A stretch of DNA of 24,701 bases from a virus, in the IMG/VR virus record IMGVR_UViG_3300027782_000348, positions 1-24,701 of that record; one strand, written 5' to 3'. The first letter of the stretch is position 1, and the number at the start of each line of letters is the position of its first letter. The notes beneath the pieces were generated by a model. The model had not been told where the DNA came from, searched no databases, and saw only the letters and a list, made by a program, of their open reading frames with translations. This document shows, one piece after another, positions 1 through 24,701 of this stretch. The position numbers were made by a program, and so were the translations under genes.

Positions 1-60
1 GAACTCAACGACCTGGATAATACGAGACGCGCAGCATTTGAAAATCAGTGCATGGCATAA
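1..60 (+). CDS. 3' end of an unidentified gene
   Basis: Frame 1 is open from the first base to a TAA at 58-60 and gives the last 19 residues of a protein (ELNDLDNTRR...CMA). The next gene follows after a 20-base gap with an A-rich leader, as elsewhere on this strand. Too little remains to assign a function. It could be a chance open frame, but the position and strand fit an upstream gene that starts outside the window. Confidence 0.45.
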   Translation, partial: ELNDLDNTRRAAFENQCMA

Positions 61-80
61 ACAATTAACCAAGCAACAAA

Positions 81-338
81 ATGAACGTATCACAATTCAT
101 CGGATATATTAAACAATCGCGCAAGTATGGTTCGACTTATGTCCATGCTCAATTCAGAAACAATTGTTTTGGTTTTGATGTGTTCCCGGAAGCGGATCAT
201 GGCGGAAGAAAAGTTAAATTGTCATTTTGCGGATATGGCAGGAGCTTGCAAAGCGGTGGTCATAAATATAAAGCGTACGCATATTATCGCGATACTGGTA
301 AACCGGTCCCGAGCAAAAAACTAAACGAGATCATTTGA
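81..338 (+). CDS. Hypothetical small phage protein (85 aa)
   Basis: The ATG at 81 is preceded by AACAAA, the A-rich leader that recurs before first genes on this strand, with no Shine-Dalgarno. The product is basic and rich in Tyr, Gly and Lys, with no signal peptide or membrane segment. I do not recognise the family. It is followed by a GC-rich hairpin at 352-373, so it may end a short transcription unit. Another frame from 127 is open over the same stretch but has no leader and reads less like a protein. Confidence 0.6.
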   Translation: MNVSQFIGYIKQSRKYGSTYVHAQFRNNCFGFDVFPEADHGGRKVKLSFCGYGRSLQSGGHKYKAYAYYRDTGKPVPSKKLNEII

Positions 339-351
339 ATCCATAGAACCA

Positions 352-373
352 CGCGCCGGTTTCGGTCGGCGCG
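352..373 (+). terminator. GC-rich hairpin after the 81-338 gene
   Basis: CGCGCCG (352-358) and CGGCGCG (367-373) form a perfect 7-bp stem with an 8-base loop, 14 bases after the stop codon. No T-run follows, so it is not a classical intrinsic terminator. It could instead be an mRNA end-stabilising structure. Confidence 0.35.
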
Positions 374-386
374 CATTCTGCGGATA

Positions 387-407
387 CATCATCATCATCA
401 TCATCAT
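387..407 (+). repeat. (CAT)7 trinucleotide repeat running into a start codon
   Basis: Seven consecutive CAT units occupy 387-407. The last two bases of the final unit plus G408 form the ATG start of the next gene (406). The tract takes the place of a ribosome-binding site. Changes in copy number would alter leader length but not reading frame. Confidence 0.8.
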
Positions 408-657
408 GCAAATCACGGCATCACAATATAGTCAGATATTGGAATCGCTTCGCCCGCTTGTTCCGAAATTGCAGGCATACCTGGAGCTTACAATCTCGAA
501 TCCTCGCGCGGGTTCGTCGGCTCGGCAGGTCCGTTTGGACGCTTTTTATTCTGCTGGCGGGCCGTCTATTCTGTTTCCGTATTGCAATTATGCCGCGCTC
601 GATTCGGCGATGGTTCGAGCGATGAATGATCTGGGCTTTCCTGAATTCTCGAAATGA
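406..657 (+). CDS. Hypothetical protein (83 aa)
   Basis: The ORF starts at the ATG formed by the end of the CAT repeat and ends in an ATGA overlap with the next gene (654), so the two are probably translationally coupled. The product is soluble, with a Leu-rich N-terminal helix region (about residues 8-30) and a Gly/Ser-rich middle. No domain is recognised. The opposite strand is also open here (421-663), but the overlap with the next gene favours the plus strand. Confidence 0.6.
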   Translation: MQITASQYSQILESLRPLVPKLQAYLELTISNPRAGSSARQVRLDAFYSAGGPSILFPYCNYAALDSAMVRAMNDLGFPEFSK

Positions 658-986
658 ACTCATTCAAAAAGTTGGCCACCTTCCTCCTTTTCTCATGTTC
701 CGCGTTTGCTGCGAGCGATGAGCAGATAGCGGATGCGATTTATCGGGTCGAGGGGTCAGCACGCGCAAAGGTTCCGTACGGAATTCTCTCGATCAAGGTC
801 CATGATACCGCGCACGCTCGACGCATCTGCCTGAACACCATCAAAAATAACCGTGTCCGGTGGATAAAAGCTGGACAACCTGGGTCGTATCTGGACTACT
901 TGGCCGACAAATACTGTCCGCGCTCTGCGGATCCTATCGGTAATAAAAACTGGAAAGTCAACATCAAGAGACTGGTCAAAGAGTGA
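654..986 (+). CDS. Secreted lysozyme-like protein, putative cell-wall hydrolase
   Basis: The 110-aa product begins with a signal peptide: two Lys at 5-6, a hydrophobic stretch at 7-14, and an Ala-Phe-Ala cleavage site near 17-20. The mature part has the pattern IYRVEG (Glu33), PYGILS (41-46), ARRICLNTI, a YLDYLADKYC segment and a C-terminal NWKVNIKRLV. I recall this pattern from small secreted proteins in phages and environmental bacteria that look like compact lysozyme or transglycosylase domains, with the Glu of IYRVEG as likely catalytic acid. That assignment is from memory. The two Cys could form a disulfide after export. ATGA and GTGA overlaps join it to both neighbours. It may be the endolysin, though it lies in the early block. 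Confidence 0.6.
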   Translation: MNSFKKLATFLLFSCSAFAASDEQIADAIYRVEGSARAKVPYGILSIKVHDTAHARRICLNTIKNNRVRWIKAGQPGSYLDYLADKYCPRSADPIGNKNWKVNIKRLVKE

Positions 987-1195
987 AAAACAAAAACAGC
1001 GGATTTAAGCTTATGTATTACGCGAAACAAGTGTCCAGCAATAGCTGGCACGTCATCAATCCGGTGGACGGCCGACCCATCACCGATAATGCTCCGTATG
1101 GGGTGGACCGCGTCCTGGTGTTCCGGGATGAGGATGCGGCTCTTGAGCGGGTGGAAGCGTGCAACGACGCTCTGGACCTGGAGGAGGTGCTGTGA
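983..1195 (+). CDS. Hypothetical small acidic protein (70 aa)
   Basis: The GTG at 983 forms a GTGA overlap with the stop of the secreted protein, and the 3' end overlaps the next gene in the same way. An internal ATG at 1013 would give a 60-aa product beginning MYYAKQV. The overlap geometry makes me prefer 983, but the conserved-looking part begins after 1013. The C-terminal half is acidic and helical (VFRDEDAALERVEACNDAL). Sequences of the form 'W-x-V-x-x-P-x-x-G-R-x-I' are common in tiny phage proteins of unknown function. Confidence 0.6.
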   Translation: MKNKNSGFKLMYYAKQVSSNSWHVINPVDGRPITDNAPYGVDRVLVFRDEDAALERVEACNDALDLEEVL

Positions 1196-1488
1196 AGGCC
1201 GTGCGCTATCCATCATCATTGCCAGAACGCCGGCGAGCGGCATACACGAAGAGCGTTGCGAAGCGTCGTGCGCTGGCCGTTGTCGGTAAATTGGCATGCC
1301 TATGTTCTGGGCCGGCGCATCGTCTTAGCAGTAGCGGGCCTGTGTGTGCGAGGTGCGATGGAATCGAGGCTCGTTTGAGCCGTAGCTATGCCAAAGAGTT
1401 CAGCGGAAGCAATCGTCGCGGCGACAACGTGGCTGGCGCGATGGCGACATATTCTGTGCATTGCGAGCTGGCGCGCGATATGCACTGA
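1192..1488 (+). CDS. Hypothetical basic Cys-rich protein (98 aa)
   Basis: I place the start at the GTG at 1192. It has a Shine-Dalgarno-like GGAGGAGG about 5-10 bases upstream and a GTGA overlap with the previous stop. Longer versions of this frame begin inside the previous gene without such support. The N-terminal 35 residues are very basic (PERRRAAY, AKRRAL). Cysteines follow as C-x-C...C-x2-C (CLCSGPAHRL..., CARCDG), a possible small zinc site. It may bind nucleic acid, but no family is recognised. The minus-strand frame at 1300-1485 is a shadow. Confidence 0.5.
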   Translation: MKAVRYPSSLPERRRAAYTKSVAKRRALAVVGKLACLCSGPAHRLSSSGPVCARCDGIEARLSRSYAKEFSGSNRRGDNVAGAMATYSVHCELARDMH

Positions 1489-1497
1489 TGATTTTTG

Positions 1498-1577
1498 CCG
1501 GCCAACCTGTCGTTGGCCGGTTCCCGCCCGGTGTATCTCTCAATGTGGAAACTGAGGGGCGAAAACCATCGGGCGGG
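1498..1577 (+). promoter_or_regulatory. Tandem inverted repeats in the leader of the 1623 gene
   Basis: CCGGCCAAC (1498-1506) and GTTGGCCGG (1512-1520) form a perfect 9-bp hairpin with a 5-base loop. It is followed at once by CCCGCCCG (1523-1530) and CGGGCGGG (1570-1577), an 8-bp stem enclosing a 39-base loop. The loop holds a further weak pairing (CTCTCA with TGAGGG). This fills most of the 134-base gap between 1488 and 1623. No T-run follows the first hairpin. A transcription terminator/attenuator or a structured mRNA leader are both possible. Confidence 0.5.
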
Positions 1578-1622
1578 GTTTGATTTCGGTGACAGTAAAC
1601 AAAAGAATAATAGAACAAAAAT

Positions 1623-1937
1623 ATGAGCAACGACATCAGTTTGACTGGGCCTGCCATTGTTATTAAGAATGACTGCATCAGACCCTGGAATATCGGGGCG
1701 AATTATCTGATCCGGACCGTGACGATGATTGACACGGGCCGGCTGGTGGAGGTGACGCCGATGGAACTGGTCCTTGAGGATGCGGCGTGGGTTGCGGATA
1801 CCGGTCGTTTTTCGGATGCGCTGAAAAAATCGGAGTTCAGCGAGGTGGAGCCGTTCCCTGCCGGCCGGGTCATCATCGGTCGAGGATCGATTATCGATGC
1901 GGTTGAAATCTCCAACCTTCCGATGAAACAGAAATGA
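1623..1937 (+). CDS. DUF6948-like phage protein (104 aa)
   Basis: The ATG at 1623 follows the leader AGAACAAAAAT. The second half reads like the DUF6948 family of small phage proteins: LIRTVTMIDTGRLVEV, then VLEDAAWVADTGRFSDAL, EVEPFPAGRVIIGRGSIIDA. This is recalled, not searched. Function of that family is unknown. It is probably a compact beta-rich domain with no membrane segment. The gene heads a run of ATGA/GTGA-coupled genes reaching 3513 and ends in an ATGA overlap with the low-complexity gene at 1934. Confidence 0.7.
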   Translation: MSNDISLTGPAIVIKNDCIRPWNIGANYLIRTVTMIDTGRLVEVTPMELVLEDAAWVADTGRFSDALKKSEFSEVEPFPAGRVIIGRGSIIDAVEISNLPMKQK

Positions 1938-2068
1938 ACGCCACAATGCTGCGCGCCGGATGGTCGTGGTCGTGGTCGAGGACGTGGTCGAGGTCGGGGT
2001 CGGGATCGTGGGCGGGGTCGGGGTCGTGGTCGTGGTCGTGTTCGAGGTCGAGGGCGAGGGTGACATAA
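1934..2068 (+). CDS. Low-complexity Ser-Trp/Arg/Gly repeat microprotein (44 aa)
   Basis: The ATG at 1934 overlaps the previous stop as ATGA, the coupling used for most real genes here. After nine residues the hexamer repeat GGTCGN is read as TGG/AGG/GGG-TCG, giving alternating WS, RS and GS dipeptides, before a short RARVT end and TAA at 2066-2068. The repeat has no stop in several frames: another plus frame gives a Val-rich peptide, and the minus strand gives His-Asp and Pro-Asp dipeptides. So the open frame alone proves little. The coupled start is the only positive evidence for translation. Confidence 0.4.
   Translation: MNATMLRAGWSWSWSRTWSRSGSGSWAGSGSWSWSCSRSRARVT
1962..2057 (+). repeat. 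GGTCGN hexanucleotide tandem repeat (16 units)
   Basis: Sixteen consecutive 6-base units fit GGTCGN. Eleven match exactly and five carry one substitution (GGACGT, GATCGT, GGGCGG, GTTCGA, GGGCGA). The sixth base varies among T, A and G. The tract is strongly G-rich on the plus strand and unlike the flanking AT-richer sequence. Confidence 0.9.
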
Positions 2069-2116
2069 ACAAAATCGAGACTTGGCAACCTGCGTTAGTG
2101 GTGGCCTATTTATACA

Positions 2117-2275
2117 ATGAGCGCATACATATACATTATAATTGGTATCTGTTGGTTGTTGAGCATTGTTGGTATAACAATGTTTTTGAGAGAATGCAAT
2201 CGGCGACCGTGTCCTGCGTGTCGTGGTATCGGGAGCCGATATTGTCGGGTGTGCGATGGGGAGGGAGTATTGTGA
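2117..2275 (+). CDS. Small membrane protein with paired CxxCxGxG zinc motifs (52 aa)
   Basis: The ATG at 2117 opens 52 codons ending TGA at 2273-2275, which overlaps the GTG of the methyltransferase as GTGA. Residues 4-24 form one strongly hydrophobic segment (AYIYIIIGICWLLSIVGITM), a good transmembrane helix. A basic stretch follows (RECNRR), then CPACRGIG (32-39) and CRVCDGEG (43-50). These are two C-x2-C-x-G-x-G motifs like the zinc-binding repeats of DnaJ. One pair would co-ordinate one Zn on the cytoplasmic side. This is seen directly; the function is unknown. No clear ribosome-binding site precedes it. Confidence 0.65.
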   Translation: MSAYIYIIIGICWLLSIVGITMFLRECNRRPCPACRGIGSRYCRVCDGEGVL

Positions 2276-2916
2276 GGATACTCGATCTGTACGCGGGCGC
2301 GGGTGGAGAGCGGAGACGGGCGCGCATCGAGGCGCGTGGTCACACGTACGTCACGCTCGATCTGGACCCGAGGTTCGGGTGCAATCTGACTGCGGACATG
2401 TTGGCCGTTGCCCTCGTTCCGGCGGAGTTCATGTATCACAACGGGTATTTCGACCTCATCTGGGCGTCACCGCCGTGCGAGGCGTTCTCTGTCGCATCGA
2501 TTGGACATCACTGGACCGGTGGAAAAGGGGCGTATGTTCCGAAAACGACAGAAGCTCGTTTGAGCCAGGAGCTTGTCGTGGCGACCTTGAGATTCATCTC
2601 GTGGATGAATCCGCGTGGCTGGATCATGGAGAACCCTCGTGGTGTGTTGCGGAAACTACCCTGTGTGCAAGGAATCCCGATGCAGACAGTCACGTATTGT
2701 CGGTACGGCGATACATCGATGAAACCGACGGACCTGTGGGGTAATGTTCCGGGATGGATTCCTAGGCCGATGTGTTGCAACGGACATCCTGATCACGATG
2801 CAGCGCCGAGAGGAGCGAGGACCGGGACTCAGGGAAAAGGTGGATCGGCGGAGCGTGCTGTCGTTCCCTGGCAATTGTGGGCGGACGTGATCTACTCGAT
2901 GGAACAATCTCTATGA
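2272..2916 (+). CDS. DNA (cytosine-5) methyltransferase, phage type
   Basis: Start GTG at 2272: it has GGGAGGGAG just upstream and overlaps the previous stop as GTGA. The same frame is open far upstream, but only through the hexamer repeat. The 214-aa product has C5-methyltransferase motifs: LDLYAGAGGE (4-13) for AdoMet, an acidic Asp30/Asp32 pair, SPPCEAFS (66-73) with catalytic Cys69, and ENPRG (120-124). The C-terminal part has KPTDLWGN (151-158), C-x-N-G-x-P-x-H and RTGTQGKGG, as I recall from short phage cytosine methyltransferases. At 214 aa it is much shorter than cellular Dcm enzymes, with little target-recognition region. It probably modifies phage DNA against host restriction. Confidence 0.85.
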   Translation: MRILDLYAGAGGERRRARIEARGHTYVTLDLDPRFGCNLTADMLAVALVPAEFMYHNGYFDLIWASPPCEAFSVASIGHHWTGGKGAYVPKTTEARLSQELVVATLRFISWMNPRGWIMENPRGVLRKLPCVQGIPMQTVTYCRYGDTSMKPTDLWGNVPGWIPRPMCCNGHPDHDAAPRGARTGTQGKGGSAERAVVPWQLWADVIYSMEQSL

Positions 2917-3119
2917 ACACCCCCGAGCCGATTGCCTGGCGCGTCAAATCTGTGTACGGGATCAAGCTCATTGTTTTTGCGGTGACAGAATCAAAAGCAA
3001 AATTCAAAGCGTGGAAGGTTTTGGACTCGGAAGGTTGGCCACCCCTTTCGATAGAGCGCGCTCCTGAATACGACCAAAGCTATCTCCGCAACAGACCGAC
3101 ACTTTCTTTCGACGAATGA
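2913..3119 (+). CDS. Hypothetical protein (68 aa)
   Basis: The ATG at 2913 forms an ATGA overlap with the methyltransferase stop, and the 3' end forms another with the next gene. An in-frame upstream start (2877) would only extend into the methyltransferase. The product begins MNTPEPIAWRV and carries a short hydrophobic strand (YGIKLIVFAV), then a Lys-rich segment and an acidic end. It resembles no family that I know. Small soluble protein, function unknown. Confidence 0.6.
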   Translation: MNTPEPIAWRVKSVYGIKLIVFAVTESKAKFKAWKVLDSEGWPPLSIERAPEYDQSYLRNRPTLSFDE

Positions 3120-3277
3120 ACGCTCGCTACCTGATGATTATTGACCGGCGCGAATGGCCCGAGTTTTGGAGGGACGTCCGCCAGCGATTTTACGCGGACA
3201 GATTCAACCGACGGCTTAAACTGCGGCTCATTTCCTTTCGGCGAAGTACCACAACCATAAACCATAAACAAAAATGA
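3116..3277 (+). CDS. Very basic hypothetical microprotein (53 aa)
   Basis: The frame opens at the ATG at 3116 (ATGA overlap with the previous stop) and ends at TGA 3275-3277 (ATGA overlap with the next start at 3274). Coupling at both ends is the main support. The product has about 14 Arg/Lys against few acids, with an aromatic patch (REWPEFWRDVRQRFY). It may bind nucleic acid. The last few codons are the A-rich leader of the next gene (ATAAACCATAAACAAAA), so the C-terminus may be dictated by that leader. Confidence 0.5.
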   Translation: MNARYLMIIDRREWPEFWRDVRQRFYADRFNRRLKLRLISFRRSTTTINHKQK

Positions 3278-3513
3278 AATTAACTATTCAATCCAAAGAA
3301 AATGCACAAGTCATTGTTGATTTGTTCAACGCGATCATCACCGGAAACGAGTCTGAGGGTGCGACCCCGTTGAGCATCTACGACGAGGACAAGCATATCT
3401 GTTCTCTCGTCGGGAAAAGCGGTGAGCAGATTCTGGAACTGATCATCGAGCGCGAGGTCGGGGACAAGCTCCAGGAGGTTGGCCATCCAGCCCCTTCCCC
3501 CAAGAGCCTCTAA
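3274..3513 (+). CDS. Hypothetical protein (79 aa)
   Basis: The ATG at 3274 directly follows AAACAAAA. The product is soluble and acidic, with an apparent helix-strand-helix pattern: ENAQVIVDLFNAIITG (9-24), then HICSLVG, then SGEQILELIIEREVGDKLQ, and a Pro/Ser-rich tail. No domain is recognised. It is the last gene of the coupled run from 1623 and is followed by the longest gap in the window. Confidence 0.6.
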   Translation: MKLTIQSKENAQVIVDLFNAIITGNESEGATPLSIYDEDKHICSLVGKSGEQILELIIEREVGDKLQEVGHPAPSPKSL

Positions 3514-3628
3514 ACCCGCTCTCCGCTATCGACACACCAAATCCGCATTCAAATCGCTCCACACGGCATTTCTGAGCGATTACGACACATCCACATGAGA
3601 GCGTTGCATCCTCTTTCTTGTCCGTTCC

Positions 3629-3686
3629 CCAACCCCCCGCACAGCGTCGGCCTCAAAGCCGGCAAGCGTAGTGCGGTTGGGGTTGG
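3629..3686. repeat. Long interrupted inverted repeat
   Basis: CCAACCCCCCGCAC (3629-3642) pairs over all 14 bases with GTGCGG (3671-3676) and GGGGTTGG (3679-3686), interrupted only by TT at 3677-3678. The 28-base loop contains a small inner hairpin, CGGC-ctcaaa-GCCG. As RNA this would be a stable branched stem. As DNA it could be a protein-binding or cruciform site. Confidence 0.65.
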
Positions 3687-3712
3687 TACCCTCTCCCATT
3701 AGAGGGAGGGTA
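3687..3712 (+). terminator. Bulged hairpin, candidate terminator
   Basis: TACCC (3687-3691) pairs with GGGTA (3708-3712), and TCCC (3694-3697) with GGGA (3704-3707). The loop is 6 bases and there is a 2-base bulge. The sequence after it is T-rich but interrupted (ATGTTTATCTTT). Abutting the longer inverted repeat, it could end transcription of the 1623-3513 run. Confidence 0.35.
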
Positions 3713-3789
3713 ATGTTTATCTTTAGAATAAAGTAGAAGGGGGGATGCATAACCGATTGGTAAAAGGTAGGACTATTTGCTTTGGTTAC

Positions 3790-3818
3790 TTGACAGGAAG
3801 CGTTCGGGTGTTTAGGGT
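3790..3818 (+). promoter_or_regulatory. Candidate sigma70-type promoter
   Basis: A perfect TTGACA (3790-3795) is followed after exactly 17 bases by TAGGGT (3813-3818), a 3-of-6 match to TATAAT. It lies downstream of the hairpins and 41 bases before the ATG at 3859, a sensible place to drive the recombination genes. The weak -10 box and unknown host make this tentative. Confidence 0.35.
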
Positions 3819-3858
3819 AAGTAGGAAGTGATTGGATGTTCGAGATAACAAAAACCAT

Positions 3859-4593
3859 ATGAGCTACTTGGAAAACGGGACAACATTGAGGTCGCAGTTT
3901 AGCGAGATGGATCCGAAGCGCCATCATCGTGAGATGGAGGAATCGGAACTATTGGCCCACATCGCCGGGAAGTTGGGATGCGATTTGGAGCGGGCGTCCA
4001 GAGCGTTCGATTCCATGCGGAACACCAAGAGTCGCGTCTTGGTGTTCGACGCAGTTCACGGGCAATGGAGGGGTTGTGACTGGAAACCTGCGGACAAGGC
4101 GGCGTTCGAGCAGATGCTCAGGGACGACCAGCGAGCATTGGAGCGGAAATCAATCCACGAAGCGAAGGAAAGGAGACAGCTAGAAGCAAACGTCGAGAAG
4201 CTGTTGGCCCGCGTGGAGAAGTTGGAGAAGAACCGTGAGCATCTGCTGGCTCGTGTCGAGTCTCTGGAGCAGATGGCCGACCAATCCGACGTCAGCGACA
4301 ATCCTGGCAAAAAGGGATTCCTTGAGAAGAAGGCTCAGGACCGATTGGAGCAAAAGCAAAAACAGCCGACCCGTGAAGAGCAACAGGCGGCGAGTTTGGC
4401 AAAAGCGTTGAGCATGGATTGGAAAAACCAGCCTCCTGCCCCAGAATACGTCCGCCCAAAGACGTTCTCTTCAGGCCCAAAAGCCACCGATTCAGGCCCG
4501 AAACGTGTCTGGCGCGAGGATTCAGGAGACGGGCGCGAGGATTCCGGCGACGGCTACGCGGAGACGATAAAAAAACATTGGCAAGAGGCTTGA
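3859..4593 (+). CDS. Coiled-coil hypothetical protein (244 aa)
   Basis: I choose the ATG at 3859, preceded by AACAAAAACC, over the in-frame TTG at 3832. Residues 25-80 look like a small globular domain (ELLAHIAGKLGCDLERASRAF, VLVFDAVHGQWRGCDW). Residues 85-142 form a charged coiled coil with an internal duplication (LLARVEKLEK, LLARVESLEQ). The C-terminal third is polar and probably disordered, with short tandem duplications: SGPK twice and REDSGDG twice (219-232). No enzyme motif is visible. It lies just ahead of the HTH and recombination genes and might act as a DNA-associated scaffold; this is inference. Confidence 0.7.
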   Translation: MSYLENGTTLRSQFSEMDPKRHHREMEESELLAHIAGKLGCDLERASRAFDSMRNTKSRVLVFDAVHGQWRGCDWKPADKAAFEQMLRDDQRALERKSIHEAKERRQLEANVEKLLARVEKLEKNREHLLARVESLEQMADQSDVSDNPGKKGFLEKKAQDRLEQKQKQPTREEQQAASLAKALSMDWKNQPPAPEYVRPKTFSSGPKATDSGPKRVWREDSGDGREDSGDGYAETIKKHWQEA

Positions 4594-4708
4594 CGCGATT
4601 CTCGGCAACTGCGACACTGTTTGAGCAATCGGGACTAGAGCGGATGGAGAGCGTCCGACAGGGTCAGGCATGTTTCCCTTGATGAACACCCGGTTGCAGC
4701 AAATTTTA

Positions 4709-4990
4709 ATGAAAATTTACACGGCCAAGGATGCAGCGAAAATGATGTGCATCTGCACTGAGACTCTTCGCAGGATTGTCCGGCATGACGGAATCCAGCA
4801 CAGGAGGATTGGCCGACGGATTTTGTTCACCGATTCCGACATCGCAGCGATTCTTGAATCGAGGCTGATGACCGGCGCGGTGAACCCATACGCACGAAAA
4901 GTAAAACAAGAGAACAAAAGTACAGAAAATGAGCACAAACCCAGACTACACAGTGACAGTTCAGCAACCGTTGACGGTCAGCCCATCTGA
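4709..4990 (+). CDS. Excisionase-type helix-turn-helix DNA-binding protein
   Basis: The product has a winged helix-turn-helix of the excisionase/MerR-like (HTH_17) type: IYTAKDAAKMMCICTETLRR, RIGRRILFTDSDIAAILESR. In such proteins an N-terminal strand precedes the HTH, and the Arg-rich wing ends in 'F/Y-T-x-x-D-I'. I start at ATG 4709, which matches the family N-terminus and has an AT-rich leader. In-frame ATGs at 4670 and 4682 would add 13 or 9 residues. The last 62 bases overlap the RecT-like gene in another frame, and this polar tail (NKSTENEHK...) is unlikely to be structured. It may act as a recombination directionality factor or small regulator. Confidence 0.7.
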   Translation: MKIYTAKDAAKMMCICTETLRRIVRHDGIQHRRIGRRILFTDSDIAAILESRLMTGAVNPYARKVKQENKSTENEHKPRLHSDSSATVDGQPI

Positions 4991-5762
4991 CGCGACGACG
5001 TTCTACGACAGGATTAACTCGCCGCTCGATGCGGTGAAGACGATGGGCGATTGGATTGCCCATAGCGGAATGTTCGGATGCGTCAAACCGGAACAGGGAT
5101 ATGTCCTCGCTCTGGAATGCTTGGCGAACAGGCAGACTCCTTTGGCTTGGAAGACGCAGAATCACCTCATCAACGGCAATATCACGATGAAGAGCGAGGC
5201 AATGCTCGCTGGGATGATGAACGCGGGATGGGACATCGACTGGATTCAGTTCGATGCGACCGCAGCGATTGCCGACCTCTCTAAAGGAACCAAGAAGGTC
5301 CGGGTCGAGTTCACTGCGGCTGATGCGAAGCTCGCCGGGATGTTGCCGGCAAAGCCTGGTAGCGGGTGGGCCAAGTTCCCCGCCGAGATGCTGCGTGCGC
5401 GCGTCATCAGCAAAGCGACACGTATGCTGGATCCGCGCATCACCCAAGGTCGATACACACCGGAGGAGGTGGCCGACTTCAGTGGTAGTCCATTGCCGGC
5501 ACAATCGATTCCTGCGGTAACGGTTCAACCGGTCGCTCCATCCGCCACCGTCAACCAGTACACACTGGTCGATAAGCTGGAAATCATCCTCGAAGAACAT
5601 GCGGAAATAGCGAACAGATTCTTGATCTACAAGAACCTCATCAACGAGGGCCAGAACTTCAGGGACGTATCTTCAAAGGTTGCATCGATGATTGTCTGTG
5701 ACGCAGATGGATTCATCAAGAAGGCGTATTCGTTTTCTGCGGAATCGAAAGGAGCACAATGA
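4929..5762 (+). CDS. recT: RecT-like single-strand annealing recombinase
   Basis: The 277-aa protein has the core of a RecT/Redbeta-like annealase family common in phages. Seen here: GMFGCVKPEQGYVLALECLA (47-66), a TPLAW segment, HLINGNITMKSEAMLAGMMN, then PGSGWAKFPAEMLRARVISK followed by ATRMLDP and YTPEEV. A Pro/Val-rich linker leads to a separate C-terminal helical region. RecT proteins anneal complementary ssDNA onto resected ends, working with the RecE-like nuclease. That partner gene follows with an ATGA overlap, which strongly supports the pair. The start at 4929 has an AACAAAAGTAC leader and lies inside the end of the HTH gene. Confidence 0.8.
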   Translation: MSTNPDYTVTVQQPLTVSPSDATTFYDRINSPLDAVKTMGDWIAHSGMFGCVKPEQGYVLALECLANRQTPLAWKTQNHLINGNITMKSEAMLAGMMNAGWDIDWIQFDATAAIADLSKGTKKVRVEFTAADAKLAGMLPAKPGSGWAKFPAEMLRARVISKATRMLDPRITQGRYTPEEVADFSGSPLPAQSIPAVTVQPVAPSATVNQYTLVDKLEIILEEHAEIANRFLIYKNLINEGQNFRDVSSKVASMIVCDADGFIKKAYSFSAESKGAQ

Positions 5763-6562
5763 ACCATCACACAGTCGTCGGTCGGATCATCAATGAAACA
5801 ATGCCGGCAGAGAAGTATCACGCGGTCCAGGCTCTATCGAAGTCGATGATGGCCAAGCTGCTGAAATCGCCTGCCCATTATCGAGCCGCACAGGAGGAGC
5901 GCCAAGAGCCGTCGAAGGCGATGCAACTTGGCACTGCCATCCACACCGCTGTCTTGGAGCCTGACCTGTACACCGATGTTGTGGCCGTGACCCCCGATGG
6001 TATCGACGGACGCACCAAGGAGGGCAAAGCGTGGAAGGACGCTAACAAGGACCGCATCTGTCTCAACAATACGGAGAACCGCGATGTGCAGGGTGTTGCT
6101 CGCTCGATCCGCAGTCATCCATTCTGGTCCATCTACCAAGCTCCTCATCGCATCGAGGCGAGCGTGTTCGGGCTGGACGCGGATACCGATATCGCGATCA
6201 AGGCTCGTCCTGATCTGTGGGTGGAGGACCATACCGTCGTCGACATCAAGACAACCGATGACGCTTCACCTGAAGCATTCACTCGTACCGTCCTGAACTT
6301 TGGATACCATATCCAAGCGGCGCATTACTTGGCTATGACCGGTGCCGATCATTTCGCTTTTGTCGCTGTCGAGCGCACCGCTCCATACGCTGTCGGGGTC
6401 TATCGTCTCGACTCGGAATGGTTGCAGGCCGGCGAGAATATGCGGCGCAAGGCGATCACGTTGTTGCACGAATGCCAGGCACTGGACAAGTGGCCTGCGT
6501 ATCCGACAACTACGCAAACTCTTTCATGCCCAAAGTGGGTGTTAAACAAGTCGGAAAACTAA
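5759..6562 (+). CDS. recE: RecE-like PD-(D/E)XK exonuclease (DUF3799-type)
   Basis: The 267-aa product reads as a RecE/exonuclease VIII-type nuclease. It has LSKSMMAKLLKSPAHYRAAQ (27-46), GTAIHTAVLEPDLY with the conserved His, and ARPDLW...VVDIKTTDD, the Asp and the D-x-K of the PD-(D/E)XK active site. A helix with YHIQAAHYLAMTG follows, matching the Gln-x-x-x-Tyr region. Such enzymes degrade the 5' strand of duplex ends, leaving ssDNA for the annealase encoded immediately upstream (ATGA overlap). Length fits the nuclease domain alone. Confidence 0.85.
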   Translation: MNHHTVVGRIINETMPAEKYHAVQALSKSMMAKLLKSPAHYRAAQEERQEPSKAMQLGTAIHTAVLEPDLYTDVVAVTPDGIDGRTKEGKAWKDANKDRICLNNTENRDVQGVARSIRSHPFWSIYQAPHRIEASVFGLDADTDIAIKARPDLWVEDHTVVDIKTTDDASPEAFTRTVLNFGYHIQAAHYLAMTGADHFAFVAVERTAPYAVGVYRLDSEWLQAGENMRRKAITLLHECQALDKWPAYPTTTQTLSCPKWVLNKSEN

Positions 6563-6579
6563 ATCAATAAATAAGTATT

Positions 6580-7008
6580 ATGTTCAAAGTCAATCGACAG
6601 GATGGTGCCGCGCAATTCATCAACACCGAGGGCGATTTCGTCGTCACCGTCTCCAAGGTGGAGGAGGCGCTTGATAACAAGGGTCGCGAAGTGTGCAAGG
6701 TGACGTTCAAGACCGACGACGGATCCTCGACCAGCGACCGGTTCATCAACCAGGAGAACACTTGGTTCCGCGTGAACCAGTTGGTTGCGGCGACCAACCA
6801 CAATGTTCCTGACGGGACCGAGGTCGATTTCCTCGGCAAGAAGGGAAGTTTTGGTGAGTTCATCAAGGCGATGACTGGCCTGAAGCTCATCATCGTTGCT
6901 CGTTTTGAGGAGTACGTTGATCAGGCCGGCGAGAAGAAGAAGATCATCCGGGTAAAGAACATGAAGGCTGTCGCTCCGGTCGCCGCCGAGGACAACTTGC
7001 CGTACTAA
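6580..7008 (+). CDS. DUF669-like ssDNA-binding protein
   Basis: The 142-aa product follows RecE by 17 bases. It resembles DUF669-type phage proteins placed next to RecE/RecT or replication genes: an all-beta start (QFINTEGDFVVTVSKVEEAL), an NQENTWFRVNQL segment, and a conserved LKLIIVARFEEYVD strand. It ends AEDNLPY, an acidic-hydrophobic tip like the DDxPF tail of SSB proteins that binds partner proteins. The role in coating ssDNA during recombination or replication is inferred from context and this tail. The ATG at 6580 has an AT-rich leader with no Shine-Dalgarno. Confidence 0.65.
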   Translation: MFKVNRQDGAAQFINTEGDFVVTVSKVEEALDNKGREVCKVTFKTDDGSSTSDRFINQENTWFRVNQLVAATNHNVPDGTEVDFLGKKGSFGEFIKAMTGLKLIIVARFEEYVDQAGEKKKIIRVKNMKAVAPVAAEDNLPY

Positions 7009-7015
7009 GTGATAC

Positions 7016-7045
7016 AGGAGGGGAGCGCATTCTTTTGCAACGCTC
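7016..7045 (+). promoter_or_regulatory. Distant Shine-Dalgarno plus hairpin before thyX
   Basis: AGGAGGGG (7016-7023) is a strong Shine-Dalgarno but lies 38 bases before the ATG at 7062. Between them GAGCG (7023-7027) and CGCTC (7041-7045) can pair, which would shorten the distance. Alternatively the site serves the in-frame TTG at 7035, 11 bases away, adding nine residues to ThyX. Confidence 0.4.
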
Positions 7046-7061
7046 AATAAATTTTGTATCT

Positions 7062-7703
7062 ATGAATGTAAAACTAGTGGCGATAACAAAGCCGATCGAT
7101 GATATGTCGGCATCCGACTTTATCTCATATTGCGCGCGTGTCAGCAATCCATCGAACCAGAACAACACCCTGACCAGTCCGAAGTTGTTGGCCTACTGTA
7201 TCAAGAACGGACACTGGAGTGTCTTTGAGCAGGCCAGTTTCACGGTCGAGATCGTGACAAGCAGAGCTATATCCGCCCAGATACTCAGGCACAGGAGCTT
7301 TTCGTTCCAAGAATTCTCCCAAAGATATGCGGTCGCAACAGAGTTCGAGCCTGTTGAGTTTAGAACGCAGGACTTGAAGAATCGACAGGGTAGCGGTGAT
7401 GTCATAAATGACTTGGGCATAAAATGCACATTTGATGATACTGTTCGCTTTTGCGAAACCACATATCTGAGGATGATTGGTGCAGGCGTATCCAAGGAAA
7501 CCGCCCGCATGATCCTTCCGCTCTGCACGCAGACGACCTTGTACATGACCGGCAATGTCCGTTCATGGATCCACTATCTGGAGCAGCGATGCGCGAAGGG
7601 CACGCAGAAGGAGCATCGATTGATCGCGGAAACTATCCGCGATGAAATCTTTGCGGTTCAATTTCCAGCAATCCATGAAGCATTGAATTATGAAAAGAAC
7701 TGA
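7062..7703 (+). CDS. thyX: Flavin-dependent thymidylate synthase ThyX
   Basis: The 213-aa product carries the ThyX signature exactly: RHR at 76-78, seven residues, then Ser86 (RHRSFSFQEFSQR). Other family segments are CARVSNPSNQ (24-33), KLLAYCIKNGHWSVFEQASF (41-60), and the C-terminal ARMILPL...LYMTGNVRSWIHYLEQRC. The enzyme makes dTMP from dUMP using FAD, NADPH and methylene-tetrahydrofolate, supplying thymidine for phage DNA synthesis. I start at ATG 7062, which matches the family N-terminus. A TTG at 7035 with a better-placed ribosome-binding site is the alternative. Confidence 0.95.
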   Translation: MNVKLVAITKPIDDMSASDFISYCARVSNPSNQNNTLTSPKLLAYCIKNGHWSVFEQASFTVEIVTSRAISAQILRHRSFSFQEFSQRYAVATEFEPVEFRTQDLKNRQGSGDVINDLGIKCTFDDTVRFCETTYLRMIGAGVSKETARMILPLCTQTTLYMTGNVRSWIHYLEQRCAKGTQKEHRLIAETIRDEIFAVQFPAIHEALNYEKN

Positions 7704-7947
7704 TATCAAGACATTGATCGAGGCGATGCGGATCATATCCGAAGGGATACAGAGCGAGGGGGGAGTGGCCAACGCTGCGATTGCCGAGGCGGCGGATAGG
7801 TTGCAGGAGCAGAATGATTATATCGAGAAATTAGAACGGGTTGGTGACGACCTTTCTATTTTTGCCGCCAATCCTGCGATGTATCCGCAAAATCAAGTAC
7901 TTAAACCTGTCAAAGCATGGGGCAAACTTGAGGAATACAAGCCGTGA
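7690..7947 (+). CDS. Small coiled-coil protein (85 aa)
   Basis: The start ATG at 7690 overlaps the end of thyX by 14 bases, and the stop overlaps the next GTG as GTGA. The product is mostly helical: an amphipathic N-terminus (KRTDIKTLIEAMRIISEGI), an Ala-rich stretch (ANAAIAEAADRLQEQNDYI), and KLERVGDDL. The next protein has a matching KRLEKAGDDM, so the two may be paralogues or share a binding partner. No function is recognised. Confidence 0.6.
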   Translation: MKRTDIKTLIEAMRIISEGIQSEGGVANAAIAEAADRLQEQNDYIEKLERVGDDLSIFAANPAMYPQNQVLKPVKAWGKLEEYKP

Positions 7948-8123
7948 ATACGCCAAACATCATTGACACGATAGCAGACCAGCGTGATGAACTGCGTGAT
8001 GAAAACGTCAGGTTGAAAGCCCACATCAAGCGGCTGGAGAAGGCGGGGGATGATATGTACAATCTTCTTAATAATTGCGACGAAGCCTACCGTTGGTACA
8101 AAGTGAATGAATCCAATCCATGA
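7944..8123 (+). CDS. Small coiled-coil protein (59 aa)
   Basis: Translation from the GTG at 7944 gives 59 residues to TGA at 8121-8123. Both ends overlap neighbours by four bases (GTGA, ATGA), which supports a small gene. Residues 10-35 are a charged coiled coil (IADQRDELRDENVRLKAHIK), followed by RLEKAGDDM and a C-terminal helix (YNLLNNCDEAYRWYKV). Similar short 'DELRDEN...LEKAGD' proteins are common among phage hypotheticals. Function unknown. Confidence 0.6.
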   Translation: MNTPNIIDTIADQRDELRDENVRLKAHIKRLEKAGDDMYNLLNNCDEAYRWYKVNESNP

Positions 8124-8329
8124 ACCACACCCCTAGAACCAATGAGGCCATTGTCACCAACGAAGAGGGACCGTGGGTCAGTGCCGCATTCGCTCGAACT
8201 ATGGAGATTGAGTTGGGCGCAGCAACCGAGCGCATCAAATTGCTTGAGAACGGATTGATCAAAATGGCGCTCAATAAATTGAACCCGCCGGGAGGATTTC
8301 CCTATGAACAAAAGCAGCAAAACAACTGA
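8120..8329 (+). CDS. Small helical phage protein (69 aa)
   Basis: The ATG at 8120 forms an ATGA overlap with the previous stop. The pattern 'PRTNEAIVTNE...WVSAAFARTMEIELGAATERIKLLENGL' is one that I recall in many phages as a short N-terminal segment followed by one long helix. It is the third small helical gene in a row. The stop at 8329 lies inside the next gene, which begins at 8304 in another frame. Confidence 0.6.
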   Translation: MNHTPRTNEAIVTNEEGPWVSAAFARTMEIELGAATERIKLLENGLIKMALNKLNPPGGFPYEQKQQNN

Positions 8330-8594
8330 CAAAATCAAGACCGTCCGGCATACGTTCCCTTGTGTTGAATCGGTGCGTCGAGTTCCGCTATCCGGTGGTC
8401 GAGCGGTCACGGTATGGCGCGACAGGACAGCAGACCCGATCAAGGCCGGGTACGACGACGAGGACATCGTGATGAGTTGCATCGCTAGCGCCGGCGACGA
8501 CTTGGATATGATTTGTCAGTTGGCCAAGCTCAAGGGCGTGAAGGCTGTCGAGATCAACTGGCCCGGTGGAACAGGAGCGATCATCCGTAACTGA
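8304..8594 (+). CDS. Hypothetical protein (96 aa)
   Basis: The ATG at 8304 follows a clear Shine-Dalgarno (GGGAGG, 8290-8295), one of the few good ones on this strand. The product has a basic start, then strand-like segments (RAVTVWRDRTADPI) and an acidic helix (DDEDIVMSCIASAGDDLDMI), ending KAVEINWPGGTGAIIRN. No family is recognised. It overlaps the previous gene by 26 bases. Confidence 0.6.
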   Translation: MNKSSKTTDKIKTVRHTFPCVESVRRVPLSGGRAVTVWRDRTADPIKAGYDDEDIVMSCIASAGDDLDMICQLAKLKGVKAVEINWPGGTGAIIRN

Positions 8595-8602
8595 ACAACA
8601 TC

Positions 8603-8896
8603 ATGGAAGACATCGTTGCAGACACAATCAATGAGCGCGGCAAGATATACGGTGAACCGCACCTGAGCCATTCCAACATCGGGTTGGCTTGGTCAGGACT
8701 CATCCAACAGTATTACGGAATCAAACTGCCAGGGCCGATGCCATCGCATCTGGTCGAGTTGATGATGGTTGCTTTCAAAATCAACAGGTCCGTCAGGGTT
8801 TTCCACCCTGATAACTATGTGGACCTCCGGGCATACGCAGGTTTCGCGGAACACGCACAAAAAAACCCAGGTCAAGAGTACAAACCAAAAGCATGA
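8603..8896 (+). CDS. DUF6378-like protein (97 aa)
   Basis: The product has the pattern that I associate with DUF6378: an N-terminal ERGKIYGEP followed by a His, a central LVELMMVAFKINR, and HPDNYVDLRAYAGFAE near the end. The all-helical layout and acidic 'E-L-M-M...K' and 'H-P-D-N-Y-x-D' motifs resemble MazG-like nucleotide pyrophosphatase folds. I infer only a possible nucleotide-related role. The stop overlaps the next start as ATGA. The domain assignment is from memory. Confidence 0.65.
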   Translation: MEDIVADTINERGKIYGEPHLSHSNIGLAWSGLIQQYYGIKLPGPMPSHLVELMMVAFKINRSVRVFHPDNYVDLRAYAGFAEHAQKNPGQEYKPKA

Positions 8897-9114
8897 AATA
8901 CATCAAACGAACAATCAAATGGACCGTTGGAAGAGAGAAAGAACCACTGTTCGATGAACTTGCAACGGAAATCGAGATCACGGACGAAGCGGGTGGTGAA
9001 TTTGTTGAAGTAAAACAGCACATCGAAGGAAACGGAAAAATCCAGATTGACCAGGAAGAGTGGCCGGCAATCAGGGAAGCAATCAATTGTGCGGTGAAAC
9101 TTTGCAGGAAATAA
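8893..9114 (+). CDS. Hypothetical protein (73 aa)
   Basis: The ATG at 8893 forms an ATGA overlap with the previous stop. The product starts very basic (MKYIKRTIKWTVGREKE), has two acidic strand-like segments (LATEIEITDEAG, FVEVKQHIEG) and ends in a helix with two Cys (WPAIREAINCAVKLCRK). No family is recognised. It precedes the ribbon-helix-helix gene by 5 bases and may share its transcript. Confidence 0.6.
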   Translation: MKYIKRTIKWTVGREKEPLFDELATEIEITDEAGGEFVEVKQHIEGNGKIQIDQEEWPAIREAINCAVKLCRK

Positions 9115-9119
9115 TACAC

Positions 9120-9290
9120 ATGAAAGAAAAAACCAAAAGCACAGTGATCACAATCGACGCGACCATCCATGAAGAGATGCGAAAGTATTGTGTCGAGAAC
9201 GGCATTAAGATCGGGTTCTTTGCCAGCCAAGCATTGCGAGTGGCAATGATTGGAAAGACGCCAGAGGTCAAGGTCGAGTCAGGCGAGTAG
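9120..9290 (+). CDS. Ribbon-helix-helix-like small protein (56 aa)
   Basis: I start at ATG 9120, which has AGGAAA about 9 bases upstream. An upstream GTG in the same frame would extend into the previous gene. The product has a beta strand (STVITIDATI) followed by two helices (HEEMRKYCVENG, GFFASQALRVAMI). This strand-helix-helix plan and length fit Arc/CopG-type ribbon-helix-helix DNA-binding proteins, which act as dimers. A small transcriptional regulator is likely. The acidic tail (EVKVESGE) lies outside the fold. Confidence 0.6.
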   Translation: MKEKTKSTVITIDATIHEEMRKYCVENGIKIGFFASQALRVAMIGKTPEVKVESGE

Positions 9291-9291
9291 C

Positions 9292-9339
9292 ATGAACATC
9301 CCGGTCGTCTCGAATGGCGACCGGGATTCAATCTCCTAA
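9292..9339 (+). other. Possible 15-codon leader ORF before the helicase gene
   Basis: ATG at 9292 opens 15 codons (MNIPVVSNGDRDSIS) to TAA at 9337-9339, ending 4 bases before the helicase start. The ORF spans the hairpin at 9298-9327. It could be a leader peptide coupling hairpin melting to helicase translation, or chance. Confidence 0.2.
9298..9327 (+). promoter_or_regulatory. Perfect 10-bp hairpin before the helicase gene
   Basis: ATCCCGGTCG (9298-9307) and CGACCGGGAT (9318-9327) pair without mismatch around a 10-base loop, ending 16 bases before the helicase ATG. No T-run follows. It fits an operator or a translational control hairpin better than an intrinsic terminator. Confidence 0.45.
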
Positions 9340-9343
9340 AATT

Positions 9344-10426
9344 ATGAATCTGAGAGAGTACCAAAAGAAAGCGGTTGAGTGGGCCACCAAGTCCGATGGT
9401 TTGATCATAGCTCCTGCCGGTAGCGGAAAGACCTGGATAGCGGCATCAATCATCAAGCATTACCACAAGCTGAATCCCGATTGGCTGTTTGGATGGACCG
9501 CTCCAACGATCGAGACGTGTCAGCAGGGACGGGTATCACTAAGCGTTGCGGGGATTCCTGATGGAGTTGTGGATATCCGGTGTCCACATGAGTCGGTGGA
9601 TTTCAGCAAGAAGAACCTGCTCATCGTTGACGAATGTAAACACAGCCCAGCGGTCAGTTGGAAGCGCATCATCGAGTCGTGCAACGGACTTCGATACGGA
9701 TTCGATGCGACCCCTTGGAGCGATGATGATGATCGGAACAGGGTCACCCGTTCGTTGTTCCGGGAGTCAATCTACGAGATCTCTCGAAGCGACATCGGCG
9801 ATTCATTGGCCGACGCCTACCTGGAGATCAGCGACGCCACCGACCTGAACATCCAGACCAAGATCGACGACAACATCGACCGGCTGTTCCAGGCTCGCCG
9901 CAGGTACATGCGGATCAGCGATGAAGACCTGAAGAAGATGTGCGCTTGGGAATCGCTGGTGGACATCGGTATCTGCCAGAACAAGGAGAGGAACCGGTAT
10001 GCGGTGCAGTATGCTCTGGACCATCTGGACATGCAGACACTCATCCTGATCCCGCGTATCACGCTTGGAGAGCAGTACGAGGCGAGCATACCGAACTCTC
10101 GCTTGGTGCATTCCAAGATCGGGAAGAAAGACAGGCGCTCGTACATGGAAGAGTTCAAGGCCGGAAATCTCAGGACCATGATCGCCACCTCATTGGCCGA
10201 CGAAGGATTGGATCTGCCCAACGTCGAACTGCTCATCATGGTGAGCGGAGGTCGATCTTCGCAGAAGACCATCCAGCGGGCGAGCCGCGCGCTTCGTAAA
10301 ACAGAAACAAAAAACTGTGCGACAATCGTGGACTTTTCAGACAAGTTCCATCCTATCGGAGCGTTCCATGCTAAGAAGAGGATGAAGAACTACCGTGAAC
10401 TTGGCTGTATATTTATTACAAAATGA
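9344..10426 (+). CDS. Superfamily 2 DNA helicase, DEAD/DEAH-box type
   Basis: The 360-aa product has SF2 helicase motifs in order: LREYQKKAVE (Q-motif-like), APAGSGKT Walker A (23-30), IVDECK (94-99; motif II as DECK rather than DEAH/DECH), GFDATPW (119-125; motif III-like), then ATSLADEGLDLPNV (motif V) and QRASRALRKT (motif VI). Compact XPB/UvsW-like phage helicases have this plan and work in branch migration, fork remodelling or replication initiation. I start at ATG 9344, just before the Q-motif; an ATG at 9314 lies inside the hairpin. The 3' end overlaps the SSB gene as ATGA, suggesting co-production. Confidence 0.9.
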   Translation: MNLREYQKKAVEWATKSDGLIIAPAGSGKTWIAASIIKHYHKLNPDWLFGWTAPTIETCQQGRVSLSVAGIPDGVVDIRCPHESVDFSKKNLLIVDECKHSPAVSWKRIIESCNGLRYGFDATPWSDDDDRNRVTRSLFRESIYEISRSDIGDSLADAYLEISDATDLNIQTKIDDNIDRLFQARRRYMRISDEDLKKMCAWESLVDIGICQNKERNRYAVQYALDHLDMQTLILIPRITLGEQYEASIPNSRLVHSKIGKKDRRSYMEEFKAGNLRTMIATSLADEGLDLPNVELLIMVSGGRSSQKTIQRASRALRKTETKNCATIVDFSDKFHPIGAFHAKKRMKNYRELGCIFITK

Positions 10427-10779
10427 GCGAATCAACGACGAACGAAACAACCGCGACACCAACCGAGAACGTGGTTTACTTGATCGGCGAGCTACGAGCG
10501 ATCAGTCGAAAGACAGAGACAAAGACAGGGGCATTGATGGTCAGGAGATCCATCTCGATTGCTCGTCACTGGACTGATATCGAAGGCCGGTTCCATGAAG
10601 ACTACGACGAGTTCGAGTTGTCGTCATGGGGTCAGGTCGCAGAAAAGATTCTTGATATCGGCAACGGCGCGTTGGTGCGCGTCAAAGGCCGGGTCAAAGT
10701 TGAGAAATGGAGCGAAGGTGGAGATACAAAAAGTGCGGTACGCATCGCGGCGGAAAACGTCACGGTGCTGTGTTTCTAA
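10423..10779 (+). CDS. ssb: Single-stranded DNA-binding protein, OB-fold
   Basis: The product (118 aa) has a Thr/Glu-rich N-terminus, then an OB-fold pattern: VVYLIGELRAI, a loop (RKTETKTGALMV), RRSISIARHW, DEFELSSWGQVAEKIL, GALVRVKGRVKVEKW, and a last strand (VRIAAENVTVLCF). The 'ALVRVKGRV' strand and W-containing strands match bacterial SSB layout. It lacks the acidic C-terminal tail of cellular SSB; the DUF669-like protein upstream carries one instead. It probably protects ssDNA in replication or recombination. It is coupled to the helicase by an ATGA overlap. Confidence 0.75.
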   Translation: MSESTTNETTATPTENVVYLIGELRAISRKTETKTGALMVRRSISIARHWTDIEGRFHEDYDEFELSSWGQVAEKILDIGNGALVRVKGRVKVEKWSEGGDTKSAVRIAAENVTVLCF

Positions 10780-10788
10780 AAGGAGCGA

Positions 10789-11244
10789 ATGAAAAAACAA
10801 ATCGTAGCGTGTGATCCAGGTGTCGGCGGCGGATTTGCCATCAACACCCCGGACGGAATCATCCTGATGGCGATGCCCGAGTCGTTGCCCGACATCCATC
10901 AGATCCTTATCGGGTTCAAGATGGCGGAATCTCAGTTCTGGGTGGAGAAGGTTCCAAAGTTCGTGTGCAAGCTGACGCCTGCTGCGAGCGTGGCGACCCT
11001 GCATGAGAACTACGGTATCGTCCAAGGACTAGCGTACTCTCAAGGATACGGACTGCACCGGGTCGAGCCGAAGATCTGGCAGGATCCACTTGGTCTTGGT
11101 GGACGGAAATCGTGTGCGACCAGTGCAGAGTGGAAGCGGAAGCTGCGCGCAAAGGCACAAGAACTGTATCCACATCTCGACGTGACGCTTAAAAACTCAG
11201 ACGCATTGCTCATCCTTCACCACGCCCTCGGCGGCGGTCGCTAA
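10789..11244 (+). CDS. RuvC-like Holliday-junction resolvase
   Basis: The 151-aa protein has an RNase H-fold resolvase pattern: VACDPGVGGGFA (6-17) with Asp9, a FWVEKV strand with Glu53, a central ASVATLHENYGIVQGLAY helix, RVEPKIWQ, and a C-terminal NSDALLILHHAL with Asp138. These acids match the metal-binding residues of RuvC. Phage enzymes of this type cut four-way junctions and branched DNA before packaging. The start ATG at 10789 follows AAAAGGAG. It completes a RecE/RecT/SSB/helicase/resolvase set. Confidence 0.85.
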   Translation: MKKQIVACDPGVGGGFAINTPDGIILMAMPESLPDIHQILIGFKMAESQFWVEKVPKFVCKLTPAASVATLHENYGIVQGLAYSQGYGLHRVEPKIWQDPLGLGGRKSCATSAEWKRKLRAKAQELYPHLDVTLKNSDALLILHHALGGGR

Positions 11245-11254
11245 AAACAACAAA

Positions 11255-11446
11255 ATGAAAAACGATATCTCCCATCGACAGTTCTTGAAAGATGCACCCA
11301 AACTTATCGACTATGCGATCATTCGCGGCTGGATGAGCAGGCCGAAGCCAAAGCAAGACGCTGATGGCCCCTGTTCTACGGACGCGATTTCCCATCTCGA
11401 TGACGATGAAATTCAGGAACCTAGCAAACAGCGCAGTAGAAGTTGA
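11255..11446 (+). CDS. Hypothetical protein (63 aa)
   Basis: The ATG at 11255 follows AACAACAAA, the recurrent leader. The first 30 residues look folded (DISHRQFLKDAPKLIDYAII), while the rest is polar (KPKQDADGP..., LDDDEIQEPSKQRSRS). The final 47 bases overlap the next gene in another frame, so the tail may be unconstrained. No family is recognised. Confidence 0.5.
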   Translation: MKNDISHRQFLKDAPKLIDYAIIRGWMSRPKPKQDADGPCSTDAISHLDDDEIQEPSKQRSRS

Positions 11447-11591
11447 ACTCATATCAGATGATGTTGAGATACTGATAGGTGAGACGAAGTGGCCCGGCGT
11501 GGCTTATATCCAAGATGGAAAACGAAAGATACACGTCACCACTAGAGCCAGGTTCAAATCAAGGTTCGTGCCGATAGATGCGACACCCTGA
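11400..11591 (+). CDS. Small beta-rich phage protein (63 aa)
   Basis: I use ATG 11400; ATG 11406 (MKFRNL) is equally possible, and a start at 11364 would overlap the previous gene further. The protein has alternating strands (AVEVELISDDVEILIG, WPGVAYIQDGKRKIHV) and ends TTRARFKSRFVPI. I recall similar single-domain proteins of about 60 residues ending 'x-F-x-x-x-F-x-P' in phages. Function unknown. It overlaps both neighbours. Confidence 0.5.
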   Translation: MTMKFRNLANSAVEVELISDDVEILIGETKWPGVAYIQDGKRKIHVTTRARFKSRFVPIDATP

Positions 11592-11802
11592 TCTATACAT
11601 AGATGCACAGAGCAAGCTCTTTGCGAAGTTTCAGACGCGCTCCATACGCATACATCATTGGAGCAAGTACCTGATGACACCCAAAGAGCTTGCCCTCCTT
11701 TTCGGAAAGCTGGAGAAATCAAATTCTGTTCTTCGAGAGATAGCCAAGACCGATCTTGGCAAAAGCGGAGAACTAGCGCGCAAACAACTTGGAATCGAAT
11801 GA
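11578..11802 (+). CDS. Hypothetical basic helical protein (74 aa)
   Basis: The frame opens at ATG 11578 and ends in an ATGA overlap with the primase gene. A shorter start at ATG 11674 (MTPKELALLF) would remove a region overlapping the previous gene and leave a neat 42-residue helical protein (LALLFGKLEKSNSVLREIAK). I report the longer form. The product is basic and ends LARKQLGIE. Coupling to the primase suggests a replication-linked role, by context only. Confidence 0.5.
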   Translation: MRHPDLYIDAQSKLFAKFQTRSIRIHHWSKYLMTPKELALLFGKLEKSNSVLREIAKTDLGKSGELARKQLGIE

Positions 11803-13619
11803 ATCAATCAAATGTGGACCGCGCGAGAGCGTGGTTGAGGAACACCCCTGGAGCCGTCACCGGGCAGAACGGTCATGGAGCGACCTTCGCCGTCGCCACA
11901 TCGCTGGTGCATGGCTTTGAGCTATCGCATGGAGACGCGGAAGCGTTGTTCAACGAGTACAACTCGAAATGCGTGCCACCGTGGAAACCGCACGAACTGG
12001 CCCACAAGCTGGTCGAAGCGTCGAAGGTGGCACACGATAAGCCGAGAGGATGGCTCTTGTCCGCGCAGAGCGGCACGCCTGTATCGACCACCGGCAAGTT
12101 CATCGTCAAGAAGCCGACCCAGCCGGTTCCGGTTCCTGCAACGCGATTCTCCATCGCTGACTTCCTCAAGGCGTGCTTTGAACCGGATGAAGTGGTCTGC
12201 ATCTGCAACGACATCATCTGCGACGAGGCTGGCAACGGAAGGCCGGGGTCGAAGGGTACGTTCCTGACCCGCGACAACTGGATATCCAAGCACTTCACGG
12301 ATCCCATCAGCTCGATGTGGACGAGCCAAGAGAGCCGTGGCTCCTATGTCCGGGTCAATCCGTGCAGCGACGAGAGCGGATCCGATTCTGGCGTCTCAGC
12401 GTATCGCCATGTCCTCGTTGAGATGGACGAGAAGTCCAAGGACGAACAATGGACCGTCCTCAGTGAATCCAAGTTGCCGATGTCCGTGGTCATTGATTCA
12501 GGCGGCAAGAGCCTGCATGGATGGGTCAGGGTCGATGCAGCGGACAAAGCGGAATGGACAGAGCGCAGAGACATCGTTTATCGACACCTCGAAGCCATTG
12601 GTATCGACCCAAAGAACAAGAACGCGAGTCGGTTCTCTCGTCTTGCCGGCGCGATGCGTGATGGCAAGGAGCAGAAGTTGCTGGCCATCAATGTCGGGTC
12701 GATCACTTGGGAAGCGTTCACCGACTATCTGGAGTCTCAGGACATGCCCCAGGAGTTCACGCTTCAGAGCATCCTCGATTACGACCCGGAGAACGACCCT
12801 GACAATCTCATAGGAGATCGATGGCTTAGGCGTGGTTCATCGCTCCTGTTCGTCGGACAGAGCGGTTGCGGCAAAAGCTCGATGGTGTTCTACCAAGGAC
12901 TGAAGTGGGCCATTGGTTCGGATTGGTTCGGCGTGCAACCTGTGCGGCGGTTGAAGGTCGCATTCGTGCAGGCTGAGAACGACATCGCGGACCAGCATGA
13001 CAGCCTCAAGGGAGCGGCTCAGTCTGTGTTTGGTACCCAGAACTGGGTCGATGGATTGAAGAGCGCCGACATGCTGTTCTTTCGCGAGACGGTACGTACC
13101 GGCGCAGACTTCGCCACAATGCTCCGTAGGATGATCAGGAAGACCAAGGTGGACATCGTGTACGTCGATCCGTTGTTGTCGTACATAGGCGGGAATCCTG
13201 CGGACATCGAGGTATGCGCGAACTTCACCCGCCATCTGCTTCAGCCGATCATGATCGAGACTGGAGTCATCATCGTCCTGGTGCATCACTTCCCCAAGCC
13301 AAAGGGCAAGGACGAGAAACCCGAGAGCGTGGCAGACATGGCCTACTCTGGCTTTGGTTCATCCGACCTGACCAACTGGGCGAGAGAGGTCATCGTGATG
13401 AAAGAGATCGGGTTCAATCATCCTCGGCGATTTGTTCTTGGGATGGCGAAGAGGTCTGAGCGATCCGGGATGAAGGACAAAGAAGGGAACAAGTGCGGAT
13501 CGATCATCATCCAGCGAGGAGTTGGAACCGTGTCCTGGGACTACGCTCCACCCGAGGTCTTCAAGGTGGATAAAGCTGCTGGCAAGAAACCTTGGAAAGG
13601 AAAGTTCAATAAATACTAA
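11799..13619 (+). CDS. Primase-helicase: AEP-like primase fused to RecA-type ATPase
   Basis: This 606-aa protein begins at ATG 11799 (ATGA overlap). The longer open frame upstream is the out-of-frame shadow of the previous gene. Residues 7-75 resemble the small helical domain found with plasmid/phage primases (RARAWLRN..., CVPPWKPHELAHKL). Residues 204-300 carry HVLVEMDE (acidic pair), VVIDSGGKSLHGWVRV (231-246) and a SRFSRLAGAMR segment, matching archaeo-eukaryotic-type primases. Residues 348-500 are an AAA_25/RepA-like ATPase: GQSGCGKS Walker A (353-360), DIVYVDP Walker B (452-458), and LVHHFPKPKGK. It likely primes and unwinds phage DNA; no separate polymerase gene is in the window. Confidence 0.85.
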   Translation: MNQSNVDRARAWLRNTPGAVTGQNGHGATFAVATSLVHGFELSHGDAEALFNEYNSKCVPPWKPHELAHKLVEASKVAHDKPRGWLLSAQSGTPVSTTGKFIVKKPTQPVPVPATRFSIADFLKACFEPDEVVCICNDIICDEAGNGRPGSKGTFLTRDNWISKHFTDPISSMWTSQESRGSYVRVNPCSDESGSDSGVSAYRHVLVEMDEKSKDEQWTVLSESKLPMSVVIDSGGKSLHGWVRVDAADKAEWTERRDIVYRHLEAIGIDPKNKNASRFSRLAGAMRDGKEQKLLAINVGSITWEAFTDYLESQDMPQEFTLQSILDYDPENDPDNLIGDRWLRRGSSLLFVGQSGCGKSSMVFYQGLKWAIGSDWFGVQPVRRLKVAFVQAENDIADQHDSLKGAAQSVFGTQNWVDGLKSADMLFFRETVRTGADFATMLRRMIRKTKVDIVYVDPLLSYIGGNPADIEVCANFTRHLLQPIMIETGVIIVLVHHFPKPKGKDEKPESVADMAYSGFGSSDLTNWAREVIVMKEIGFNHPRRFVLGMAKRSERSGMKDKEGNKCGSIIIQRGVGTVSWDYAPPEVFKVDKAAGKKPWKGKFNKY

Positions 13620-13620
13620 T

Positions 13621-14394
13621 ATGCGTGTCCTGGTCGCATGTGAATATAGCGGAACGGTTCGTGATGCCTTCCGAAAACTTGGCTGGTATGCGATGTCCTG
13701 CGACCTCCTTCCAACTGACGTGCCTGGAGAACATCATCAGGGTGACGTTCGAGAACTGATGGCGCAACCGTGGGACATCATTATCGCGTTCCCGCCATGC
13801 ACCTATCTGTGTTCATCGGGGATGCACTGGACCACCAGAGGTCTGCGCGACCCGAAGCTGACTGAAGACGCATTGGACTTTGTGCGATACCTTCTTGGTG
13901 CTGACTGCAAACACATCGCAATCGAAAACCCTGTCGGAGCAATCTCAACACGAATCCGCAAACCTGACCAGATCATACATCCGTGGCAGTTCGGACACCC
14001 TGAATCCAAGACAACTTGCTTATGGATCAAAAATCTACCGTTACTAGTTCCGACAAACGTGCTGCAAAAACCAGCAAGCGGGAGATGGGAAAACCAAACA
14101 CCAAACGGGCAAAACAAACTTGGTCCATCAAAAGACAGATGGAAACTCCGGTCGGCCACGTATCAGGGGATAGCGGACGCGATGGCCAATCAGTGGAGCG
14201 AGTTCGTATTGTCTTCGCCTCCGACTGCAAACCATGCCCCGATTGCGGAGAACCTTTTTGCGTGGTCTGCCAGCAACACTACGCCGATTGCGAATGTCCA
14301 GGGCCAAGCAATGCCGAGGATGACGGGTGGGAACTCGTCGAAGAAAATGGCGTGCTCTACGGAATACGTCCTGTCACAACTTAAGCGTAGCTAG
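13621..14394 (+). CDS. Second phage cytosine methyltransferase-like protein
   Basis: The ATG at 13621 lies just after the primase stop. MRVLVACEYSGTVRDAF (1-17) is the AdoMet loop. PPC at 58-60 (FPPCTYLCSSGMHW) and ENP at 102-104 match C5-methyltransferase motifs IV and VI. The HPWQFGHPESKTTCLW segment and a final RSATYQGIADAMANQW complete a phage family that I know as short cytosine methyltransferases. Family similarity ends near residue 196 (base about 14209). The remaining 61 residues look non-native, because another frame there encodes a zinc-binding motif. It belongs to a different subfamily from the 2272 methyltransferase. Confidence 0.8.
   Translation: MRVLVACEYSGTVRDAFRKLGWYAMSCDLLPTDVPGEHHQGDVRELMAQPWDIIIAFPPCTYLCSSGMHWTTRGLRDPKLTEDALDFVRYLLGADCKHIAIENPVGAISTRIRKPDQIIHPWQFGHPESKTTCLWIKNLPLLVPTNVLQKPASGRWENQTPNGQNKLGPSKDRWKLRSATYQGIADAMANQWSEFVLSSPPTANHAPIAENLFAWSASNTTPIANVQGQAMPRMTGGNSSKKMACSTEYVLSQLKRS
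14193..14384 (+). CDS. Cys-rich zinc-binding phage protein overlapping the methyltransferase 3' end
   Basis: The -1 frame relative to the methyltransferase encodes CKPCPDCGEPFCVVCQQHYA then DCECPGP, about seven Cys and one His in close pairs, followed by acidic DDGWELVEENGVLYG. I recall this motif from small phage proteins, so this frame is probably the real one for 14226-14384. The start is uncertain: GTG 14193, ATG 14139 and ATG 14016 are all in frame, and none has a ribosome-binding site. I use 14193, which overlaps the methyltransferase homology least. It may instead be the displaced C-terminus of the methyltransferase. Confidence 0.55.
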   Translation: MERVRIVFASDCKPCPDCGEPFCVVCQQHYADCECPGPSNAEDDGWELVEENGVLYGIRPVTT

Positions 14395-14575
14395 ACTTCT
14401 TTTCTCTAATCGCTCGTCGGCGACCTTTAGCGGCAAGCGATTGGAACTTTTCCTTGCCGAGTTTTTTGCGACCGATTGATGCCGCGAGAGCAGCAGGGTC
14501 TTTGACACCTTTCTTCTCAAGAGAGCCGATAAGTTTCTCGTAACGGCCTCCACCACCAAGTTTCATTTTATCCAT
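14381..14575 (-). CDS. Small basic phage protein (64 aa)
   Basis: This is the last gene of the minus-strand virion operon, ending tail to tail with the plus-strand genes and overlapping them by a few bases. I start at ATG 14575, four bases after the previous stop. A start at 14623 would overlap that gene by 44 bases. The product begins MDKMKLGGGGRYEKLIGSLE and continues DPAALAASIGRKKLG, AAKGRRR. Phage proteins with 'K-L-G-x-G-x-R' and 'DPxALAAxIGRKKxG' are familiar near virion genes; their function is unknown. The basic charge suggests nucleic-acid contact. Confidence 0.7.
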   Translation of the reverse strand: MDKMKLGGGGRYEKLIGSLEKKGVKDPAALAASIGRKKLGKEKFQSLAAKGRRRAIREKKSSYA

Positions 14576-14579
14576 AAAA

Positions 14580-14846
14580 TTACCAGGCTTTGCAACTCCA
14601 GTGACGAGGAGTTGTTTTATCATTCGCAGTATCGCAGTTGTGTCTCGCTCGGAAATTCTTTCTACGACCGGGATTGTTCTTTTTGATGGTCATATCCGGG
14701 TCACCGAACCTTACCTTAACAACATTTCCATTGTCGTTCTTCACGTACACGGCGCTCTTCTTGCGCTCGCCAGGAGTGTAGAACGGTTTGTTGAGCGACA
14801 CCTTCTTTCCTTGATAGGTGTTACCTTTTTTTGAGAGAGAGGTCAT
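14580..14846 (-). CDS. Conserved small basic virion-region protein (88 aa)
   Basis: The product reads LSKKGNTYQGKKVSLNKPF, KKSAVYVKNDNGNVVKVRFG, then RRKNFRARHNCDTANDK and a C-terminal HWSCKAW. I recall this 'R-x-x-F-x-x-RHxCD...WSCKxW' arrangement from phage proteins in late regions (DUF6321-like), but cannot check it. The paired Cys/His could bind metal. The start ATG overlaps the previous gene's stop as ATGA, and the 3' neighbour begins four bases later, so it is firmly within the virion operon. Confidence 0.75.
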   Translation of the reverse strand: MTSLSKKGNTYQGKKVSLNKPFYTPGERKKSAVYVKNDNGNVVKVRFGDPDMTIKKNNPGRRKNFRARHNCDTANDKTTPRHWSCKAW

Positions 14847-14995
14847 GGCTTGATTTTTGGAAATCCTTTGTCTGAATAGACCGAGATTTTCTTTTTCATC
14901 CTGTTGCGACGAGAAATGAGCGACTGCTTCATCTTACGATTAGGATCAAGCGATTGCACCGGAGCAACGAACGGGTCAGCAACGAAGTCGCTCAT
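14843..14995 (-). CDS. Small basic protein (50 aa)
   Basis: On the minus strand ATG at 14995 overlaps the stop of the 957-aa gene (ATGA), and TGA at 14845-14843 overlaps the next ATG. The product (MSDFVADPFVAPVQSLDPNR...) ends in a Lys/Arg-rich half (ISRRNRMKKKISVYSDKGF). Coupling on both sides supports a real gene. No family is recognised. It is one of three consecutive small basic proteins following the ejection-protein candidates. Confidence 0.6.
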   Translation of the reverse strand: MSDFVADPFVAPVQSLDPNRKMKQSLISRRNRMKKKISVYSDKGFPKIKP

Positions 14996-17865
14996 TTGGT
15001 TGGCCTCCTATTTGCGTCAATGTTCATGGTATAGATTTCGTCCGCTTCTGGAGAATCAGGACCAAACCTATCAACCATATAGTTTGAAAACCCGCTGATC
15101 ATGTTTTTTGCAGTTGTTGGATCAATGCGATTGATTGGAGTGATTGCCAGTTTTCTAAGTTCAGGAGTTGTAAGAATATAAGAAGCAATCGCGTATTTGA
15201 TTTTCTGGCTTCGACCAGCAATGGAGGCCAATTCATTTGCTGCTCCAATTGTTCCGATTCCAGTCATTCCGCGCGTTGCAGCACCGGCAACGGCTCCAGC
15301 ACCGCGAGCAACAACGTCAATCAATGGAGAATTCGGAGAGAGATCCCCACCGGCCTTTTCAATCGCATAAAGGTTTCTTAGAGTTGATTCTAATGTATTC
15401 AATTTGTCTGGACCAAGCACAGCCTCAGAAATCCCGCGCATGCTTCCAGCTTTTCCAATAGGCGATTCTGGAAGTATTTCCTTCAATAGATTATTTGCGC
15501 TGATTCTACCTTGTCCGGTAAAGCGTGAAAGGAGGTCATTGACAAAATTAAACTGCAAATCATTGATGAGCTTTGGATTGTTTGTTGCAATGATATGCAT
15601 CGCCTTTTCAGTCTGAGCAGGACTGAATGTTTTGCCGTCCATTATCGACCTCATGAACGTGGATGGATTCTGCTCTATGATTGCAGAAAGACCGTCTCCA
15701 TCCATTTTCTGCAAAGCTCCGATAACAGTTCCATTGTATTGATTTTGAAGTTTCTGAGACTTGGCAAAAGCATCTACAATTTTATCAGTCACATCTTTTG
15801 ATGGGTTTGCTCCAAGTGCATCGAACAGAAGCGCCGGGTCATCAACAGATAGATTTGAGATGATTTTTTTAGGATCAAGTTTTGACAGTGCGTTTTGCTT
15901 TTTTGCAATACCTACGATGTTGTTATAATTCGGAAAAAACTCAGCACGGATTTCCGGTGCAAGAGAGTCGATTCCATTCAGCAATTGGCCGGCGGACATT
16001 TCACCAGAAATAGAATTTCTTGCCGCATGCCCAATCTCGTTGAACAGATATTCGGATGCGGCATCAGTGATTGCTTTTGCCCTTGCAGGAGGAACAGATT
16101 TTTTCAGTTCAGCCAAGAACGAAGGACCATCAGCAGAGCGAAGTTTTGAGGCAAGAGACGCAGGACCAATTCCACCTTCAGGTCCAAAATCTTGAAGGAT
16201 TTTGTCCATCATTGGATTATCGAATGTTGCGTACTTCTGCTTGGTCAACGCATTCGCCTGTTGCAGGTCGGTCTTCAGAGTGCTTCCAGGAAGCGAAGCT
16301 ATTCCGGCTTCAATGTCTTGAGATACAGCTTTGTAAAGCTGCTTCTTTTGATAGTCGCTTACCCCTGGAAAGATTGTGTCATTTCCGATTGAACCACCAA
16401 CCTGGGTGCGAAAATTACGCATTCCCTCAAGGGTTTGATTTTCAGAAAACTTTGGAATCGATCCGCTAAACCTTCCGGTTCCAACAGGGAACATTGGGGT
16501 TACCGCCTTGGTTGATGCTGTTTCAACTTTAGGAATCAACCTTCCAAACGCATCAAGAATGTTTGAAAATTGCTCCGGCTTTTCAATGTCCTGTTGAACC
16601 GTTTGTATTCCAAGGTCTTCACTCCACTTTTTTGTATTTCCAGTAGGAATATCAACTGTCGTATAATCTGGATTTGATGTTACCTTTTGAAACGCCTTTG
16701 TCTCTTCTGCTTTCAAGTCAGAAAACGTGCCTTGAATTTCAGATCTAACTTTAGCACCAAAACTAGTTGGAGTTGCTGAAGTTCCGGGAACCAATGCAAG
16801 AGCATCGTTTTGAACCTGCTTGAAGGCTGATTCAATTGCTGGATGCAATTCCTTTGAAGCGGCTTCGATAGCATCTCTTGATGGCTTAGACAAATCTCCA
16901 ATCTGCTGACGAAGGGTAGCAATGGTGTGCTTTGCAAGATCGTCCGCAGTGACTCCTGTATTTTTAAGTTGAGTAGCAGAAAATGCAATTTGCCTTTTAA
17001 GTGCATCTTTTGCTTCTGAAGACAGTTCCAGTCCAGACTGAATGTTTTTGATTTCGTTGGCCAATTGAGGGGTTCCAATTGCCTCGCCAACACCAACGGG
17101 AACTTCTATTCCGGTTGTATCTTGAATAATTTGACGCGCAGACGATGCATCAAGCTGTGACACTGAAGCATTTCCAAATGGACGAAACGCGGTTGTCGCT
17201 GCTTTTTTGGGGCTAAAGCTAAGAACATTTTTTGCTACCTGGTATGCGGTTGGAAGATATCGTTCAGCCAATGATGCAGTTCCACCAAGCAAACCTCCAA
17301 GTCCGGTAGATGCAGTAATTCTTCCAATAGGACCAAGCTCGCCTTCTTTTGCAGGCTGAAACCCTGATAATGCTTCTTCTGTTGCTTGCTGCGCCGCGCC
17401 GGAAACGCTTCCTCTTGCAGCGGTAGCTAGTATTTTTGGAACAGTCTTTCCAGCCAAAGCGGTTAGAGCAAGTTCAGCTGGAAGAAGCTCTGGTGCTGCA
17501 ACTCCTGCACCTAACGAAGCAATTTTTCCAAGAGCTTTAGCTGCGTCTCCGTAGTTAGGAAACAGTGTTGTATCTCGAACATCTTCTGCGGTTGTTCCGG
17601 GAGGAGCTGAAATTGAACCGGTTTGACGCTGGTAAGAAATCTTTCCTTCTCCTTCGCGCCGGCGCATCTCGCCAACACTGGCCGACTGATTCACCGCACT
17701 CTGCAATTGTTCAGCAGAGCCTGGGTCAGCGACAGGAGTGGATGAAGGCGATTGTTGAGTAATGCTCTTAAAAACCTCCTCAAGTTCCTGCTCCGTCGGA
17801 GGGCTATCTCCGGTCATATCAATTGTTTTTCCAGATGACGGATCAGTTACGCTGTAGGTAGGCAT
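14992..17865 (-). CDS. Large internal virion / DNA-ejection protein candidate (957 aa)
   Basis: The largest gene in the window. The N-terminus (PTYSVTDPSSGKTIDMTGDS, PPTEQELEEVF) matches a short segment that I know from large phage internal proteins. A Gly/Ala-rich hydrophobic region follows at about residues 110-200 (ALGKIASLGAGVAAPELLPA, GLGGLLGGTA), possibly membrane-active. The rest is mainly helical, with many Gln, Lys and Ser. No lytic transglycosylase motif was recognised. Size, position after tail genes and the neighbouring coiled-coil and Gly-rich proteins fit the podoviral set of ejected proteins that carry DNA across the envelope. The region is visibly AT-richer than the replication genes. 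Confidence 0.6.
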   Translation of the reverse strand: MPTYSVTDPSSGKTIDMTGDSPPTEQELEEVFKSITQQSPSSTPVADPGSAEQLQSAVNQSASVGEMRRREGEGKISYQRQTGSISAPPGTTAEDVRDTTLFPNYGDAAKALGKIASLGAGVAAPELLPAELALTALAGKTVPKILATAARGSVSGAAQQATEEALSGFQPAKEGELGPIGRITASTGLGGLLGGTASLAERYLPTAYQVAKNVLSFSPKKAATTAFRPFGNASVSQLDASSARQIIQDTTGIEVPVGVGEAIGTPQLANEIKNIQSGLELSSEAKDALKRQIAFSATQLKNTGVTADDLAKHTIATLRQQIGDLSKPSRDAIEAASKELHPAIESAFKQVQNDALALVPGTSATPTSFGAKVRSEIQGTFSDLKAEETKAFQKVTSNPDYTTVDIPTGNTKKWSEDLGIQTVQQDIEKPEQFSNILDAFGRLIPKVETASTKAVTPMFPVGTGRFSGSIPKFSENQTLEGMRNFRTQVGGSIGNDTIFPGVSDYQKKQLYKAVSQDIEAGIASLPGSTLKTDLQQANALTKQKYATFDNPMMDKILQDFGPEGGIGPASLASKLRSADGPSFLAELKKSVPPARAKAITDAASEYLFNEIGHAARNSISGEMSAGQLLNGIDSLAPEIRAEFFPNYNNIVGIAKKQNALSKLDPKKIISNLSVDDPALLFDALGANPSKDVTDKIVDAFAKSQKLQNQYNGTVIGALQKMDGDGLSAIIEQNPSTFMRSIMDGKTFSPAQTEKAMHIIATNNPKLINDLQFNFVNDLLSRFTGQGRISANNLLKEILPESPIGKAGSMRGISEAVLGPDKLNTLESTLRNLYAIEKAGGDLSPNSPLIDVVARGAGAVAGAATRGMTGIGTIGAANELASIAGRSQKIKYAIASYILTTPELRKLAITPINRIDPTTAKNMISGFSNYMVDRFGPDSPEADEIYTMNIDANRRPTK

Positions 17866-17870
17866 AATAA

Positions 17871-19193
17871 TTATCGAACTTTAACGTCAAACCGACCAAC
17901 TTTAGCACCACCACCAGCAGGCTGGCCCACCGATGGAGTGGCGGGGGTAGCGACGCCTGGATTAGTGTCCTGGACATTCATTTCTCCAATCATTCCCAAT
18001 GGAGATTTCATTCTATCTTTTGCGTTTTGGAACAAACCCTTTAACTCACGAAGACTTTGTTTAACTTGATCCGGACTAGAGGTTACATAGCTTGTCTTTA
18101 TGAGTTCTTCAGCCCTGCGCGCGTCTGCGTCAGTTAATCTTCCCTGTTCAGAAAGAAGACCGCGAGAAACTAGCGGAGTCAAAGATCCGAGTTGCTGACT
18201 TATGCGGATTTGTTGCGGACTTAGCCCTGCACCAGTTTTAGAAAGAAGAGGAATTTTTTGAACAACAGATCTAGCTGCTCCCATTGTGCTGAAAGCTGCA
18301 TCAATGTCGGAATCTGTAATTTTATCTATAAGACCAATCGCTGTATTAGCCGACTTGATTCCATTAAAAATTTGAGTTTGAACCGCTTGAGGAAGAGCTT
18401 TCTTGAACTCAAATTCACCAGAAGTACCAACAATGATGTCCTGACCGTTCTTTGTAGCAACGGATTTGAGAACTTGAAACTTGGCGTCTTTTTGGTCGCT
18501 TGGAGCGTTTTGCCAATCAAAAAGAGCAGCAGTCATTGGCGACTTGGATGCTTTTTTGGCATTCATTGCCTGAATTGCTTGAAGCTCAACTTCAGGAGTC
18601 AATCCAAGTGCCTTAATAGCTTCTTCGCTTCCAAGGCCAGCTACCGATGAAATCTTAGATGCTCTTAAAAGCTGTTCTCTCTCAAGACGCTTCCTTTCAA
18701 TCAACTCATCATCAATGATGTATTCCCCTTCAGGGGTACGTGTCAAAGCGTTGAATTCACGAGCATCGGCATATCGTTCTGTTTCACGTTTATCTCTAAA
18801 AGCAGCAAGTTTTGACTGCTGTTTTATAAGTTCAGCGCGTCTGGAATACTGTTCCAGTCCGCTCATTGCTTTGTTTGCTTCTTGATTGAAAGTCTTGGAC
18901 TTAAATCTAGGAACAACAGGCAATGCTGCTCCAACCTCTCCGCTATTTAAGAAGGTTGAATAATCATTATTAAACTTCTGATAAAGATCAAACTCATTAA
19001 CTTGAGCTTCTTGCTCTTTCATTGCCTCTCCAAGAGCATTCTGCTGAATCTTGTTCTGAAGGTCAGCACTCCTCTGCTGCATAACCTGTTGAGCAGTCTG
19101 CAACTGAAGCTGATCCATCATCCGCTTCTGTGTCTGCGCGCGGTCGTACAACGATGCGCCAAGCTGAAATGCTTCAAGAGTATTGTCGGCCAT
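17871..19193 (-). CDS. Helical internal virion protein candidate (440 aa)
   Basis: The product is Gln- and Ala-rich and mostly helical. Residues 15-60 form a probable coiled coil (RAQTQKRMMDQLQLQTAQQV, LQNKIQQNALGEAMKEQEAQ), followed by further charged helices (DDELIERKRLEREQLLRASK). The C-terminus is Pro/Gly-rich and flexible. It sits five bases before the 957-aa gene in the same operon. It is likely the second member of an ejection-protein set, analogous to the helical internal proteins of T7- or P22-like phages. That role is inferred from context and composition only. Confidence 0.55.
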   Translation of the reverse strand: MADNTLEAFQLGASLYDRAQTQKRMMDQLQLQTAQQVMQQRSADLQNKIQQNALGEAMKEQEAQVNEFDLYQKFNNDYSTFLNSGEVGAALPVVPRFKSKTFNQEANKAMSGLEQYSRRAELIKQQSKLAAFRDKRETERYADAREFNALTRTPEGEYIIDDELIERKRLEREQLLRASKISSVAGLGSEEAIKALGLTPEVELQAIQAMNAKKASKSPMTAALFDWQNAPSDQKDAKFQVLKSVATKNGQDIIVGTSGEFEFKKALPQAVQTQIFNGIKSANTAIGLIDKITDSDIDAAFSTMGAARSVVQKIPLLSKTGAGLSPQQIRISQQLGSLTPLVSRGLLSEQGRLTDADARRAEELIKTSYVTSSPDQVKQSLRELKGLFQNAKDRMKSPLGMIGEMNVQDTNPGVATPATPSVGQPAGGGAKVGRFDVKVR

Positions 19194-19215
19194 AAGAATT
19201 CAATTAGTATTTGTA

Positions 19216-20022
19216 TCAATAATTCCCATAACCAGAGGAACCAGACGGCTGACTGTATAGATTCTGAGATGGGCCGTTCATCATATTGTCAACATTCCCG
19301 TAGTTGTACGGAGCAGATTGTCTTCCTCCACCCAAAGACTGCTGCATCATCGCGCCACCATAAAAACCACCAGCACTTGAAATAGCACTTCCAAATGCAG
19401 ACATCGTTGGATCAGGCATCGCAGCTACCTGTGCAGCTTGCAAATCTCGACCATACTGAGCCTGTTGCTGTTGCTGCATCACACCGACGCGCTGTGCCGG
19501 CGTGATGAACATGCTGCTGGTCGAGAACGGCTGGACCATTCCATACGCACGCTGCTGCTGGATAAAGCTCTGGGCCTGCTGCAATCCTTGGTTCTGGATC
19601 TGCATGCCTGTCAATCCAAGGTCGCGAGCAGTCAACGATCGGCCCATCCCACTCGCACCACCAAAACCACCCGACAAAGCTCGCCCAGCGGTTGACCGTT
19701 GAACCTGTGAAGATATTTCCGGCGAGATTTCGCCTCGCAAAGACGCTCCTATGTTTGATCCTGCCTGTGCAATCAACTGGTCGTAACCAGGGATGGCCCG
19801 CCGAAGCTGTTCCTCAAGAACGCTCTGGTCAGCAGTCGTTGTCTTTCTTGCAAGTTCTGACGCAGAAGACAATGAGCCAAGGTTTTGCTTGATAGCATCT
19901 TTCTGCTCGGCGGCAAAATTGATTGGCTTAAATTCTGGAACATTTGGCTTGCTCCCTTTGCTCAAGAGTCCACCAATAAGGCTGGATCCACCAACGATTG
20001 CCGCTGCTCCTAGGAGTCCCAT
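19216..20022 (-). CDS. Gly/Gln-rich internal virion protein candidate (268 aa)
   Basis: The N-terminus is a Gly-rich hydrophobic segment (MGLLGAAAIVGGSSLIGGLL), as in small ejection proteins that insert in membranes. A helical region follows (LEEQLRRAIPGYDQLIAQAG), then a Gly-rich stretch (SGGFGGASGMGRS), a Gln-rich coiled region (QNQGLQQAQSFIQQQRAYG), and a Gly/Ser/Tyr/Asn-rich tail. This composition and the position upstream of two large helical proteins match the smallest member of podoviral ejection-protein trios. No sequence family is claimed. Confidence 0.6.
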   Translation of the reverse strand: MGLLGAAAIVGGSSLIGGLLSKGSKPNVPEFKPINFAAEQKDAIKQNLGSLSSASELARKTTTADQSVLEEQLRRAIPGYDQLIAQAGSNIGASLRGEISPEISSQVQRSTAGRALSGGFGGASGMGRSLTARDLGLTGMQIQNQGLQQAQSFIQQQRAYGMVQPFSTSSMFITPAQRVGVMQQQQQAQYGRDLQAAQVAAMPDPTMSAFGSAISSAGGFYGGAMMQQSLGGGRQSAPYNYGNVDNMMNGPSQNLYSQPSGSSGYGNY

Positions 20023-20025
20023 AAG

Positions 20026-20571
20026 TTAAAATACCTCCTTCACAAAACGATTGCCGTTCTCTACTGAGAACACTTTTTCAGGTTCGTGGCGCTGGATATT
20101 CATAGTTAACAATCGAGTTGCCTTTTCTTCTGGAAACGGTCGCTCGTCCTTGAAGCAATGAACCCATATCCGACGCAAAGTATCCAACTTAAAAAGTTCA
20201 CCCTCTTCAATCACCATGACATCATTGGAGCATGCCCACTGATCTGCATACTCCCTGATAGACTCAAATGACTGAAGATGAACCTCATAACCAAATCTTT
20301 CGCTGCATTCTTTGGATGAAGATTCGGCGTCTTTTTTTACATACACCTTGATTGAATCATTAACCACGGCTTTGGGCAGATATCCATAGGTAGAACAGTC
20401 GGCCACGTACTTGTGGATGAGCCGATAATCCTCGATTGACTGTTTCCAGTTAGGATCGGTAGCTCCCTGCTCATGGATTCCAAGACAATCGTTCTCCAAC
20501 GAGAAAAGGACCGACATGAATGCCGATCCAAACCTTGGAAGTCCGCAGATCTGGAAAAGTTTACCTTTCAT
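20026..20571 (-). CDS. Sulfotransferase-like P-loop protein (181 aa)
   Basis: I start at ATG 20571, overlapping the previous gene by 11 bases; an upstream in-frame start (20640) would overlap it much further. The N-terminus KLFQICGLPRFGSAFMSVLF (4-23) resembles the PAPS-binding loop of sulfotransferases (PRSGTTxL), here PRFGSAF. The nearby CLGIHE and YRLIHKYVADCS segments fit sulfotransferase-like phage proteins known to me. The usual loop Ser/Thr are partly changed, so activity is uncertain. It lies between the citrate-synthase-like gene and the ejection proteins. A role in modifying host surface or virion glycans is possible but unproven. Confidence 0.5.
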   Translation of the reverse strand: MKGKLFQICGLPRFGSAFMSVLFSLENDCLGIHEQGATDPNWKQSIEDYRLIHKYVADCSTYGYLPKAVVNDSIKVYVKKDAESSSKECSERFGYEVHLQSFESIREYADQWACSNDVMVIEEGELFKLDTLRRIWVHCFKDERPFPEEKATRLLTMNIQRHEPEKVFSVENGNRFVKEVF

Positions 20572-21127
20572 TTTTAACGCACAAAGATGTCCAAGCGGCA
20601 GTCCTTGCCAAGATGAAGATGGCCGACTCAGCGCCAACAATCACCCCAAGCTCGTTGCAAACAACGGCAGAATAGAGAGCAGCGTTTGGATGGACATCTT
20701 TTCCAACCTCTTTCATCCAACCATGAAGCTGGATAATCCTGTCATTTGCATGAGGAAAATCAGATTCGATAAGTCCAGACACATTGCTCCATGCGGGATC
20801 AATTTTGTCTTTGAAGAACGAGTTTCCAAACCCAGGGATCTTCATACCGGACTCGATGGCCGACTTCAACGCTCGCTCGTCGAATCGCTCGTAAACGAAT
20901 CGAGCAGGGCCGATTGGTCCATGTGCATCACCAAGAGTCAGGATTGCAGAAGCGATTCCGTTCGTCAGATTTCCGCTTCCAAAGAACGAGTTGACGGCGG
21001 CTCCAGAGCTTGAGTTCTGGTTGTTCCTTGCCGCCGTATCGTGTGCATCGAAGACAGCCTGAAGAAGCTCCAGTTTCTTTGGAGTGACTTCAGCAAGAGC
21101 GAAATCGATGTTCAGGTTCAGAACCAT
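20561..21127 (-). CDS. Citrate-synthase-like protein, catalytic residues altered
   Basis: The 188-aa product matches the C-terminal half of citrate synthase in order. Residues 38-68 align with the 'NAST...SGANPF...IAAGIASL' region, DAHGPIG (67-73) with GPAHGGA, IPGFGNSFFKDKIDP (97-111) with MGFGHRVYKNYDP, HPNAALYSAVV (146-156) with YPNVDFYSGII, and FILARTAAW (171-179) with FAMARTVGW. Of the E. coli-type triad, His264 is kept (His69), but His305 is Asn102 and Asp362 is Ala150. Arg314 of DPRA is also Ala112. The N-terminal half is missing. This is recognition by eye; the fold call is fairly firm, activity unlikely. It overlaps both neighbours. Confidence 0.75.
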   Translation of the reverse strand: MVLNLNIDFALAEVTPKKLELLQAVFDAHDTAARNNQNSSSGAAVNSFFGSGNLTNGIASAILTLGDAHGPIGPARFVYERFDERALKSAIESGMKIPGFGNSFFKDKIDPAWSNVSGLIESDFPHANDRIIQLHGWMKEVGKDVHPNAALYSAVVCNELGVIVGAESAIFILARTAAWTSLCVKNER

Positions 21128-22089
21128 TGGGAAAAACCTCCACCGTTCAAGCCGACCCCGACCATCCTGATGGTGTGTACTGCGTCGCCAAGATATTGCA
21201 TCGTCTGTTCCTGTACAGCCTGTACCGCTTTCGCTTCGTAGGCCACTGCTTCCTGTATCAAGTCGTTCTCCTCTTTTCGGATAGCCATCACCATCAACTT
21301 GATGGCGTCAGGAGAAGGAGGAATCAGATAGTCGTTCACTCCGGTAGCATTGACGTGACGCATCTTCGCCATGACCGTCACCGGCTTGCTGTCGTCGCTG
21401 CTGCACCGGTCCGCGAGATAGCTGCGACGATACTGAGGAAGCGTCTCATCGGGGTCGTACACAGCTACATCAAGCTCCAAAAGAGTTGTAGCATTGTACT
21501 CGTACAATCGGCTCGCCGTGTTGGTCGCCTCGCGGATGACCCCGGTAAGGCTGGTGAACTTCTTGGTAGATTGAACGTACGGAAGAGCCAAGGTCAGCTT
21601 TTCGCCATCAATCCAAACGCTTCCAGATAACGTCCTGATCCACTGACCATTCTGGTCCACCCCCTGAAGCGTGATTGTCTTTCCGACATCTGACGCATCG
21701 CCTGGATATACGCGAAGATAGCTGTTCAATCCACCGGACATGTCTCGGTAAGAAACAACCGTTCCTCGATCGACAAGCTGTTTGCCGGCGCACGCCGAGT
21801 TTTCTCCGAGCAATCCATATCCGCTCTCTTGGAACTCGAACCATTGGTTGCGAACAGTACCGACGCCGCAGCAATCTGCCACCGCTTCAATCGTCTCAAT
21901 CTGTCTAGGCCAAGTAATACACCCACCAACGGTGTTTATCGTGAACCGACCGTACGCTCCCGCCCAAAGACCCTTGTGCAGCAACCGGCGACACGCCTGA
22001 TTGATGTAGTCATAGACGCGCGGATCATCGACACACACGCCGACAACGCGGGCAATCGTAGATTGGATGTCCTGAACGATCAGTTTCAT
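21118..22089 (-). CDS. Podoviral neck/adaptor-like (tail tubular protein A-like) protein
   Basis: The 323-aa product begins with helices (VYDYINQACRRLLHKGLWAG) and then CITWPRQIETIEAVADC and RNQWFEFQESGYGL. A central beta-rich part follows (LRVYPGDASDVGKTITLQGV), and later YLADRCS and a C-terminal helix rich in Glu/Ala (AVAYEAKAVQAVQEQTMQYL). I associate 'YINQA...RLL..G.W.G', 'ITWPRxxxTI' and 'RNxWFEF' with podovirus-type neck or tail-tube proteins. Position between the fibre and ejection-protein genes agrees. The start ATG overlaps the collar-gene stop (TGA 22088-22086) in the -1 frame, which matters for that gene. Confidence 0.65.
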   Translation of the reverse strand: MKLIVQDIQSTIARVVGVCVDDPRVYDYINQACRRLLHKGLWAGAYGRFTINTVGGCITWPRQIETIEAVADCCGVGTVRNQWFEFQESGYGLLGENSACAGKQLVDRGTVVSYRDMSGGLNSYLRVYPGDASDVGKTITLQGVDQNGQWIRTLSGSVWIDGEKLTLALPYVQSTKKFTSLTGVIREATNTASRLYEYNATTLLELDVAVYDPDETLPQYRRSYLADRCSSDDSKPVTVMAKMRHVNATGVNDYLIPPSPDAIKLMVMAIRKEENDLIQEAVAYEAKAVQAVQEQTMQYLGDAVHTIRMVGVGLNGGGFSQWF

Positions 22090-22819
22090 TTGGTGTAATA
22101 GACTCGCGCGGTCCGCTTGATAAAGTAAACACCATAGAACGGAGGAAGGTTGTTGTGCGATAGCCCGCCGCCAAAGTTGTCAGCTACCACATGGATACCA
22201 GATTCAAATGAAAAGTCATCATTTCCGTTGCCAGCAGGTTTTTGGGCGAAGTCCGTAGGTTTAAGACAGGCGTTCCGTTAGCAGTCTCCACCCGAACATT
22301 ATGATTGTGAGTTGGTATTTCTGAATCCGACAAAACATGCTTGTCTTCTCCTACAACAGATGTCGCCGTTGCGGTTCCGTTTACAGCAACAGCGCCGCTC
22401 GCCGCAAAAGCTCCGACACCGACCGGGAATCGTGCCGCGAACGCTGCATCAATCTCCCACATCGGACCTGTGACGCTTGTGACCGTGACTGCACCATCGC
22501 CACCGTCGTACAGCCCAAGATCAATCGTCGAACCAACGAACATCCGCCGCTCTTGACCAGCCGCTTCAACCGTGTTCTTTCGAATCCAGAACCCCTGGGT
22601 GAAGATCCACCAAAGCCCTTGATCATCGAGCCAAGGATAAACACGGTTGTTGATCGCAGGAAACGATGCTCCAAAGTTAAAGAACGAGTTTCCGATGGTG
22701 CTGTTAAAAATCGCCTGCGTCCCGCTGATGATGTCGTTGGCCAACGTCTGGTAGTTGGTCGGGCAATAGTTTACAGGAAGGCTTGGAGGAACAAGGTTGA
22801 TCAGTGTTAGATTTGCCAT
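22086..22819 (-). CDS. Collar-domain tail fibre protein, apparent -1 frameshift
   Basis: The frame from ATG 22819 gives 211 residues to TAG at 22184-22186. It includes a tail-collar segment with LSDSEIPTHNHNVRVE. After this the zero frame becomes implausible (LLATEMMTFHLNLVSMW), while the -1 frame continues PAGNGNDDFSFESG, DNFGGGLSHNNLPPFYGVYF, IKRTARVYY to TGA 22088-22086. 'NNLPPFYxVYFIKRT' is the usual C-terminus of phage collar fibre proteins, and this stop overlaps the next start as ATGA. The switch lies at or near C-AAA-AAC (22244-22238). I give the full span; a truncated zero-frame product would end at 22184. The short tail fibre may bind the host. Confidence 0.7.
22238..22244 (-). other. 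C-AAA-AAC candidate slippery site or homopolymer indel
   Basis: Read on the minus strand, zero-frame codons CCC-AAA-AAC then CTG meet the start of the sensible -1 frame (CCT-GCT-GGC). C-AAA-AAC resembles A-AAA-AAC-type slippery heptamers but starts with C. A weak AAATGA/TCATTT stem follows about 13 bases later. Adding one A to the five-A run would also restore one continuous frame. Confidence 0.45.
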
Positions 22820-22820
22820 A

Positions 22821-24668
22821 TTATTCCGATGTGTAAGTAAACGGGTTCACGTCGCACGCTTCAAGCGTCTTGCATCCTTGGGAAGTCCTGCACTCTCCGA
22901 CCACGGACTCCTGTACATCGTAAGCGTGGACGCGGACGCTCTTGATGCGACAAAATCCGGTGATGGTCAAAGCCATCTGCACTTCGTACAAGTTACGGGT
23001 CGGTGTGCTGATGGTTGAATTGCACGATGTATCTTCCGGAGTCGGAAGACGCATCTTCGGCCTGTACTGAGGCTGAAAGTTAGCAATCGGACAAAGGTTG
23101 CTGCACTGGTTCGTTGTGGCGCACTCCGACCAGTTCGCCCAATCCAGCCATCCTGGATATTGGTCCGGTCGATATTGCACGTTGAACGCAGCGGTTCCAT
23201 CAAGCGCATCGATGAAGATGTCCCCTGAATCAAGCCGTTTCAGTCCGAACGGAATCTCAAAGTTGTAAGCCCTTGTCTGCACCAACCACTCAATCGAGCT
23301 TGGTCCGTTCGCAACGCTGTTGTCCTCCTTCTCCGCCTTGCTGATCTCCCAGAACTGGATTGATTGGTCAGAACCGCGAGCAAGAACGAAGCATCGGTCA
23401 CCGTAAGCATTCTCTGACTTCAAGACCTGCAACACGTCGAGTCCGGTCCAGATTCCAGCCCAAGCCGGCGGAAACTTTTTCCGCATCGACGTGATCAGGT
23501 CGAAATCAAGGACAAGCAACGCCTTGTGGATGACACCTTCAGAGTTGTACCTAGGCTGTGCAGTCATCAACAGCCGGTTGTCGAACACGACCGCAGAGCT
23601 TGCCCAAAGAAGATTGGTCTGATCGTTGTCGGTGATGTTAAGAACCTCGTTGCTGATTGGGGTATTGCCCCAATCGTTGAACGACCTCCTTGCTATGATG
23701 AAAGAGCGCACGCCATCAACCGCCCGATAGAAAACGTCACCGTTGATCGTTATCGCAGACCTGGAACCAAGAGCGCCATTGGTCAACAAGCTGATTGCTT
23801 GGATTGGATAGTTCAGGTTCTTCCAGATATCACGATCAACCGGAGCATTGATGCTGAAAACGTATCGAGGAGTGAAGATCAGGAGCGGACCTTGGCCGAG
23901 AGATGTGTCCGGGTTTCCCGGTATGCACATCGCCGTGATACCTCCAGAATCAGAAGGAACGGCGAAATCTCCGCCACTGTTGAGGAACGTGTTCTCCGTT
24001 TCCTTTAGAACGCTCGCGCGCGTTCCGTCACCATAGACGATATCGGTTGCTCTGAATGAGAACCCATTTTCAAGAGCATACCATATTCGCCCGTTGACGT
24101 AGGCCATCATCCTCCCGCACTTGATTTCATCAATGTTTGCTCTTCGGATTGCAACACCATCAAAAATCAACGGACCACTGACACCATCTTGGATGATGAC
24201 AAAGTTTTCTGCCTGCACCATCCATCCATCAAGTATATTGGAAGGGTTATAAAGGCTTGAGGATGTGGATATGTTTTGGACGCTGTTCTGGTCGATGTCG
24301 TACAGCCAAACTTTGCCACTGATCAACATCAGGATGAACGTCCTGCCGTTGTCTGCGATGTACGGAAGAGCGCATTGAAGGATACCCGTCAATCCGCTTG
24401 GATTGTAGCATTCCTCCGAATATCCATCAGCCGTGATGTTGGTGATGTCCGCAGTGATTGTCGCATTATCTGCGGTGATTGCATCGCATATGACCATGTC
24501 CTTCTGGATGAATCCGGGACGAGGAGACACGAATCCCTGCCGGAAGCTGGCGTTGACCGCGAACGCGACCTGGTTCTTGTCCACCTCTGACGGCATCACG
24601 CCGGAATCAACGCCACCCTCAAAGGTGACGGATCCATCGGTGTACCTTTTCGGTGCGCGTTCGCTCAT
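22821..24668 (-). CDS. Tail beta-propeller protein, gp10/tail-tubular-B-like
   Basis: The 615-aa product opens with VTFEGGVDSG, then NQVAFAVNASFRQGFVSPRP, a start seen in large podoviral tail proteins. Repeated strand-rich blocks follow (FVIIQDGVSGPLIFDGVAIR, GRMMAYVNGRIWYALENGFS, LLIFTPRYVFSINAP, AITINGDVFYRAVDGVRSFI), consistent with a beta-propeller like P22 gp10 or tail tubular protein B. Cys-rich segments (ECATTNQCSNLC, ECRTSQGCKTLEAC) near the C-terminus are unusual and may form disulfides or bind metal. It is the first complete gene of the minus-strand operon in the window, with the collar fibre gene following directly. Assignment is by pattern and context. Confidence 0.65.
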   Translation of the reverse strand: MSERAPKRYTDGSVTFEGGVDSGVMPSEVDKNQVAFAVNASFRQGFVSPRPGFIQKDMVICDAITADNATITADITNITADGYSEECYNPSGLTGILQCALPYIADNGRTFILMLISGKVWLYDIDQNSVQNISTSSSLYNPSNILDGWMVQAENFVIIQDGVSGPLIFDGVAIRRANIDEIKCGRMMAYVNGRIWYALENGFSFRATDIVYGDGTRASVLKETENTFLNSGGDFAVPSDSGGITAMCIPGNPDTSLGQGPLLIFTPRYVFSINAPVDRDIWKNLNYPIQAISLLTNGALGSRSAITINGDVFYRAVDGVRSFIIARRSFNDWGNTPISNEVLNITDNDQTNLLWASSAVVFDNRLLMTAQPRYNSEGVIHKALLVLDFDLITSMRKKFPPAWAGIWTGLDVLQVLKSENAYGDRCFVLARGSDQSIQFWEISKAEKEDNSVANGPSSIEWLVQTRAYNFEIPFGLKRLDSGDIFIDALDGTAAFNVQYRPDQYPGWLDWANWSECATTNQCSNLCPIANFQPQYRPKMRLPTPEDTSCNSTISTPTRNLYEVQMALTITGFCRIKSVRVHAYDVQESVVGECRTSQGCKTLEACDVNPFTYTSE

Positions 24669-24701
24669 CGGTTAGGCTTGGATTCGTTGCACCGAGAATG
24701 A
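24665..24701 (-). CDS. Probable 3' end of another virion gene, frame uncertain
   Basis: On the minus strand two frames end just before or at the 24668 start. One gives ...CNESKPNR with TGA at 24667-24665, an ATGA overlap typical of this phage. The other gives ...SVQRIQA with TAA at 24674-24672. Only about ten residues are visible, so neither product nor frame can be decided. Confidence 0.3.
   Translation of the reverse strand, partial: HSRCNESKPNR

Follow-up and report, generated by a model that had tools for sequence, protein, structure and literature searches.

A putative two-gene unit of environmental phages: a predicted Sm-like protein and an overlapping gene for a Ser-alternating Trp/Arg/Gly microprotein

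The window analysed here is the whole 24,701-nucleotide stretch of the IMG/VR virus record IMGVR_UViG_3300027782_000348. In its early region, together with genes for RecT, exonuclease, SSB, resolvase, helicase and primase, lies a pair of small overlapping genes with the following features.

1623–1937, + strand: gene 1, a predicted Sm-like (SH3-type beta-barrel) protein of 104 aa (AF2 model, Foldseek, 130 IMG/VR loci)
1934–2068, + strand: gene 2, a microprotein of 44 aa, made of a leader and (W/R/G)-Ser dipeptides (homologous ORF in the corresponding position of type I and type II loci)
1934–1937, + strand: ATGA stop/start overlap, probable translational coupling (NTGA overlap in type I loci)
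1934–1960, + strand: leader MNATMLRAG, fits the family consensus (52 distinct leader DNAs)
1961–2060, + strand: hexamer array NGGTCG of about 16 units, read as (Trp/Arg/Gly)-Ser (TRF and unit listing)
1588–2115, + strand: block with both genes of the unit, without counterpart in the close relatives L028 and L029 (blastn breaks, junction sequences)

The ATG of gene 2 overlaps the TGA stop of the ORF at 1623–1937 as ATGA, exactly as an earlier note on this DNA had described, and the gene 2 product is MNATMLRAGWSWSWSRTWSRSGSGSWAGSGSWSWSCSRSRARVT. The array is by far the highest-scoring tandem repeat of the window (TRF, period 6, positions 1961–2050, score 103), and past 2050 it runs on imperfectly to 2060, giving 16 GGNCGN-type units, which extend from 1962 to 2060. 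Pattern GGNCGNGGNCGN has only two other occurrences in the 24.7 kb, so that the array is far beyond chance. The number of sixteen hexamers stated earlier is correct, but they do not directly follow the start codon, as the nine-codon leader MNATMLRAG lies between. The microprotein is basic with a calculated pI of about 12 and the gene 1 protein of the window is acidic (pI 4.8). A small DnaJ zinc-finger-like protein is encoded after the unit in the window (2117–2275, +) and in L108 (3400–3741) / MW202573.1; it has CxxCxGxG-type motifs (CPACRGIG...CRVCDGEG; CSACNGSG...CWACKGKG) and matches phrog_11137 with E 5e-5.

Since the GGTCGN repeat is open in nearly every frame, and in several frames on both strands as had been noted before, the frame in use had to be tested by comparison. 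The gene 1 protein has 25 close relatives in IMG/VR, and the array lies behind nearly all of those that have enough DNA. The DNA unit of the array varies among these relatives and is NGGTCG, NGGTCT, NGGTCA, NGGAGC or NGGAGT. Only in the frame of the overlapping ATG is the product constant, i.e. Ser alternating with Trp, Arg or Gly. In the type I array ORFs (those behind relatives of the window's gene 1) a leader with the consensus M-N-A-A-[IV]-L-R-[TA]-G-[FYW]-D is read in the same frame as the array and is followed by 12–50 (W/R/G)-Ser dipeptides. A comparison of 52 distinct leader DNAs shows Gly9 in every one, with each of the four Gly codons represented; Arg7 is present in 48 with all six Arg codons in use, and Leu6 is encoded by six codons. 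Differences between close leaders fall at third positions of the gene 2 frame in 281 cases, against 153 and 120 at the other two. This amounts to purifying selection on the translated peptide. Serine of the array is likewise retained across TCN and AGY codons (TCG, TCA, TCT, AGC, AGT). Because leader and serine are kept through synonymous codons, our results indicate that the microprotein is selected as a protein and not as a DNA or RNA spacer. The conserved leader codons and the switching of Ser codons thus bear out the alternating Ser-Trp/Arg/Gly reading put forward in the earlier note and speak against its suggestion of a mere spacer.

Two other readings of the array were considered and rejected. 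Antisense repeat ORFs encoding (Thr/Ser/Pro) or (Asp/His) have no conserved leader and are regarded as shadows. The array frame at 1960 also runs on into the methyltransferase downstream, as an ORF of 318 aa, but such a fusion was dismissed as a frame that is merely open: methyltransferase relatives in L028 and L029 have no array at all, and the PHROG methyltransferase match begins at residue 105.

The partner of the microprotein, which was the key fact absent from the earlier note, is the upstream Sm-like gene. The AF2 model of the type I protein (62-row alignment) is a beta-barrel with a mean pLDDT of 85 and a core above 93. Nearly all of the top 50 Foldseek matches in PDB are Sm, LSm or SmAP proteins with a probability of 1.00; TM (target) reaches 0.79 and rmsd to archaeal SmAP1 is about 1.5 A, with modest to weak E-values (best 2.4e-3 in PDB). 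A divergent second family, type II, described below, gives the same Sm/LSm result with better Foldseek E-values (best 6.1e-4). We conclude with high confidence that gene 1 is predicted to have the Sm/LSm fold, a helix followed by a strongly bent five-stranded barrel. Sequence profiles do not recover it: type I has no Pfam or NCBIfam match, with LSM/Hfq models unmatched at E 0.1, type II has no Pfam LSM/Hfq match at the same threshold, no PHROG was found for gene 1 below 0.03, and sequence searches of PDB gave nothing convincing. Both families are acidic with a median pI of about 5. At the Sm2 position Arg87-Gly88 is found in about 84% of type I proteins and is absent in type II; in Sm1 the Gly and Leu are present and the Asn is not evident. 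Gene 2 (44 aa) has no Pfam match and no RRM.

The array and gene 1 are closely linked. An alignment-based scan added 80 further loci, the best of 130 gene 1 relatives in IMG/VR, plus two loci on MAG contigs; an array ORF lies immediately downstream of type I gene 1 in about 75 of 79 assessable IMG/VR loci. It is missing in four (L150, L159, L163, L178) and degenerate in two of the array-positive loci (L122, L124). The usual gene 2 start is an ATGA or GTGA overlap, and NTGA overlap with the gene 1 stop was found in 57 of 91 type I array ORFs. Control loci, picked via the methyltransferase and independent of arrays, carried none (0/76; 666 kb), and no other neighbour gene was found to be conserved across the loci. 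The reverse scan with six GGTCGN units in IMG/VR contigs points in the same direction: 79 arrays were analysed among the matches listed, and among these matches a type I gene 1 was found upstream by profile in 43 of 60 assessable arrays. Several of the remaining 17 arrays stand behind the type II gene, whose protein reads MKxIVxVxEVEGEGLEALLGxxVTLFCxNYIYTGKLVGVN... and is a distant relative of type I (hhalign probability 96.8%, E 2.5e-10). Scanning for this family gave 80 loci, with the array ORF present in 74 of the 76 that could be assessed. The leaders of type II are different and basic, e.g. MRASKQKYRS; a basic leader is present in 59 of 71 type II array ORFs versus 0 of 114 in type I. The sequences indicate that gene 1 has kept this kind of partner in both divergent families and that the type of leader follows the family. 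Fusion of gene 1 with the array was not seen among 275 Sm-like ORFs.

Variations of the unit were also noted. In L021 a GIY-YIG/NUMOD-like ORF (6256–6770), identified by reading the sequence, separates gene 1 from the array; it resembles a modular part of GIY-YIG/HNH homing endonucleases, as if inserted into the unit, and the array ORF persists behind it. Tandem pairs of array ORFs occur in L005, L018, L019, L229 and L239, and in L018 and L019 the second one opens with a repeat of leader DNA (ATGAACCAGGCATTGAAACGTGTGG).

The unit is gained and lost as a block. Two close relatives, L028 and L029, share about 90–96% DNA identity with the window over much of the flanks and lack exactly the two genes of the unit with an intact junction (blastn). 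The two genes co-occur and are lost together. The arrays themselves are unstable. Near-identical phages differ by whole units (L018 versus L019, L137 versus L144), so the slippage-like instability supposed earlier is real. Array statistics were collected from 225 arrays with 5769 units, ten "TCC" arrays being antisense readings of AGC whose discounting leaves the result unchanged. Within arrays, heterozygosity is 0.62 at base 1 of the variable codon and 0.04–0.09 at each of the remaining five, among them the synonymous third base of Ser, from which it follows that units are homogenised by slippage or recombination. The dominant Ser codon switches between arrays (TCG, TCA, AGC, TCT). The variable residue is Arg in 34%, Gly in 30% and Trp in 28% of units; W:R:G is near-multinomial across arrays, with a dispersion of 1.85 as compared to 18.7 for the choice of Ser codon, and adjacent units show no correlation. 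The simplest reading is that a W/R/G mix near 1:1:1 is selected without regard to order, although a mutational peculiarity of the variable base may be an alternative source of the diversity. It is important to note that about 32 of 159 related contigs (~20%) stop within roughly 320 bp of gene 1. Contigs end at the array because it breaks assemblies, and exact copy numbers and lengths from short reads are therefore uncertain.

Several known systems resemble parts of the unit. By its predicted fold gene 1 resembles the Sm/LSm/Hfq superfamily, with archaeal SmAP and the Sm and Lsm rings of eukaryotes. In type II an N-terminal helix comes with the barrel, and most type I proteins have the Arg-Gly at the Sm2 position. 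Gene 1 differs in being acidic, in giving no sequence-profile match (Pfam, NCBIfam, PDB), in the helix inserted between strands in type I, in that the canonical Sm1 Asn is not evident, and in being followed by a separate low-complexity gene. Foldseek also matches gene 1 to DUF6948 / "Sm-like domain" proteins of uncultured Caudovirales phages (BFVD), but with E-values between 6e-4 and 6e-2 and an identity of at most about 20%; Pfam search assigned no member of the gene 1 family to a DUF, and no mention of DUF6948 was found in the open-access literature. Eukaryotic SR proteins share Ser/Arg alternation in a low-complexity chain that is thought to be RNA-associated. In gene 2, however, Trp and Gly are as frequent as Arg, there is no RRM, and the chain is a separate phage microprotein. 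RS domains are defined by at least 70% Ser+Arg (PMC9479744); the microprotein of the window has 19 of 44 residues (43%) and lies below this value. The RG/RGG tails of SmB/D1/D3 and other RNA-binding proteins are, like gene 2, basic, Gly/Arg-containing disordered chains that go with an Sm protein, whereas gene 2 is its own overlapping gene in another frame, is Ser-alternating and has one third Trp at variable positions. UOF78858.1 of Myoviridae sp. ctTUS972 (MW202573.1, Manatee Spring) belongs to the same family: it reads MNAAIIRAGLDASWSWSWS..., stands directly after an Sm-like gene and is annotated as hypothetical only, with no stated function or family. The overlapping pair of small genes with joint gain and loss is also a feature of type II toxin-antitoxin modules. 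No description of a pair of Sm-like and repeat genes was found in the open-access literature, though one may exist elsewhere. None of the libraries searched contains the microprotein family or the two-gene unit; the Sm fold and phage proteins labelled Sm-like are already known.

As far as can be read from linkage and loss, the two products probably act together. The reading we prefer, with a probability of roughly 0.42, is that the microprotein serves as a disordered cationic aromatic nucleic-acid-binding tail, in trans to the Sm-like barrel, in an early phage ribonucleoprotein. Translational coupling would keep the two products in proportion. The leader may dock on the Sm-like barrel, which we propose because leader type follows Sm-like type; this is a correlation only. 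The disordered chain of Ser-spaced Arg, Trp and Gly would bind RNA or single-stranded DNA, with Arg contributing charge, Trp stacking, and Gly and Ser acting as flexible spacers. In this way the chain might supply in trans what RG tails and RS domains give to eukaryotic RNA-binding proteins. The likely outcome would be a ribonucleoprotein particle or condensate of early infection that captures phage or host RNA. Array length would be free to change by slippage or recombination, since under this proposal only composition and alternation matter. It is possible, if somewhat short of even odds, that this amounts to an undescribed phage RNP system in which an Sm-like barrel is joined by a coupled Ser-alternating W/R/G chain as its disordered RNA-binding or condensate part.

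The ribonucleoprotein reading is favoured by the acidic partner (pI about 5) of a microprotein with pI about 12, by the near-universal pairing in two families as opposed to 0/76 controls, and by the block loss in L028 and L029. It is weakened by the weak type I Foldseek E-values, by the Sm1 Asn that is not evident and by the lack of Sm2 Arg-Gly in type II. Moreover, Sm-like proteins of pI ~5 are not typical RNA binders, and Sm-type barrels can have non-RNA roles. Arg-rich low-complexity regions were found in a survey to be enriched in RNA-binding proteins of prokaryotes (PMC6821194). In low-complexity regions of prokaryotes and phages, Trp and Arg are in general uncommon (PMC6821194), which makes the gene 2 family unusual.

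Other functions of the translated pair have to be weighed. The two proteins could act on phage DNA in ssDNA annealing, recombination, condensation or packaging, with a protamine-like or single-strand-binding microprotein. RecT, exonuclease, SSB, resolvase and primase genes are near the unit in the window and RecT and Gam genes in L109, and a basic, aromatic chain would suit DNA as well as RNA. The Sm fold, however, points more to RNA than to DNA, and the neighbourhood says little as the neighbours are not conserved across loci; we regard a DNA role as unlikely. The unit is reminiscent of type II toxin-antitoxin modules in the order and overlap of its genes, their small size, the opposite charges of the products and the way both genes are gained and lost jointly. 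If the unit were toxin-antitoxin-like or membrane-active, the cationic Trp/Arg repeat would be toxic or exclude other phages and the acidic Sm-like protein would neutralise it. It is true that Trp/Arg-rich peptides are often antimicrobial. Strict Ser alternation with about one third Gly is nevertheless unusual for a membrane-active peptide, the arrays vary freely in length and order, the predicted Sm fold of the partner is no known antitoxin fold, and, unlike toxin-antitoxin modules, the unit is hardly ever found on plasmids or in cellular genomes. Such a function is in our view rather improbable.

The array could also matter without gene 2 being the relevant product. As a nucleic acid it could be a G-rich structured element, a slippage-prone spacer or a recombination signal, its translation being incidental. 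GG hardly varies from unit to unit (X3 is G in 5244 of 5769), and third codon positions of Arg and Gly vary less than synonymy permits. The invariance of GG can be explained by the protein as well, because NGG is the sole codon box uniting Trp, Arg and Gly. Against such an element stand the protein-level constraint on the leader in a single frame and the serine kept through TCG, TCA, TCT, AGC and AGT. Vienna folding of the ORF is no better than that of shuffles (z = −0.15) and there is no Rfam match, which disagrees with the structured RNA element suggested in the earlier note; the whole explanation is very improbable. Even less credible is a (Gly-Arg)n chain made in the gene 1 frame by readthrough or frameshift, similar to the RG tail of SmD1. 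In the window the gene 1 frame does run past the TGA as DGRGRGRGRGRGRG, ending at 2061, but in relatives this frame either lies behind additional stops or gives Gly-Leu where the arrays are TCT and Gly-Ala where they are AGC, none of the 275 Sm-like ORFs is fused to an XS tract, and the leader is selected in the other frame. We rejected an SmD1-like tail on gene 1 for these relatives and missing fusions. A chance repeat, an assembly artefact or a functionless acquired host repeat has next to no probability. The array does terminate many contigs and does not stay stable from one close relative to the next, yet place, frame, leader and composition are conserved in well over 100 independent contigs and two families. 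Specifically, an artefact is disfavoured by L003, an IMG/VR contig of different length with an identical 6 kb, and by homologous arrays in dozens of independent contigs. A repeat acquired from the host, also proposed earlier, is difficult to reconcile with an array that accompanies one particular phage gene in each of two divergent families.

If the ribonucleoprotein reading is true, annotation pipelines have missed or called hypothetical a two-gene system common to hundreds of environmental phages, in which an Sm-type protein is paired with a repeat chain maintained in composition but not in sequence. It would be a parallel in prokaryotic viruses to eukaryotic Sm cores with RG and RS low-complexity chains, and a simple natural test bed for Arg/aromatic/Gly low-complexity chains with non-eukaryotic Sm proteins. 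Phage control of RNA or condensate-based cell take-over could come to light as well. The array, with its synonymous positions homogenised and non-synonymous positions diverse, would be a clear example of a disordered protein selected for its composition.

Regarding the host, the gene family was found in only two cellular-genome records, both of them contigs of archaea-labelled MAGs, which gives no support to the Planctomycetes-Verrucomicrobia-type host hinted at in the earlier note. One of these, L109 from a Bathyarchaeota-labelled MAG, carries RecT, Gam and integrase genes besides the unit and is either a temperate phage or a misbinned viral contig; both MAG matches may be misbinned viral contigs. 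The plasmid collection gave no match, and no cultured phage was found to carry the unit. The two named phage records with the unit are both from Manatee Spring and state no host. In the window, CAT is repeated seven times at 387–407, directly before an ORF at 406. A-rich stretches (ACAAAAATG), not Shine-Dalgarno sequences, precede several gene starts between positions 1 and 5000 of the window, and these starts are a possible sign of a host group whose initiation is SD-poor.

What the first reader, a model, noticed from the sequence alone, without database searches (positions are those of the whole stretch)
20561..21127. Citrate-synthase-fold pseudoenzyme inside a phage virion operon
Five consecutive blocks of the C-terminal half of citrate synthase align in order, including His69 (E. 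coli His264), but His305 is Asn102, Asp362 is Ala150 and Arg314 is Ala112. The N-terminal half is absent. The gene sits between neck/adaptor and ejection-protein genes and overlaps both neighbours, so it is unlikely to be a metabolic cargo gene in the usual sense. A citrate-synthase domain reused as a structural, CoA-binding or host-interacting protein would be new to me.
Basis: partly seen in the sequence, partly recalled or inferred. Interest (0 to 1): 0.85.

Follow-up and report, generated by a model that had tools for sequence, protein, structure and literature searches.

The report
Phage citrate-synthase-like protein in swappable cassette
Uncultivated tailed phages carry a shrunken relative of the metabolic enzyme citrate synthase that has lost most of its catalytic residues but is kept under strong selection, and it comes and goes between related phages together with a sulfotransferase-like partner gene, so it looks like an optional extra rather than a core part of the virus particle.

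Summary
The 188-aa protein at 20561-21127 (minus strand) is a homologue of the C-terminal half of citrate synthase/citryl-CoA lyase. PF00285 matches the window copy at its cut-off and 31 of 31 close representatives. A profile of 8 diverse relatives hits 32 PDB sequences at E<=1e-3, all of this family, best 3.7e-13. Two key residues are kept (H69, R175); catalytic His and Asp became N102 and A150, an Arg became A112, and the N-terminal half is missing, so ordinary citrate synthesis is very unlikely.

The inference from position does not hold. Of 80 contigs with the upstream gene (best 80 of 426), 50 carry the protein, 28 lack it cleanly, 2 cannot be judged. It and the next gene are present or absent together: an accessory cassette with at least 7 gains or losses on the upstream-gene tree. 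One distant partner homologue passes Sulfotransfer_3.

Distant copies (38-53% identical) keep the altered pocket (PGFGNSFF[KR]DxIDPxW, PNAA) and the partner; dN/dS is about 0.08. I favour a repurposed CoA-type ligand pocket acting with the partner late in infection. That function is inferred. Ten literature searches showed no such report.

The parts
20561..21127 (-).
   Evidence: PF00285 2.8e-6, 31 of 31 representatives, PDB profile 3.7e-13, residue counts over 68 distinct sequences
20026..20571 (-). 181-aa partner gene of the cassette, homologue of a sulfotransferase-family protein (window P-loop-like PRFGSAF; distant homologue PRSGTAF)
   Evidence: present in 47 of 47 CSL-bearing contigs of the set where the next gene can be read, in 0 of 30 without CSL; distant homologue L468 (41% identical) matches PF13469 at 2.8e-6, 28.2 bits, cut-off 27; the window copy itself has no sulfotransferase match
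21118..22089 (-). upstream flanking gene, 323 aa, called neck/adaptor by position only; its last codons CAATGGTTCTGA contain the CSL start codon
   Evidence: junction sequence; kept in cassette-less relatives; no supporting family match
19216..20022 (-). downstream flanking gene, 268 aa, called ejection-type by position only; a ribosome-binding-site-like AAGGAGG lies in the last codons of the partner gene
   Evidence: junction; starts 14-90 nt after the upstream gene, by extrapolated match position, in 28 of 28 cassette-less contigs; no supporting family match

Best explanation
SHOWN: the gene encodes a homologue of the C-terminal half of citrate synthase/citryl-CoA lyase. With the next gene it forms an optional two-gene cassette between two conserved genes of a probable late operon of uncultivated tailed phages; the cassette is gained or lost as a unit, is under purifying selection, and keeps one altered pocket signature down to 38% identity. 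INFERRED: it does not make citrate. The CoA-side loop of the old active site (PGFG, PN, His69, Arg175) is kept while most oxaloacetate/catalytic side chains are gone, so I propose a repurposed pocket that binds CoA, an acyl-CoA or a similar 3'-phosphoadenosine ligand, acting with the sulfotransferase-like partner, whose family's cofactor PAPS shares that nucleotide (established chemistry), on a host or particle component late in infection. Which molecule is bound, whether any chemistry is done, and whether the pair is packaged are unknown.
For: Homology; the 50 Foldseek rows shown (of 173) are all this family. Optional cassette: 50 of 80 with, 28 of 80 without, 2 not judgeable; neither gene found anywhere in 8 of 8 cassette-less records searched; 9 changes, at least 7 forced by starred branches, on the upstream-gene tree of 106 rows. 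Unit behaviour: partner in 47 of 47 readable CSL contigs and in 0 of 30 without CSL; 5 of 5 distant contigs carry both in the same order. Selection: median pairwise dN/dS 0.080 CSL, 0.100 partner, 0.062 upstream gene. Pocket: H69-P71, P98-F105, D107, I109-P111, W113, P147-A150 and R175 identical in all 8 rows of the diverse alignment. Partner: PF13469 over cut-off in L468, below it in L520 and L492.
Against: The N-terminal arginines that contact acetyl-CoA in the pig enzyme (R46, R164; PMC8455617) are missing, so CoA binding may be lost. The loop could be conserved for folding only. One close copy (L009) has Asp at position 150. The AlphaFold model is poor (pLDDT 56.7, pTM 0.56), no Foldseek match reaches E 0.001, and the best VIA-align Z of 8.2 is within what helical models without a clear match give. 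Only 1 of 21 partner copies scanned passes the sulfotransferase cut-off (15, 1 more, 3, 2); the partner model and partner profiles gave no PDB support. No ligand, expression or virion data exist.
Confidence: 0.45

Rival explanations
1. Non-essential virion protein: the citrate-synthase fold is reused as a minor structural, decoration or injected protein, made with the virion genes and packaged in some phages only.
For: 10- and 11-nt overlaps inside a probable late operon. A sister clade has a different gene of about 150 aa in the same slot in 78 of 80 contigs (1 lacks it, 1 contig ends); the copy scanned matches PHROGs labelled short tail fiber (6.8e-27).
Against: Absent with nothing of similar size in its place in 28 of 78 informative contigs, six of them 98-99% identical to the window in the upstream protein. 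The old active-site loops are among the most conserved parts, which a scaffold need not keep.
Confidence: 0.2
2. Modulator of the host enzyme: a truncated subunit-like protein that pairs with host citrate synthase or citryl-CoA lyase and inhibits or redirects it, as T4 Y06I (like YfiD, which copies the C-terminus of pyruvate formate-lyase) forms a complex with that host enzyme.
For: Homology to half of a central enzyme with key residues replaced; optional distribution; precedent of Y06I/YfiD (PMC8683613, passages).
Against: The missing N-terminal half holds part of the dimer contact (recalled, not tested); conservation centres on the pocket; the partner gene is not explained.
Confidence: 0.15
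3. New enzyme: Asn102, His69, Asn36/Asn38 and Arg175 form a new catalytic site that works on a CoA thioester or another ligand.
For: Asn102 is invariant in 68 of 68 close sequences and with its loop in 8 of 8 diverse rows; dN/dS 0.08.
Against: No acidic residue stands at the place of Asp362 except in L009; no substrate is known.
Confidence: 0.15
4. Chance ORF or decaying gene fragment.
For: Short and truncated compared with citrate synthase.
Against: 133 of 139 pattern-matched stretches encode a relative, and each of the 80 listed covers at least 187 of 188 residues; dN/dS 0.08; profile E 3.7e-13.
Confidence: 0.01

Closest known systems
Citrate synthase (PF00285; best PDB sequence match 2p2w, Thermotoga maritima)
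   Same: Homologous from the HxxN-type segment through the small domain to the late arginine; one catalytic His (H69) and the late Arg (R175) kept
   Different: N-terminal half not encoded; an active-site His is Asn35, the GFGH His is Asn102, the DPR Arg is Ala112, the PNVD Asp is Ala150; carried by phages as an optional cassette
Citryl-CoA lyase / ATP-citrate lyase C-terminal module (6hxp, 6hxo)
   Same: Shorter citrate-synthase-fold proteins; second-best sequence match (6hxp 1.2e-11) and best structural rows (Z 8.0-8.2)
   Different: 6hxp is 268 aa against 188; the GYGH His and the Asp of 6hxp aligned are replaced here
T4 Y06I / E. coli YfiD spare-part protein (PMC8683613, passages)
   Same: Phage-coded small protein related to the C-terminal part of a host central-metabolism enzyme
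   Different: Y06I carries the glycyl-radical element and restores the host enzyme; here catalytic residues are replaced and no host target is known
Phage auxiliary metabolic genes (as a class, recalled)
   Same: Optional enzyme homologue in a phage genome
   Different: Catalytic residues lost, so the usual enzymatic reading does not apply

Membership tests
Citrate synthase superfamily (homology) | PF00285 match over the curated cut-off | tested here: met
   27.1 bits against 27; five distant copies 29.7-39.6 bits
Citrate synthase superfamily (homology) | Citrate-synthase fold | tested here: inconclusive
   Low-confidence model; 50 Foldseek rows shown all this family, E 1.6e-3 to 1.9e-2; VIA Z up to 8.2, within background for helical models
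Active citrate synthase | His274, His320 and Asp375 (pig numbers), which take part in catalysis (PMC5518231, passages) | tested here: not met
   Only the His274 place is kept (H69); N102 and A150 stand at the others
Active citrate synthase | N-terminal half, with acetyl-CoA-contacting Arg46 and Arg164 (pig; PMC8455617, passages) | tested here: not met
   PF00285 positions before about 178 of 357 are unmatched and the DNA upstream is another gene
Active citrate synthase | Enzyme activity | not testable with these tools
   needs purified protein
Core virion gene of this phage group | Present in all members | tested here: not met
   absent in 28 of 78 informative contigs (80 examined, 50 with it, 2 cut short)
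Virion protein | Found in particles | not testable with these tools
   no proteomics available
Accessory phage gene | Patchy presence with the flanks kept | tested here: met
Sulfotransferase family (partner gene) | PF13469 match over cut-off | tested here: inconclusive
   L468 28.2 bits (cut-off 27), L520 24.2, L492 13.5; no match in L420, the L424 fragment, the window copy and 15 close copies

The most novel reading that the evidence does not exclude
A phage two-protein module in which a citrate-synthase pocket, stripped of its old chemistry, and a sulfotransferase-fold protein jointly bind or act on 3'-phosphoadenosine ligands (CoA, PAP, PAPS) to modify or sense something in the infected cell or particle.
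Probability: 0.25. Interest if true: 0.82.

Novelty: new variant of a known kind. Interest (0 to 1): 0.62.

Why it matters
Citrate synthase is the entry enzyme of the citric acid cycle. A conserved phage family that keeps its CoA-side loop but replaces most catalytic residues, is paired with a sulfotransferase-like protein in every examined contig where the next gene can be read, and is gained and lost as a unit would be a new use of this fold and a concrete handle on how uncultivated phages act on their hosts. It is also a warning: a domain search alone would label it a citrate synthase auxiliary metabolic gene.

Tried and rejected
Tried without result: relatives among 50,697 phage records (4 records, 22.9-26.8% identical, annotated gltA or prpC, named Acinetobacter phage MD-2021a); plasmids (2 weak hits); bacterial and archaeal genome contigs, by two back-translated patterns each (0 relatives of 68 pattern matches; for the upstream gene: 0 of 48). 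No host could be named. PHROGs gave only an unknown family at E 0.29. Two neighbours and the partner have no match in the phage records. The partner model (pLDDT 52.9) gave no meaningful fold match; the partner profile A5 found one PDB sequence, an oxidoreductase at E 0.023, and A7 none at E<=1.

Rejected: decaying fragment; core structural gene; a copy elsewhere in cassette-less genomes (0 of 8 records; some may be fragments).

Considered: the sister clade's slot gene looked cupin-like to me by eye, but PHROGs labels it short tail fiber; left open. Ten literature searches, seen as listings with starts of abstracts and only the first rows of longer lists, showed no paper on a citrate-synthase-like protein of tailed phages. 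PMC11256456 uses citrate synthase as a host marker gene (passages); the abstract of PMC9224243 and passages of PMC8851701 did not bear on it. The dimer-interface argument is recalled, not tested.

Bias and drops: the 106-row set includes many loci fetched by CSL or partner searches, so its 83:23 ratio is no frequency; identical rows were merged, 8 loci with under 700 bases downstream and those with under 320 residues or under 70% identity in the upstream gene were left out. The 80 loci are less biased but are the best 80 of 426. Script one search stopped with an error after its counts and two of three dN/dS results; one search replaces it for dN/dS.

Full report
What is there. The finding lies on the minus strand of a 24.7-kb virus record (G000). 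The ORF 20561-21127 codes 188 aa. It starts inside the last codons of the upstream gene (CAATGGTTCTGA, the ATG being its start; 10-nt overlap) and overlaps the next gene, 20026-20571, by 11 nt. A ribosome-binding-site-like AAGGAGG for the gene after that lies in the partner's last codons.

Homology. PF00285 matches the window copy at 2.8e-6, 27.1 bits against a cut-off of 27, and 31 of 31 representatives of the close family. NCBIfam gives 11 citrate-synthase, methylcitrate-synthase or citryl-CoA-lyase families at E<=0.01, all far below their own full-length cut-offs. phmmer with the single protein finds citrate synthase 2p2w at 1.4e-5. A profile of 8 diverse members finds 32 PDB sequences at E<=1e-3, all of this family (2p2w 3.7e-13; citryl-CoA lyase 6hxp 1.2e-11). 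The AlphaFold model is weak (mean pLDDT 56.7, pTM 0.56). Still, the 50 Foldseek rows shown, of 173 at E<=10, are all this family (E 1.6e-3 to 1.9e-2; none at 0.001 or below). VIA-align gives Z 8.2 to the citryl-CoA lyase module, which by the tool's own note is not decisive for helical models. Fold: likely, not proven. Homology: firm.

Active site. Passages name H274, H320 and D375 of the pig enzyme as taking part in catalysis (PMC5518231), His235 and His238 as further active-site histidines (PMC4524684), and R46, R164 and K366 as linked to acetyl-CoA (PMC8455617). By the printed alignments, the place of the first catalytic His is His69, of the second Asn102, and of the Asp Ala150. The histidine of the HxxN segment is Asn35, the arginine of DPR is Ala112, and the late arginine is Arg175. 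The missing half would hold R46 and R164. Over 68 distinct full-length close sequences, H69, N102, A112, N148 and R175 never vary, and A150 is A in 67 and D in 1, L009. So the replacements are fixed features, not window-specific errors.

Distant relatives. L520 and L468 are close to each other, so these are four lineages. All five pass PF00285 (29.7-39.6 bits). Because the searches used the loop itself, they could not find relatives that lack it; that limits what its conservation shows. In the 8-row alignment H69-P71, P98-F105, D107, I109-P111, W113, P147-A150 and R175 are invariant, whereas position 112 varies (A, S, C) and position 35 varies (N, T, D). The altered pocket is thus older than the close family.

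An optional two-gene cassette. I searched viral contigs with the upstream gene (426 relatives; best 80 kept). Of those 80, 50 carry the citrate-synthase-like gene directly after it and 30 do not (3 of the 50 are cut by the contig end). Two of the 30 have too little sequence (156 and 14 bases). In the other 28 the next operon gene begins 14-90 nt after the upstream gene, by extrapolated match positions. The partner is found in 47 of the 50 (the other 3 contigs end first) and in 0 of the 30. Six cassette-less contigs (L180-L185) are 98-99% identical to the window in the upstream protein. Eight cassette-less records of 12.6 to 61.9 kb hold neither gene anywhere, while four carrying records in the same searches do. 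In a larger, biased set of 106 distinct rows, 81 have both, 2 have the first with the second cut off, and 23 have neither. On a tree of the upstream gene this needs 9 changes, at least 7 by starred branches (shuffled labels about 21). L180-L185 keep a 29-codon ORF that starts like the citrate-synthase-like gene (MVLN) and ends like the partner gene (KEEF against KEVF): possibly a deletion scar. The five distant contigs carry both genes in the same order after the same upstream gene; four of them show the same downstream gene too, and L424 ends inside the partner.

Selection. Median pairwise dN/dS (pairs with dS 0.1-1.5, 76 rows) is 0.080 for the protein, 0.100 for the partner and 0.062 for the upstream gene. 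Pairwise DNA distances in a 38-row subset correlate (CSL with partner r 0.87, CSL with upstream gene 0.92, partner with upstream gene 0.83), so the pair is mostly inherited with its surroundings. There is also exchange: L008 is 82% identical to the window in the DNA of the upstream gene but 93-96% in the cassette and in the two genes further up.

Partner. The window's partner starts with a P-loop-like GLPRFGSAF. In L468 this reads VPRSGTAF, and that protein, 41% identical to the window's, matches Sulfotransfer_3 at 2.8e-6, over the cut-off. L520 scores 24.2 bits and L492 13.5, under the cut-off of 27. L420, a fragment of L424, the window copy and 15 close copies have no such match. So it is a homologue of a sulfotransferase-family protein whose P-loop-like motif is changed in the window's lineage; activity is unknown.

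Mechanism. Shown: homology, loss of catalytic side chains, conserved pocket, optional cassette, co-inheritance, selection. Inferred: it does not synthesise citrate; the CoA-side loop still binds a ligand; it works with the partner. CoA and PAPS share a 3'-phosphoadenosine part (established chemistry), which makes a common ligand attractive but is no evidence by itself. Rivals are a dispensable virion protein, a modulator of host citrate synthase (precedent: T4 Y06I, PMC8683613, passages), and a new enzyme. The pocket conservation speaks somewhat against the first two; nothing here separates ligand binding from catalysis.

Known or new. Searches of the phage, plasmid and genome-contig collections found no close relative (the last by two patterns only). 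Ten literature searches, named in Tried and rejected, listed no such phage protein in the open-access library held. The host is unknown. I rate it a new variant of a known kind: an enzyme fold carried and altered by phages.

Noticed in passing
L160 / record G010 (92,531 bases): Contig looks chimeric: a phage like the window's is interrupted by a second, distantly related phage with its own copy of the upstream gene at 42176-43261.
   Followed up: partly
L317-L396, slot after the upstream gene: The sister clade carries a different gene of about 150 aa in the same slot in 78 of 80 contigs; the copy scanned matches PHROGs labelled short tail fiber (6.8e-27). The slot may be a general insertion point.
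   Followed up: partly
L180-L185 just after the upstream gene: 29-codon ORF with a start like the citrate-synthase-like gene and an end like the partner gene, a possible deletion scar.
   Followed up: partly
window 7035-7703 (+): FAD-dependent thymidylate synthase ThyX (NCBIfam 4.9e-44).
   Followed up: no
window 14580-14846 (-): Small protein matching PHROGs family 7595 of unknown function (2.1e-13).
   Followed up: no
L009 3618-4181, residue 150: The one copy of 68 with Asp instead of Ala at the place of the catalytic aspartate.
   Followed up: no
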